Part shown: piece after piece, positions 1 through 64,000 of the stretch
Numbering within the stretch: position 1 is the first letter of the stretch
Layout: each line of letters begins with the position of its first letter
Source: Jaapia argillacea MUCL 33604
Lineage: Eukaryota; Basidiomycota; Agaricomycetes; Jaapiales; Jaapiaceae
DNA length: 64,000 nt
NCBI GenBank assembly: GCA_000697665.1
Contig: KL197722.1
Location: forward strand, 242,785-306,784
Direction: 5' to 3'
Translations under genes and position numbers: made by a program
Notes under the pieces: generated by a model
Seen by the model: the letters and a program-made list of their open reading frames with translations, nothing else
Databases searched by the model: none
Told to the model about the DNA's origin: nothing

Positions 1-206
1 AAACAAGCCGCGAAGCATTCTGGAGGCAAAACTGGACTCGGCTACGTGCAAGCGACGAGGAGGTTATCAGATATTGTTGGTCTGATGCGGAGATAATAAG
101 CGAGGATGGCAAATGGTCGAGGGGCTGGAGAGTGGGAATGTGAGTCAATTTTATGAGTCGAGGACGGCGAGGGGCCGGGATGGGTGATGGGGTGACTTAC
201 TTGGGG

Positions 207-1234
207 TCATTCATCCATGTCAAAGTCGGATCCCTCGGCCTCCTCTTCGTCATCGTCGTCTTCACCAAAGAAATGGTCTTGCTGAACCTCCTCTGGCGAC
301 TCGTCCGTCTTCGACCTTTTACCTTGCTTCTTCTGCCCTAGTGCTACACCAACTTTCCGAGCATCAGGGTCTCCAGCGGGTCGGCGATGGTTTGACCCAA
401 GGTGCAACTCCGGCTCCGAACTAAGCTCCCCACTCCCCATCCTCTCACGAGTTCGAGCTCGCAGCTCCTGTCTCTTGAGGTCCGTTTTGGCGTCCTCCTT
501 GTTCGCCTCCTGATCTGTCGCGGGGGCTGCACCCTCGCCGTGACGGACCTCTGGAGGGAATAGAGAGATGTATTTCTCGAGACGAGGATAATACTGCAGT
601 AAGAATAATGATAAGAATAAATGTCAGCGAAAAGGAAACACAGAAGAACAAAATACATACTAGGATGTAATTTAGGTCCACTCTCAGCTCCTTCAAAGCA
701 TTCTGGAGCTTCTTCCTCGACGATCCTGAGAGATCGTCTTCAGAGAGACGTGTCTTGGTCTGACTGATCTTCCGACACACTTTCTGTCGTTCTAAGACGA
801 TCATCAACAACCCATCCAAATAGGAGAGGACAATCGGGCAGGGAAGAATTCCTCACCAAAAAACTTAATCTTATGATACCTAACAGCCAACGTCCTCTCC
901 TTCTTCGCTATCTCAGCTTTTGCCAAGTCGCCTTCTAAGGACTTCAACCGTCGTTCAGTCGCAACTCGGACATCCGCCGCCAAGTTATCCTAGGAGGTGA
1001 GAAGTGTCTGCATTGATGAAAAATTGAAGAATAGAATGTAATGGGACGAACTTTGGCGAGTAAGCGACGAGTCTGTCTCAATTGTGATTTCAATTTCTGG
1101 ACTCCTGGTAGAGCACCATTCGACGGTTCCTGCGCTCGCGGCCGTCTTGATTTTGATTTGCCTTTAGGATCGTGCGGAACTGGTGCTGATAAAGAGGATG
1201 CATGGTTTGACGCCCCCGTGCGGCTTGGAGCCAT
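207..1234 (-). CDS. EFG1: rRNA-processing protein EFG1
   Basis: Nucleolar protein of the Efg1 family, needed for early pre-rRNA processing of the small ribosomal subunit. I read four exons, 1234-1052, 989-857, 791-661 and 593-207, which join in phase to give 277 residues with a TGA stop at 209-207. The basic N-terminus leads into LKSQLRQTRRLLAK and then the charged helical core (ATERRLKSLEGDLAKAE, VRYHKIKFFERQKVCRK) typical of the family. A loop with YYPRLEKYISLFPPE follows, and the tail is acidic (FFGEDDDDEEEAEG). The ATG at 1234 is the first in-frame ATG and the length matches the family. Introns are 62, 65 and 67 nt. The function is taken from the family; the exon joins are seen in the sequence. 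Confidence 0.88.
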
Positions 1235-1455
1235 TGAGCTGGACAGTGTCTAGCGAATATCGAGGAAATTTTGGGATGCGAATGGGATACGAAACGGTAA
1301 AGCGGTAAGGAAAACCTGAGGGCGTCGTTGATTGGTTGGAAAATCGGGCCGGAGTAACCGGCAACAAACTTGCTGAACTCGATGGTATTCGCACTGAGAG
1401 GCTGAGAACGGTAAACTACACAGTACATGGCATTGTGGTAGTATAATCGATTCGC

Positions 1456-4243
1456 TTATGAGTTGGAAATACCGAGATCTGCGAGCAGCTCCATATGGGG
1501 TGAAGTCGGTGATGGCGTGCCCGAATTCTTTCGACGCCTGGCTTCCTGTTTCGTTGCGTTATCAAAATTGTGTGGGTGACCATGGCCGCTTGGAGAGGGT
1601 CGCCCACTCGAAGGAGAGAATTGGGCATGGCGTGCAGGGGAGGCCCGAGGACGATCGACAGGAGATGGCTGAACATGACTAGCGGGAGATGGCCGAGTGG
1701 GGCCAACAGGAGAAGGTCGATTCGGTGATGGCGCTGGCGTGTATGAATTGGCACTCTCAACATCAACTATAAGTCCATCGTTATCTCCAGACCCCATGGT
1801 TCGGGAGCGAGGACCTGACCCGCTCCTGCCTTTTTTCACAGGTTTTCTCAAGTAAGATATCTGGGAGCTATTTGATTGGACGCTGCGTTGAGGTTTTTGT
1901 GCGTTGTTCTGCCAATGTTGGGTGTTTGCAGTTGTATCAGCTGAGCGATCGTTTCGTGGAGGAGTTTCCACGGGTGGAGGGTTGTGTTGTATGTGTTCGA
2001 CTCGTCTGGGTGCAGGGTGAAGGTCGGGTGGATCTGTTCCCCCATGCTCGCCTCTGGGATTTGAGGGGCCTGGCTGCGAGAGCACGGGTCGTTGGTTGAA
2101 AGGGGATGGAATAATAGGTGGCTGCAAAGCGTGGCTGTCATAGGCCGCCGCCGGTGGTGTCCCGCTGATCTTAGGAATGGGGAAGATGTCGACAAACACC
2201 GGCCCTAAGCCGTCATCTCGATGCTGTATCAATGGTCGTCAGTGAGGACCAGTACATACGCAAGTCTACAACTCACCTGAAAACAGATGATATTAAACCT
2301 CGAGATCAAAATTCGGCGGGGTGGCCAGGTCAGGTTAAATTCTATCTTGAAGTACGGTTGGTGCACTTTTCCGAGACTCCCGACGAAACCATAATCTGGG
2401 ATATGTTCATCAACCTGGTTTCCGGTACGTGGATTCCCCGGTGGTTTGATCATAGCAGCTTTAACATGGCGACCGTCAAATTCAGCGGTGGTCTCGCAAG
2501 CTATGGAACTGAAGGAACTCAAGTTCACGGTTTCGATAAGTGTCGCCTTCTCATCTCTCGCGTAGATCAACTGGGTTCCAAAGACACCCAGTGGTGGCGG
2601 ACTCTCTGTCTCACCGATGTTGCCAAGGTCGACAACTATACATTCTGGCGGGGATTTATCCCAGTCTGACTGGGCCGGCCTAGTACCCAATGGTGTCCTC
2701 GTGAACACAGTGATGGCTAGAAGGAGGGCATATTGAAAACGACCCCTCCGTGAGAGGTGACAGGTCACGACAACGGCAATTGTGCGCTGGTCAGCGGTTG
2801 ATGCGACGCCATTGTCGTCTTGACTGTAGATATCGATGCCGATAATCGCCGGTGCCGGTGACTTCACGAAGTGTGGCATCTTGAAAGTGTGACGGTCGTG
2901 GGTGGATAATGAATAGGCTACGAGTACCGCCGGATGGACGGGATTTTTCTTGGGAGGGCTCTTGAGAGCGAAGAGGAGTGTGTCCTCGTTGAGGAAGGTA
3001 AATGCACAAGCAGTCTCGAAAGGTCGGGAGCCGTGCAAAGAGGACTGGAGATCATCTGATCAAAATCTGCTCCTACGGACATATATCAATATACTCACGA
3101 AAGTTAGGGTCGGAAGAGCTCCTCTGTCCCGGCGCCAGTTGATGGCCAGAATCTCTTGTTCAACAGCAACATTAATCTGAATGCCAATGTGACGACCCTG
3201 AATGCAGCTATAGACAGACGCCTATTCGAGAGGCCGATTCGCCGAGAAAGCATGCAGGAGGCCCACATAATTGATAATACTATCACTATCTGCGTCATGA
3301 TGTGTCTGGATAGTCTGGGGCGTCATTTCCAAGCCCGCAAATGAGAGACAGCGCAGTGCGATGGTCGGTGGTTGGTCTGGTAATGCTAGCCTGAATTAGC
3401 CCAGTTTTCAGCATACGGAATGGTCGAATAGAAGGAAGAGAGACTTGCCGGAGGGTAACCAGGACCAAAAGATCTTGATCCGGATCAATCGCAAAACCGG
3501 CGGGTACAAAGCCCATATTATACTCGTACGACTTCTCTTGATCTTTCAAGTGACGCCATTTCAGAGTCTTGCCTTCTATAAAGGCGAGTATGCCGCCATA
3601 GACACGGGCGGACGCGCAATCTGGCATTCGGAATGACATTATGGCCAGGGAGGGATGGTTTCGATGTCGTGGGATTAACTCTGGGCAGAAGTCGCAGCTA
3701 TGGAGCCCTTCCAATGAGGATGTCCTTGTGCAATACGAGAATGAGGTATCGGTTGGGTAACGGAATGGGGGAGACCGGCTCCGGGTGTTGTAGAATAGCA
3801 GAAGGAGTAGAGGGATTCAGGTCGTACCGTCGCAGAAAATGGGGATTATGGAGAAGGGGGATATTATACTGCCCTGAATGAAAGGGTAGACCATAGAACT
3901 GCCCAAGTTATATGAGGAGCCGCGACAAGATTGCGGAGATGAAACAACAAAAGGGGCTATGTCGATCAATCATATGTCGGGAAGTAACAATCCATCATTC
4001 CCGACACTAAAAGCAAAGATATCAACGAGGTGGGGACAACTGGGCTAATGATAGGAACCACAAGTTTGGTCTTGACAGTGCAGGAGAACAAAAGCACCTC
4101 ACAAGAAAGGGTCTGAACAGCAAGGGAGAGCACAGAGCTCGAATTCATCAGATTCAACAATAAAGACGACAAGGCAGGAGACAACATGGATCAAATCTTC
4201 GCGACATACCTCGAGGTGGACCCACGAAAGCAAACCGTGACAT
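1456..4243 (-). CDS. F-box-like propeller protein, N-terminus unresolved
   Basis: Multi-exon gene resembling the large class of basidiomycete F-box proteins with a C-terminal beta-propeller-like region. Supported parts, in order: an exon near 3714-3430 with YGGILAFIEGKTLKWRH and GFAIDPDQDLLVLV, the class signature; an exon ending at 3099 with INVAVEQEILAINW; an exon 3044-2277 with FAFL-like strand FTFLNEDTLLFALKS; and, after a 53-nt intron (2276-2224), a last exon whose second half is Ser/Pro-rich low complexity and which stops at 1456. Introns 3098-3045 and 2276-2224 are phase-checked. The start is uncertain. Exons upstream of about 3720 must carry the F-box itself, but I could not join them, and 4243 is only a candidate ATG. 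The assignment rests on pattern recognition and would need a profile search. Confidence 0.55.
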
Positions 4244-4343
4244 TGATCCAGGAGACAATACTTGGTAACTGCCAAGAGTCCAAGACGAGTCAGAAAATAG
4301 CGAGGACGGGAGGATCACGAGATTTCTTCATCCAGAGGTAGAA

Positions 4344-6022
4344 TGTGGGTGAGACTCAAGGTACCAGTCGGGTGGATTCAGATCCTGCAGGACTGGCCCG
4401 GCGAGCTCTCAGAATCGGAGCAGTTCCTGTCGAAGCTAGATATTCCCTGACTGCTGACCCTCACGGCCGATACACTTCATGGTGGTGTTTTGATAAGGTG
4501 AAGGTGCTTGTCTCAGAGAAGGGAACGAGTCGGACATTCTCGTCGAGTCGTAGTCACTCGTGCACAGGTCGCCCAAGTCCGCGTTGGACTGCTATGGACC
4601 ATCATGTGATGTCTGACGTCACGCGTCAGGGTGAAACCTCAGGCCCTACCCTCCGAGGTCCTCTTCCGAGCTCTTTATACCCTGGCGAAATATCGGTTTC
4701 CGAGATACTTACTTCAAGTCAACTGGACGTTTCGATAAGTCCTTAGGTCCTAGTACTCGGCTACTGACTAAGAAACCTGCGGTGACCATCCGGTACCACG
4801 ATCATCCAAGCAAAATCTCCACCAAGTAGGCCCACCGACGTCCCCACTGTCAAGTGGAACAATCACACACGAACCCTTCTCCCATCCAAGATTCACGTGA
4901 TTTCACATTTGTGATTCTATAGAAGCCCGTCTACAATTCCCCTCGTCTTTCCGACCTCCCGGTTCCATAGCTCATGTCTGGTTACTGGCAGTATTCTCGG
5001 CGCACGAAACTCATTTTTTGACAGCAGCGAGTTGCACTGACTGAGACTACCATGGCTCCCAGGTGGATGATGCAGGCCTAGGATGATGTGTATTCTGATC
5101 GGTTCTTGGGAGTTTTGATTTCGGACTCTTCGACGAGCGCGTATCCTTTCCTCTCCTCCTGCTGGTGACCATTTCCTGGCTCTGTGCTGTCCTCAGGACC
5201 CTGGGACGCGCGAAACCTAGGCGATTCCGTGACGGAGATAGATGTGCTGACTGAGCTATGGTCGTCAGTAGACACATATGACGACAGCGATTTTGAACCC
5301 CTTATACCCTCATGCCTAGTTTTCTAAGGCTGCAAGCCACATCTCTTGACAGTCTGATCTGGGAGTGACGCATTGGGGTGAATCGGGTTGCTGGTCGATT
5401 AGAGTTGACTGGGGGATACACTTTCCGTCGCGGTGGGCGAAGCATTGTCCCAACTCCCAATTCCGATCTTGGATTAGTGTCCTCGACAGGATTCAGCATG
5501 CACTATCCGTAGGAAACCGAAGTAATTTCATCGACGCATAGTAAGCTATTGTACAGTCGTAAGTTGGTGGAACAGTGGTACAAAGAACAGACACGTGAAG
5601 GAGCATACCAACATGATCTGCGGAGTCGCACGAAGGATCGGGTGTACATGATGAACAAATACAACAGGCGAGAATCGATGGTACAACTGGGATTTAGCAC
5701 AAAAGGTAAAAGACGCAGCAGTGGAAATAGAAGATAAGTTATCGTGGTGATTGAGGACCTCGCAGGACCTGTTATTGCCTCGAGGTTCATAGAAGATATT
5801 GGATGAGGCAACGTGGAGGAGTAGCGCCGAGAGTCAACGATGTGGGGCAATCGAGCCGTAGGGTTGATGGAGAAGTAGATTAAGTGAATGGCGAGATGAA
5901 TGTGAAAGGCATGCGGGTGACAATAAATATGACAACGATGGGCTCTGGTATTGGGGTGGGTGGGTCGGGGGGCTCCTGTTTCGAATGAGGCCATTCCGGA
6001 AGGAACGAACCTCAAGATCTTC
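4344..6022. other. Intergenic stretch, no gene recognised
   Basis: About 1.7 kb between the F-box-like gene and the 3' end of the NCWWFV-motif gene. The open frames here are short, overlap on both strands and carry no family motif. They include a 177-codon minus-strand frame (6036-5503) that lies in the likely 3' UTR of the next gene. TATA-like text (CTCTTTATACC) occurs near 4672-4682 but could not be tied to a gene. I see no repeats or RNA genes. Confidence 0.5.
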
Positions 6023-7170
6023 TCAACAAGTCGCATTGGAGCGAGATTGGGCCGGAACCGGGCCGGAAAGAGCGGGTGCGGATTTAGAGAGCGATAAAGA
6101 GGGAGAGGACAAAATCCTGCGGAGCCTCGAAACGGAGTCGACGTCGGTGGTTGCTTGCGTCGGCGTGGAAGTAGAAGGGGCAGGAACCGAAGAACTCAGT
6201 GGACGTGGAGGGCTAGAGGAGGACCGCTGCGTCGTCGATGTGGATTGGATAGGAGTTGTAGAATCCATCCCGGGCGAGGGACTCGTGTGGTGTCTCCTGG
6301 GCGATGGAGGGGCTCCCGGAGTTGCCTAGGGGCACAAAGGTGGTGAGACAAGAGGTCAAAATTCGTAATCGTATCCCAGAGGCTTACCCTCAGCTCCTTC
6401 CTAAATGCCGTATTGACCTTGTTCGACCAACTGTCCAATTTTCCCTTTGCCTTAGCATCCCCGAATGTCCTCATCAAGCAAGCACCGTGAACATGCCCCT
6501 GAACTCTCCCAAACTTTTTCGCGTCCCACTTTTTCATATTTTCCTCTCCAGCCACCTCCTTCCATAACCCGGCCAATTCCTCTTCCAGAACTAATACAAA
6601 CGTCATCTCATCGTCCTTCGCAAGCTGAACAATATTCTTCCAAATGATCCCCACGAACCACCAGCAGTTGACGGTCCACATATTGTAGATGCCAGCAATT
6701 TTACTGATGACATCCAGGAGAATAACGAGTTTGAGGAGAGGGATGTCATTACGAAGAAAGCCGACAGAAGCGACAGATTGTGATGGATGAGGCCCTGTTT
6801 TCAAAAGAGAGCCCCATCCGAACGCTTCTGCAAAAGTCACCTTGTCCTTGCACCGCGACTTTGCGTGCGGTCGATATAAGGTAAACCAGGTTGCCGCATC
6901 TCGTTCGATACGAAGGTAGGTGGGCTGCTCTAATTGGGGGCCCGCGATGGATACGATCAAGAATTCGTGTGATGGTAGGCCAGGTTCTTTCATCCACATC
7001 AGATCAGAGATATACATGAGGTCAACGTTGTCGGCCTTGGCAGCGTCGGACTTGGCCCACTCGATGAACTTCGAAAGTCTATTGGCCTTGGTATGAAGCC
7101 CGTATTGTTGGGCGGAAGGAAGTTCCGGGATTGTGGATACAGAAACGACATCGGGGGTTGGGGTAGTCAT
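6023..7170 (-). CDS. NCWWFV-motif protein, putative papain-like-fold domain
   Basis: Hypothetical protein of 361 residues from two exons, 7170-6388 and 6325-6023, joined across a GTAAGC...CCTAG intron (6387-6326) in phase. Residues about 25-225 form an ordered domain with GLPSHEFLIV (His68), YLRIERDA and YNMWTVNCWWFVG (Cys169). The last 100 residues are Ser/Thr/Pro-rich. The same domain, with the His and Cys at nearly the same spacing, forms the N-terminus of the chimera at 20485-22575. I do not know a named family. The His...YN-x(5)-NC-xx-F pattern resembles the permuted papain-like proteases and acyltransferases (PPPDE/DeSI, LRAT), so a Cys-His dyad is possible; that is inference. The start ATG at 7170 is the first in frame. 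Confidence 0.7.
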
Positions 7171-7619
7171 GTCTCACGGAATCCTGTGACGTAGATATTA
7201 GTCAATCCTTCGAACTCGAGTAGCTGACACGTACAAAATGCTCTCTCTTCGGTGGCTAGAAGGAGGCGAATCCCTTGGTTCAATGAAGGCGCGGAAGGAT
7301 AGAAACTAGTCAGCTCTTCCGTCATCGGCACAGCTATTCAAGTAAAAACTAGGGTGGAACGTGGTAGATGCAAGGCAGCAAACATAATAGAGGGCCAAGG
7401 GCATTGCGGTTACGCGGGAAGAAGAGCGCCCAAAGAATAACAGTTCTGACGCCGGATCGAAGGAACCACCGTAAACCACCATAAACCACAGGCTGACCAG
7501 TGCTTTAGCGCTGACAACCAGCCGGAGGCAAGATATGAAGAAACCACGTGATTTCGTGACGATTTAATTTAGCACCAAATCGACGACACCAGGAGCAAGT
7601 ATACGTCTATCATGCACAC
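7171..7619. other. Intergenic, 5' flank of the NCWWFV-motif gene
   Basis: About 450 nt between the 3' end of the aldo-keto reductase gene and the start of the NCWWFV-motif gene, both on the minus strand. It holds a short repeated stretch (CCGTAAACCACC / CCATAAACCACA near 7470-7490). No coding signal or RNA gene was seen. Confidence 0.5.
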
Positions 7620-9144
7620 CTACTGTATCCTCACTGGATTCGACGCACCCTTCTCCTCCGGTTCCCCAAAGATGTTGATATCCCACCTCGGGTTATAGTT
7701 GTATGGGATGTTGAACCTGCGAATTCCAAATGGAGTGAGCGTGGATCACGATGGCATGCGGTTAACGACCCGCACCGCGTATAGTTGTTGTGTCCCAAAG
7801 CCGAAATAGTCTCGTAATCTTCCTTCGAAAGTTCAACTTGCTTAAAGTTCGAGATAATCCGCTCTGCATTCGACCGGTCAGCAATTGCCATCTCCGACAG
7901 GCAAACGGAATGCGGGTGATCAACCTTCTTGGACGCTCTTCGGAATTACTGAATAGCCCCTGTACACGCCCCAAGCAACCAAGACCTGCGCAGTTGAAGC
8001 GCCTAACTGTGACGCGATTGCTTGCACCTCAGGGTAGTCGGTTAATTTGGGCTTGCCAACAACTGTTGGGTTTAATGTGAAGAGCCGCCCGAGCGCCAAA
8101 AATCATGGTTAGGGCGAGTTGGAAGTTGAGTAAACATGTAAATGACGCACGATTGTTACCAAGCGGGCTGTAGGCGGTGATATGCACACCCGCTTCTTTA
8201 CAATAAGCAACGAGGTCGTCTTGAGGGAGAAGAGGATGGGCTTCGACTTGGTTTACAGCCTTCGCATTTGATGGAGAACGTGAGTTAGGGACGACTGACA
8301 GCAAGGGGTGGCGGGAGGCGGCTTACAGGTGTAACTCCAGTTGCGGCGACGATTGCCTTGATGTGCTCGGCCGTGAAGTTAGATACACCAACGGCACGGA
8401 CCTACATTTACGGACGATGATGAACAAAAAGTAAGGGATGAGGCAAAGAAGCGCACCTTCCCGGTCTTAGGCAATAATGTCATAGCCTTCCACGTATCCA
8501 CCAGAGATGTGAACAGATCGAGCTCAACTTCGCCCTCCTTGCCTGGAGGGAAAAGGCCCTTTCCGGGGCGAAACGCGACGGGCCAGTGAATCACTACGCA
8601 TCCAAGGTGAGGTCAGTCATTTTAGCTCTACACAAAGACACGTGCAACGTTGGGACCATTCCAGATGGAGAAAGGAATAGAGTGTGGAGCTCACGGTACA
8701 AATCAAGGTATTCAATACCCAATTGCCTCAGGGTCTCATCTAACTCTTTCTCCACATTAATCGGTTGATGGGAGGAGTTCCACAGTTTGGACGTAATGAA
8801 GAGGTCTGAGCGCTGGACAACCGATGGGATGACTTTTTTGAGGACTCTCCCAACCTGTATCGAGCGACGAATCGGGTCTTGATAGTTGAATTCAAGATCG
8901 AACAAGTCGTACCTCGTCTTGGTTGCGATAAACCATCGCAAGATCGAGGTGTCGGTACCCATTCTTCACAGCGATCTCGACCTATCCGCATGTTCGCGTT
9001 TATAAAATGAAACGTATGTAAAAGAAACACAAGGAAAGGGCTCACAGCGTTTTCAACTTCATGAGGTTTCGACAGCCAGGTTCCAAGTCCGATCTGAGGG
9101 ATGGAAACACCGGAGTTCAAGGATAAAGTTTTTCCGAAAGACAT
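7620..9144 (-). CDS. Aldo-keto reductase
   Basis: NAD(P)H-dependent aldo-keto reductase that reduces carbonyl groups on sugars or aldehydes; probably cytosolic. The N-terminal strand [13 protein letters not shown] is followed by the complete catalytic tetrad: Asp46 and Tyr51 in [10 protein letters not shown], Lys79 in ITSKLWN and His112 in LIHWPVAF. Further on come [26 protein letters not shown], a cofactor-binding SVIPKSV near 7900 and a C-terminal PYNYNPRWD. At least six short introns interrupt it, and the last joins HNNYTR to FNIPYN. It stops with TAG at 7622-7620 after the tail GASNPVRIQ. All catalytic residues are present, so it should be active; the substrate cannot be told. The start is the ATG at 9144. 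Confidence 0.88.
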
Positions 9145-10310
9145 GGTGATTGAGGTGAAGGGGTGAAGTGAAGGTGGATGATAGTAGACTTCAATCCAGG
9201 TATGATATATAGACCAAGCGTGTCGTCATCAGGAGGACAGATTCTGCCAGAATTGAGGGAACTGCCGGACCGGAATCACCGGGCATTAGCCATCGATAGC
9301 CGACCGACACTGCAAAATTACCTATGAGCTCGAAAGTGAACCATCTCAGAAGAGTCGACTGACCAGCAAGCCACGGCAGCGACGCCACGCCGGCAGCCCG
9401 AGGCTGTCGAGCTGTTCTGAACATGTCATCACTTTGGAGAGTTCTGCTCCTCGCAGCACTCGAAGCAGATCCCACACGACCTGTCTTCGTAGGTATCGGG
9501 CTGCCGAATGATTGCTTCTTCCCGCAGGGAGAGCGTCAGCCAACAATGCAACGTGGCTCATGGACGCCGAGCCTTTGCACCGCGCCTTTGTCGAACATGG
9601 TCGGAGAGCCGAACGAACCCGTCCGACCGCCTCTGGCTTCGAACGAAAACGGATAAGTAACGTACTTACTCATGCGGGCTTATTCGTGCAGAAATTTCCA
9701 AAGTGGCTGTTGGCAGGGTGAGGACCATCTAAGTGGTTGAAAGTTACGATAGAGGGCCGAAAGAAAAGACAAGTTCAGGTTGTGATGCTGGGTGTCCAGC
9801 GCCAGCAACGTGAACCAAACATGGACCCACTAGTACTGTCTTCGAGTGACCGGTTTTTCCTTTCTTTTGTGCTCAACTTTTTTCTGTTCTGATTTGACCA
9901 TGGATACCGCTTCTTGCTGTCACTGTCTTCATCACATCTCACTTGTGATCATCTCCTCTGTTGTCTTCGGAGACCCGTTGCCAGGACAACCCCACCGAGT
10001 CGCTCTCGACAATCTCTTGTTGCCATTTTGGGAACATTCATGGCAGAACAGAGTCTTGTTCTTCCTTGTTTGATCCCCCTGAGCCAACGTGTCCTGCAGC
10101 CACGGCCTTTGTTTCTGGACATTCCTGGCGCTGAGGCGTCGTAATTGTGTGGCACTCGGTTGTTCTCCTCGAGTCGGATGGACTGCCCTCGCCACTATAT
10201 TAAGAGGCAATGTACTGCCACATGCCGTTGTCACTGCTCCTGGTTTGAGCTCGCCCTCGCCTTCTCACTCATTACACGAACCCTCCCATTTGCACCTGTG
10301 TTTTGTAGGG
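9145..10310. other. Divergent intergenic region
   Basis: About 1.2 kb between the start of the aldo-keto reductase (-) and the start chosen for the low-complexity gene (+). It must hold both promoters. It carries only short overlapping frames without family features. The frame of the downstream gene stays open upstream to 10089 but has no ATG before 10311. A TTTTGTAG at 10301-10308 could be the acceptor of a 5' UTR intron. Confidence 0.45.
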
Positions 10311-13300
10311 ATGGCCACCAATCGCCCAGCCAGCGGTTTCTCAGGAAGTCACGGACGGACATCATCCATGTCTCACCAAGCCGCCCAAACATCTGAACAT
10401 TCCCATCCAATCCATGATGGACCTAAAGCCGAGGTTATTTCGCCAACCGAGCCTGGGGCTCGGCTTCAATCTCCCCAATCTTCAACTCCATCTACTGTTG
10501 TTCTCTCACCCGATTCACAATATACCCCTAACCCTCCGCTGATCGTTTCGACGGGTCATAGGTATCTATCAAGTAGATACCATGACAATCTGACGACCTC
10601 GACAGTTCACCAAGAAGCCACACAAACTTCCGTGCGCCCCGCCCGACATACTTCGGATCTTCATCCGACGTTGAGCAATGTCATCTATGCGGCCCAATAT
10701 CATGACCCTTACCGCACATCCGACGTAGAATATCAACTCACTCAAACATCTTTTCCTCAGCCTGAACCGGGCTATGCTGCACCAGAACGGGATACGTCTT
10801 CTGATGCGTGGTCGGAACTGCCACAGTTTCGACAGAACTCCGAGACGCAGCAGCCTGCCTCCAATGGTTTCCCAAACACGAGTGAACCACAACCTTCTCC
10901 GAGCGGTGACCAAGGACGGCGCACGTCACCAGTGCATTTGTCATCCTCGCAGGATGCTCCATACGCCCATCCTGGTCCTAATCCGCTCGACTCTAGACGG
11001 TTTACCCACGCCGCGTCAGAATCCTTCCCCGACCCCCAGCAATCACAGGAAATCCCACCTTCTCGCGCACACTCATTCATACCAGAAGCCTTTGCGAGCG
11101 GGAACGAGGCTCTGCCTGTAGAATCTCATCCAGCGCCTGCATCAACAGCGCCTACCCCATTGGATACCGCTTCACCTAGACCTTGGACCCGTCCATCAGG
11201 GGAGGGCGCTCACCAACCCCTTCGACGCGATCCTGCGCACAGAAGACCAGCAAGGGCCCGTCCAAGCCGAAGATCGACTGAGGAAACGACTTGGAGTGAG
11301 CTGCAGGATCGGACACCTCCCCCTCCTGGTCGTCTCGGACCAGCACTCACTCTACTCACCGAGGCGGAAGCTCGCGTCGATTCTCCCGCCCCTCCTTATC
11401 TAAACCCGCCCGCTTATTCCAGTCCACCACTTGCGGACATTCCACCCCTGCGTAGAGTGGTTTCCGAGTCAGCTCGTGTCCCTCAGCCATCAACTCCACC
11501 TGTTAATAATGTTGGGGAAAACATCCTCTCTCTCACGATCATCCACGCCAACCTCTGGTGAACTACGATGTGGGTCATAGCGAGGAACAGAACGGAGCAC
11601 CTTCCCATGAGTCTATGCTCAGGAGAACTGCATCCGCTCCGTCCCGTGTCGCGGAGCAATATGTTCGGCGGCGTCAAGAAGTTCTCTCGCGTGCACCACT
11701 GAGGGGAAGTGATCCGACGGCTTCGGTATCACCTGTTACATATGTCTCCGTTACTCGTCCATCGGATGATGAGGGCCAACACCGGCTTCACACTCAAGGC
11801 TCTCCACGGTAAGTTTCGACTTATATTTGTTCGTTCCCTTGTTCTGACTATGACTCAATAGGCCCGGAATTACTCAAGAACATATCCTAGAGGCTCGGGC
11901 AGAGGGGCTATCCCCGGACGGGACTCGGATTCCCCAGTTGGCCGGGACGCTTTACGCCCCCGCCCCAACTTTCCGTGACGACTCAGCACATCGGGACAGC
12001 ACAATCCATCCCAATCAATTCCCTGTAAATGGAGGTCATCGCTCACAGCCTGGGTACGATAGCAGTGTATCAACTCCCGTAATGCGAGCTTTGCACCGAG
12101 AGATGAGTGCAATCTTTGGCGCTCTTCCAGCCGGCGGGGACACCAGTGGTTATCGGCCCCATCATGAAGAGATTGACGAGAGCCAATATCCGGGAAACCT
12201 TGGCCCCACTCACCCCTCCCATGATCTGGGATACGGCCATTGTCCTGAAAATCTCGACCCGACTCGTCATAACGGAGCGGAGTATCCTCGCCCTTCCGCC
12301 ACAGTAACATCTCGCCAGAATGCGCAGAGTCCCTCTCGAGGATGTCACCCATCTTCTGCCAACACTTCCGTTGTTTTCCGGGGAGGACCACATCACAATC
12401 ATGAAAGAGGTGACTCTTGTAATAGGGGATCGCCTAGGACGTCGGTCCATCGCAATGACCCGGGGGTAGTACACCCGTCGTTACTTGCCGCCCCTGGACA
12501 GTATCCTGGTGAGGCGATGTCTTCGATGAACACGAACTCCCATGTCTCGTCTGGCCAGATGCATGAGGTTATTCCTATCCATGCACCTCGACCTTCCATT
12601 CACGTTACGATTCCGTCGTTCAACCTTCCACCATCCACGCCAGATCACCCTACTATCACCGTCACCCCTGCCCAGCCATCGGCTTCTCCAAGTCGTTTCT
12701 CCGCCCTTGGGATGCCACCGACGCCTGCAGATGCTCTTCGGAAGGCAGCGGGGTCCGTATTGTCATCTGGAAATCATCTCGCAGTTCCTGATACTCTCTT
12801 CGCCCCTAGACAAGAACCTTCGAATGATCTTGTGCCACAGACAGGAACATTACTTGACTCGCCTTATCAAACACCTCGACTTCGACTCGGTAACTGGGCA
12901 GTGGAAGGATCTCCTGGACATTATACACCGAGTGGAGCTGGATCCGACTTTGTGCGCGGTTCCTCCAAAGGAAAAGAGCGAATGGATGAGCCGCCAAGCC
13001 CAACCATCTCTATACCAATATCAACACCGACTCGCTCGCCCAAGAATCGACCTGGAATGCTAGCGGATTCCCCTGTCAAGTGTGAGGCTGTGAGGTCGGA
13101 GGCGTCTGCACACGCCATGGCTGTCCCTCAGAGGAATACTACTCCAACCCTCTGTCAAGCCCAGCCAAAGGTTTCAACACAGCTTGTAGGGGAAGCGATG
13201 GTGACAACTACTACTCAAGCTCGCAATACAACTCCTACTCAAACTACAACTCCTGATACGCGGTCCCACTGCTCCACTCACGCTGCCAAAACCATTTCAC

Positions 13301-14166
13301 CGAGGAGAGAGCCTGAGGACGACACGACTCTCGGAAATAACCAAGTACTTCAACCTGCCGATCCGACTTCTAATCAAGTTGGGATAGAACCAATTACCCA
13401 AAGAGTAAACCACTGCGCTGCAGCAGTGCGAAAATTAGAATCTGTACGTCTCGTCTCTCATCGTTATCCACAGCAGTCTCCTGATTCTGAGCCAGCATTT
13501 CGTGACATGCAACTTATTGCCTGAGCGAGAACTGGAGAAATCATTCCAACCGCTGCATTCCGCTCTTGAGACGGTCATTTTGGCACTCAATCGCCTGAGT
13601 TTGGCGAACCTTTTGGAGGCAACAGATCGATACGCCCATTTACAAGACGTTGTTGACTCCACCGATCGGTGAGTATATCCGCAATGCTGAACGTTTGACC
13701 TTACTCTGACGAAGTGGAAATTTAGAAACTGTGAAAACCTCCACCGCTTAGTCGAACAAGGCGAACGTCGACCACCTAAAACGAACTCTGTCCCAGAGTT
13801 CATGGCGAAGCTACAAAGCTACCAAGTCAAGTTTACCTACCTGGGCAATAGACTCAATGTTCGTCTCCTCCCTCGAGCCAACACTTTTACAAAGAGCTAA
13901 CCCATCACAAACAGTTCTATTGTGAAAAGCTTGCAGCCCATCGTTTAAAGTCCCAACATAATGAGAGGCGGGAAAAGGCAGTAGAGTCTGTGCACGCCGA
14001 AACCGAGCGACGGCGCGTATTCAACACCTACATCAAGTCGGAAAGGCAAGCCCTTCGCGAAATCCGAGTACAAATCCACGATACAAACGACCGCGCACGA
14101 GTATACAAGCAACGAGTTGATCGCCAAGGACGGAGACGCTCGATTGACGAGAATAATGCCTTATAA
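10311..14166 (+). CDS. Hypothetical Ser/Pro/Thr-rich protein with C-terminal coiled coil
   Basis: Long protein of unknown function, about 1,200 residues. Most of it is disordered and rich in Ser, Pro, Thr, Gln and His, with three copies of an xQxxQTS motif in the first 150 codons. The C-terminal part is charged and helical: HSALETVILALNRLSLA, then FMAKLQSYQVKF and a region with many Arg/Glu ending ...DENNAL, probably a coiled coil. Phase-checked introns are 11811-11863, 13444-13495 (52 nt), about 13670-13725 and about 13858-13916. The stop is at 14164-14166. The reading frame shifts by one base at a GGGGAAAA tract (11514-11521), so the first two blocks join only if one G is left out. This could be an assembly error or a real lesion. 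No family was recognised; it is not clearly a retroelement Gag because no CCHC knuckle is present. Confidence 0.6.
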
Positions 14167-14576
14167 CGAGTTCAATAGATATGTGTTAACGTATTGAACG
14201 ATCAATAATGTAATGAAGGAACGACCAAATGATACATCATAATGCATACAACGATTCAATTTTGACTCTCCAGCCTAATAGCCAGGTCTCACATCAACCA
14301 GGGATCAAATGCGTGCACTGCTCATCGCAAACCGAGCACTGAACAAGGGTCTCATGGCAGATACAGTTATCGACTCCAGCGAGTTCAGGTCTGCACCATC
14401 CCGTGAGTGTGCCAAGCGTTGGTACTTTGTCCTCCTACCTTCTGTAATCTGTGGATGGAAGCCTGGTGCGATGTGACTGTGATTGCTCTCCACGAGTGCG
14501 GACAATACATCCGGCTTATGATATACATTGTCAGGGCCATCAAGCAACTCGAGGTTACTGTAAAGAAACGTCCCAT
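14167..14576. other. Convergent 3' intergenic region
   Basis: 410 nt between the 3' ends of two convergent hypothetical genes, probably both 3' UTRs. No features recognised. Confidence 0.5.
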
Positions 14577-15650
14577 TCAGTGGATGACCAAAGTGAACAT
14601 AGGATGCACGAACGATAGAACCGGATCAAACGGAATCGATGCGATTTGTCCAAGTAAATGTGATGACCCCTCAAAACGGCAATTTTGTATGGTGCCGATG
14701 GCCGTGAACTTTTGTGGAGTGGATTTCGCGTCATGGCTTGAAGGGGTGGACGAAAAACCGCTTGTAACGGCATCCTTCAACTCTAGAAACATCTGAACAA
14801 ACTGCTGAGTCTTCTTCGCAAGGCCATCGGCAAGTTTGGCAAATAGATTGGTGTATCGGAAACCTTTCTGAAGACCGTCTCGACTTGAAATCATCCCCAG
14901 ATTACCATCCACCACCTCTTCATCACCAGATTCCTCCTGTCCTAAACCTCCTGAATGGTCATTAACATCACCGCATCCAGTTTGGTCCTCTTCGAGTCCT
15001 TGTATCCGATCTGCGTGTGGAGAATGCTCATATACATCCACCTCAATCCTCATCTTGACGTCAAATCGGAGATCCCTTTCGGGAGATCCAACGTCCAGCA
15101 TCCGTGAGTCGTTCGAAACATGCATGTTCCAGAGCATGTTCACGAGCTGAGACGAGTTGGTTCGGGATAGCCGGTGGTCGGCCGGAGGGGAAGGGAGGGT
15201 CAAGCACCGATCATTGTGGTGCACCACGTCCGATGTCGATGCTCCGTGTTTGATGGAAATGGGCTGAGCGTCGTTGCGAGATCCGTGCTTGTAACTCGAG
15301 GTCAATCCGAACGCACGAGGAGAGCTGACAATTGCTGGTGTTCTCGGAGGAGAAAGGGGAGTGTCGTTTAACGATAACCTCTCGAGAGCCCGTATAACCT
15401 CATCGACGGCGTCGGCTCCATCTGGGCTATCAAGAGAAAAATCGGATAGCGGGCTGCCGAATCTCGAGATACCAACTAACGGTGGGCTCCGTGGAGGATC
15501 CTTGATGTCGGGGCTGTGGGTGTGAAGAGAGGGGGAGGATGACAGGTCGTAAGGCTCTGAGTCAGAAGGTTCACTTCTGTCCTCAACCAAGATGGTGGGG
15601 TACATAGAGTACATGCGCGGAGACGGGACGACGAGTTCCAATGCCTGCAT
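14577..15650 (-). CDS. Hypothetical protein
   Basis: Single open frame of about 357 residues from the ATG at 15650 (MQALELVVPSPRMY). The frame continues upstream without an ATG as far as a likely splice acceptor (AATACAG), so a short first exon is possible. The protein is Ser/Pro/Asp-rich with a predicted helix DAVDEVIRALERLSL in the first third. Its C-terminal third, starting KGFRYTNLFAKLADGL, looks helical and amphipathic (FVQMFLELKDAV). No transmembrane segment, signal peptide or known domain was seen. The length of uninterrupted frame and its Ser/Pro-rich composition support coding. The function is unknown. Confidence 0.5.
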   Translation of the reverse strand: MQALELVVPSPRMYSMYPTILVEDRSEPSDSEPYDLSSSPSLHTHSPDIKDPPRSPPLVGISRFGSPLSDFSLDSPDGADAVDEVIRALERLSLNDTPLSPPRTPAIVSSPRAFGLTSSYKHGSRNDAQPISIKHGASTSDVVHHNDRCLTLPSPPADHRLSRTNSSQLVNMLWNMHVSNDSRMLDVGSPERDLRFDVKMRIEVDVYEHSPHADRIQGLEEDQTGCGDVNDHSGGLGQEESGDEEVVDGNLGMISSRDGLQKGFRYTNLFAKLADGLAKKTQQFVQMFLELKDAVTSGFSSTPSSHDAKSTPQKFTAIGTIQNCRFEGSSHLLGQIASIPFDPVLSFVHPMFTLVIH

Positions 15651-16525
15651 ATCGGTGCTGTCGGGCGGGGCGAAAGGCGGGTTACAGTCGACCAATGGTG
15701 AATATATGGTAAATTGCAATGAATTGATCGGTGGGCTGTATTGAATGGGTCAGCATTGCTCGACGTCATTTCAGCCACCTTCGTACCCAACTTTTGCATT
15801 GTGCCTGTTGGTGAAGAGCAGCTCTCGTCGAAACCGAGGTAGCGATCCCGAAGATACACTCGGCCTGAGAGGAAGAGGATTAAAAGCTACAGTGACGCCT
15901 CTTTTGCTTTACGAGCTCTCCATAGCAGAGCTCATCGATCTTCCCAAGATGCGGCAACTACAGTGTCGGTAGCTCATTCATCTAGGTGCCTTAGGATCAT
16001 AGACATTGAGACTATCCTTGATCTAAGGTTCCGATATTGGGATGAGATTGACAGTGGTGTCACCCTCCCAACTCCAGCCAAAATGGGGACCATGCGAAGA
16101 CAACCACACGCCTAAGCAGGGTTCTTCAAATGGCATGGAACTTGAGAACTGTCTTCATGAGTGGGGCCGGTTGCTCTCCAAAAAAAGCTCCTTGATAACT
16201 GAGATGCCAGAGGCGAGGGTCACATAACAACGGAAAGCATAGAACATGCCTGATCTTCGGATAGTCAACTTGAACGACCCGTTCAGATACAACGAGACGA
16301 TGCATATAGAATATACGTCAAAACAGGGAGAGATTATCACGTCCATTGCTTGACTATTATCATGCCTGGTGGAAAAGTTGACACCGGAAAACCTCTACGG
16401 AGCTGCAGTGGAAACAGCGCCACAAACCTATTTGGCTCTGCTTGCCTTGTGGCACCTGAACCAACCCACCATCCTCCAACTCTACTTAGCTTGCGTCTCA
16501 GCCTTAATTTCCTCCATCTTTTGCA
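15651..16525. other. Divergent intergenic region
   Basis: About 875 nt between the hypothetical gene on the minus strand and CWC15 on the plus strand, presumably holding both promoters. A frame open from 16369 runs into the CWC15 region in a different phase and is not coding. No RNA gene or repeat was seen. Confidence 0.5.
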
Positions 16526-17550
16526 ATGTCTACAGCTCACAGGCCAACATGGGATCCCGCGCAAGCTCGGGAAGTGAAAGGCGGCTCGCGCCAATTCTCT
16601 GTGCGGGATATGGCCGCTCACACAAAGCTCAAATTCCGGTTCGTCACTCGGCTACCCAACCCCCTTCTCGTCGACTAACCCACGGTATCTTGTATAGACA
16701 ACCTGGTCAGACCTCTCAAGCAGAGGTTACCAAGAAGGACTTGAGGGCGGAGTTATTGGCTGCCGAAGCTGAGGCCAAGAATAAGAAGAGGAAGGCTGAA
16801 GGGTTGCCACCACTTGAGATCGAGTCTTCTTCAGCTGGACCTGCGAAAGCTATCGAGTCTGCGGACGACGAAGCGAACAAGCGGAGGAAGCTGCTACAGG
16901 AGGCGCTGGAGATGGACAAAGACGACGACGATTCTGACGACAGTGAGAACGAGGCAATTGGGGAGAAAGGGAAGGGGAAAGAAAACGGAGATGGGGACGA
17001 GGAAGAGGATTCTGATGAGGATGACGACGAGGATGACACGGCCGAGCTCCTGCGTGAGTTGGAGAAGATTAAGAGGGAACGAGCAGAGGAGAAGGCGAGA
17101 GTGGAGAGGGAGCAGAATGCTTCAGTAGAGGCCGAACGAGAAGCCCAGGTTGCAAGCGCGAATCCTTTGCTCACCCACTTGGCGGCGGCGTTAGGCCAGT
17201 CGACTGGGGTTAACACCACAGTCCCCGGGACGTTTGCTGTGAAAAGGCGATGGGATGATGGTACGTCGTCCACCATTTCGCGAGTCACACTTTGCCGATC
17301 ACTATCCCCCTTCTGTGCAGACCTCATATTCAAGAACCAAGCTATGGGGTCGAGAGATAAGGACAAACCAGGACAGTTCGTCAATGATCTTCTACGGACA
17401 GAGTTCCACAAGTACGTGTCCTATGCCTTGGTCTGTTCCATGGTGCGAACCTGACACCTCACTTTCACAGAAAATTCATGGCGAAGTTCATCAAGGTGCG
17501 TCGCTCGAACTCCCCATTTGCATATTCCATTCTAATCCTTCTCGCAGTGA
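16526..17550 (+). CDS. CWC15: Pre-mRNA-splicing factor CWC15
   Basis: Component of the Prp19/NTC complex of the spliceosome. The start ATG at 16526 opens the conserved N-terminus with [11 protein letters not shown] and [15 protein letters not shown]. Exon 1 ends at 16638, and after an intron (16639-16697) [10 protein letters not shown] continues in phase. The middle is a typical acidic, Lys-rich and coiled-coil region ([16 protein letters not shown]). The C-terminus has the family's conserved [14 protein letters not shown] and a short basic helix KKFMAKFIK. The last intron falls directly before the TGA at 17548-17550, so the final exon codes only the stop. The ORF start at 16369 is out of phase and was not used. 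The function follows from the family. Confidence 0.92.
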
Positions 17551-17728
17551 GCAACTTGCATTCTGCTATATTTATTATGTACCCTCCTCTACCTTGTGCC
17601 TATCCTACACACCACTGTGTGAACCTCGCGCTCCCGATATGACATGTAACCTCGAGCACAAGGCGATATGCCACAACCGTAATATATTCGAAAGCCAACA
17701 AAACTATTCTAACGACCCACCTCAGTCC

Positions 17729-19925
17729 CTACTCCTCTCCACGATCCCACTCCCACCCCTCTTTCGCCCACTCAGGCATCTCAGTCTCGAACGTCCCGAG
17801 ACTGGTAGTATATCTCAACGCATGCAAGAATATATACAACTTCTCAGGTTTCGGATCTGGGTGCAGTGGAAGGTAACACTCCGGGCAGTATAGGACGTCT
17901 TCGGTGTGAGTATGAGGCGTGGGCGTGGTTGAACGGGGTGTAGGAGGATCGATGATGGTTAACTTCGCGAGAGCCTCGGACGTAGTGAGCTGTTTAGAAT
18001 CAACGTCCTCCTCCAGTTGGGCGGTCTCGGTCAATTCCACGTCCGCGACTTGGACTGCGTAGTTTTGAGCCGTGCTATTGGTACTGACAGGAGTGTCGGC
18101 ATCTGGAGCGGGCGGAGGGACATGAACTTTCGACTTTAAAGGTCCCCCACGTTCCCTACGATGGGGAGGTGCCAGTGGTCGATGTGTTATCCCAGTCGGT
18201 GTGAGTCTCCCTTTTGCACGGAAGACTACGTCACGCCAACGACTCCAGTCCTCATCTTCATCCTACCAAACACGAATTAGAAAGTTTCATCCCATAATCG
18301 CCCTTGTAATCAGGACAAGACACCAACCTTCATGTTTCGCAACCTCGTTATGATCCCCACAGCTTCAGCACTCAAAGGAACAGGCGATCCCATCCCAATA
18401 TCATGCCCCGTTTCCCTCGGTAACAATTTCCTGAATGGAGTGGACGTTCCACTGGTATCATCTTGGATGTCAGGTAAACCTGGCGATGGCGCTGGCGATT
18501 CTGGGTTAGAATCCAACTGAAGTCTTGCTCGTGCTTCAGATGGAGGTATTGGGGCGAGTCGAGAATCTGATGGAGTGAGGTCAATGCCACCTTTGCCTAG
18601 CTTGTCACCCTGTAGGTCGGCGATTAGAAAAGGGAAATACTAAAGGACGGAGGACACGAACCCAGATTCGGGTCTCAGAGTAAATGGGATCATTGGCGAT
18701 TGGATATCCTAGGTACTGTAGGTGCACTCTGATCTGATGCGCTGGAAAACACCGGTTCAGTGGGATAGTTCTCGGATGTATCAAGGTGAACTTACAACGA
18801 CCTGTCAACGGCCGACCTATGGAAACGAAATGATAGATCAAAATATGGTAACGAAGAGGAATAGCTGTGCACACACAGTGGAGGACACTAGAGTCTGTAT
18901 TTTCGTCGTAGTGTAGTCGCTTGAAAATTGTCTTGGCGTTCTATCATACGCACACTTTAGCAATTAGGCGAGGGGGATATGCAGAGGATGATGATCTCAC
19001 TTTCCCTTCAGGATGGATGATATTCAAGCCAATTTGTCGGTCTACAGTCAACATCGGCTGGTCGCAAACGATCTCCTCTCTAAGTATAATTGAGCATATA
19101 CGTGGGGAAGGTCGATCTCGTGGACTTACTCGGGAAATTTCCCTTTGCATCTTGCGATATACTCCTTGCGAACGGTGCCTGCCAGGAACTCGTCGGAAAG
19201 GACTCTGGCACATTTTGTGGAGATGGCCATGACCATTAGACCAGAAGTCAATCTATCCAACCGATTGACCGCTACGAGAGAATTCAGCGATCGGCATTCT
19301 CGGAGCGAAAACCAACTTACGATAGACCTTGTCGTAGTCAAACTCATCTTGTAAGATCTCGACAAGGCTGTTCTTGAAATAGCGCCCTGTGGCATGAACC
19401 GGCTAGCAGCACCCAAAGAAAACTCAGGTTTAGAAAAGAACGAGATGTGGATCAGACGAACGAACGATAGATCCAGGTTTATCGATAACAATGAATTCAC
19501 GACCGGCATCGTGATGCAAAACGCGAACAGGTGTTGAAGTTACAGGAGGTTCATGACGATGCACGACGTTCCTGCGTAAGACTCAGGTGACGGAAATGGG
19601 ATCCAAGGGCAAAACTAACATACTCGATCCTGTCTCCATTCAAGATGATGGTATCAGGTTGGGCAACCTTCCCATTGATGGTAGTTACACCTGATTCCAG
19701 CGCATATCTCTGCGGCTTGTTTCAAATGGGTTCGTCGGTGGAGAAGGATGGAGAACGCACATAATATTCCATAGACCGATCTCTAAACTCTGTTGACACA
19801 ACTTCTAAGATCTCACGATTGAGCCATCGACCCTTGGCCATCGTAATGTACGGGTACCAGTAGGGTGTAATCTTCTTCAAACCATTCACAGTTATCTTGG
19901 TGAGTGGTGGGGGGGAGTCGGACAT
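17729..19925 (-). CDS. PUS9: tRNA pseudouridine synthase, PUS9/RIB2 (RluA) family
   Basis: RluA-family pseudouridine synthase, most like yeast Pus9, which makes pseudouridine-32 in tRNAs; Rib2 shares the fold and adds a deaminase. The N-terminal [16 protein letters not shown] and [15 protein letters not shown] lead, over an intron, into an S4-like [22 protein letters not shown] follows, then the catalytic [12 protein letters not shown] with its invariant Asp, [14 protein letters not shown] and ANDPIYS. A family-typical C-terminus has [18 protein letters not shown] and [10 protein letters not shown]. No deaminase domain is seen, so Pus9 fits better than Rib2. The start is the ATG at 19925 (CTACTGCCATGTC), the only in-frame ATG. 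Upstream the frame stays open with an Arg-rich, presequence-like stretch that has no AUG. The gene is convergent with CWC15. Confidence 0.85.
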
Positions 19926-20484
19926 GGCAGTAGACAGGAATCGGGCCAAGACGTGGCGAAACTGGGCGTGGGCGGGTAAAGGGATGAGAGGCAAGTGCCG
20001 TCTTGTCGGACGCTGCGAATGGGCCAGGGCGACTCGCAGAATGGTGAACAACTTTGGCAGTCACGTCAACGGTCAAAGGAGGGTTCATGAAAAGATGTTG
20101 GTGCCAGTTATAGTATAAGTGATCACGTGGTAATACTGTAGTGAGTTGGTAATTATAGTAAATAAATATCCAACCCCACCTCAACCTCACGCACAGTAAT
20201 CCCAAGTTAATTAGCTATTACAAGTACTAGTACCGCCTGTGGCCCTATGCTGCAAACAACGCCCCAGACACCGACAGCTCCTTTCCCTTGTACAGTCGAG
20301 GTACTTGCAAAAGCTACTACTTATTAGAAGTTGAGAGTCCGTGAGGTTGAGGTGTCCAGCCTCCGATCGTGTGCTCATTCCGCCCTCTACATGCCTTGTA
20401 GGCTGACATACCTATCCAGCCAAAAGACTATACAATGCGAAGATCCAAATGACAAAGACATGAAAAACCTTATAGACCCAGCGT
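19926..20484. other. Intergenic region 5' of PUS9
   Basis: About 560 nt between the PUS9 start and the 3' end of the chimeric BAR-SH3 gene, both on the minus strand. The first 125 nt can be read as a non-AUG extension of PUS9. Nothing else was recognised. Confidence 0.5.
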
Positions 20485-22575
20485 TCAAATAACAGGCTCC
20501 AAAAAACTCGCCAATGCCCACCCAATCTGCCCGCCATTGTCTCTCACGACCAGCAAGCAATCATCTCCATCATCCACATAGAGGGGCAAATTTCTATGAG
20601 ATAAAGGATGTCCCTCTTCGGAGAGAACATCCAATTTCTGGCCGAGAGAGAGATCGAAGAAGGGCAAAGAATCGTAGAAAATACCAGCCGGGGGTTGGCA
20701 TGGGTGGACGACTTGACATGTATAGAGCACTCGATTAAGCGCACGCCGCGATTTCTGAAGTTCAGGATCTCCATTGGGTGTTGTCGGGAGGGAAGGAGTT
20801 GACGAATGACTCGGAGACAGGATTACAGGAGGTGGTCTCATTGCTGGCATAGCAAAATGGCGATCAAGGCGGGATGGAGATGTGAATGAAGGTGTCCGAT
20901 CTCTCAACGGAAGAGGGTGTGGCGACGGCGAGGGTGGCCTAAGCGCCAAGCTGGAACCAGATGGATCGGATGGCTTCGTCGTATGACTCGTGGTAGTGGT
21001 CCGACTCCATTGGGCATCTAGCTCAGCGAAAGGAGACATAGCCTCAGTCACAATCCTCTTCGTCTCCATGTGAACTCCCTTCCGACGTTTCACAATCCCC
21101 AAGCTTGCAGTGATTTCATCAACTTGCACCCATCGATTCCACCACCTGGCAACAGTCTCAACCGAGTCCATTCGCTCTACGCCCCCAGGCCCAACCAACA
21201 GGCGCTCCCCTTCGATCCTAAGGGAATCCCAAAGATCTCGCCAGCTCCCGACGACACGTTTCCAAAAACCTCTCTGCAATTTTATGAAATCACACCAGAC
21301 GTATCTGACCCCTTTCTCCAATAATGCGATGTATTGAGGCAACTCTGCTACCAGCTGGCTCCGGAGTGTGATGTATGAGGTAGTCGATGGTAACGGTGCG
21401 AAAGACGGGAGGTATTTGCGGTTGACAGTGGCGTAGTGAGTTGATTTCGAAGACTGGAGGGAATTCAATAGTCCCAGAGGAGATGTCGCGCTCTCAGAAA
21501 GTCGAGCAAGCTGCAGAAACAGCCTCTTTTGCACATCAGTCTCCATGGCCTGACAGAATGACAACAACTCATCCCGAACAACTTCCAAGTAGGCATCGAA
21601 TGCCTCGCTTATAACTTCAGATTGACCATCCACACCACACACGCCAACCAACTTCCCGAAACAAATTGACCACGCCAACAGCCGCTCATAAAGCGTCCTG
21701 ACCGTCACTGCCAAGTCCCGAATACGTTCCTCCAAAGTGCGGATGAGTGCTTCTGTGCGTAGGAGGGTTTTTTCAAGAGAAGCGATGAAGGAGTCCTCGT
21801 CGATGGCATTCCTCAGTGTGAGTGGCCCAGACAAGCATTTGGCGTATGCGTTGTCTACTAAAGCTGACGACCGTTCCACCTCCCCCTTCGCTCCAATAGA
21901 TCCACGGATTCGACCGAGTAAACTGAGGTGTTGAAATTGTTGAAAATCTGCGAAATTCCCTGCGTTCCAGGTGTGGCCCCCACGAGACTGGTTCATCGGC
22001 CATGCTTCTTCCTTCCCTTCCGCCACGAAATAGAATTTCATGGAGTCGGAATTGACACAGCGAACGAGATTCCTCCACAGGCATCCCACGAACCACCAAC
22101 AATTGGTGGTCCAGATATTGTACGCGGTTACTCTGTCGGTGATGACTCGTAATAGAAGGGTGATATGCAGGACGCCGATGTCCTGGTTTTGAATGGTGAC
22201 ACGGGCGACGGTCTCGTCACGAGCGCCGAGGGTATCGCCGACTTTGTTGGCTATGATGACGGTATCCCTGGTAACAGTAGAATGTTTCGGGCCTATCAGA
22301 GATTTCCACGACTTCGTGTCTCGTTCGAGTCGAAGGCTAAGGTCGAATACACCTGAGAAGGTAACCACCAAGTACTCGTGAGAGGGTGTTCCAGGTTGTT
22401 TAACCCAGTGGATGCTGGAGATCCGTAGATCATCTACACTGTCTGACGAAGCCTCGGATGAGGTTGACCAGCGAATGAAGGTTTCAATGTCAACTTGACG
22501 AGGGAGTTTGTGTTGCCGTATAGAAGGAAGAAGGAAAACATCGACAGCTGTTGGCAAGCGCGCGGAGGACTCCAT
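20485..22575 (-). CDS. Chimeric protein: NCWWFV domain + BAR-like + SH3
   Basis: Uninterrupted frame of 696 residues from the ATG at 22575, which has a near-ideal context (ACCGCCATGG). Residues about 10-245 are the NCWWFV domain, with GTPSHEYLVV (His66), LRLERD and YNIWTTNCWWFVG (Cys159), paralogous to the gene at 6023-7170. Residues about 255-500 match the BAR-like helical region of the neighbouring RhoGEF (LLAWSICFGKLVGV, SEAFDAYLEVVRDEL, FWKRVVGSWRDLWDSL). A Ser/Pro linker follows. The last 84 residues are an SH3 domain (VLYTCQVVHPCQPP, LPLYVDDGDDCLLVV, GQIGWALASFL), about 58 of 84 identical to the neighbour by my count. There is no DH domain. The frame open to 22746 lacks an ATG upstream and contains a GTGAGC...TTCCAG intron (22644-22591), here taken as 5' UTR. 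A membrane-curvature adaptor with a new N-terminal domain is an inference. Confidence 0.82.
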   Translation of the reverse strand: MESSARLPTAVDVFLLPSIRQHKLPRQVDIETFIRWSTSSEASSDSVDDLRISSIHWVKQPGTPSHEYLVVTFSGVFDLSLRLERDTKSWKSLIGPKHSTVTRDTVIIANKVGDTLGARDETVARVTIQNQDIGVLHITLLLRVITDRVTAYNIWTTNCWWFVGCLWRNLVRCVNSDSMKFYFVAEGKEEAWPMNQSRGGHTWNAGNFADFQQFQHLSLLGRIRGSIGAKGEVERSSALVDNAYAKCLSGPLTLRNAIDEDSFIASLEKTLLRTEALIRTLEERIRDLAVTVRTLYERLLAWSICFGKLVGVCGVDGQSEVISEAFDAYLEVVRDELLSFCQAMETDVQKRLFLQLARLSESATSPLGLLNSLQSSKSTHYATVNRKYLPSFAPLPSTTSYITLRSQLVAELPQYIALLEKGVRYVWCDFIKLQRGFWKRVVGSWRDLWDSLRIEGERLLVGPGGVERMDSVETVARWWNRWVQVDEITASLGIVKRRKGVHMETKRIVTEAMSPFAELDAQWSRTTTTSHTTKPSDPSGSSLALRPPSPSPHPLPLRDRTPSFTSPSRLDRHFAMPAMRPPPVILSPSHSSTPSLPTTPNGDPELQKSRRALNRVLYTCQVVHPCQPPAGIFYDSLPFFDLSLGQKLDVLSEEGHPLSHRNLPLYVDDGDDCLLVVRDNGGQIGWALASFLEPVI

Positions 22576-23423
22576 GGAGGCGGTAGCTATCTGGAACATT
22601 GTCAGAGCAAGAAAGGAGAGAAAATAGAGACCACAATCGCTCACAGAGAGGACTGCCAGACTCCAGAGGTTAGTGTCTAGGTCGTGAAGGACGTAGGAGC
22701 ACGATTGCAGTGCACGCTGTGCAATGGGATTAGATTCCCTTCCCAAGCTTAAGCTCGACGGTATGAAGGCGTGAAGGCATGAGGCGACACCCTGGAATAG
22801 ACCATGCCTTAAAAGTTAACGATCTAATGATAAGATGGATACGTCGAGTTGAAGGGAATGTCGGCCATCTTGGCGCCTGCTGGGCTTCTGGCAGTCAAGG
22901 CAGTGGTCGAGGGTCCTACGGTAACGCAAGTGAATCAGTACACTTGACTTACTACCTGCGTCCCCGTCGAGTCCTTCCAAAGGAGCGAAGCCGACTAAAG
23001 AGGATTAAAGCGAGGCCCCGAAAATCGGAATACAGAGATGCACTTACCAGGGATCGCGTAGCAAAGTAACAAACATGCATTTCCATGGCCATGCGTGGCA
23101 CGCTTGCGAATTGTGGGCTGGGGATCCGAGCAGAGCCAGAGGTCGTGTTTAAAGATGCGAACATCCTCCAGTTACGTAGTGACTCTTTTGATCAAGGTAT
23201 TTCAACAGCGTACTTCGCAGCATCCAGATATCCTCTAAGTACATCTATAAAATTACAACGAGCACAGATATAGCACAACCAAACCGAGAACTAAATCCAA
23301 AGAATACATGGTATGATCCAAACAGATCCACAAAACAGATCACACACACAAATTAAAAAAGAAAAAGTCAATGGCAAACCGAAAGGCAAAAGTGAACTAA
23401 CGACCCAAGGGTCCGTTGAACGT
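22576..23423. other. Intergenic region between the chimera and the RhoGEF gene
   Basis: About 850 nt holding the promoter of the chimeric gene, a likely 5' UTR intron (22644-22591) and the 3' UTR of the RhoGEF gene. No coding sequence, tRNA or repeat was recognised. In particular, there is no remnant of a DH domain upstream of the chimera that I could see. Confidence 0.5.
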
Positions 23424-26400
23424 TCAATCAACAGGCATCAAAAAACTAGCCAACGCCCACCCAATCTGTCCATTATGATCTCTCACCAACAACAAACAAT
23501 CCTCTCCATCATCCACATACAACGGTAAATCCTGATGACTAGACGGGTGTCCAGCTTCGGTCAACACATCAAACTTCGCCCCCGGTCTCAGCGGGAAAAA
23601 CGGCAAAGAATGATACGAAACGTTCGAAGGAGGTTCACAAGGATGAACCACTCTACAAGCATAGAGCGCTCTACCAAGTGACCTACGTGGTCGGATAGGT
23701 TCCAAATCCCTCGTAGGCGTTCTCCGTGGCGAGGGAGTAGAGGAAGGAGTTGAAGAATGTGATTGAGCGAATGCAGCTGAAGGAGCGGAACGTAAACCAT
23801 TGTGACGTGATGAAGCATGCGAAGGTGTGGGTTCCTTCAACGTCGCAAATGATGAACTCCTCGACGAGACCGGCGGTGGTTGGTGTGACTTTGATATCGA
23901 TACGGGTGGTGGCGAAGGCGAACGTGGTCGGATTGTCGACGAACTAGATGACTCGGAGGCCTTCATCGTACTAGCCGTCCACCTCCTCTTGAAACTCGGC
24001 TTCCTCGAAGGCGTAGCCGCCCCCTTGCCATCACCACCACCCCTATCGTCGTCATACTGCGGTGGCGTCTGAGGCGCGCTCAGAGTCACAGTACTCCCAT
24101 TACTAACCGAACCCTTCCTCCTCCCATGCCCGTTCACCCTCCCACTAGAAGCGGGTACAGGCACCGACGCATTCCTAGTTGGAGTAGGAGGAGGAGGGTG
24201 TAACGAAGCCATGATATCCCCAACCTCATCCGCCAAAGTATAAGGAGGATATTGCAATCCAGCACTAGACCCACTCCTCCTCGACCTCCCACTCTTCCCA
24301 CTCTTAGCCGACTTGCCGGATTGTAGACTCTCCATACTCCTCCTCTTCTCAACCTGCATCGCCCTCCCACTCCCACCATCCCAATTCCCACTACCCCCAG
24401 GCGTCCTAGGTCTCCTCCTCCTCTCCTCTTTCATTTGAGTAGGTGGGTGGGGTTGCGAAGCTCCAGCCATAACAGCATAATAAGCATGCGCATAAGCCCT
24501 ATCGATCCCATCACCCATCACCTCCCCAACCTCCCTCAAATCCTCCTCATCAGAAAAACTCGCCCTATAAGCCGAAGGCGTCGGAGTAGGCGGGTGCGAG
24601 AGCGACAAGGGCGTAGGGTCCAAAGAAGCCAAGACGTTCGCAACGCTCCCATTCGCTCTCAACTTTTCCTTCTCCCTCTCTCTCATCGCCGACCTCCCAT
24701 CTCTATCCCTATCCCTCTCGCGATCTTTCTCTTTATCCCTCTCCCTAGGTAAAGGCGTCACAATCTCCAACCCATCCACCTCCGCACCAACCTCCCTCCA
24801 CCGATCCCACCACCTCCTAATAGTCTCCTCCGCACCCCCAGCAACTTCACCCGGCGCACCGCCCGGCCCAGGCCCACCATCCAACTCCTCTCCATCCATC
24901 TTCAACGCATCCCAAAGCTCTCCCCACCTCCCTCTCACCCCCTCCCAAAAACCACCTTGCCAACTCCCAAAAACCCTAACAACCCCTTTAACACCCCTCT
25001 CCAAACTCTCGAGATAAACCGGTAGTTCAACTGCTAGTTGACCACGGAGTGCGACGTATGATTGGGATGCTTCTAGTAGAGCTGGAGGAGGTCGGGAGGA
25101 AGGTGTGAATGAATGATGGAGGAGTGTTGAATGGAGTGGTTCGAGTGTATGCATAGCTTCCAATAACCGATACGGAGCCTTCATGCTCGAGACTAACCGA
25201 GAAAGAGCGATCAACAACCTCTTCTCAATAGCCGCTTCCAACTCATCACAAAGCACCAAAACACTCCTCCTTATAACACTCAAAAACGCATCAAAAGCTT
25301 CACTAGCACTCTCCCCTTCACCTTCGAACCCATCAGGCCCAACAACACCAATAACCTTCCCAAACCCAACAGACCAAACCAAAAGCTGGAAATGTAAAGC
25401 TTTGACGCTCGCTCCCCATTCTTTAGCTTGTTTGGCAAAAGTGTGGATGAAGATATCGGTTTCTCTCAGCCTCTTCTCTAACCGCGCGACCAACGCAGCT
25501 TCTTCATGAGCTTCTTCGTTACTCGGTAACCCAAGCGAAGAAACCTTCTTCGTAAAACTCTTCATCCTCCCCAATCTCACACTAGCAGCCACACCCAACC
25601 CACCACTACCCCCACCGCCACTAGTCCTCTTCTCCCCTTTCCTCTTCCCATCTTTCCCACCTCCCTCCTTCCCACCATTCAAAACATCCCTAACGACTTC
25701 CCACCTCCTCCTCCCCTCATTAACACCTCTCGCAACCTCCTCCATCCTCCCCCTAGCCTCTTTTAACCGCGCCTTATCTCCATGGTCTAATGGTGTTTCC
25801 TCGAAAATGGTGGAGAGGAGGAGAGGGTATTTGAGGAGACGTTGGACGGGTTTGATTAGGAGGGAAGGGAGGTCCCAGGAGTGGGTTAGGGCGGAGGTTA
25901 GTTGGACGGTTTTTTCGAGGTAGGTTTGGAGGGAGGGAGATGGAGGGGAGGTTAGGGAGGTTAGGTGGGAGAGGGCTGTTGGATGACGGGTTATGTATGT
26001 CTTGTATGGGGGTTCGAGTTTGGGGATCTGGGGGGGACGTCGATGGCAGGTTTGGTTAGTGGGCGTGATGGATTAGGGAAGAGAGCGATGAACGTACGAT
26101 TTCTAGGAATAGCAACCCAACATGATCCTCCCCTGTACCTCCTTCAATAACATCTCCGAGCGCCTCCTGTAACAAATCACAAAAAGCGTCGGAGAACTCT
26201 GCTAGTTCAGCGATGTTGCCAAAGATGATTTTCGCGTCCTCTTTTGTCATGGGTGAGGGGTGAGAGACTAGCGTCGCGGAACTTGCGGAACCGGATGAAG
26301 AGGTTGAGAGTGTGCGCGTTGAGGATGAGGACGATGAGGACGATGAGGAGGGTGGGGAGTTGTTGAAGGTTGTTTGATGGCCTGTGGGGGTGAGGGTGGG

Positions 26401-27231
26401 TTAGTATGGGGTATGTGATGGGGTTGATCGAGGTGGGCGCCTGTGTAGCGGGGATCATACAGAGTTTGACCGCCCACGTGTGATGGCCTATGAGATTGTA
26501 GCGCCCGTGGTGCTGGCCTTGTCGTCGATACGAGCGAGCAAACGAATGCGCCGGCGGAGTAGACGAGAATAAAATTGATGACTGTTGAAGGAATGCTCAC
26601 CTAAGGCCAAAGGTATATGGACATCTCGTATGAGAGCCAAATCCGATGCGTACGCCCTTTCAGAAGAAAGGAGTTCGAGCAAAGCGTGTGTCCTCTTGGA
26701 GGTGGTGCCAGAGCCGGCGGGAGTTACGATGGGAGCGGCTGTTTGCAATAAGGATTCTGTGGACTCTGTTGAATCATTGTCGACAGGTGAAAGTGGGAGA
26801 GGCGAGTCTGGAACGGGATCAGGTGGGAGGGGCAACGGTTTGAGGACATCGACGAGATGAGTCTGTATCTGTGGCGACTGAGCCTGTTGTGTGATGGAAC
26901 CGAGGAGGCCAGAGAGGGTGCCGAAAGATTTGGCATGTAGGAGAGGCATTTGGTGTTGAATTGGGGGTGGATTGACAGATGCAGCGCGAGGTCGCGGGGC
27001 GGGACGGAGAGGAGAACGAGGAGGAATTGTTGGCGGCGATGATGAGATAGCCGTGGTCGTGAATTCGTTATTCGTGAATATTGGGGGCAGAGCAGGGGGC
27101 AGCGCGAGGGGAGAGGAGTCTTGAGCGGTGGTGTAGCTTTCGACAGAGTCCTGTGGCGAGGGCACGTTGTCCACACCTGCTCCATCCGCCGCAAACACGC
27201 CTGAATAATTCTTCGCCTTCTTCTCCGTCAT
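23424..27231 (-). CDS. DH-BAR-SH3 guanine nucleotide exchange factor (Tuba-like)
   Basis: Rho-family GEF with the architecture of dynamin-binding protein/Tuba: DH, BAR-like and SH3. It probably activates Cdc42/Rho1 at curved membranes or septation sites. It starts at the ATG at 27231 with about 165 disordered Pro/Ser-rich residues. The DH domain begins at KRTHALLELLSSERAYASDL near 26680 and continues over introns through TKEDAKIIFGNIAELAEFSD. An intron (about 26097-26032) joins LLFLEI to IPKLEPPYKTY, and SLLIKPVQRLLKYPLLL marks the classic DH helix. The BAR-like region follows (LLVWSVGFGKVIGV, SEAFDAFLSVIR), then a basic, Ser/Pro-rich linker and a C-terminal SH3 ending GQIGWALASFLMPVD. Exon borders between 26600 and 26250 are uncertain. 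The last exon from about 26030 to 23424 has no intron. Confidence 0.87.
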
Positions 27232-28577
27232 TTCCTCGAACTCTGATCATCCACAACGACGACGGTCTTGTAAGTCTGTAGGAAACAGTGTACACGTATT
27301 CACTCCGTCCACCGTTTCCGAATCTCAACCCGTCAGTCAACTGTCGTCTCCCAAGTCGGCCCTAATCTTCCACCCCACTGGTTCCAGGCTTCCAGCCCTC
27401 TACAGCTAAACACGTGAACCTAATTTGCCCTGTGCTCCCGTGGCCCCCTTCTTCTTCTGTCAACTCATTCCTTGACTTGTTCACCTCTGCCGGTCAGACA
27501 AAGTATCAACCTTCCCGACGATCGTCCGATGCTTTCCGTCGGTGAAAACAAACCGCGCGGATGTAGTCTAACCGTCCAAACCACGTCCGCCGTGTCTTAA
27601 ACCGTTGCATCATGTGTTGGAGCGTGCCTGGCGTGGCAACTATTTTGGGCTTTCACCACCGAATCCCCATTTTTTTCAAGTTTGCTATCGCGCCAGGCTA
27701 CGGTATCGTGTTCAGCGACGGCCCGAAGGTAACGTACATTTGCCATAACTATGAGCCTGAACCGCCCAGCGATGTTGTCTGACGCTCGGTATGACTTTGT
27801 GTAGTTACAACCCGACCGCATGCGCAATAATGGTTCCGGTGTTCAGCTTTGGTTGGACAGGCGACCAGCGCTCAATCGCCGCTCCGACGATCATCCTTTT
27901 CTGAATCCATCAACAAGACTCGTCGTCCCTTGTTTCTTGTTGAGATGTCGCGAAATTCTTTTCCTTCTGCGATCTGCAAAATTTAAAACCTTTCCTCTTG
28001 CGCAACTACAGCTATTATGCAGCGACACCTGTTTGGGGGCAGGGGGACTGATACGAACCGATCTTCTGGGCTTTACATAAACTTGTTTTTCTTGATTTTT
28101 GGTTGGGAGATCGATAGGTTAGGTGTGAAATGGGATTTTAACGGGGGTTGGAGGCCATCTAGCAAACCAAGGGCTTGAGATCAGTGCTTGGTACAATTAT
28201 CCTCTGGGAGAACTCTCTTTCACCTTCCTCTCCACGAGATCTCACCTTGCCTACGATATCGTATCATGCATAACGCTCTACCAACCACAGCCAGTTCCTA
28301 AGTTAGTCATCCCATCGTACGTGCCCATTGGACGTGGACGTGATACAATTTCTGTCATCGGCGCTCTACGCCTCCTTCAAGCCAACCCACTCCCTCAGTC
28401 TGGGTCGCTCGCTAGCCCGTCTTTTGTTTCCAGTCACTTCTCTCGGCTTTTACTTGGTCCTATGACCCTTGGCAAAGGGCAGTTCTCGACGCTAGAGCAA
28501 TGGGTTAAAGACCCTACAGTTCGATACTCCAAGATGAACGAAATACTTGCCCCAATCTCCTTCACGATTCAGATTCG
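27232..28577. other. Divergent intergenic region
   Basis: About 1.35 kb between the RhoGEF start (-) and the first SDR (+). It must hold both promoters. Pyrimidine-rich tracts occur near 27440-27490. No gene, RNA or repeat was recognised, and the small frames lack motifs. Confidence 0.5.
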
Positions 28578-29847
28578 ATGTCACAAATTGCTAGCGTCGC
28601 TCGTGTTGCGATCGTAACAGGATCAGCTCAAGGCATAGGACGAGCCATCGCTCTCCAACTCGCAGAAGATGGTCCCGACGTCGTAGTCAACGATATCAAG
28701 TCATGCTACGATAAAGTGGAGGAAGTTGTCAACCAGATTCGGGCGAAAGGGGGAAAGGCCGTTGGCGCGGTTGGAGATGTTTCGAGTGAAGTGGAAGTTC
28801 AAGCTGTGGTTGATAAGGCTGTTAGTGAATTTGGAGGGTTGGATGTGGTGAGTCCCACTTTCAAATGTGTTTCCATTCATGTCAAGGCTGACGCCAGTGG
28901 GCGACTAGATGGTAGCAAATGCTGGGGTACTTGCTATCAAGCCTTTCCTGGACAGTAAGTATATCATGTCGGAAATAATCCTGCGCCGTCTGATACTGGC
29001 GTCCATAGCCTCTGTTAAGGATTGGGAACGTATCCTTAGTATTAACTCTCGAGGGACGTTCTTGTTATATCAAGCCGCTGCCCGACAGATGATCAAACAA
29101 GGGAGAGGGGGGAGTATCATTGGTCTGTAGCCCACCTCCTACTTCTTTTAGTTCTATAGATACTGACTTCCCTCGTACCTTAGCCGCATGTTCTGATGCA
29201 GGGACTAGAGGTGAGCAAGCTGAAATTCGAATCCTATACTCTCTCTGACTTTCTCTCGTAGGTATGCCGATGCTCTCAGCCTACTCAGCATCCAAAGCTG
29301 CCGTTCGTGGTCTCACCCAAACGGCCTGTGAGTTATTCTCGATTGTCTCTCCTGTCGCGTATATTGTGAGTGAACGATGTCACGTGTTCTAGCAACTGAA
29401 TTATGGAGGCATGGAATCACCGTGAATGCATACGCTCCTGGAGCAATCGCTACAGATATGGGTAAGTTTCTTCGTTCGGACCCCCTTGGATTGCGGTTCG
29501 ATCATACGTTCCTTGTATTGTCTGTAGCCCTCCACGCCATCGCTGAAGGAGGCGCCGAAGAGAAAGTCGTACGTCACGAATCCAGTTTTCACTGATTTGG
29601 TGTTGATCACCTCTTTTGCGATAGGCGAATGACACAGCGGAGACGGTCGGTTTACCATCTGATACCCCTGTTGGAACTCCGGAAGATGTTGCTGCTCTGG
29701 TATCGTTTTTGGCGTCGCCCAAAGCTCGTTGGATTTCGGGTTTGTCTCCCCTTTTTTTTATGTTGGGTGTGGAAGATCATGCTGATATTTTTGGTTACTT
29801 TTTTAGGGCAGACGATTCATGTGAATGGTGGTGCTCAGTTTGAGTGA
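28578..29847 (+). CDS. Short-chain dehydrogenase/reductase, copy 1
   Basis: Classical SDR of about 260 residues, similar to the diacetyl/acetoin reductase and 3-oxoacyl reductase type. The start ATG is at 28578. It has the Rossmann motif IVTGSAQGIGRAIAL, an acidic NDI after the second strand (Asp favours NAD(H)), MVANAGVLA (NAG motif), INSRGTFLLYQAAARQM, the Ser region GACSDAG, catalytic YSASKAAVRGL (YxxxK) and NAYAPGAIATDM. The C-terminus reads GQTIHVNGGAQFE. About eight introns interrupt it. The motifs and intron positions match the gene at 30313-31567, so the two form a tandem duplicate pair. All catalytic residues are present. The substrate cannot be predicted from the sequence. Confidence 0.88.
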
Positions 29848-30312
29848 GGTCCGAACTGTTCGGGTTTCGATAACGTCTTTCCGACCTTCGAGATGTTGTA
29901 CCCTTTCTCAGAGATACTTGGCGGTTAACCTTGCCTCTTGTCAGCCGCGTCGCGTTTGTTTCGAGCAATTGTTCTTGTGCTTCTTGGCATGCAGTGACTA
30001 AGCTCTCAGTTCCTGGGTTATCCTGGTTCTTCAAGCTAGAATCTTTGGAGCCCTTCCCTTCACTTTCCTGCCTCAGGGACAAGGGAATAATCATATCAAC
30101 GAACCACATGTTTGCACTTCGTGCTTCCATTATGTATGTGTGCTCCTTCCCATCAACATCGATCAGTCCGTGTTCTCGCTCAAAGGACCTACCAGCTCAG
30201 GAGAGCCAAGTTTCGGGTTTGGCGGTCTGATCATGATGGGGCATCAAAAGTAGCCCTAAGCTTGGAACTTGTATTTCAGTTCGTCTGCAAGAACTGAGAG
30301 ATATCAATCACA
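29848..30312. other. Intergenic region between the SDR copies
   Basis: 465 nt holding the 3' UTR of the first SDR and the promoter of the second. No other feature was recognised. Confidence 0.5.
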
Positions 30313-31567
30313 ATGTCTCAATCTTCTGGCACTCGCATCGCTATCGTCACTGGCTCAGCACAAGGCATTGGTCGTGCTATTGCTCTAAAGCTTGCCGATG
30401 ATGGTCTTGATATCGTGGTGAATGATATTGAGGCGAAGGCGTCTAGTGTTGATGAGGTTGTGAAAGAGATTGTTGCGAAGGGGAGGAAGGCCGTCGCGAT
30501 CTGTGCGGATATTTCGAATGAAGCTAGTGTGCAAGCGCTAGTGGATCAGACGGTGGAACATTTTGGAGGTTTGGACGTGGTAAGTCCTGCCCAACTCGTT
30601 ATGACTTCTAATATGGACTTACGGTGCGGGGCTTGGTTGTTCTAGATGGTCGCGAACGCTGGAGTTTTTGCTATGGGGCCTTTGCTTGATGGTATGGGCC
30701 CACGCTCTTGCCTATAGGTCTAGTAAATTCATCGTAGACTGTGGTTTTGAACAGTCACCGCGGAGCAATGGGACAAAGTAGTCTCTATCAACTCTCGTGG
30801 GGTACTCTTCCTCTACCAAGCAGCTGCTCGTCAAATGATCAAACAAGGACGAGGGGGTAGAATCGTAGGCAAGCTTTCTTGGTCCTGTCGCTAATCCTTT
30901 CCCTCACAACTCTCTATGGTTTAGGCGCCTGTTCTGACGCAGGAAAGAAAGGTATTTGGCTCTCGATCTGCGTTCGCAAAATATTCATTGATGACGGCGA
31001 AAAGGGTACCAAATGCTCTCGATCTATGGAGCATCCAAGGCTGCTGTTCGTACACTCACGCAGAGTGCCTGTAAGTTTCTTCGCATACGGTTCTCGATAA
31101 CTCACTCATCCGTCGTCTTGCTGTAGCAACGGAATTTTGGAAGCATGGGATAACGGTCAACTGTTATGCTCCTGGCGCAATCTTCACTGACATGGGTAAG
31201 ATTCCTAATTCATAATCAAGGCGACAGTTGCTCACGTTAACTCTACAGTTGCTTTTATGACTGAAGAAGACGGGGCCGGTGGACGGAAAGTCAAGGTGGG
31301 TTCCAGTAAAGTTCACGCATGCTCATCTTGGATATGTACTGATCATATTGTATGTCAAAGGGTGGTGTTGGGTCGGATGCGGTTCCTGTTGGGGCTCCAG
31401 AGGATGTAGCCTCTTTGGTTTCCTTCATCGTCTCTCCTGGTGCGCGTTGGATAACTGGTAAGTGCAAAATGTGCGAGCTTGCGGTAGTATTGTTCTTGCT
31501 CACCTGGCCTGGGCCGTGTTCCACAGGACAAACCATCCATGTCAATGCTGGTGCTTTGTTTGAGTAG
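30313..31567 (+). CDS. Short-chain dehydrogenase/reductase, copy 2
   Basis: Second tandem SDR, starting with the ATG at 30313 (MSQSSGTRIAIVTGSAQG). It shares with copy 1 the cofactor motif, NDIE after strand 2, MVANAGVFAMG, INSRGVLFLYQAAARQM, GACSDAG, catalytic YGASKAAVRTL, NCYAPGAIFTDM and the C-terminus GQTIHVNAGALFE. Intron positions agree, for example directly after GGLDV and before MVANAG. The proteins differ most in the loop before the penultimate exon (ALHAIAEGGAEEKV in copy 1, VAFMTEEDGAGGRKV here). This loop borders the substrate pocket in SDRs, so substrate preference may have changed. Both copies look intact. Confidence 0.86.
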
Positions 31568-31943
31568 ATTGCAGCGGAATATTTAGACGGCGTTTTGGAC
31601 CACATCAAGCTGGGAATTGTACGATACCAAGGAGGTCGACTTGTGTACGATTGTTCAGATTTGTTCGTGACTTTTATGATGAGCCGAATCTCGCCTGGGT
31701 AGTCGTGAGGGGAGGATGAGGAAAATGTGAAACACAAGACCGTAAATAATGTGCTCTTGCCTTCACCACGCTCTGGTAGGCTAGTTTCCAGGTCGACAGA
31801 GACATGAAGGATGGTTTGATCCTTCCAAATGTGGTAATTGACGTTCAGTGTTGTTGACCGAAGTTGAAGCTCCGACAGCACCCCATCTCTCTCCAATACC
31901 TCTATCATCTCTTGCTACATCCTGCGATACCTCACTTGCAACC
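31568..31943. other. Intergenic region
   Basis: About 375 nt between the second SDR and the large membrane protein. The frame of the downstream gene stays open back to 31848 but begins with GTG there, so it was not used. Confidence 0.5.
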
Positions 31944-34900
31944 ATGATTCCCATACTGTATGCCGCTTGGGCTACAATTTTGTACATCCCCTTCATGTCC
32001 CTCTTTCTCAACCCCACAATGTTCTTCTCATTCTTCCAGGCAAAACACCAAGCCACCCTCCCGGCCGTTCATCAAGTCAACTACCCAGAACTTGGGGGTC
32101 GTTTTAGTTACGGAGTCGCTTCGCTTCCTCCAGGAATGCCCTCTCATATTGCATGTGTCTGTTCCTATCCGGACTCCCCCTCGTGCGCGGTGGAACACCC
32201 TGCGCCCTCACCAAGTTTCGATGTCCAATGTCCTTCTGTAGATGCTGTACCTTCGTCTTCAAACACCATAATCTCCACTCTATACGCCTTCGCCACCGAG
32301 CAAACCAAGAAAACTGGTTGTTCTTTCGCTCTCTTCGTTGGTCTCGTCGCAATGGCATCGCTGTTGTTTTGCATTTCTATTTTCCCTTCTTATTCGCGAT
32401 CCCAAACCCACGACAAGGGACGAACGAATGCCTCGGCGCCTCTGCCCATCATATCGGAATATCTACAGAAAGCGCCCTCAGTCATCGACGTCATTCTCGC
32501 CCAGATCCCTGACCAGGGTCACGTCCAGAAGTCAGTTTCGTTAGCCCCGGTAGCTATCGATCGACTACTAGATGAGTACGCGGAGTCACACGTGGGCGCT
32601 GTCGTACCGGTCTCCAACGACAAAGTTTATCCCGCCTCATCCCCCGATGCGTTAGCATGCGATCACTTCGAGGTCCCTTCTCCTACCACCAGTTCCTCAA
32701 ACTCTGGCGGAAGTGACCAGTGCCGATGTTTCAACCTGTCGAATACACCTCCGCACACTTGCGCATTTACGGTTTTTACGCCCGTCAGCCCCACGACATC
32801 ACACTATTTCTCCCCGCTTCTGTCAATTTCCCCTGCCATGAAAATCACACCTTGCGAAACTCCTGTTCTAGACCTCCCTGATCTGGGGCTTCCTCCATCT
32901 TCTGAGTTTGTCTCGTCTGCTAATTTGGCTTCTCTCTTGAAAGGCGACACAAGCCTCATCCCTGGTCACTGGAGGCCCACTCCCATTATTCAACGCCATC
33001 TTGCCAAGGCCCCTAGAACTGTCGCAGTCGGCAGCGAATCAGATACCAGCATAACCGATGTCCTAGGTCCATGGCTATCTCACAACCTCCAGGCTCGTGA
33101 CAAGCATGATTCGGACCTCGCCTCTAGCGCTTCCCCCCTTGCAGAAGCTGTTCGCCCTGGTAATAGCCCTGTAGACCCGGCCATTGGCTCAGACGGTCGA
33201 ACGTTTGACCAAGCGACTTCGTACGGATCGGAAGATATGAGTCTCTGCAGTGGCTCTACGAACAACAATTCTTTCGCCGGCGCCAGGTTTGAACCGTGCG
33301 ACAACAACCTACAGCGCTCTCCCTCTTGTGACATCAGCCAACCCCCAACGCCAGATATCGAGGCTGCCATAGATCGCTCTAGCCTTATCCTGCTGATCGC
33401 TCCCTTCACTCTTCCTTCCCCTGTATTCTCTGGCCACCATCAGGCCGTGGATCCAGTGGAGGGGTTGTGTGCTTCACTGGAAGATCTGACCTTGGCATCC
33501 CTACCTGACGACCAAGACCGGGAGGAAGAGATTTTTGTCACTGTATCGGCCACCGATGGAGTGGGACAACAGTGTTCTCCGTCGAGGGCGTGTATGGCTC
33601 CTCAAGATGTTGCTTCCAACGACCCCGAGGAAGTGGGTGCAGAAAGTATCAAGGCAAGCGAGGATGCCAGCGGATTGTCCTTCGACGAACCATCCAAGGA
33701 GGTCGTCGACTCTCTGGAAGATATGAGCTTGGAATCCGCCAATTCAAGCCGTTCCTTTCAAGAATTGGCGTTTGGGCATTCCAGACACGCAGAATCCTTC
33801 GAAGAATCCAGCTTGGAGGCCGCTAGTGGCATCGGTCTGTCTGCGCAAAATCTTCCCTTATCATTCCAAGGATCAATGGACTACGGAGATATGTCCTTGG
33901 AAACCGTCTCTGCTCACTCTGTGTGTGAACTGGTGGCGCTTGGACTCCGGACCTCTGTCCTGGATAGAATCTTAGAGGCCACAGGTTCTGGTGATCCGAC
34001 TCTATTATTGCCTTGTAACCGGGAACCAAGCGACGTGGCATCAAATGTTGAGGTAGAAGAACCAGCTCCGACAATCGCTTCTCCTTCGTCTTCTCTAGCG
34101 CATATATCGACGTATGCGCCCCTTGCGGATGCCGGCCCGCCTGTCGTCATCGAACTTGCTCCTCCCCAAGGTCTTTCGTTCCCTTCGGACCCTCAACCTC
34201 CTCATGAAGCTTGCCATCAGAGCTGGGATGTCGATGAATTAGAGAGGGCGGCTGTTAGTGACGGGGATGTATATGATCGGTTATTCCTTGGGGTCGGAGG
34301 TGGCGACCTTGCCGACAGTGACTGTATGCCAGTCCAATCGGATGCTGTGGATAGAAGGTATGACTCTGACTCTGGACCTAACAGTTGTACTGATGGATAC
34401 TTCGGGCAGTCCTTTGTTGCCACATCATGACGAGGAGTCTCCATCAATTGTGGGTGTCCCATCTGGAGACTCCGGCGTTGAAATAGTCATGTATGTGACG
34501 GCATCTTTCTGTGCGTGTGGTGGCTGAATGTTGTGATAGTACGGTCGACGATCAAGCCTTGATGTTCAGTCCTCGCCTCGACCTGTCTAAGGACGAGTTC
34601 ACAACAGTCCCGCAACTCCTGGTGACTTCCACCGGAGGTGTTGTAATCGAAACAAGTTCAAGTTTATCATGCAACCCCCCAGAGTCAACGTCTTCCGAGG
34701 CATCCTCCCTGCCGCTCTCTACCGAGCCATCGATTGTGGGTGAAGAATGCCTTTACATGGACGAAGCACAGGCTGTCTCGGAGGCTCTTGACTTGGAACC
34801 ACTTAGTGAAAGGTGCGCTCATCAACGCTCTCTTCGACATCCCATCACACTAACATGATTGCACAGTTACTTTGGTCTGCATCGACTTGACCTCTCCCCG

Positions 34901-36433
34901 CCAGCCTTTCCTGAAACCGATGTTGAAGCTTCTGGGTATGTTTCCTGCGGCCTCGGAAATTCGTTGCCTAATAGCACAAGCGAACTTCGTTTAGGAGTGT
35001 CGTGATGGACCTGAAACACCTCCCTTCTATTCAAGAGTTCCCGGAACCTAATACTACACCTCCCTTCGCTCCGCATCTCCTTTTGACCACCCCGGTTGGA
35101 GAGATTGCAGATCTCACTCCCAGCTTGTCATCTAATCGAGCAGGATCTTTTGAGCTCCATCCCCTTCCCGTCTCCGAGAGCGATGGCTTAGGAGCCGGTG
35201 TGGATGACGTTCTTTTGGTGGAACCTTGTGATGATTATAGCCTGGCTGATCCTGCAGAGGAGCAGGATATTCTTGATTCCAGTGACGCTGAATGCGCCTT
35301 TCCTTCTCGTAGCGGATCCGATGAAGAAGAATCGGATGTCTACTATGACACCGATACGGAGTGCGAGGGACAAGGAGGATTAGCGAGACGGTGGAGTGAT
35401 GAAGCGTTGTCGGAGCCGGATGTCAGTTATTTTTCGCCCAAGGAGGACAACACCGACGGCGAGAATATGTCAGAGTCCGGGACTGAGGATGATGAGGATG
35501 AGGACGAGGAAAGCACGATCCCCACGCATATCAACCATGAGCAAGGGGATCCCGCCGAAGTTGGAGGTCATTTCAATGGCCTTACCGCAGGGTTAGTCAG
35601 GTCTCAAACTTATGTTTATCCTTTGACCAAGCTTGCCCTCTAGGATATGGGCAAACGTAGCCGATGACACGGCTGAGCGTCTCGCACTTCCTCGTTTTAC
35701 TGGACTAGACTTCGACTCGGTTGATTCGTTCTGGGACAACCCCACTCGGACAGACAGCCCCTCTACCCCCAATTCATCCCCGTCATCTTCCTCCAGCACG
35801 CCCCCGAGCCCGATCCTGACTACCGCGCCTTCACTTTTCTTGAGACACAATCCTAACCAATTCACACACAATCCTCGCCGTCGCTCCCAATCCGTAAGCC
35901 CAAACACCAGCTGCATCACCGTGGATGACTTGCCCGTTCCCAGCGCGTCCGGCTATGTCATCCCTGCATGCCGTAGTCCCTCTGACAGGATACCGATGGG
36001 CGGTGTTTGGGTGAGTAGGCACCCCCTTGGTCCTGTTGGACATGATGGCGAGGAACGCGCTTGGCAGCCAAGGAAAAGAGTTGCTCCTGCTGTTGCTATA
36101 GAAAGAGGTGATTTGGGGAGGAAAGGGGAGGCTGATTTCGAGGGCGTTGTGACAAAATACGAGTTTAACGGTGGACAGATCATATTGGCGAAGGAGCGAT
36201 TGAGCGATGCAAATGAGGGTGACGAAGTGGGGATCATTGTTTCGGCTGCCTCAAGCGACACTGTTGATGTGGAGGGAGGTGAAGCGGTTATTCAGGGCCG
36301 GAAAACTGGGACAAGGAACGAGCGCCTCAGTGCCTCAAGGGTCGATTCTGTTTCACCTGCTGTGCAACGCCAGCCGAGTCTTTCATTAGGGGCTGTCGTG
36401 GCGAAGGCGCTGGGATGGTCCCGACGTGATTAG
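31944..36433 (+). CDS. Large acidic membrane-anchored protein with MSLE repeats
   Basis: Unrecognised protein of roughly 1,350 residues. The start ATG is at 31944, where a hydrophobic segment begins (MIPILYAAWATILYIPF). A second transmembrane helix lies near residues 126-150 (ALFVGLVAMASLLFCISIF). The rest is Ser-, Pro- and Asp/Glu-rich and probably disordered. Five degenerate copies of an E-D-M-S-L-E-S/T unit lie between about 33227 and 33905 (LEDLTLAS, LEDMSLES, FEESSLEA, YGDMSLET and a weaker SEDMSLCS). Exons: 31944-34357, 34411-34490, 34540-34812, 34867-~34936, ~34996-~35592 and ~35644-36433. The first three introns (53, 49 and 54 nt) are phase-checked. The C-terminal exons contain an acidic run (EDDEDEDEEST). 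Probably an endomembrane or plasma-membrane protein with a long cytosolic tail; the function is unknown. Confidence 0.68.
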
Positions 36434-36770
36434 AAATTGAGCATTGACGGTACATTTGTTGGATTTTTGTTCGCGCTTTATGTGATCATCTTCGTCGTTG
36501 TCGCCATCGTACCCTGTATTTCGATAACTTGTACTGTATCATTACGGATGTGAGTTTGTATCATTGATATGTTTAGAGCCATCATCTTCGCCCGTCTCGG
36601 GGTGTGACCCAAAATACTAGTGATCAAACAAGGAGGTATCCATACATCGTCCCTAGATCTGCGTCATCTATTGTGTCAAGTGGAAGCGTGCCTGCATGAT
36701 CCGGAAATAGGGTGAGTGTTATGCGACTGTGAACAGATAGGAAGCAGCACTCACAGAGAGTACGCTACTA
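36434..36770. other. Convergent 3' intergenic region
   Basis: 337 nt between the 3' ends of the large membrane protein gene and YAR1. Likely both 3' UTRs; nothing else was seen. Confidence 0.5.
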
Positions 36771-37434
36771 CTAAGGCTGCTCGGCAGGTTTCTGCGGTGA
36801 TTCCGGGTTCTTCGGTCTTGAGATGCTCATCGTCGCGATCTGACCATCCGCATCCTGGATCTCGACCTCGATGTCCTGAGCATCATCCACAACCTCCTCC
36901 TCTGCTCCTTCTTGTTCCTGGGAACCCCCCGCATCATCTAAATTCATAACCCCGACCAACCATTTTGCCCCTTCATCCCACCCAGCGATCTCAGCTTCAC
37001 CTAACGGCGTTCTGCCCGCAGAGTTTTTGATATCGATCAGATCTATGCCCGGACCCTCTTTGTGCTGAACAAGGGCTTGGACGATGGGAAGATGAGCGTT
37101 GATGCATGCCCAATGGAGCGGGGTCGAGAGGGCTTCGTTCTGAGTTGCAAGAAGACTCGGAGGGAGGAGAGGGAGGAGGTGATTCAGGACATCTAGGATA
37201 CGAAGCCATCTTGAATAAATGAGCCTCTTTCTAGGTGTGAAACGGAATGTTGACTCTACCCATGTGTCCGTTTCCGCAAGTCATATGGAGGATGGTGTTT
37301 CCATTCTCATCTCGAATGTCGGCGAGGGATTCGGGATTGTATTTTTGAACGAATGATTGAATGTCTTCGAGATCGCCGTAGCGACATGAAAGAAGGAGCT
37401 CCTCTTTGTCTTCTTCAGAGGGTTTGACGGACAT
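36771..37434 (-). CDS. YAR1: Ankyrin-repeat protein YAR1
   Basis: Yar1-type ankyrin protein, in yeast the dedicated chaperone of ribosomal protein uS3 (Rps3). Two exons, 37434-37260 and 37192-36771, join in phase (Gly-Asp codon split) to give 198 residues, close to yeast Yar1 (200). The N-terminus EELLLSCRYGDLEDIQSFV leads into repeat DENGNTILHMTCGNGH. Next, NEALSTPLHWACINAHLPIV and SAGRTPLGEAEIAGWDEGAK complete the repeats. The acidic tail (EEEVVDDAQDIEVE) is also typical. The start chosen is the ATG at 37434; an upstream TTG-started frame was ignored. The intron is 67 nt (37259-37193). The function is taken from the family. Confidence 0.86.
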
Positions 37435-38059
37435 CGTGTTGGAGGCACAGATAGATTTTTTGCAGAGAAGATCGGCAGGAGTAGCAGAGTAAGACCAAAG
37501 ATATGTTTTCGGCAATGCCCGATCATTGGTTTCTCGGTGACCCCATCACCCCGACTTATCTGCCTTGGTACTGCCTCCCGAGTTTGCTTGCATCGCGGTT
37601 TCTGGAAAGAATGGCTGAAGCTGAGCATCGCCTGTACCACAGTACTACCGGTTCTCGTCGACCAAGTCCTCGCACGACGACGGGCGAGGGACCTGGCGGT
37701 AACCGTTCCTGAGCTGCCAGTCGGACGCATCGGTGAAACACATGCATTTTTACCGTCAGCTGGATCTATTCTCTGAGGTATTCTGTCCACCTGCCTTGTT
37801 CACGAGCACAGCAATTGCATCATTCGATTCCGAGAAGCCCACTTCTTCGTAGCCTTGAAGCCAAGGTTCCATGTGGCGTGTCGATCTGCCTCTCCGGCTA
37901 CTTGTGCTACCCATCATCCGATCGCGTGCAGTGTGGTATGATCCTTGGTTGCTTGCTGGATGCCTGTATAACAGGTCTCCTCAAATAGGGATCTGTGCTT
38001 TCCGTATATCTTCACCGTAAGCCACTGGTCCTGCTGGATGGTGTTCACGACACAACACT
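37435..38059. other. Divergent intergenic region
   Basis: About 625 nt between YAR1 (-) and the polytopic membrane protein (+). It holds the YAR1 promoter and probably an unrecognised first exon of the membrane protein. No RNA gene or repeat was seen. Confidence 0.4.
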
Positions 38060-40533
38060 TTGACCAAGGCTCTCCATAGTTCATTGCTCTGCTCAAATTC
38101 TGCTTCTACTATTTTTCTCGGGCGCCTCTTCTGTTGTCTTTTGCCTTTTGCTTTCGTCTCCTTCGCCTACGTTTTGCTCTGGAGTGAATGTCGCATTCCT
38201 CACCGGCGACCTACCTTGTCTGGTCAACACTATCATGCCTTGTTCGTCTCTCCACACATTTACGGAACGGAGCATCGTCTGATTATGACGGGAGTACAGC
38301 TAGGTGCATTCCTCATCTATCACTTGTGGTCGTTTGACCGTTTCAAGTGCCTCAAGTACGTCAATCGAACCCTACAGTCCCACTCATTCACGCTAAGTCT
38401 GCACACAGATGGAGTAATGGACAGAACTTCGGGGCTTTCAAGCGTGTCATGACTGTACGTTCCGGCCTGCAAGCTCCGTGTTGATCCGAACGATTGAATA
38501 CTCCCTCTAGTATTCGTACCTACTCAGCGTACCCCTCATACTTGCCTACTCCGTTGGCTTTACGGTCCTGAAGTATAAGCAAGGCTACTCGTTCATCCCT
38601 GATCATGGCAGTACGTCTATGTACTCCTTAGTCGGTTCCTGTGGTCCTGATTATCCCCGCGACATTTAGTCGTCCCAACTCCGTACCAACTGTGGCCCCA
38701 GTCCTATCAAACTGCGATCTTTCCCTTATATCTGATGTTCTCAGTCGCTTGGAGTTTGGAGATGTGCGTCCCACTCTTACCTTTTTGCCATCTGGACCCT
38801 TAACCCTCACACCACCTCCTCGATCAGGGTAACCCATCTTGAAGGTGCCGCCTCCATCCCCCGAAGAGCTTTCACAAACTAACTTCGATCATTAACTCGC
38901 TTTTCCACCAGAGCTCTGCTTCTGGCTTTTCCTGATCAACGCAGGCTCAGTTCAAAGAGATTGGTTCACCTCGTTGTATTTCAAAGCTTGGGCTATGGGG
39001 TCATGTGTGGCGGTCGTTTATATGCCACTTGTAACCGTATTACTGAGAGGCGATTTGGTCAAGGTTAGTTTCGTTGGTACAGCAAACAGTCCGCCGTGCG
39101 CTGATAACGAAATTTAGTGTGAAGCTTACACGTTCCTCGCTGGCAGCATAGGGAGCCTGTCGTTGACGCTTTGGTTCACTCCTGTTCTGTGTGTCGTCTT
39201 TTTCCAATTTGCTTCTTGTTAATACTCAAGTTTCTCTCGGTTCCCTGGGATTTTACCAGATGGACCTTCCCAAATCTCCTACAGAACCTCGTGAGTCCAA
39301 CTATTGTGTTTGCATACCTAAGAGGTACGACGCTGATACTTCGTAACAGAAAGCAGAGGGCGTAGATTTGCAAGTCCTCATCCGATTGACCAAGTTCCAC
39401 GAGCTCAACGTACGTATACCACTGATTCATGGATGGTTCAAGAGATCTGACCTTGTGGGACAGAGTCTTCGGGTGTTCTTCCGATACCTCTTCGTCCTCC
39501 CTTTGATCGTCCTTGGAGTCGATGGAGTCAGACCTCACCAAGACGTCAATGCCAGCGTGTATGTTCAATGTATTCGCTGACATTGGACTGGTTTCGAAGC
39601 TGAGCTGTTACTTTTGGACGCCTTTCAGGTTAGCGACCGGTTAGTCCGACCTCTTTATTACTCGATAAGGACATGTTCTGATAGGTGCACGTTGCGTAGA
39701 CATTCTGGCGATGATTGCCGCCGTGGGGTGTTGCATCTCATCGGGCATAACTCTCATTGTATGTCCCGCAAAGCTTGTCAGATGCCAAGCGTGATTCAAG
39801 GACGTTCACTCTCGTTGCAGATATTCTTCCCTCGCTCAATTGAATCGGAGATCGGCATCAAGGAACAAAAGCGCCTCCATTCGCAAACATCGCACTCTCG
39901 CTCGCACGCCAACCTATCTGCACACTCGCCATCACAAGCTCACGACAGGGCAGCTACGCTCAGACAAACGGCTGCAGAGCCCGACACTCGGGAGCAGAAG
40001 ACACTCCCGAGGAGTGGGTCCTATTTACTCACCTCAGGCTCCTCTCCCGTACGAGAGTCCGTCGCACTTCCTATCGTTGATTATGATGATTATGGGTACC
40101 ACTACCCTACCCAAGCCCCATACTCCCCGTACACGAGCCAACAATCGAAAGTTCGCATTACCTCACCCACACCAATCGATAATCCACCATCGCAACCCGC
40201 CGAGGTCCCTCATCCCCGAGCCCTTCCATCAAGGCCACTACCACGACTTCCACCCAATCGTAGACGTTCAGATTCTCCTACTCTCGGTGAAGTCCCGGAT
40301 CCGTATATTGGCAAGGCTGGCGAGGATGTAGAATTGGGACCCATACGTTTGGGAATGCTGACAGAAGAGAACCTCAGTACGCATGATAAGAGGATGAAAT
40401 CGAGGTATAGTATGTTGGTTCATACTTACACGTCGCCGATCGGTAAGTCTTACCTCGAGTCTGATGCTAATCATCCATTAACTGATTGATTCCCAATGAA
40501 GATTTAGCATATGGTCACGGCGAGGATGGGTAA
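38060..40533 (+). CDS. Polytopic (7-8 TM) membrane protein of an uncharacterised basidiomycete family
   Basis: Multi-exon gene for a membrane protein with seven or eight hydrophobic helices and a long Pro/Ser-rich cytosolic tail. It resembles fungal GPCR-like proteins of unknown ligand. Joined pieces: GVQLGAFLIYHLWSFDRF, GAFKRVMTYSYLLSVPLI, PTPYQLWPQSYQTAIFPL, LMFSVAWSLEM joined by an intron to VTHLEELCFWLFLINAG, MGSCVAVVYMPLVTVLL, AYTFLAGSIGSLSLTLWF, VLIRLTKFHELN, RVFFRYLFVLPLIVLGVDG and FFPRSIESEIG. The tail ends DLAYGHGEDG with the stop at 40531-40533, after an intron whose phase was checked. The first exon and start ATG are not resolved; 38060 is a lower bound for the visible hydrophobic frame. 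I recall similar unnamed Agaricomycete proteins but no function. Confidence 0.65.
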
Positions 40534-40690
40534 CATCCAAAACATATTTTGCGAAGCAGCAGTTTATCTTGTATTCGACGTGTAACTTTGACAGTCAGCA
40601 TGTACTGGGGAGCCATCAAAGCGGGTCTCTTTACATGGACAGTATCTTCAGGCCCAGGTATAATGGTTGAGATGTCAACTTCTGAGGCGG

Positions 40691-42498
40691 TCAGCATACA
40701 TCGATATCGGTCGTGGCATCACCCAGGAGTAGCAAAGCTCGTTCCAAATCATCATCGAAGCGAGTGGTCCAGTGCCATTCCCACTGCCCATATATCTTCC
40801 GGCTGAGCTCTTTCAATTCTGCTTCACCAACACTTTCACGTTCGTTCCAAGCCTCTACCTGCCACGAATCGTTGAATTCGTACATCAGCCCCGTGGCTCG
40901 AGTTTTCCAAACTAACTCGTTGGCGAAAGGAAGCCGGATGGTTTCGTATACCTTGAGAGCATCGTGAATGTTTGAGGGACTGGTCGGGACATTTGACAGG
41001 AGGCGACCTAAAATGTAGGCGTCCTACATCAGGTCGGTTAGAAACGTTTTTGTGGACTGGACATGTCTTGAGATTTCCACATACCTCAATAGCTTGTCCA
41101 GCACCTGCTCCAAGGTGTGTATGCATTGCATGAGCCTTCAGGAGTAAATCTTGGATGAGGTGAGGAAGGCAGCAGACAGTGCAGCTGAGCTCACCGCATC
41201 GCCTATCAAAGCAACTCGTTCTGTGGCGTAGGCTGGCAAAGATCCCATAACATGGATGACCCAACGCGAGGGATCGTCCATACACTACACAACTAGCGTT
41301 TAAGTGCCGGAGATTCAGCCACCACAATCATGATGGGCACTCACATCAACCAAAGCTCGCACTTCATGTTCCCAACCAACAAAGTGGTCAACTACCTCTT
41401 GCCGTGGTACGTCACTCACCCACTTCCCCTCGAACATAGTGCCTTCTCCATTGGGGATATTCACAAAAGCAGCGACGTTGACGAAACGGCCGTGCGAGAT
41501 TGGATATGAGATGAAATGCTGCAAAGTCTTAGAGAGAACTTGCGTGGGATATAGCGGCACAAACGTACCTTGTCTTTTCCTACATACTTTTAGAAAATCA
41601 GGAATGGAGGTTTCCAACAAAGCGAGCGGAAGGAACGTACAATCATAGGTTTCAGAGCCGACTCATGTTCCGGGTACTTCGCAAAGAATGTATGGGTAGG
41701 AATCAAAGCTCGATACAAGACAGTGCCTGTCCACTTTGGTTCGATTTTCTGTCTGAAATCCGAGCGCTGGTCGGGATCTGTGACTTTCTCTACCATAGGT
41801 CGAAACATGGATGTTCGTGTCGGTGAATGAATGCCATCAGCACCGACGAGAACGTCGGACTCGGCGGTAGTCCCATCTTCGAAATGGAGCATAATTGTGC
41901 TAGAGGAGCTTTGGGTGTAGGAAGCAAGCCGTTTGGAGACGTGTATCTTGCAAGACGGGGGTAAACTGGACTTGAGCACGTCGACCAGGTCGGCACGGTG
42001 AAGTGTTATGGAACCATCTGGAGGAACATATGAGCCCTTAGACTTCTTGTGCTACAAGAAGAACCGGGAGTACATGGGGCCATCATACGAAAGAACTCGT
42101 GTCCGTCGATCTGGTCCGACTTTCTAAATATAAAACCCGGTCCTAGAAACACCAAAATGCGATAAACATTGGGACAAGAGACCGAGAAAGAATGCGCTTA
42201 CTCGGTTCCTCCTTGGGAGGTTGAATGGCTTTCTTCGCCAACTCGATATCCAGACCCAATAACTGCATAATGCGCCATGTCCGCCTCCATACACTGATCC
42301 CCGCTCCAATAGTGGTGAGCTCGGACGCCGCTTCGTAGATATCGACTGGAATTGTTGAGTACTTTCCCAGAGTTACAGCGAGGGCTAGGCCACCGATGCC
42401 CCCTCCACTGATCAGTGCATGAAGTGAGAATCGAGAAGATGAGAAGATAGGTGGACGCACCAAATCGCGACTCGAACGGGGGGTGAGCTAGATGACAT
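40691..42498 (-). CDS. FAD-dependent monooxygenase, salicylate hydroxylase-like
   Basis: Flavoprotein monooxygenase of the salicylate-hydroxylase group, which hydroxylates aromatic acids with NAD(P)H and O2. The start ATG at 42498 gives MSSSSPPVRVAI and, over an intron (TG|T codon), CGGGIGGLALAVTLG, the GxGxxG dinucleotide motif. VDIYEAASELTTIGAGISV follows. The DG motif is VLVGADGIHSPTRTSMF and the GD motif VALIGDA joins over an intron to AHAMHTHLGAGAGQAIED. The C-terminus has ALKVYETIRLPFANELV and ends TTDIDVC at 40691. The length (~430-450 residues) and all three FAD/NAD(P)H motifs are normal, so it should be active. The substrate is inferred only from the family. It is convergent with the membrane protein gene, with 157 nt between them. 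Confidence 0.87.
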
Positions 42499-42948
42499 TG
42501 TCAACAAGTTACGCGCTGAGCAACTGGGATCGGCAACTGCGCCAGACGTGAACCTCGCTTAATACTACCCATCAGGATGACTGAGCCGACCATTCTAAAG
42601 AGAGTCAGAAGACGAGAAGCACTCGGGTTGCTTCGGAAGGTCTGCGATGTTGAGCCCAGAGACGATATAAAATCGTGAGCCATGGCCTCACAGATTGAGG
42701 GTCGTTTCGAGACATGGCGATTCAGAGGGATGGTAGCTGACAGAGTAGGTTCTGTTCCTGCCGACCGAATACATCGTGCATGTCACAAAGGGCGTGGTCG
42801 TGCGATAGCAAGATTTTCTTTGGTCATGACGGCCATCAGGGTGTAATATTAGTTTGATATAATCATGTTGGTGGTTGAAAAGGAAGGCAGGAGCGGACGG
42901 ACGGCAATTCGCGACTGCTCTGATCTTGCCCTTTACGGATTTTCCATC
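42499..42948. other. Divergent promoter region
   Basis: 450 nt between the monooxygenase (-) and the CHY zinc-finger gene (+), if the latter starts at 42949. No motif stood out by eye. A 105-codon minus-strand frame here carries no domain and was not called. Confidence 0.45.
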
Positions 42949-43619
42949 ATGTGGTGGGTGTTTCTGTTTGCTAGACGTCTTCCCGCCACGATGGCATCCT
43001 GCCAACCGAATGGCGCGACCGGAACCACCCTAATATCGGGCTAATCTATGTGTCTATCGACAGTAAGCATATCCTGAACGCCCAAGTCTCCATTCGAGCC
43101 CCGTGCTGCAAACAATGGTTCGACTGCGCGGAATGCCACGCCGAAACTCAGGATCACAAACTCGCCAAGACCACTGAGATGGTTTTCCTTTGCAAGAAGT
43201 GTAAGAAGGCTTTCAGGAAGGATATGACTGCGTATGAGGAGAGTGATGAGTTTTGTCCGCATTGCGACAATCACTATGTAAGTGCTCGCTTCACGTTGCA
43301 TCTGGCTTGCGAGTACGAGACGATGGAACCTATTGAGGTCCTTGCCTGTTCCTCGCACTTGGAGGTCATCGGCGATCGTGGCGATCTTACTGAGTCAATT
43401 ATCACGACAGGTCGTGGAAGCGAAGACACCACAGGCAGTACTTGGTTTGGAAGGAGAGGATCCTAGGATCGACGCTCGGTAGGTCTATCACACACATCGC
43501 GGTCCCGCTCATCCAATGACTACTTCGTTTGCCTTTCCAGTCTGCTGAGAGATAACCGCATCAAGCGGGAAACCCAGATGCTCTTCGATGAGGAGGAATT
43601 AGCTGAGCGACTGGGTTAA
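42949..43619 (+). CDS. CHY zinc-finger protein
   Basis: Small protein (~140 residues) of the fungal CHY-zinc-finger family; in yeast the relative Hot13 acts in mitochondrial intermembrane-space import. The frame from 43064 gives KHILNAQVSIRAPCCKQWF, DCAECHAE, MVFLCKKCKKAFRKD and EFCPHCDNHY. Over an intron, VVEAKTPQAVLGLEGEDPR and a C-terminal LFDEEELAERLG follow. The zinc ligands are complete only if the protein begins Met-Cys-Lys-His. A five-base first coding exon (ATGTG, 42949-42953) spliced by an intron 42954-43063, with a CTAAT branch point 18 nt before its CAG, supplies exactly this. The ATG at 43048 would break the frame. The stop is at 43617-43619, immediately at the left edge of the tandem duplication described below. 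Confidence 0.78.
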
Positions 43620-45099
43620 ATGGCGCGTCCAATTCCTCCTTGGCACAGCTACGCATTGTCGAGGGGATGATGCATTCTTGTCGTTGCATTTTGTTCCTCC
43701 TTCGTTGGAATTGAATTCTGATTTTTGGATTGTCGTTACGGCTCAAACCTCCCCACCCTGATTCAGTCGCTGCCAATCCGGTCCGAATCCCCCAGTTTGT
43801 CATAGCGCAAGAGGCATATTTAGGTTCCTCGTCTCCGTCGCATGCCAATGCACGCATCATATCTTTCATAACCCTACTTCTTCGCTCTCGACTCATGCGT
43901 TCTTGCGCGACGCACATTTCATCAAGTCCCGACCAGCGGGTGGATTACTCCAGTCGATTTGGGTCTGCTGACGCAGTCCGAACCTGGCCTCCGCCAGTCG
44001 GTCATACGCAAGTTCTCCGTTTCATTACGAATCTCGGGAAGCATTCGGTCTACTCCCTTCCTCAGCTATGTCCAAACGGGCCGTACTCTCACAACTGGAA
44101 GGTGTTATGAAACCTTTATACACGTTCCTTTGGGCTTTTGGAGCCAATCGCCCCCATACTCGTGATTTCGGCAGCAGGTGGGTGACTTTCTCCAATGCTT
44201 GCCGTCAGCTTACATCCGTACTCTGGGCCAGAATCCGAGGCTTCCCAGACAGCCTCACATTCCTTTTGCCTTCTACGTTTCTCTGCAGATGGACCGTGGA
44301 TATATTGTCAGGTTGCGTGTCGGTACGAGCTGATTGTCCAACGGTGCGCGCTGGCCACGAGGATATTGAGATTGAAAGATCGTAAGATACATGTTCTACG
44401 ATAGGCGTGCCGAAGCTGCATTACTCATGCAGTATTGGTGGCTTTGCCTCTCGCAAAGACGGATCTTTTGCACTTGGTGCGAGGATTCTGAGCTAGGCTA
44501 GTCGGTGAAGTGTTCTCGGAAACTACCGATGTGATGGAGGTGGATCAGCGAGAAGCTTTACTCAGCCTTGCCGGCGCATGAGGTCATTCCGAAGCGACCT
44601 TCAACTCGAAGTACTCAGCTTCTGTTGTTTCCGTTCGTGTTTCTATCAGTGAGTTCATGCACTGATATACCCAGTTGCAGACAATATTTCGTGATAACCC
44701 TCTTGCCCCACTTGTCCAGTTTCTCGAACATGGATGAGGGAACGCTGCAAACGCGTTGTCAACGGCTCTCTGTGTGTCCGCCAGTTTGGAAGATAGAACG
44801 GAGATTCTCGGCCAATCTCCATCTTGTATGGGAAATGCTCGCAGTTGGGGAATGCTTCTGCGAGATGGAATCCGCTCAAGCTAACGAGACGTACACACGA
44901 GGGATATCCAGAATACACATCCCATGTTCCAGTTCATTCGAATGCCGTTTTGTGTCTCATGAATATAGTATAGACGAGGTATAAAGGGGGCAGATGCAGG
45001 GTCACTTCTTCCCTACTCCCTCAACCCGAAGCGAGTAAACTCATATCTCTTCGACGCACCCCAGCCACCGGCCCCAACCTCCCACATACGCTAGTCGAC
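43620..45099. other. Upstream region of opsin-related gene 1, left part of duplicated unit
   Basis: About 1.5 kb without a coding gene. It is repeated with moderate divergence at about 46785-48098. Matching blocks include TCCTCCTTGGCAC/TCCTCCCTGGCAC (43640/46799), GTCCGAATCCCCC/GTCCGAATACCGG (about 43780/46875), GCAAGAGGCATA/ACAAGAGGCAGA, and the strongly conserved proximal 200 nt with a TATA box. The length and conservation suggest a large regulatory region. Confidence 0.65.
44891..45000 (+). promoter_or_regulatory. Conserved core promoter of opsin-related gene 1
   Basis: TATA box TATAAA at 44980-44985 in the context GAGGTATAAAGGGGG, about 115 nt before the ATG at 45100. The preceding block, with CGAGGGATATCCAGAAT, ATCCCATGTTCCAG and TGTGTCTCATGA, is almost identical to the one before opsin-related gene 2. 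Conservation across otherwise diverged copies suggests functional sites, but I cannot name the factor. Confidence 0.65.
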
Positions 45100-46182
45100 A
45101 TGAACGCCCCAAGAGACGGAGGGTCTATCGCCCACAACCCTCCCAACGCCCAAATCCACATCTCTCAACATGGTACCGACTGGCTTTGGGCAGTCTTTGC
45201 CGTGATGGTCTTCAGGAAAGTCAATTTGGTGCCTTCGTCAACTCCGTCTAATTGTGAATTATTATATACAGTGACTTGGTCTTCATCGCATGGTCATTCA
45301 CGGTAAGTGAAGTTCTCATTCCAGGTATCTTCGATGTGTTAATATCCGAGCTAGCGACCAAAAGGGCAACGAGTTTTCCATCAACTCCCCGTGGTGATCC
45401 TTACTGTGGCTAGCATCGCATACTTCTCCATGGCCTCAGATCTTGGTGCTACGCCAATCGTGGCTGAGTGGAGCCGTCTGGGAGGTGGTACTCGCCAAAT
45501 TTGGGTATGCTGATCATTCACAACCAGTTTCGTCAAAAGACTAACACCATGAATTTCTTTCAGTATGTGCGGTACATCCAATGGTTCATCAACGCGCCCT
45601 TGCTGTTGCTTGAAGTCCTCCTCACCTCCGGCCTCTCCCTTTCCGACATTGCCACTGCCGTCTTCATGGTGACGGTCACAGTTGTTTGCGGCCTCGTCGG
45701 TGCCTTGGTCGAGAGTACCTACAAGTGGGGATATTTCACGATGGGTGCAACCGCTCTCCTCTATGTCATGTGAGTGATCCGTCTCCTACTCATCGTCTCC
45801 CCATTCATGTGTTTCGTCCGATAGTACGGTATTCCTTGTCATTGCTCCTCGCACCACCTTCGCCGCTGGTAGTCGCGTCCGCACTACATACATCTACAGC
45901 GCTGGATGGCTCTCGCTCATCTTCATACTCTACCCCATCTGTTGGGGTCTCTCCGAAGGTGGGAACAAGATAAAGCCCACCTCCGAGATGGTGTTCTACG
46001 GCATCCTCGATCTAATGGCAGGGCCTTTCTTCCTTGCTGCTTTCCTTTTTGGATTGAGTGGCGTCGATTATGCGGCGTTTGGATTGGAGAGCGGAAGGCT
46101 CACAGATTATAGGAGGTTCTCGAGTGAGAATGGCCACCGTACCGAGAAAACTACCCAACCAGCTCCTGTTGCGTCCGCTTGA
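45100..46182 (+). CDS. Opsin-related protein 1 (Yro2/Hsp30-like)
   Basis: Seven-helix protein of the fungal opsin-related group (yeast Yro2/Mrh1/Hsp30), a plasma-membrane protein often induced by stress. The start ATG at 45100 gives MNAPRDGGSIAHNPP. Helices include WLWAVFAVMVFSDLVFIAW, FHQLPVVILTVASIAYF, the signature RYIQWFINAPLLLLEVLL, SLSDIATAVFMVTVTVV, TALLYVMTVFLVI, YSAGWLSLIFILYPICWG and VFYGILDLMAGPFFLAAFL. The Schiff-base lysine of true opsins (LDVSAK in bacteriorhodopsin) is replaced by Gly in LDLMAG, so retinal should not bind covalently. The helix-C Asp proton acceptor is Gln. Exons are joined by GT-AG introns except the first, whose phase fits only a GA-AG intron (45216-45271). 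The tail is hydrophilic. It is duplicated at 48099-49184. Confidence 0.88.
45216..45271 (+). other. Probable GA-AG intron in opsin-related gene 1
   Basis: 56-nt intron starting GAAAGTC after the exon end TTCAG and ending ATACAG. Phase: only TTC-AG + T GAC keeps the helix frame (VFSDLVF). All GT dinucleotides nearby lie in a phase that gives an immediate stop. The donor AG|GAAAGT differs from the consensus AG|GTAAGT only at positions +2 and +3. Confidence 0.6.
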
Positions 46183-46399
46183 TTGGCTTCTTCCATGTTC
46201 ATGTGCCCTTAAAGCTTTTACTATTTTTACGCCTTCCCCCTCTCCCTTCGACGCGATGCCTTTAATGCCCTCTCACGTTCAGTCTGACGTCTTTACGATT
46301 CAACTCGTCAACGAAATATTCTACTTCTTCTTTTCATATTACTATAATGCCTTTCACGTGTATCCATGGAACTTATCCACGATTGCCAACATCTCGAGG

Positions 46400-46737
46400 T
46401 CGGGTTGTCGTTGTTCAAATAAGTACCACCTTGACATCGGTGATCTCCACCACTCCTCCTTGCGGAAGTTCTTTCCCTAGTAGTTCTGGCCGGACGTGAA
46501 GACGGGTCTTTCATCCGACCGCGATGAGCTGAGTTGGAATGAGCAACAAGTTACAATGTAACAGCAAAACAACGCTTACCTCTTTATCGACGCGATCCAC
46601 CGACACTGTTCTTCTCGGTACCGGTCTGGTCCCCACCCACAACCAACACGATGCTCTCCCAAAACGGAGAAGCTCCAGCTTGAAAGCCGCTCGGAACCGT
46701 GCATCGGTGCTTTCTCTGGTTCACTATCGCTATGTCT
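46400..46737 (-). pseudogene. Relic of CoA-transferase 3' end
   Basis: Nucleotide similarity to 49815-50120, the 3' part of the intact CoA-transferase gene, in the same orientation. Matching pieces include TCGTTGTTCAAATA, GCGATGAGCTGAGTTGG, GAGCAACAAGT (GTAAGCAACAAGT in the gene), CGACACGAT/CAACACGAT and CTCGGAATCACGCAT/CTCGGAACCGTGCAT. The old reading frame is broken by indels. No 5' part is present and no start codon exists, so it cannot make the enzyme. It arrived with the tandem duplication. Confidence 0.72.
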
Positions 46738-46754
46738 AGGAGCCCGTAGTGACT

Positions 46755-46785
46755 GGGCTTCGATGAGGAGCAACCATTAGCGACT
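46755..46785 (+). pseudogene. Remnant of the CHY zinc-finger gene 3' end
   Basis: CTTCGATGAGGAG, ATTAGC, GCGACT and TGGCG occur in the same order and spacing class as in the last codons and stop of the CHY gene at about 43582-43623. The fragment is short, so the match is suggestive. It lies exactly where the left edge of the second duplicated unit is expected. Confidence 0.5.
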
Positions 46786-47902
46786 TGGCGTTTCCAACTC
46801 CTCCCTGGCACATTGGTACTGTTGTCATTCTGGCTCTAACCTCCACGCATCTGAGTCAGTAGTCACTAACCAGGTCCGAATACCGGAGTTTATTAGAACA
46901 CAAGAGGCAGATGTGGGTTCGAACTCGTCTCCGTATCTTAACGCCCACGACATGTCTTTGGTAGCTCTCGGCTCAAGCACTCAGGCTGCGCAACGTTCCA
47001 TTTCACCAAGTCCCGACCAACAGGAAACTTCCTCCACATTTTCAAGTCGACTCCGGTCTTCTGGCTTATTCCCAACCTCGAGGTTCGCCAGTTGGCCATA
47101 CGGCCCATACCCCAAGTTCTCCATTTCACATCTGTCTCAGTAAGCATTCAGTCAGCCTCCTTCCTTCCTCCGAGACTAGAGTCAAACAGGCCGTATCATC
47201 GGCCACATTCTCACACGTGAAAAGTGTTAAAAGTTTCATACGTTCCTCCTGGCGTCTGGATGTTTGCCTGGAAGGGCTAATTGTGCCAGAGTACCCGTGA
47301 TTCGGCAGCGGGTGTGAGGTGACTTTCTTTCGTTCTTGCCGTCAGCATACATTTGTACTCGGGACCGCAAGCCGAGGGTCCCGCTCAGTCATCGCAGCCA
47401 GCTTCACACCCCCCTGAATTCCGTTTCTACTTTGGAGCTGGGTCGTGAATTGTTCTCAAGTTGTGCGTTGGTTCTAGCTGATTATTCCACGCAGTGCGCA
47501 GGCCGCAAGGCCCTGAGATTGAATTTTCTTTAGGTGCTTATCCTACGATGCAAAGAATCGAGACTACATTACTCATATGGTTTTGGTGGCTTTGACTTTG
47601 GCTTTGGCACCAGACGGATCTTGGACTTTGTGCGACGATTCGAAGGATCGAAGCGTACTCGGAAACTGCCGACCACGATCGAGGCGAAGTCGCATGACGT
47701 CATTGTGGCTGCAGCGAGCACCAATGTTTCTGAACTGGACCACGGGAACCAGGAAATGCGTTCTGTCGACGTCTCTTTTGCCTTGTCTGCAAAACTTTGG
47801 AAGATGAAACGGAGATTATCGGCGAATCCAGTTATCTTTCATGACAAATGCTTGCGGATGGGCAACGCTTCTATGACTCGAATCCTCTCGAACACAACGA
47901 AA

Positions 47903-48005
47903 CATACGCACGAGGGATATCCATAATCCATATCCCATGTTCTAGCTCATCCGAGTGCCGCTCTGTGTCTCATGAGGCGAAGGTATAAAGGGGATAGGTA
48001 GGGCT
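47903..48005 (+). promoter_or_regulatory. Conserved core promoter of opsin-related gene 2
   Basis: TATA box at 47984-47989 (AAGGTATAAAGGGG), about 110 nt before the ATG at 48099, preceded by CGAGGGATATCCATAAT, ATCCCATGTTCTAG and TGTGTCTCATGA. It corresponds base for base, with few changes, to the block before gene 1. Confidence 0.65.
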
Positions 48006-48098
48006 CTTTTATTCCTTATTCCCTCAACCCAAAACAAATAAACACCCTTGCATCTCTTAGGCTATCTTCCAACCCTACTTTCACCCACACTAGTCGAA

Positions 48099-49184
48099 AT
48101 GTACGTTCCACGAGACGGAGGGTCTATGGCCCACAACCCGCCCGACGCCCAAATCCACATCACTCAACATGGTACCGACTGGCTTTGGGCAGTCTTCGCC
48201 GTTATGGTCTTCAGGAAAGTCGCTTTTTTTTTATTACTCGGCTACCTATCTAATCGCGCATTATCATATGTAGTGACTTGGTCTTCCTCGCCTGGACATT
48301 TACGGTAAATGAAGCACTCATTCAAGGTATCGTTGAGGTACTTACATTCGAGATAGCGACCAAAAGGCCAACGGGTCTTCCATCAACTTCCTGTGGTCAT
48401 CCTTACCGTCGCCAGTATTGCGTACTTCTCCATGGCATCAGATCTTGGCGCTACGCCAATCACCGCTGAGTGGAACCGTCTTGGCGGGGGTACTCGTCAA
48501 ATTTGGGTGCGCTAACTTCTCAAAGTCTGTTCCGGTTATGACCCAACATAATGAATCTCTTCCAGTATGTGCGGTACATCCAATGGTTCATCAACGCGCC
48601 ATTGTTGTTGCTTGAGCTCCTTCTCGCAACTGGTCTCTCACTTTCCGACATTGTCACTGCCGTCTTCATGATGATGGTCACAATTGTTTGCGGTCTTGTT
48701 GGCGCTCTCGTCGAGAGTACCTACAAGTGGGGATATTTCACGATGGGTATTGCCTCTCTCTTATACGTAATGTGAGTAATCGTTCTCCAGTTCGTTGTCT
48801 CCTCACTCACTCGCGTCTTCCGATAGTACCATATTCCTTGTCATTGCTCCTCGCACCACCTTCGCTGCCGGCTCTCGCATCCGCACTGCATACATTTACA
48901 GTGCTGGATGGCTTACCTTCATGTTTATCCTCTATCCAATCTGTTGGGGTCTCTCCGAAGGTGGCAACAAGATCAAGCCCACCTCCGAGATGGTATTCTA
49001 CGGCATCCTCGATCTACTTGCCGGGCCTTTCTTCCTCTTCGCTTTCATCTCGAGGATGAGGGGCATCGATTATGAGGCGTTTGGTTTGGAGAGCGGAAAG
49101 CCCACCGACTATAGGAGGTTCTCGGGCGAGAATGGTCACCATACCGAGAAGACTCCTCAGCCAGCTCCCACTGCGACTGCTTGA
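48099..49184 (+). CDS. Opsin-related protein 2 (Yro2/Hsp30-like)
   Basis: Tandem paralogue of the preceding opsin-related gene, about 85-90% alike in the helices. The start ATG at 48099 (MYVPRDGGSMAHNPP) corresponds to the start of gene 1; an upstream frame start at 48048 is not an ATG. Helices share RYIQWFINAPLLLLELLL, WGYFTMGIASLLYVM and YGILDLLAGPFFLFAF, again with Gly at the retinal-lysine position. Differences concentrate in the last helix border (ISRMRGIDYEAF versus LFGLSGVDYAAF) and the tail. The first intron (48215-48273) again needs a GA-AG boundary. The following introns are GT-AG and in the same places as in gene 1. Confidence 0.88.
48215..48273 (+). other. Probable GA-AG intron in opsin-related gene 2
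   Basis: 59-nt intron GAAAGTC...ATGTAG after exon end TTCAG. The donor is identical to that of copy 1, while most of the intron body has diverged (a poly-T run here). The phase argument is the same as in copy 1. Confidence 0.6.
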
Positions 49185-49645
49185 TTCGTCGGTTACATGA
49201 AATTGTGCACTTGAAGCTTCGATCGATCGTTACTTCCCACTTGACGCCTTTAATGCCTTTTCACGTTTAATCTAATGTCTTACGATTCACTCTTCTGTTG
49301 AAGTGTACTCCTTCGTTTGTATTAATGGCTTAATGTGTATTCATTGTGCACTAATGTAATACCAGCACTTGTAAATGTACTTCTTAGCACTCAGTGGCCC
49401 AATCGTTGATTCACTTCGTTGATGTGATCAGAATGTACTGAGAACAACGTACGATTTCGACTCTAGTCTCGAGTCGTGGTGACGTTACATCGTGGAGGAA
49501 TATGAGCGAAATACAAGTAACTTATAACAGCACTGGGCAATGTAGAAACAAGCACAAAATAAAACAAGTGGATGACTCTGAAGGGGTATCAGGAACGGGG
49601 TATACGGCACTATAACGATAAATCGTCACCATCCTTCTCTCTCTT
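49185..49645. other. Convergent 3' intergenic region
   Basis: About 460 nt between opsin-related gene 2 and the CoA-transferase. The first part resembles the 3' flank of gene 1 (GCCTTTAATGCC, TTTTCACGTTTAATC against CTCTCACGTTCAGTC). No other feature was seen. Confidence 0.5.
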
Positions 49646-52600
49646 TCAATCTCGAGGACTTTGGGGAACCAAGGATCGTATATCTTTCGGGGCTCTGCCA
49701 AGACCTTGGAGCAGAACCTTCAACGGCTCCAACGCACCGAGCGACAACGACCGACGCCTCAAGTCTCGTAGCACTTTCATGCTTCGAGACGATAACGCTG
49801 AAAGAGGAACACTTTCGGGTCGTCGTTGTTCAAATACCGGCTTGACATCGGTCATTTCTACCTCTCCTTGCGCAACCTCTTCCAGTAGCTGAGGTGGGAG
49901 ACGGCAAGCAGGCTCTTGTAATCCCGCCGCGATGAGCTGAGTTGGGAATCCGAGTAAGCAACAAGTGAAGGAGCTACGGAAACAAAATCTTACTTTTGCA
50001 TCAACGCAATCCGCGTCTTCCTCATCCCAACCGACACGATTCTCTCCCCAATATGGAGAATAGCCAAACCCGCTCGGAATCACGCATGTAGGCGCTTCCT
50101 CGGGTTTACCGTCCCCTGTGACGGTATCACGAAGATGCAACTGGGCAACGGCCTTCAGGTGCGTAATCCGCCCGTATGATGAGCCAGATTCTTCGAGGAA
50201 GGTCGACGAGATAAGCTCCGGTCGACTGTTGACAATATGTTGCATCTGACTGGAGAGGTACGAAGACCAAGGTCAGGTAGGTGTGGGCTAAGGAAGAGAT
50301 CGGAAACACTCACGTTGATGACATTGTAAACATGGAGTCTTCCATTGAATGTCTCGGTCCGCTTTCATACAATGATTGGATATAGTCTGTGGAGTATCTC
50401 CCTTGTCGACGTGCAAATAGTGCATATCTAGTAGATAAATCAGCAAGGCAAACTCGAAGAATAACCACATAACTTACTGGAGGAGAGACACCGGAGCGTG
50501 CCAGGAGCCCCCAAGTTCAGAGCGTTTTAACAGTCCTTGCAGAACAGCAATGGAGCCCATAACACCGGTGTTGTAATCTGCGAAACAATGGCTCGATCAG
50601 GACGAAGTATTCTTCGTGATGGAAGGACGTACCAGTAATCGGCCAACAGGGTACAATGGGCTCTGCACGACCACAAGCCTGACCTGTCTCCCAAGCTACG
50701 CCAGAGACCACGTCGGCGATCTGCTGGAACTGAAAACCCAGGGGGTAGAACATTAGCGCTGAGTTCGTGTAATAGACAGTCAGATCGCGACATACACCTG
50801 GTCTCCAAGCCCAAGGACCCTCGTGCCCATATGCATTCTCTGACACGTGAACAACTGCGATGGTGGGGTTAGTCGTTGACTCGAATATGATTCATCTAGC
50901 TGGGGAACGTACATCCTTTGCCTCTCTTTACCGCAATGGAATTCAGAACCTCTCGTCCAAACCCAAGTCTCTCCATTACGCCAGGTCGGTATCCGTGTAA
51001 AAAGACGTCGGCATCTTGCAACAAATGGTGAAGCTGGACTTTGCCTCGTTCTGTTCTCACTAAAGAAGACCACAGTAGTGAGTACAGAGAGCATACAATT
51101 AGTGATGTACGATGCAGGAACTCACAATCGATGTGTACTGCCCTTTTCCCCAGGTTGAAATCGGGCTAGTGAACGATAAGACGAGTGGATGCCCCACAAT
51201 TAAACACGCAACGCACTTGGAAATAGAACCCATAATCAGGCAGATTGGGACTAATGAACCTCACAACCTGAGCACCCAATTCAGCGAGCTGGCGACCAAT
51301 GGCAGGCCCTGCAATAACACGGGTCATTTCAAGAACCTAAAATTCGATTAGATTCGAGGCAAAGTAAACGAGAAAGGATGGCGGGTCACCTTGATGCCCT
51401 CGAGTGGTCTCTTGATCGATGGTGACATGGTGAAGGGAATGGGGGGCGTCACGTCTTCCAAGCGAGTTTGCGGGGTGATCAGTGGCCAAGTAGATGCGAT
51501 CCGACCCTATTCGATAGAGCCCGTTAGTCAAGGAGCGACAAGAGAGGACGTTTAGTTGGCATACATGCTCCGTTTTGTCGAACTCTTCTGGCGTATAGCA
51601 AACTACATGCCAACAAACCCAAACGTTAGCACCCGCGGATCGTGGAGCGAATGGTAGAGACAACCTACCATCTCCAGGCAAACCATTCTCAATAGACCAT
51701 CTCATCATCTCCTCTGCACTCTTCCTCCCAACAAAATCCTGAACCAACTTCCTCGCGGCGGCCTTTGACAAGGAGGCATCATTATATGTCGATGAGGGGA
51801 TGTTCATAAGATCAAGAGTATGCGAAGGGTGAAGTGAACCGTGAGCGTGAAAGTACGTCTTTTGGGGCGGAGAAGTGGAAGACGAAGATGGTGAGTTGGA
51901 AGGAGCGCATTCGTAAATGGTCGAAACTACCGATTTGGCTGGAAGGTACCAAAGTGGATCCTGAATCAATTCAGGTGATGTGAGTTTTATGGCTAGGGCG
52001 GCAATAATAGACAAACCTCAGCAGCCATCTTCGGAATTCGATCCAACTTCTGCAAAAACGGTTTCCCGTCGATCTGTACCATCATGAGCCCCGTAAGGGA
52101 CAGCCCCGCATGGTCCGTGTTGACCTTGACCATAGGGGGACGGATACATTCATCATTCATATGGCAAACACCTTCATCTTCTTGTGTTATTTCGTTATCG
52201 TCGTTGCACTGCGTCGATTGGGAATGAGTAACGTGAGTCGTGCTTTGAGTTCGGGTTCGTAAATGGTATATATGCGATGCGAAAGCGCCATGAAGAGCTT
52301 GAAGAGCAGATGTAATTGCAAAATGTTTATGTGGTAACGGGATCTATCCAATTCGCAAGGTCGATTTCAACAAGTTCAATGCAAAACGAAGGTGGAAACA
52401 TACGACAGGGTAGGCAGTGCCTTCGAAAGTGGTTTCGGAAGCGATATCTTTTACAGCTTGGGGTATATCGTCGATTTCATGGAACAAGTTCGTTAGAATC
52501 GTCTTGGCTTCGATGGGTATGGGAGTGTCGATGAAGCTAGGCGTTGAGGGGTCTGAAGTTGTCGTAGCGGTGGCGTCAAAATCGTTTGTGGGAGTGGGCG

Positions 52601-53270
52601 TTGGAATTGGCGAGTCGACGTTACCAGGGGTTGTTGGTTCGACCAGGATAGTCTCATCTTCGACCGCCGGTGAGGGTATGGAAGGAGTTGTATCCAGAGT
52701 TTCTATCGAAACCATCTCCTCGTCGCCATCGTAGGATTCTTCCCCGTGGTGTTGACTCGTAAACCCACACTCGTCCGACGTGTTATACCCGGAGTCGATT
52801 GGGGTGGTACAAGAGCTCACATCCAATAACTCGACTCCTGTATCGATCATCGGAGAATCGAAACCTCCAAATTCGCAGTCGAAGTCAACTCGGCTCTTCG
52901 CGTCCACGTCGAAGATTTCAACGACGAGTCGATGGGTGGTGGTGGTGGTGTCTTGATCCAAATCGTTAGCGGTGAGAGAGACAGCCGGTGAGGTCAACTC
53001 GGGGGAAGGGTCTGCGACCGGGAAAGAGTCAACGTTCATAAAGGAAATGGGATCCTTGATCATAACGGTTTGGAATGACTCTGTGGTGAGAGTCTCGATA
53101 TCCGCGATTGGTTGGCTGAGAGCGTCCGAGGGATGGTCGTTACTCTTGCCCCACATCACCATCTCCTGGACTATATCCATTTCGGCGTCACACTCTAATT
53201 CAAGTGAGAGTACGTTCGGAGCCGGTAATAATCGTGGCGACAATGAGCACGTTGTTGCTTCCATATCCAT
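49646..53270 (-). CDS. CoA-transferase family III (CaiB/BaiF) protein with long N-terminal extension
   Basis: Family III CoA-transferase, moving CoA between organic acids. The core has KRPLEGIK joined over an intron to VLEMTRVIAGPAIGRQLAE and VVRFISPNLPDY. FNLGKRAVHID, LLQDADVFLHGYRPGVME, HVSENAYGHEGPWAWRPG and ADVVSGVAWETGQACG complete it. Before it come DHAGLSLTGLMMVQIDG, HAHGSLHPSHTLDLMNIP, QDFVGRKSAEEMM and CYTPEEFDKTEHGRI, as in fungal relatives. A GTATGT intron joins ...EGTAYPV to IPLPHKHFAITSALQALHG in phase, which extends the gene back through an exon reaching the ATG at 53270. That exon adds about 290 mostly acidic, Ser/Thr/Pro-rich residues of unknown role. The core looks intact. 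The 3' part from 50120 onward has a broken copy at 46400-46737. Confidence 0.78.
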
Positions 53271-55773
53271 CTTGAGAGTCAATGTATATCAGGATACGCG
53301 TGTCGTGTCCGAACCTATCCCAACGAAGAGAACGATAAACGATCTCTACCACCGAGAGGATGGCACATGATCGACTCACCGATGAAAATACAATGACGAG
53401 GAAATAGGGTACAAAGTTAACCTTTCGCCGAGATTAACTTGAGGAGGGGGGACTGTGAGGGTCAAGTTTCCCTCGAGATCCGTTATTGTCTTGCGGGCGT
53501 TCTCAGGAGATGATGATCTGTACTCCCTGGTTCCAAAGTTAACAAGCCACAAGGCAAGGACACGCGTCAAGGCTCCGAAGATGTACAGATATATACCGCG
53601 AGGAACCGTGGATAGGCGAAACGGTGTCCTGCGAAGTGAACGAGCGTGAACGAGGAGACTTGGATTCCTCAGGGCGAAGGCGCTATGCTTGGAGTCAAGG
53701 AGGAGAGCGAGATGGCGATCACCGTTCATAATAAGTTTTATATTGCGATCTTGTTCAGGGATCGTTACGCCGTCAAGCGAGATGAAGACGGAAAATGTCA
53801 AATAAAACCAGAAAGAATCAAGAAGTGACGGGGTGGTAATAAAGAAGCGTTGATCAGAGTTAGCCGAGGGCGCTAAAGTCGCGTGGCGGGATGTGTCAAA
53901 AACGCGTCGCCACGTGAGCGACGTGGGATGTGGACGTGAGTCGGATATCCTGTGCCCAAATTTCTTGGGCTTTCAAGATTGTTCGGTTGGTTTGAAGAAT
54001 GTCTCTAGAATCGACAAAGATTGAAGGACGTGAAGAATGCAGAATGTCAGAATGTATGCACTCACCGACAACACCGAGGACGCCACTGACAGCCTGAGGC
54101 CGACGATTTGGCTCAACCAAAATAAGCTCCCGCTTCTTCTCCGTTCGCAACTTCTCGAGAGGGCCACAGGGTCCGCTCGTTCTGATAGGGCCGTGTTTTC
54201 TTTTCCTCCTTTCTTTCGTACCTCGACAATGTTGTGGCGTTGTAGATCGTTTTGCCATCCAGGAAGGTGTTTTAACCTCCCAGCCGAGGAACGCGTCGGT
54301 CAGCATGGAACGTTGAACCCGATATCCTGAGTTCGGTCGTTGTTGATGGGTACGTAGTAATTGGGTGAGCGTTGGTCATAAGGATGGATACCAATACATT
54401 GAGAGAAAAGGGTTGCATGAGGCTACTGAGCACCTTGACGATGAGACTTGACCCACTAAGGAGTACTGTAAGTTACAGTTCGAGTCAGTACTTTCTATTG
54501 GTTTCCATGAGCAGGAACGGGTACACAGCGCATCCTTTTCCTTGTTCTTCAGATTACATCCAGAAGTATCCTAGTGGACTTACGATGGCAATCGTGGCTT
54601 AGGCTGGAATCGACAAAGGATCGAACAAGAGGGCATTTCGAAATCACTGGTGAAACAGGGATGCAAGGGACGAGAATCTGCGAAGAGTTCAGGAAGATAC
54701 GGGTGCCTCGAGAATGGTAGAAGCAACAAATCATCTATTCCTCGTTGATAACACTCGCGACGGATGGCGAAAGATTCGCCAACCATGGTAGATCAATGAA
54801 CATGGCCTCATCGATTGTAGGGGCAAGATACCAGTGGCCACGGAATGAGTGAAAGTGCCCGAGTGTACATTTGCCAAGAGACGCGATAGTGGTAAGCGGG
54901 GTTAAGGAACGTGTCCCTAGCCGAACCCATCAGATTCTCAGAACGACGAGGACAAGTACCAAAGCGCCTACAGGGTGTGTACCTTTCTACAAAGGTTCTG
55001 GTGACCAAGGAATGGTCGACAGAAATCACCTGGCGCAGGTGCATCTAGGAGAATACAAGGCACCATGGGTCACTGACGTGATCTGTAGGGCGTTAGCGCG
55101 GTGATAATACCCTCATGATCAAGAGAGGCCGCAACAGCAGACGGAAAGGAGCGACGGTTATGGACTGCGGTGGAAGTTCTCCATAGACGCGATCCAGAGG
55201 GGTCCAATGCATCACTATCAAGTATATCGTTTTCGCTATCCGAGACAGAATCCGCGAGAACCAAGGGGGAGCAGATCGTCCAGTTGCAAGGATTTACATG
55301 TGCAAATCATCCAGTGGGGGATGGGTAAGCTTGAATGTGTGAAAGCAAGAGACAAGGCGAAAGTACGTACGGTGCACGACTCCAAGATGCCGTCGCACCA
55401 AACCACGTGCCATTGCCCGACACGAAATGCTCTCCCACTGAACTTGCACTGAACTTACTTACTGTAAGAGCAATTCCACCATTTCCTCTAGTTTCGAGTA
55501 TCCAAACTGGCTACAACGATTCTAGTGTTGGGTCGTATCGTCGGGCCTTCACCGTGAACACAGCTGCTGCGATCGCCTAACCTAGCGGTGTAACAGCCAG
55601 GTATCGCAAGAGCCGAAGCTATTGAACCCCATCTCAAAGGTAGGTCCCATATACCTCTCTACACCTCCACTTCTCATCTAATTGCAATATATGTGTCTCG
55701 TCGCCTCAGCTCCCTCAAGCCCAAGATTCGTTCCATACCACTCCAGTTTCTCCACGAACACTTGCGATCCCAA
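53271..55773. other. Intergenic stretch without recognised gene
   Basis: About 2.5 kb. It holds the CoA-transferase promoter at its left end and the sugar-transporter promoter at its right end. Frames of 60-140 codons occur on both strands (for example 53801-53376 and 54306-53896) but show no family motif, no clear intron structure and no start context. No tRNA or repeat was found. Confidence 0.45.
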
Positions 55774-58684
55774 ATGGCCCATCCCGGACTCTCCTCACGT
55801 GCCCCACTAGTCGACGAAGACGACTCAGACTCTCAACCCCTCCTCACCCGCTACCTTTACCCGCGCCCGCACCCTCACCCCATCTCCAACCCAAATCCAA
55901 CCTTTACCCTCCAACCAGACCGTTCCTACACATATACCTACGGTCCTCCCTCCCTCTTCGCCAACAATTACGTCTTCCTCTGCGCCCTCTTTGCTTCCAT
56001 CGGAGGGTTGACGTTTGGGTATGATCAGGGTGTTATTGCCAATGTGCTTGTTATGAAGGATTTTGTGGGGAGGTGGGGGAAGGGAGAGGAGGGGATCGGC
56101 CCCTGGGAGGTTGGCGTTTTGAGTGAGTATCTTCATTTGTTTGAACCCTACGTTCTGGCGCTGGGGTTGAGAGTGATTGTCTTGGTCGCCCTGCAGTACG
56201 CCAATTAGATGGTGTCGTGGATGGCCTGACACAGCTCCATCACGTCTCGGGACGTTCTCCCTCATCCCTTCATTTTATCACAATTGAAGTTCGACACTAA
56301 CTACCTCGCATCATAGCTGCAGCACTCGAACTAGGCTGCCTGATAGGTGCCCTCCTCTCAGGCTACTTAGCCGACAAATATTCTCGTCGGCGAGCTATCT
56401 TTTTAGCGTGTGGTGCGTCTTTCGTTCGTCAGTTTTTGTGTTTGGAGGGATGAAGCTCGAATTTTTAGATCAAATTTCTGATGATGCGATGAATTCTTTT
56501 GCTGGTGATGCCTGCGTACTTTCGTTCTGGTGATGCCATGATCACTCGTTATGTGCGGGCGGTACAGTCGTATTTCTAGTCGGCTCCACACTCCAAACGT
56601 TCGCTATGTCCCTAAATCAATTGACCTTGGGAAGAGCGATTGGAGGGCTGGGTGTAGGTGGCTTAAGGTACGTGTTTTCTCCATGGACCTTTTGAGTAAT
56701 CCCCCGTTTCGCATTTTCTGAATATCCTTCCATGGGTGGTATATAAACATCTCCTCACCATCTCCTCACGAACTATTCCTTCCCCATGACCATTCCCTCC
56801 CCACCTCCCGAATTGGTTCTAACTCCCACCCCTAGCACGTTATCCCCACTCTACATGACAGAAATTTCACCACCCGAAACGAGAGGATCATTACTCTCAC
56901 TTGAACAGTTCTCTATCGTGTTGGGTTGCGTAGTTGGTTTCTGGGTTGGGTTCGGAACGAGGAACAGTACGTCCCCCTGGATTATATCTTTGGTTTTGCT
57001 CTGAGTCGCTCATCTTCGCCTCCACTCTTAGTCCCGGGAGCACTCTCATGGCGCCTTCCCCTCTCCCTCCAACTTCTCCCAGGTATCCTCCTAGCAATAG
57101 GTTGTTTCTGGTTACCACCCAGTCCGAGATGGTTAGTAGGTCAAGGGAGGATCAGGGATGCTGAGAAGAGTTTGGGGAGGTTGAGGTTGGTAGGGGAGAG
57201 GCGAGCGGAGGGTTTGGTTGATGGTTTAGTTAAGGTTCGTCCCTATCTCCCTCTCACCATCTGGTTGTTTTCTTGCCCGTGCCCGCACTGATTTGCACTT
57301 TTCCTTCATAGCTCGAACTTTTGGAAATGCAAGTAGAAGCTACCCTCCTTCATCGTACATCCCACTCGCCCTCAGAATCATACCAACAACTCGTATCCAA
57401 CGAAGGAGATGTGGACAGTGGGAAACCATCGAATCACGGAGTGAAAGCGGAATGGAGGGCTTGGAAGAGGTTGCTTGAGTGGAAGTATAGGGATAGGACA
57501 TGGGTTGGTGTTTTGATGATGTTTTTTCAACGTATGTCTTCACCCTCTTCGCTTTCTAATCATCACCCTTGACAATTATTCGCAAATCAGAATGGTCTGG
57601 GATTAACGCGTTTCTATATTATGGGCCTACCTTAATATCATCATTGGGTCTGCCATCCTCGGACGCGACGTTGATCGTCTCTGGTGGGATTGGGATCGTA
57701 CAATTCTTCGCTGTCTTTCCTGCTATCGCTATGATTGATCGGTTAGGTGAGTCACCAGCTTGTATTACCTCCCTCGTATTTCGTGCTGATGGATATTGGT
57801 AGGGAGAAAACCTTTGTTGAGAAGTACGATTGTACTTGCCTTGGCCCCGCGTATATTGACGGACATTCGTGTGTAGCTGGAAGCGTTATGATGTCCTTGT
57901 CCCATCTCGTCATCGCATTAGTGGTCAGTCACTCAGCTTCCTCCATTCTTGATCTTGCACCTAACTTTCTTCGGGGAAAACTAGGTCTATCAATTTTCGA
58001 ACGACTGGTCATCGCATCAATCAGCAGCATGGATAGCAGTGGCGTACGTACCTCCCTCCCCCACCTCCCCGACTAGTGAGTGATCACTCACATCTTGACA
58101 GATTCGTATACATCTTCACAGCTTCATACGGAGTCTCGTACGGTCCCATCGCTTGGTGCCTAATTACCGAGGTGTTCCCACTTTCTATGAGGAGTAAAGG
58201 CGTATCTCTCAGTACAGCTTCGAATTGGACGAATAATTGTACGTCCCCCCTTCACTCTTTGCACAAGTGCCTGTGTCTGATGAGTTCTGAATCACTGTTG
58301 TAGTTCTCATTGGGCTGGTCACACCTGCGTTGATGCAAACTTCTCCCGCGTACGATCTCCCTGCTCTCATTCGCCTTGCATTAATGTTGACTGGTTGGAA
58401 CTTGTAGAGGGACGTTCCTAACCTTCTCAGTGGCATGTTTCGTCGGATACATTTGGTCCACCTACGTCGTACCCGAAACGGCCAATGTGTCCCTTGAAGA
58501 GATCGACAAGTTGTTTAGGTCGAGTGCAGGTCGGGAGGATCAGGAGATAAAGTTCCAGGTGAGCACCTCCTTACTCCTCATAATCGGGTTCGCTCTGAGG
58601 CGTTGCCAGATCGAGGAAGAGTTGGGATTACATGAACTTGTGAGGGAGCTGGAGGGGATGGATGCGCCATCCACCCCAGCATGA
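55774..58684 (+). CDS. MFS sugar transporter
   Basis: Twelve-helix sugar/H+ symporter of the major facilitator superfamily. The start chosen is the ATG at 55774 (MAHPGLSSRAPLVDED), because the frame's earlier start is GTG. A long cytosolic N-terminus leads to YVFLCALFASIGGLTFGYDQG (helix 1). Then ELGCLIGALLSGYLADKYSRR (GR-K/R signature), TLGRAIGGLGVGG, PLYMTEISPPETRGSLL (PESPR-type motif) and the QQ-x-SG-type QWSGINAFLYYGPTL follow. DRLGRK, GPIAWCLITEVFPLSMRSKG and the C-terminal FVGYIWSTYVVPETANVSLEEID complete the family motifs. Around ten short introns; exons between 57750 and 58100 are less sure. Hexose or a related sugar is likely but the exact substrate is unknown. The stop is TGA at 58682-58684. 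Confidence 0.88.
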
Positions 58685-59442
58685 CCAATGTCTGCCTTCC
58701 ATGTTCTATCGCCTATCGTAGATAATACCTAATCCTTACTCAGTCTTCATGAATAAATAACCCAACCGCCGTTATTCCCTCGCTTATGGATGTGGAAACG
58801 TATCAGATTGATCAAACACATCGGGTACATTGTACTGACAAGTGCAAATGGCGAGGTCGTATGATACGTAGACAGAGTAGACGGGGAGGGAAAATTATAT
58901 CGCCAGTAGCATCTTTACACGGAGTCCGTTCCAAAGAGTAGTAGTACGAGTAGGCGATCCGAGCATCAGGAGACACAGGGTTGTTGTTTACTTGGTATGA
59001 CATACAGTACGAGGGGGCCAGTAATGAGCGGGAGGGGGGGCACACGAAGGATAGCCCGGGGTAAACGCAAAAGAAAGGATGATAAACATATTGAGAATAA
59101 AGAAAAAGACGAGGGGATGAGAGTGAAAGTCAAGTTGATAAAGAGAGTGACAACCAATAGCCCAAAGGTCCGCAATGCGCACGAACAGCAGTCGAGGAAC
59201 GAAACGGCAGGCATGCGGACAAGATCCGACACCCAATTTTCGCCCCATCCATTTGTTGGTAATAAATTTTCTCGAAAATTTTGTCGTCGCCTTGTGGTCC
59301 CAGAAAGGCTGTGGCGTCACGTATGAACAGGGAGGGAAATAGCAAAGGAGGGGTATTCAAAGGCCATTGGCGTCGTCGAATGGCTGGGGTAACAAAGAGC
59401 TCAGGAATGACGAGGGAGCAACGTCGAGCGATGAGGATGCGA
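58685..59442. other. Convergent 3' intergenic region
   Basis: About 760 nt between the sugar transporter (+) and the RNA-binding protein gene (-). Probably two 3' UTRs; purine-rich runs near 59030-59120. No gene seen. Confidence 0.5.
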
Positions 59443-61755
59443 TTAGTTCGCGGGCTCCTCAACCTTGACATCTGAAGCGGCAGGTACAGCTTCGAATGCT
59501 CCCTCCTCCGACTCGTGTAACTGCCCATCCAACGCGTGGGCCTCATGATCCACCTCGCCATAACCCTCACCCTCGCCTCCATCACCGTTTGCGTTCGCGC
59601 CAGAACTCGCGCCGTTCCCACTCGCTGTCCTCCTCATACCACCCTGAGGACCCTGACGAGGCGGGTTAGCACACCGATCTTTGCCGTGAGCGATGCGCAA
59701 GTTCGCATAGTCAGGCTTGTTCTTGATTCCCTCAATTGCCTTGATTGCGTTTTGGATGTTCGTAAAGTTGACGAACGCACAGTTCCTGAGTGGGGGTAAA
59801 GATGCTCAGAGTTGGTCGTGATCAACGATGACAAGGACACTCACTTCTCCTTCAAGAAATTAACCAGTTCGATATCACCATATTCACCGAAATCCCTCTT
59901 CAACTTTTCATCCCCGAACGTCTCGAAGTCCTCGATATTGCCGATATAGACGTTCCTCGTAGCACCGCCGTGAACTGCCAGCGCAAGTGATGGAGGGAGC
60001 GAACCGGGGTTCTTTCCCCAACCAATCTTCAGCCGGCGGTTGTTCAAAGTCAAGCCTTGGTATGAGGCAACTTGGAAGAACGTTAGTGCCGCGGCGGGAT
60101 CGATGAACGTCACGAACTGGTGAAACGTCAGCGCCGCGACCACGTCAATAAGAACATCCACTCACAGCAATGTGCTTGTCAGGCATATATCTGATACTCT
60201 GGAGTACGCCACCCCTGATCGCATTGCACAAATCCTCAGTACTAGTCTCAGGGTGGATATTACCCAAATAGACAGTCCTATTCAACCCCCCTGCGCCAGT
60301 CATGGACTGAAGGGCATTATTATCGGGCGAGAATGGGACGTAAGGGCTGAAAGGGGAGGCGAAGGGGCTGGCTTGTGGGACACCAGCTGATTGAGCAACG
60401 AGGGACTGTGCTGCTGCCGCCTGTGCCGCTTGAGCAGCGGCTTGCTGAGATTTCGGGATGTATGCGCATCTATCCTTGCCGTAGTTGACTCGCTTGCCAG
60501 CCCAGGCAGGTTCGGTGGGAAGTTGGTTAACGACCTTGAGGGGGATGGTCGTGAGGTGGCAGTGTAAAAAGACAAATCATATGGGGCGCACCTTGTTAGC
60601 GGTCGTGATGCTCAAGAAATGGACGAAGCCAATATTCTTGTCCCGAACGATCTTGACCTGGTCAATCAAACCGAAGCGGCTCAAGTCATCCCTCAACTGC
60701 TCCTCCGTCATAGACTCATCCAAGCCACCTAGATACACGTTCCTGCTCGCATTGCTCTGCTGAATTGCAAGGGTGACTTGAGCGGGTACTGGCGACGGCT
60801 TTCCCCAGCCAATCTTTAACTCCTGTCCATGAAGAGCCAGTTTCTTTATTGTCGCGTCGGCATGGAAAGCCGCAGCGGTGTGGCCATCCAGGAAGGAGAG
60901 GAAAACGCATGACTTTTCGGGGAGTACACGGACTGATTCAAGAGGACCAAAGTGGACGAGGTTAAGCAGTTCATCGACTGAGGCGGTCGGAGGGAGGTTG
61001 CCGACGTAGACAGTTCGTGCAGTGGCGTTGTTGTTCGCCGCGTTGAGTGCCGCGCTGAGGGCTTGTGGCGAATACTGCGCTGCTTGAACGGCGGGAATGT
61101 TGAGGTTAAGAGACGGCATACGTTGCTGGTTGAAATTCTACATGTGGCGCAGTCAGTCATTATCCCAACAGGTGGGCACATATTCTTATTGTTCACACAC
61201 CTGAGCAAAGTTACCCATTTGAGCTCCATATGGGAATCCACCAAGAACACCCATTCCTGGCAATCCCATTCCGAGCATATTGTAGCCACCAAATCCGTAA
61301 TTTCCGTTGATGGGGGAAGGTTGCTGCTGCTGTTGCTGAGCGAACGCAGCGGCAGTATTTGGGCTCATTTGGGATTGCATCCCTTGCATCTGTTGAGCGT
61401 TGGCGGTGTTGATGCTGAGAGATGGCGTCGAGTAGAGTGGGTTACTGAAACCGGCGGAGGGCGGGGGGTTATTGTATGCAGCCTGGGAAATGCTTGCGTT
61501 GGGACCATAGCCATAGTTGGCAAAAGCGTCGCGATTTGAGGGGGCGGTAGAGGACATGCCATTCACGTTAGCGAACGAAGTTGGAGACCACCTGGCCTTT
61601 TTGGCCTCGGGACCACCGACGGAATCCATAGACCTCTAGGAAATGTGGTCAGAAGACGAAGGTAGTCCGAGTTGCCAGGTCATGCTCACCTTCATCATGT
61701 CCAGGTCAAACCCGTACGAATACTGTGGGTCGAAGGGGGTCTGCGTGTCCATCAT
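59443..61755 (-). CDS. MRN1: Four-RRM RNA-binding protein, MRN1/Nrd1-like
   Basis: Orthologue of S. pombe Nrd1 (negative regulator of differentiation) and S. cerevisiae Mrn1, which bind mRNAs in the cytoplasm and stress granules. The first exon starts at the ATG at 61755 ([16 protein letters not shown]). A Gln/Ala/Gly/Asn-rich region follows, including [17 protein letters not shown]1 runs from [15 protein letters not shown] to [10 protein letters not shown] (about 61030-60790) and RRM2 from [16 protein letters not shown] to KDRCA (60750-60460). RRM3 runs from [17 protein letters not shown] to [10 protein letters not shown] (60285-60010) and RRM4 from [17 protein letters not shown] to RIAHGKDRC (59975-59670). 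The C-terminus is Gly/Asn-rich then acidic and ends [11 protein letters not shown]1/RNP2 motifs are intact in all four. Confidence 0.9.
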
Positions 61756-62908
61756 GGCGAGACAAGGGGGATATTTGTTTGTGGGGGATACGGGAATGAA
61801 ATGGATGGGAGAAGCGGGCAACGGCGGAAATTGAGGAGAAAAAGGACAAAAAAATAAGGCGTCGAGTTAGAGAGCGTAGAAAAAATAGGGAGCGACGGGG
61901 TTGGGGCGAGAGGGAATTGGAATTCCAGACAAACGAGTGTGGGTGAGTTGGAAAAAGGACACGCACAAAGAAAGGAGGGTTTGAAAAGCGGAAAGCAAGC
62001 CAGCAAAATGGTAGCCAACGGCCTAACGAATCTCCAAATTGACAATCCTAGGAGGAAAGATTCCTAAGATGGCGCGTATCTCTTTATAAATATAAAAATT
62101 ATCCTGGAATTCACGACTGCCCGAGCTCAGAAATAAGGAGCAAAAGGCAACGCAAAGGCCAACGATGAGAACCGTAGACAGAGAAGAATATGGGGGTCAA
62201 CAACAGAAAACCACGCCGACTTGTTACTGTCACCGTCACGCGAATATCACCTCCTTCTTCCGACCCTGGGCTTTGCGCACGGGCCATTTGAGTGCCATCC
62301 CTTCTATCTGGAACTCTCACCGCTACATTTAGCGACGACGCCAGACCTTCTTTTCTGTTCTTGTGACGAGCCTTTCCAGGCCTTCTCTGTCAATCCTCTT
62401 CCTCGACAATCCCTGCTAGAGCGATCTCGCGACGTCGGTGAGAACTCGGGCACATCTTTTTGTTTCAAGAACCAGATTTCTCGGGTTCTGTAAACTCTCA
62501 GCGATGGCTGAGACCCTTTGCTGTTGACCGCAGCTAGCCTCAACCGGACAAGCGGAACCACTCTGTGGGACCGACTTTGAGCTCTTTCTTGACTCGACGC
62601 GACATCCTTTGGCTTGTGCAAGGATTTACTCTTCTTATGTGCATGTTCCACCTTTGCCGGCCATTCTATGTCTGCCACAACGAAACCCGGATGCCTTGTC
62701 ACGCTCACCTGCCGTCATTCCGATTACTGGGCGTTATAGCGCTTCCTTTTCTGGAGTCCTGCCGGCGGCCCATCCAGCGCGAACCACCAACTGACCGGAA
62801 TCCTATGTTCCCAAGGTTCCTCCAGACCACATCCCAATCTTCCACCCAGGATACCTCCAGTAGGGACTTGACGGTGTCATAGGGATTAACGGATCGTCGT
62901 TCGCCAAA
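61756..62908. other. 5' flank of MRN1 up to tRNA-Gln
   Basis: About 1.15 kb. Pyrimidine-rich (minus strand) leader of MRN1 to about 62000, then undistinguished sequence up to the tRNA. A 134-codon minus-strand frame (62708-62304) has no domain, and its neighbourhood is the MRN1 promoter, so it was not called. Confidence 0.45.
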
Positions 62909-63026
62909 GGCATCGTAGTGTAGCGGTCCTATCACATCGGATTTTGATGTGTCACGTGCCTGATGGATCACGTGCCATCACGTGATCCAAATTCCGATAA
63001 CCCAGGTTCGAGTCCTGGTGACGCCT
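62909..63026 (+). tRNA. tRNA-Gln (TTG) with 44-nt intron
   Basis: Cloverleaf by eye: acceptor GGCATCG/TGACGCC (one A-C mismatch), D-arm TAGTGTAGCGGTCCTATCAC, and anticodon stem TCGGA/TCCGA with anticodon TTG at 62944-62946. Variable loop TAAC, T-arm CCAGG-TTCGAGT-CCTGG. The intron lies at 62948-62991, one base 3' of the anticodon, the canonical place. It contains three CACGTG palindromes. A-box and B-box (GGTTCGAGTCC) are present. The acceptor mismatch is the only weak point. Confidence 0.82.
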
Positions 63027-63039
63027 GATTCTAGAACAG

Positions 63040-64000
63040 CCTTGTTTTGCAATCTACTAACACTGCAGGCATGCCATAAATTTTTCCAGCCCAAAGGTAT
63101 GCTTATGGTGGAATTGAAGTATAATAACTTGTGAACTATTATGGCAATAGGCAACCAAATTCCTTCACAGCTCTGTTCTTTGTTTGGGGAAATATAGTGG
63201 TGCTCACTTTTCTCAATTCATCTACTATGTTACAGATGGTAAATTTAGCCATAATTTTCACTGGGCACCTGGTGTAGTTGGTTATCACACTCGCTTAGCA
63301 TTACATCAGTAAGCTTGTAAGAGGGAAGGAGTTCAATTCTTCTGGTGTCCATGGATATCTCCTTATGTATTTTTCCTCTATCTAAGTCTTGGATTCTATA
63401 AATGACTGTCTCAGCTTATTATTACACTGTTGAACTCCCAGAATAACCCCACCAAACCTTCACAATATTTTATTTTAGGGTCATTATTACATCCTTCTTG
63501 TTCATTGGGCATGACTGGCTCCATTATAGTCTATTTATATCCCCACAGCCTTTCATGGCCTTGTCCTCATTATCTAATCCTGACTTTTTATATAAGGACA
63601 GCTAGATATATCTGTATTCCCCAGCTTATCTACTTAAACAATACAGTACATTAGCTGTACCCTTCAACTTGGTTCACTCTCCTTGTCATTCTCTACAGTG
63701 CTCAAGCACTCCTTGGGACACTTTTCATAGGTTGGGCTCAGAAAATACTTATGGCCTCTCAGATGCCAATCTGTTTTGATAGATCCAATATAATACATGA
63801 TCTTATGTGCCTCAAATTTTTTCAGAGCTACCAGTATCCTCCACAACATACAATGGCAATGCAGAACATCAAGAACAACAAGTGTTATGAGCGCCTTAGC
63901 GTTAGCGTAAGGTAGCGAATAAGGCTTGTAAGTCTTTTGGGTATTCCTTGCTAACTAGTACTCAGGCTACGATCTTGAGGCAATAGAGGATGACGAGAAT
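63040..64000. mobile_element. AT-rich block, possible transposon or SINE debris
   Basis: From about 63040 the sequence becomes clearly more AT-rich than the preceding 63 kb and holds only short frames. It begins right after tRNA-Gln and contains the tRNA-Ala-like Pol III unit. One minus-strand frame (63849-63664) is rich in Lys and aromatic residues but was not recognised. No terminal repeat or target-site duplication could be identified, and the block runs off the window. The mobile origin is inferred from composition and position only. Confidence 0.35.
63263..63351 (+). tRNA. tRNA-Ala (AGC)-like gene, insertion in anticodon arm, possibly SINE head
   Basis: Acceptor GGGCACC/GGTGTCC, D-arm with GTGTAGTTGGTTATCAC (A-box), anticodon stem start CTCGC with loop TTAGCAT (AGC = Ala), and T-arm AGGAG-TTCAATT-CTTCT (B-box GTTCAATTC). 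A 15-nt insertion (TACATCAGTAAGCTT) after the loop and a mismatched 3' half-stem (GTAAG) make it non-canonical, since Ala-AGC tRNAs normally lack introns. It lies in AT-rich sequence unlike the rest of the window, so a tRNA-derived SINE or pseudogene is as likely as a working gene. Confidence 0.5.

Follow-up and report, generated by a model that had tools for sequence, protein, structure and literature searches.

An NCWWF-type domain joined in one reading frame to the C-terminal half of a RhoGEF paralogue in Jaapia argillacea

The chimeric gene and its RhoGEF neighbour

The window analysed here, a stretch of 64,000 nucleotides from contig KL197722.1 of Jaapia argillacea MUCL 33604, carries on its minus strand a long open reading frame (hereafter, the chimera), a neighbouring three-exon RhoGEF gene (the neighbour GEF) and a second copy of the N-terminal domain of the chimera (the 6-kb copy). 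We call this domain the NCWWF domain. The features are as follows.

20485..22599, minus strand: coding frame of the chimera, 704 codons and a stop (696 codons from an alternative ATG at 22575)
21829..22599, minus strand: NCWWF-type N-terminal domain of the chimera, residues 1-257 (tblastn against own-genome copies, column conservation)
22378-22380 and 22099-22101, minus strand: codons of His74 and Cys167 of the chimera
21085..21825, minus strand: region of the chimera, residues 259-505, with homology to the part of the neighbour GEF that follows DH (38% identity)
20767..21084, minus strand: linker of the chimera, residues 506-611 (Ser/Pro-rich by eye, poorly conserved in the alignment)
20488..20766, minus strand: C-terminal domain common to the chimera and the GEF, residues 612-704 (62/93 identical)
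26601..27231, minus strand: exon 1 of the neighbour GEF, N-terminus and start of DH (spliced model)
26098..26381, minus strand: exon 2 of the neighbour GEF, DH (spliced model)
23424..26027, minus strand: exon 3 of the neighbour GEF, end of DH, post-DH region and C-terminal domain (spliced model, tblastn)
6388..7170, minus strand: domain exon of the 6-kb copy (3' end read by eye)

The frame of 696 codons described in an earlier note on this DNA is present from the ATG at 22575, and it extends to 704 codons from an upstream ATG. Over the same stretch, the other two frames of this strand contain 24 and 26 stops and the three frames of the opposite strand 22, 22 and 36. Since each of the other frames has 22 to 36 stops, an accidental open frame of 704 codons is very unlikely (chance at most 2e-10 at the stop densities of the other five frames). 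Residues 24-256 of the chimera aligned with the 6-kb copy (88/248 identical, 35%), residues 264-503 with the neighbour GEF (97/257, 38%) and residues 611-703 with the C-terminus of the neighbour GEF (62/93, 67%). The chimera does not have any Met from Met202 to Met352, so that there is no start near the junction for a separate C-terminal protein. At the level of the sequence, the NCWWF domain and the GEF-derived regions in one frame are a genuine fusion. The single-frame fusion claimed in the earlier note, between the NCWWF domain and the C-terminal half of a paralogue that contains DH, was upheld, with identities of 38% and 67% in the two shared regions.

A Pfam search with the chimera gave no family at E<=1, DH included, while the spliced three-exon neighbour gave RhoGEF/DH with an E value of 3.2e-30 (residues 184-408), in agreement with the previous description of the chimera as a protein without DH. 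No PH domain was matched in the first 728 residues of the neighbour GEF. By tblastn, the GEF portion matching the chimera was confined to the last GEF exon (exon 3), and the stretch between the two genes, searched for a DH remnant, had no match to GEF residues 1-430 at E<=10. Because the part common to the chimera and the GEF sits inside the last GEF exon, no later loss of DH, as the earlier note implied, is needed, and we infer that the chimera is explained by a partial copy of that exon.

The dS between the chimera and the GEF was about 1.65 in both shared regions, which is near saturation, but the dN was only 0.56 in the longer region (246 codons) and 0.26 in the shorter one (87 codons), indicating that the duplicate is old and has been kept by purifying selection. 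The fusion looks old. Its N-terminal domain retains 38 of the 39 columns that are conserved across the rest of the copies and is among the best four of 47 in this respect, although the copies were gathered with the chimera as the query and this rank therefore favours the chimera.

The two shared regions had previously been named BAR-like and SH3, with 58/84 identical residues counted in the latter. The homology itself stood (62/93), but the names found no support from sequence profiles. Pfam BAR had no match at E<=10 in the chimera or the neighbour GEF, the post-DH region of the chimera gave sub-threshold Pfam matches to unrelated families only (PP_kinase, 0.087; YopE_N, 0.18), and no match for this region was found among PDB sequences. 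A genome search with PF03114 had contigs 16, 19, 31 and 32 among the matches listed and none at the chimera/GEF locus. Likewise, Pfam SH3 had no match at E<=10 in the C-terminal domain, where one unrelated sub-threshold match was obtained (GAAD, 0.2), and this domain of the chimera and the GEF was absent from the PF00018 matches in the genome. When a profile of six own-genome SH3 domains was used with the filters off, the chimera/GEF frame was also absent among the matches listed, and the comparison of the C-terminal domain with PDB sequences gave a chance-like match to Raptor only (E 0.19). The BAR and SH3 identities are plausible from the DH-without-PH layout and from resemblance by eye.

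The NCWWF family in the genome

A genome search with the chimera detected at least 67 stretches at E<=1, including the chimera itself and two from the GEF; this number is a lower bound because 63 of the 92 candidates were scored. Realignment of the fetched loci gave 61 separate stretches including the chimera, at least 47 of which were near-complete. An in-frame stop was present in seven of the 47 near-complete copies, and these seven were left out of the alignment (A2, 40 rows). A scan for distant relatives found 19 stretches with a peptide pattern in the prokaryote collections and 131 in the viral ones, none of which was confirmed by tblastn. No family name was obtained over the cut-off in Pfam, NCBIfam, PHROGs, PADLOC or PDB; the consensus sequences of the family had no Pfam match, and the one that was also compared with PDB sequences, PHROGs and PADLOC had no match there either.

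The earlier note had placed a separate domain gene at 6023-7170 and regarded it as the donor of the N-terminal domain. A second copy does lie there, but it looks like a two-exon gene with a domain exon at about 6388-7170 (splice read by eye). As for the donor, this copy ranked 17th by score among 48 copies, the chimera itself counted, and the AU test rejected a tree that unites the chimera and the 6-kb copy in one clade (P = 0.00055), its log-likelihood being 50.8 lower. The sister of the 6-kb copy was C28_218914 (62% identity, support 100/100), and the copy closest to the chimera domain by identity was C37_214888 (41%). The position of the chimera in the tree was weak (97/75), next to a cluster whose members lie mostly on contig 4 and with an end branch of 0.87. 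The location of all three parts within 22 kb, to which attention had been drawn, is partly coincidence, given that the 6-kb copy was rejected as donor and that at least 47 near-complete copies were found in the genome. A cluster of six near-complete copies was found on contig 4 (948000-985000), and the copies with long extensions in this cluster share a W-S-G-P...YRIQ stretch at the C-terminus, which by eye resembles the start of a beta-trefoil.

At least 100 codons of open frame continue past the domain in 22 copies, the chimera counted. These C-terminal extensions fell into several groups without mutual similarity (blastp, 1e-3), and by eye they include coiled-coil-like, Ser/Pro-rich and long types, the last with four terminal hydrophobic segments (C12_129943), in addition to the GEF half. 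At the locus of this contig 12 copy (129500-134500), the extension comprises 500 residues in a single frame and ends in four strongly hydrophobic segments. In two paralogues, C26_465865 and C28_142107, the reading frame continues from the domain across a GTGAGT...AG intron of 49 bases into a P-loop (VLGPSGVGK), which is followed by a FIDTPP stretch.

L025 (contig 26), about 1503-2600: P-loop-joined paralogue
L050 (contig 28), about 807-1900: P-loop-joined paralogue

Judging from these motifs, this is probably a GTPase-like part of the same protein as the NCWWF domain, which makes the two paralogues probable domain-GTPase fusions. Three copies on contig 9 (L044, L037 and L038) have HEAT-repeat frames 3' on the same strand, recognized by Pfam in L044 and L037 (best E 1.9e-24) and by similarity of the frames in the third. 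The domain and these repeats do not share an open frame, and in L044, the copy that was read through, stops separate them. The HEAT/ARM repeats in the contig 9 arrays are very similar to each other.

Only one of the 55 listed NPHP3_N matches adjoins an NCWWF copy, and the next nearest is 40 kb away. A role of the NCWWF domain as a general NLR effector was rejected on the basis of this one adjacency in 55 matches. At the locus concerned (contig 52, 100000-104000), the NACHT/NPHP3_N gene appears to start about 110 bases after the NCWWF gene on the same strand, with a stop and a new ATG between the two. The NACHT gene appears to be separate from the NCWWF gene, although an intron may join them into a fusion. 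The 55 matches, all above the cut-off, are spread across many contigs, which points to a large NLR-type repertoire in this genome.

Conserved residues of the NCWWF domain and readings of the fusion

Among the near-complete copies, His74 was conserved in 47/47 and Cys167 in 46/47, and Trp65, Arg90, Arg93, Trp168 and Trp169 were invariant; one shorter copy has NGWWY. In permuted papain-like families His precedes Cys, and in the NCWWF domain, too, His stands before Cys, an order that is conserved. C97/PPPDE, C92 and LRAT are circularly permuted papain-like families according to PMC10318531.

Apart from Peptidase_C97, which was weakly matched by two of the 40 members (E<=5, best E 0.046), no Pfam family had a match in two or more members, and the best C97 score, 14 bits, lies far below the Pfam cut-off of 29.2. 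The only C97 gene of this fungus among the matches listed in the genome search encodes a DeSI protein. When the family profile was compared with this protein, joined in frame, the best stretch comprised only 11 columns, with Cys on Cys at its end; the score was reached by none of 100 shuffles and by two of 541 unrelated frames. The default realignment by hhalign to the DeSI protein, in a version that is partly mis-joined, scored under several of the shuffles. Neither of two DUF6540 relatives rose above the shuffles against the family profile. From these sequence comparisons, we give somewhat less than an even chance to the NCWWF domain being a papain-like thiol hydrolase.

Our leading reading, to which we assign a probability approaching one half, is that a His/Cys thiol hydrolase has been fused to, and is targeted by, the retained half of the GEF. 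The domain would then be a peptidase, a de-ubiquitin-like protease or an acyl-hydrolase, perhaps with a distantly related permuted papain fold of the PPPDE/C97 kind, and the GEF half would recruit the domain to wherever the parent GEF works, at the membrane or at sites of polarity. With no DH found in it, the chimera is not expected to work as an exchange factor of the conventional type, and it might act at these sites as a tethered enzyme or as a competitor. A serious contender, though one that we hold to be distinctly short of even, is that the fusion is real and the NCWWF domain serves for binding or as a scaffold, the protein being a DH-less dominant competitor of the neighbour GEF. The invariant Trp, Arg and His would then be structural, or Trp65, Arg90, Arg93 and Trp168-169 could form a binding surface. 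Consistent with this, no match exceeded the cut-off of any catalytically annotated family, the similarity to C97 was marginal, and half of the parent GEF has been kept without DH. However, the retention of His in 47/47 and of Cys in 46/47 copies despite low overall identity is what would be expected of an active site.

The remaining readings are less probable. In one of them, the NCWWF domain would be a hitherto undescribed enzyme module of fungi, present in dozens of copies and joined again and again to unrelated partners, and the duplicated piece of the cell's own polarity GEF in the chimera would serve as a bait or decoy. Among the partners would be a P-loop GTPase-like part, coiled coils, membrane segments, the half of the GEF and, probably, arrays of HEAT repeats, in the manner of a recognition repertoire, and the bait or decoy would let the module sense or act at the sites targeted by the GEF; we consider this unlikely. 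That an NCWWF gene and a GEF-half gene share a frame by chance, each with its own transcript or with an intron that has escaped notice, would fit the intron (by eye) or stop found soon after the domain in other copies, but 704 codons without a stop, the lack of Met between residues 202 and 352 and the coding constraint kept on both sides of the junction make this improbable. Finally, the combination of the NCWWF domain with a GEF half was seen once in the genome (63 of the 92 candidates scored), as a recent and non-functional product of recombination might be; with a dS of about 1.65, a dN of 0.26-0.56, a fully open frame and 38/39 conserved columns kept, we regard such an origin as highly improbable.

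The wider interest lies in the NCWWF family more than in one gene, as the family is unnamed in the libraries searched, modular and provided with near-invariant His and Cys residues. In the chimera, the domain has a partner whose biology is known in part, the RhoGEF half, and the gene thus offers a place to test the role of the domain.

Comparison with known systems

The string NCWWF was absent from the literature searched, and no title or abstract opening naming the NCWWF domain or the fusion was found among the papers listed on fungal NLR/PPPDE, BAR/RhoGEF and Gef1/BAR, nor among those listed on expansions in Agaricomycetes and on fusions/RhoGEF. Fission yeast Gef1 is a DH-BAR protein without a PH domain, and Tuba has a layout of DH, then a long region, then a C-terminal domain. 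Tuba, Fus2 and MsgA are DH-BAR proteins without a PH domain, yeast Fus2 is one without detectable exchange activity, and MsgA of Talaromyces marneffei still localises and complements without DH and does not without BAR, as described in PMC7840665. The neighbour GEF has a comparable layout, in which DH is followed by a long stretch and then by a C-terminal domain, with no PH match in the first 728 residues, and the chimera resembles these proteins in retaining the conserved post-DH regions. What sets the chimera apart is that DH is undetected in it and that it carries an unrelated N-terminal domain, and the BAR and SH3 identities of its other regions are unsupported by sequence. By analogy, MsgA without DH and Fus2 without detectable GEF activity may be precedents for a DH-less role of the chimera.

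The NCWWF domain shares with PPPDE/Peptidase_C97 (DeSI) the placement of His before Cys, a Y-x-[LVI]-x-x-x-NC-x-x-F motif recognized by eye and the marginal profile signals, but differs in scoring below the Pfam cut-off, in a longer His-Cys spacing and in the invariant Trp-Trp and Arg. In the DUF6540 pieces of the same genome, too, His-Trp comes early and a Cys motif late, as judged by eye, although neither DUF6540 nor LRAT-like families were among those matched by any of the 40 NCWWF members.

Of the 55 NPHP3_N matches, a single one has an NCWWF copy less than 40 kb away, in what is seemingly a separate gene, and in this the NCWWF family is unlike the N-terminal effector domains of fungal NLRs. 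It is like them, as PMC9815663 describes these proteins, in having many copies that combine one N-terminal domain with varied C-termini. The chimera combines domains in an uncommon way while falling within kinds of proteins that are already known.
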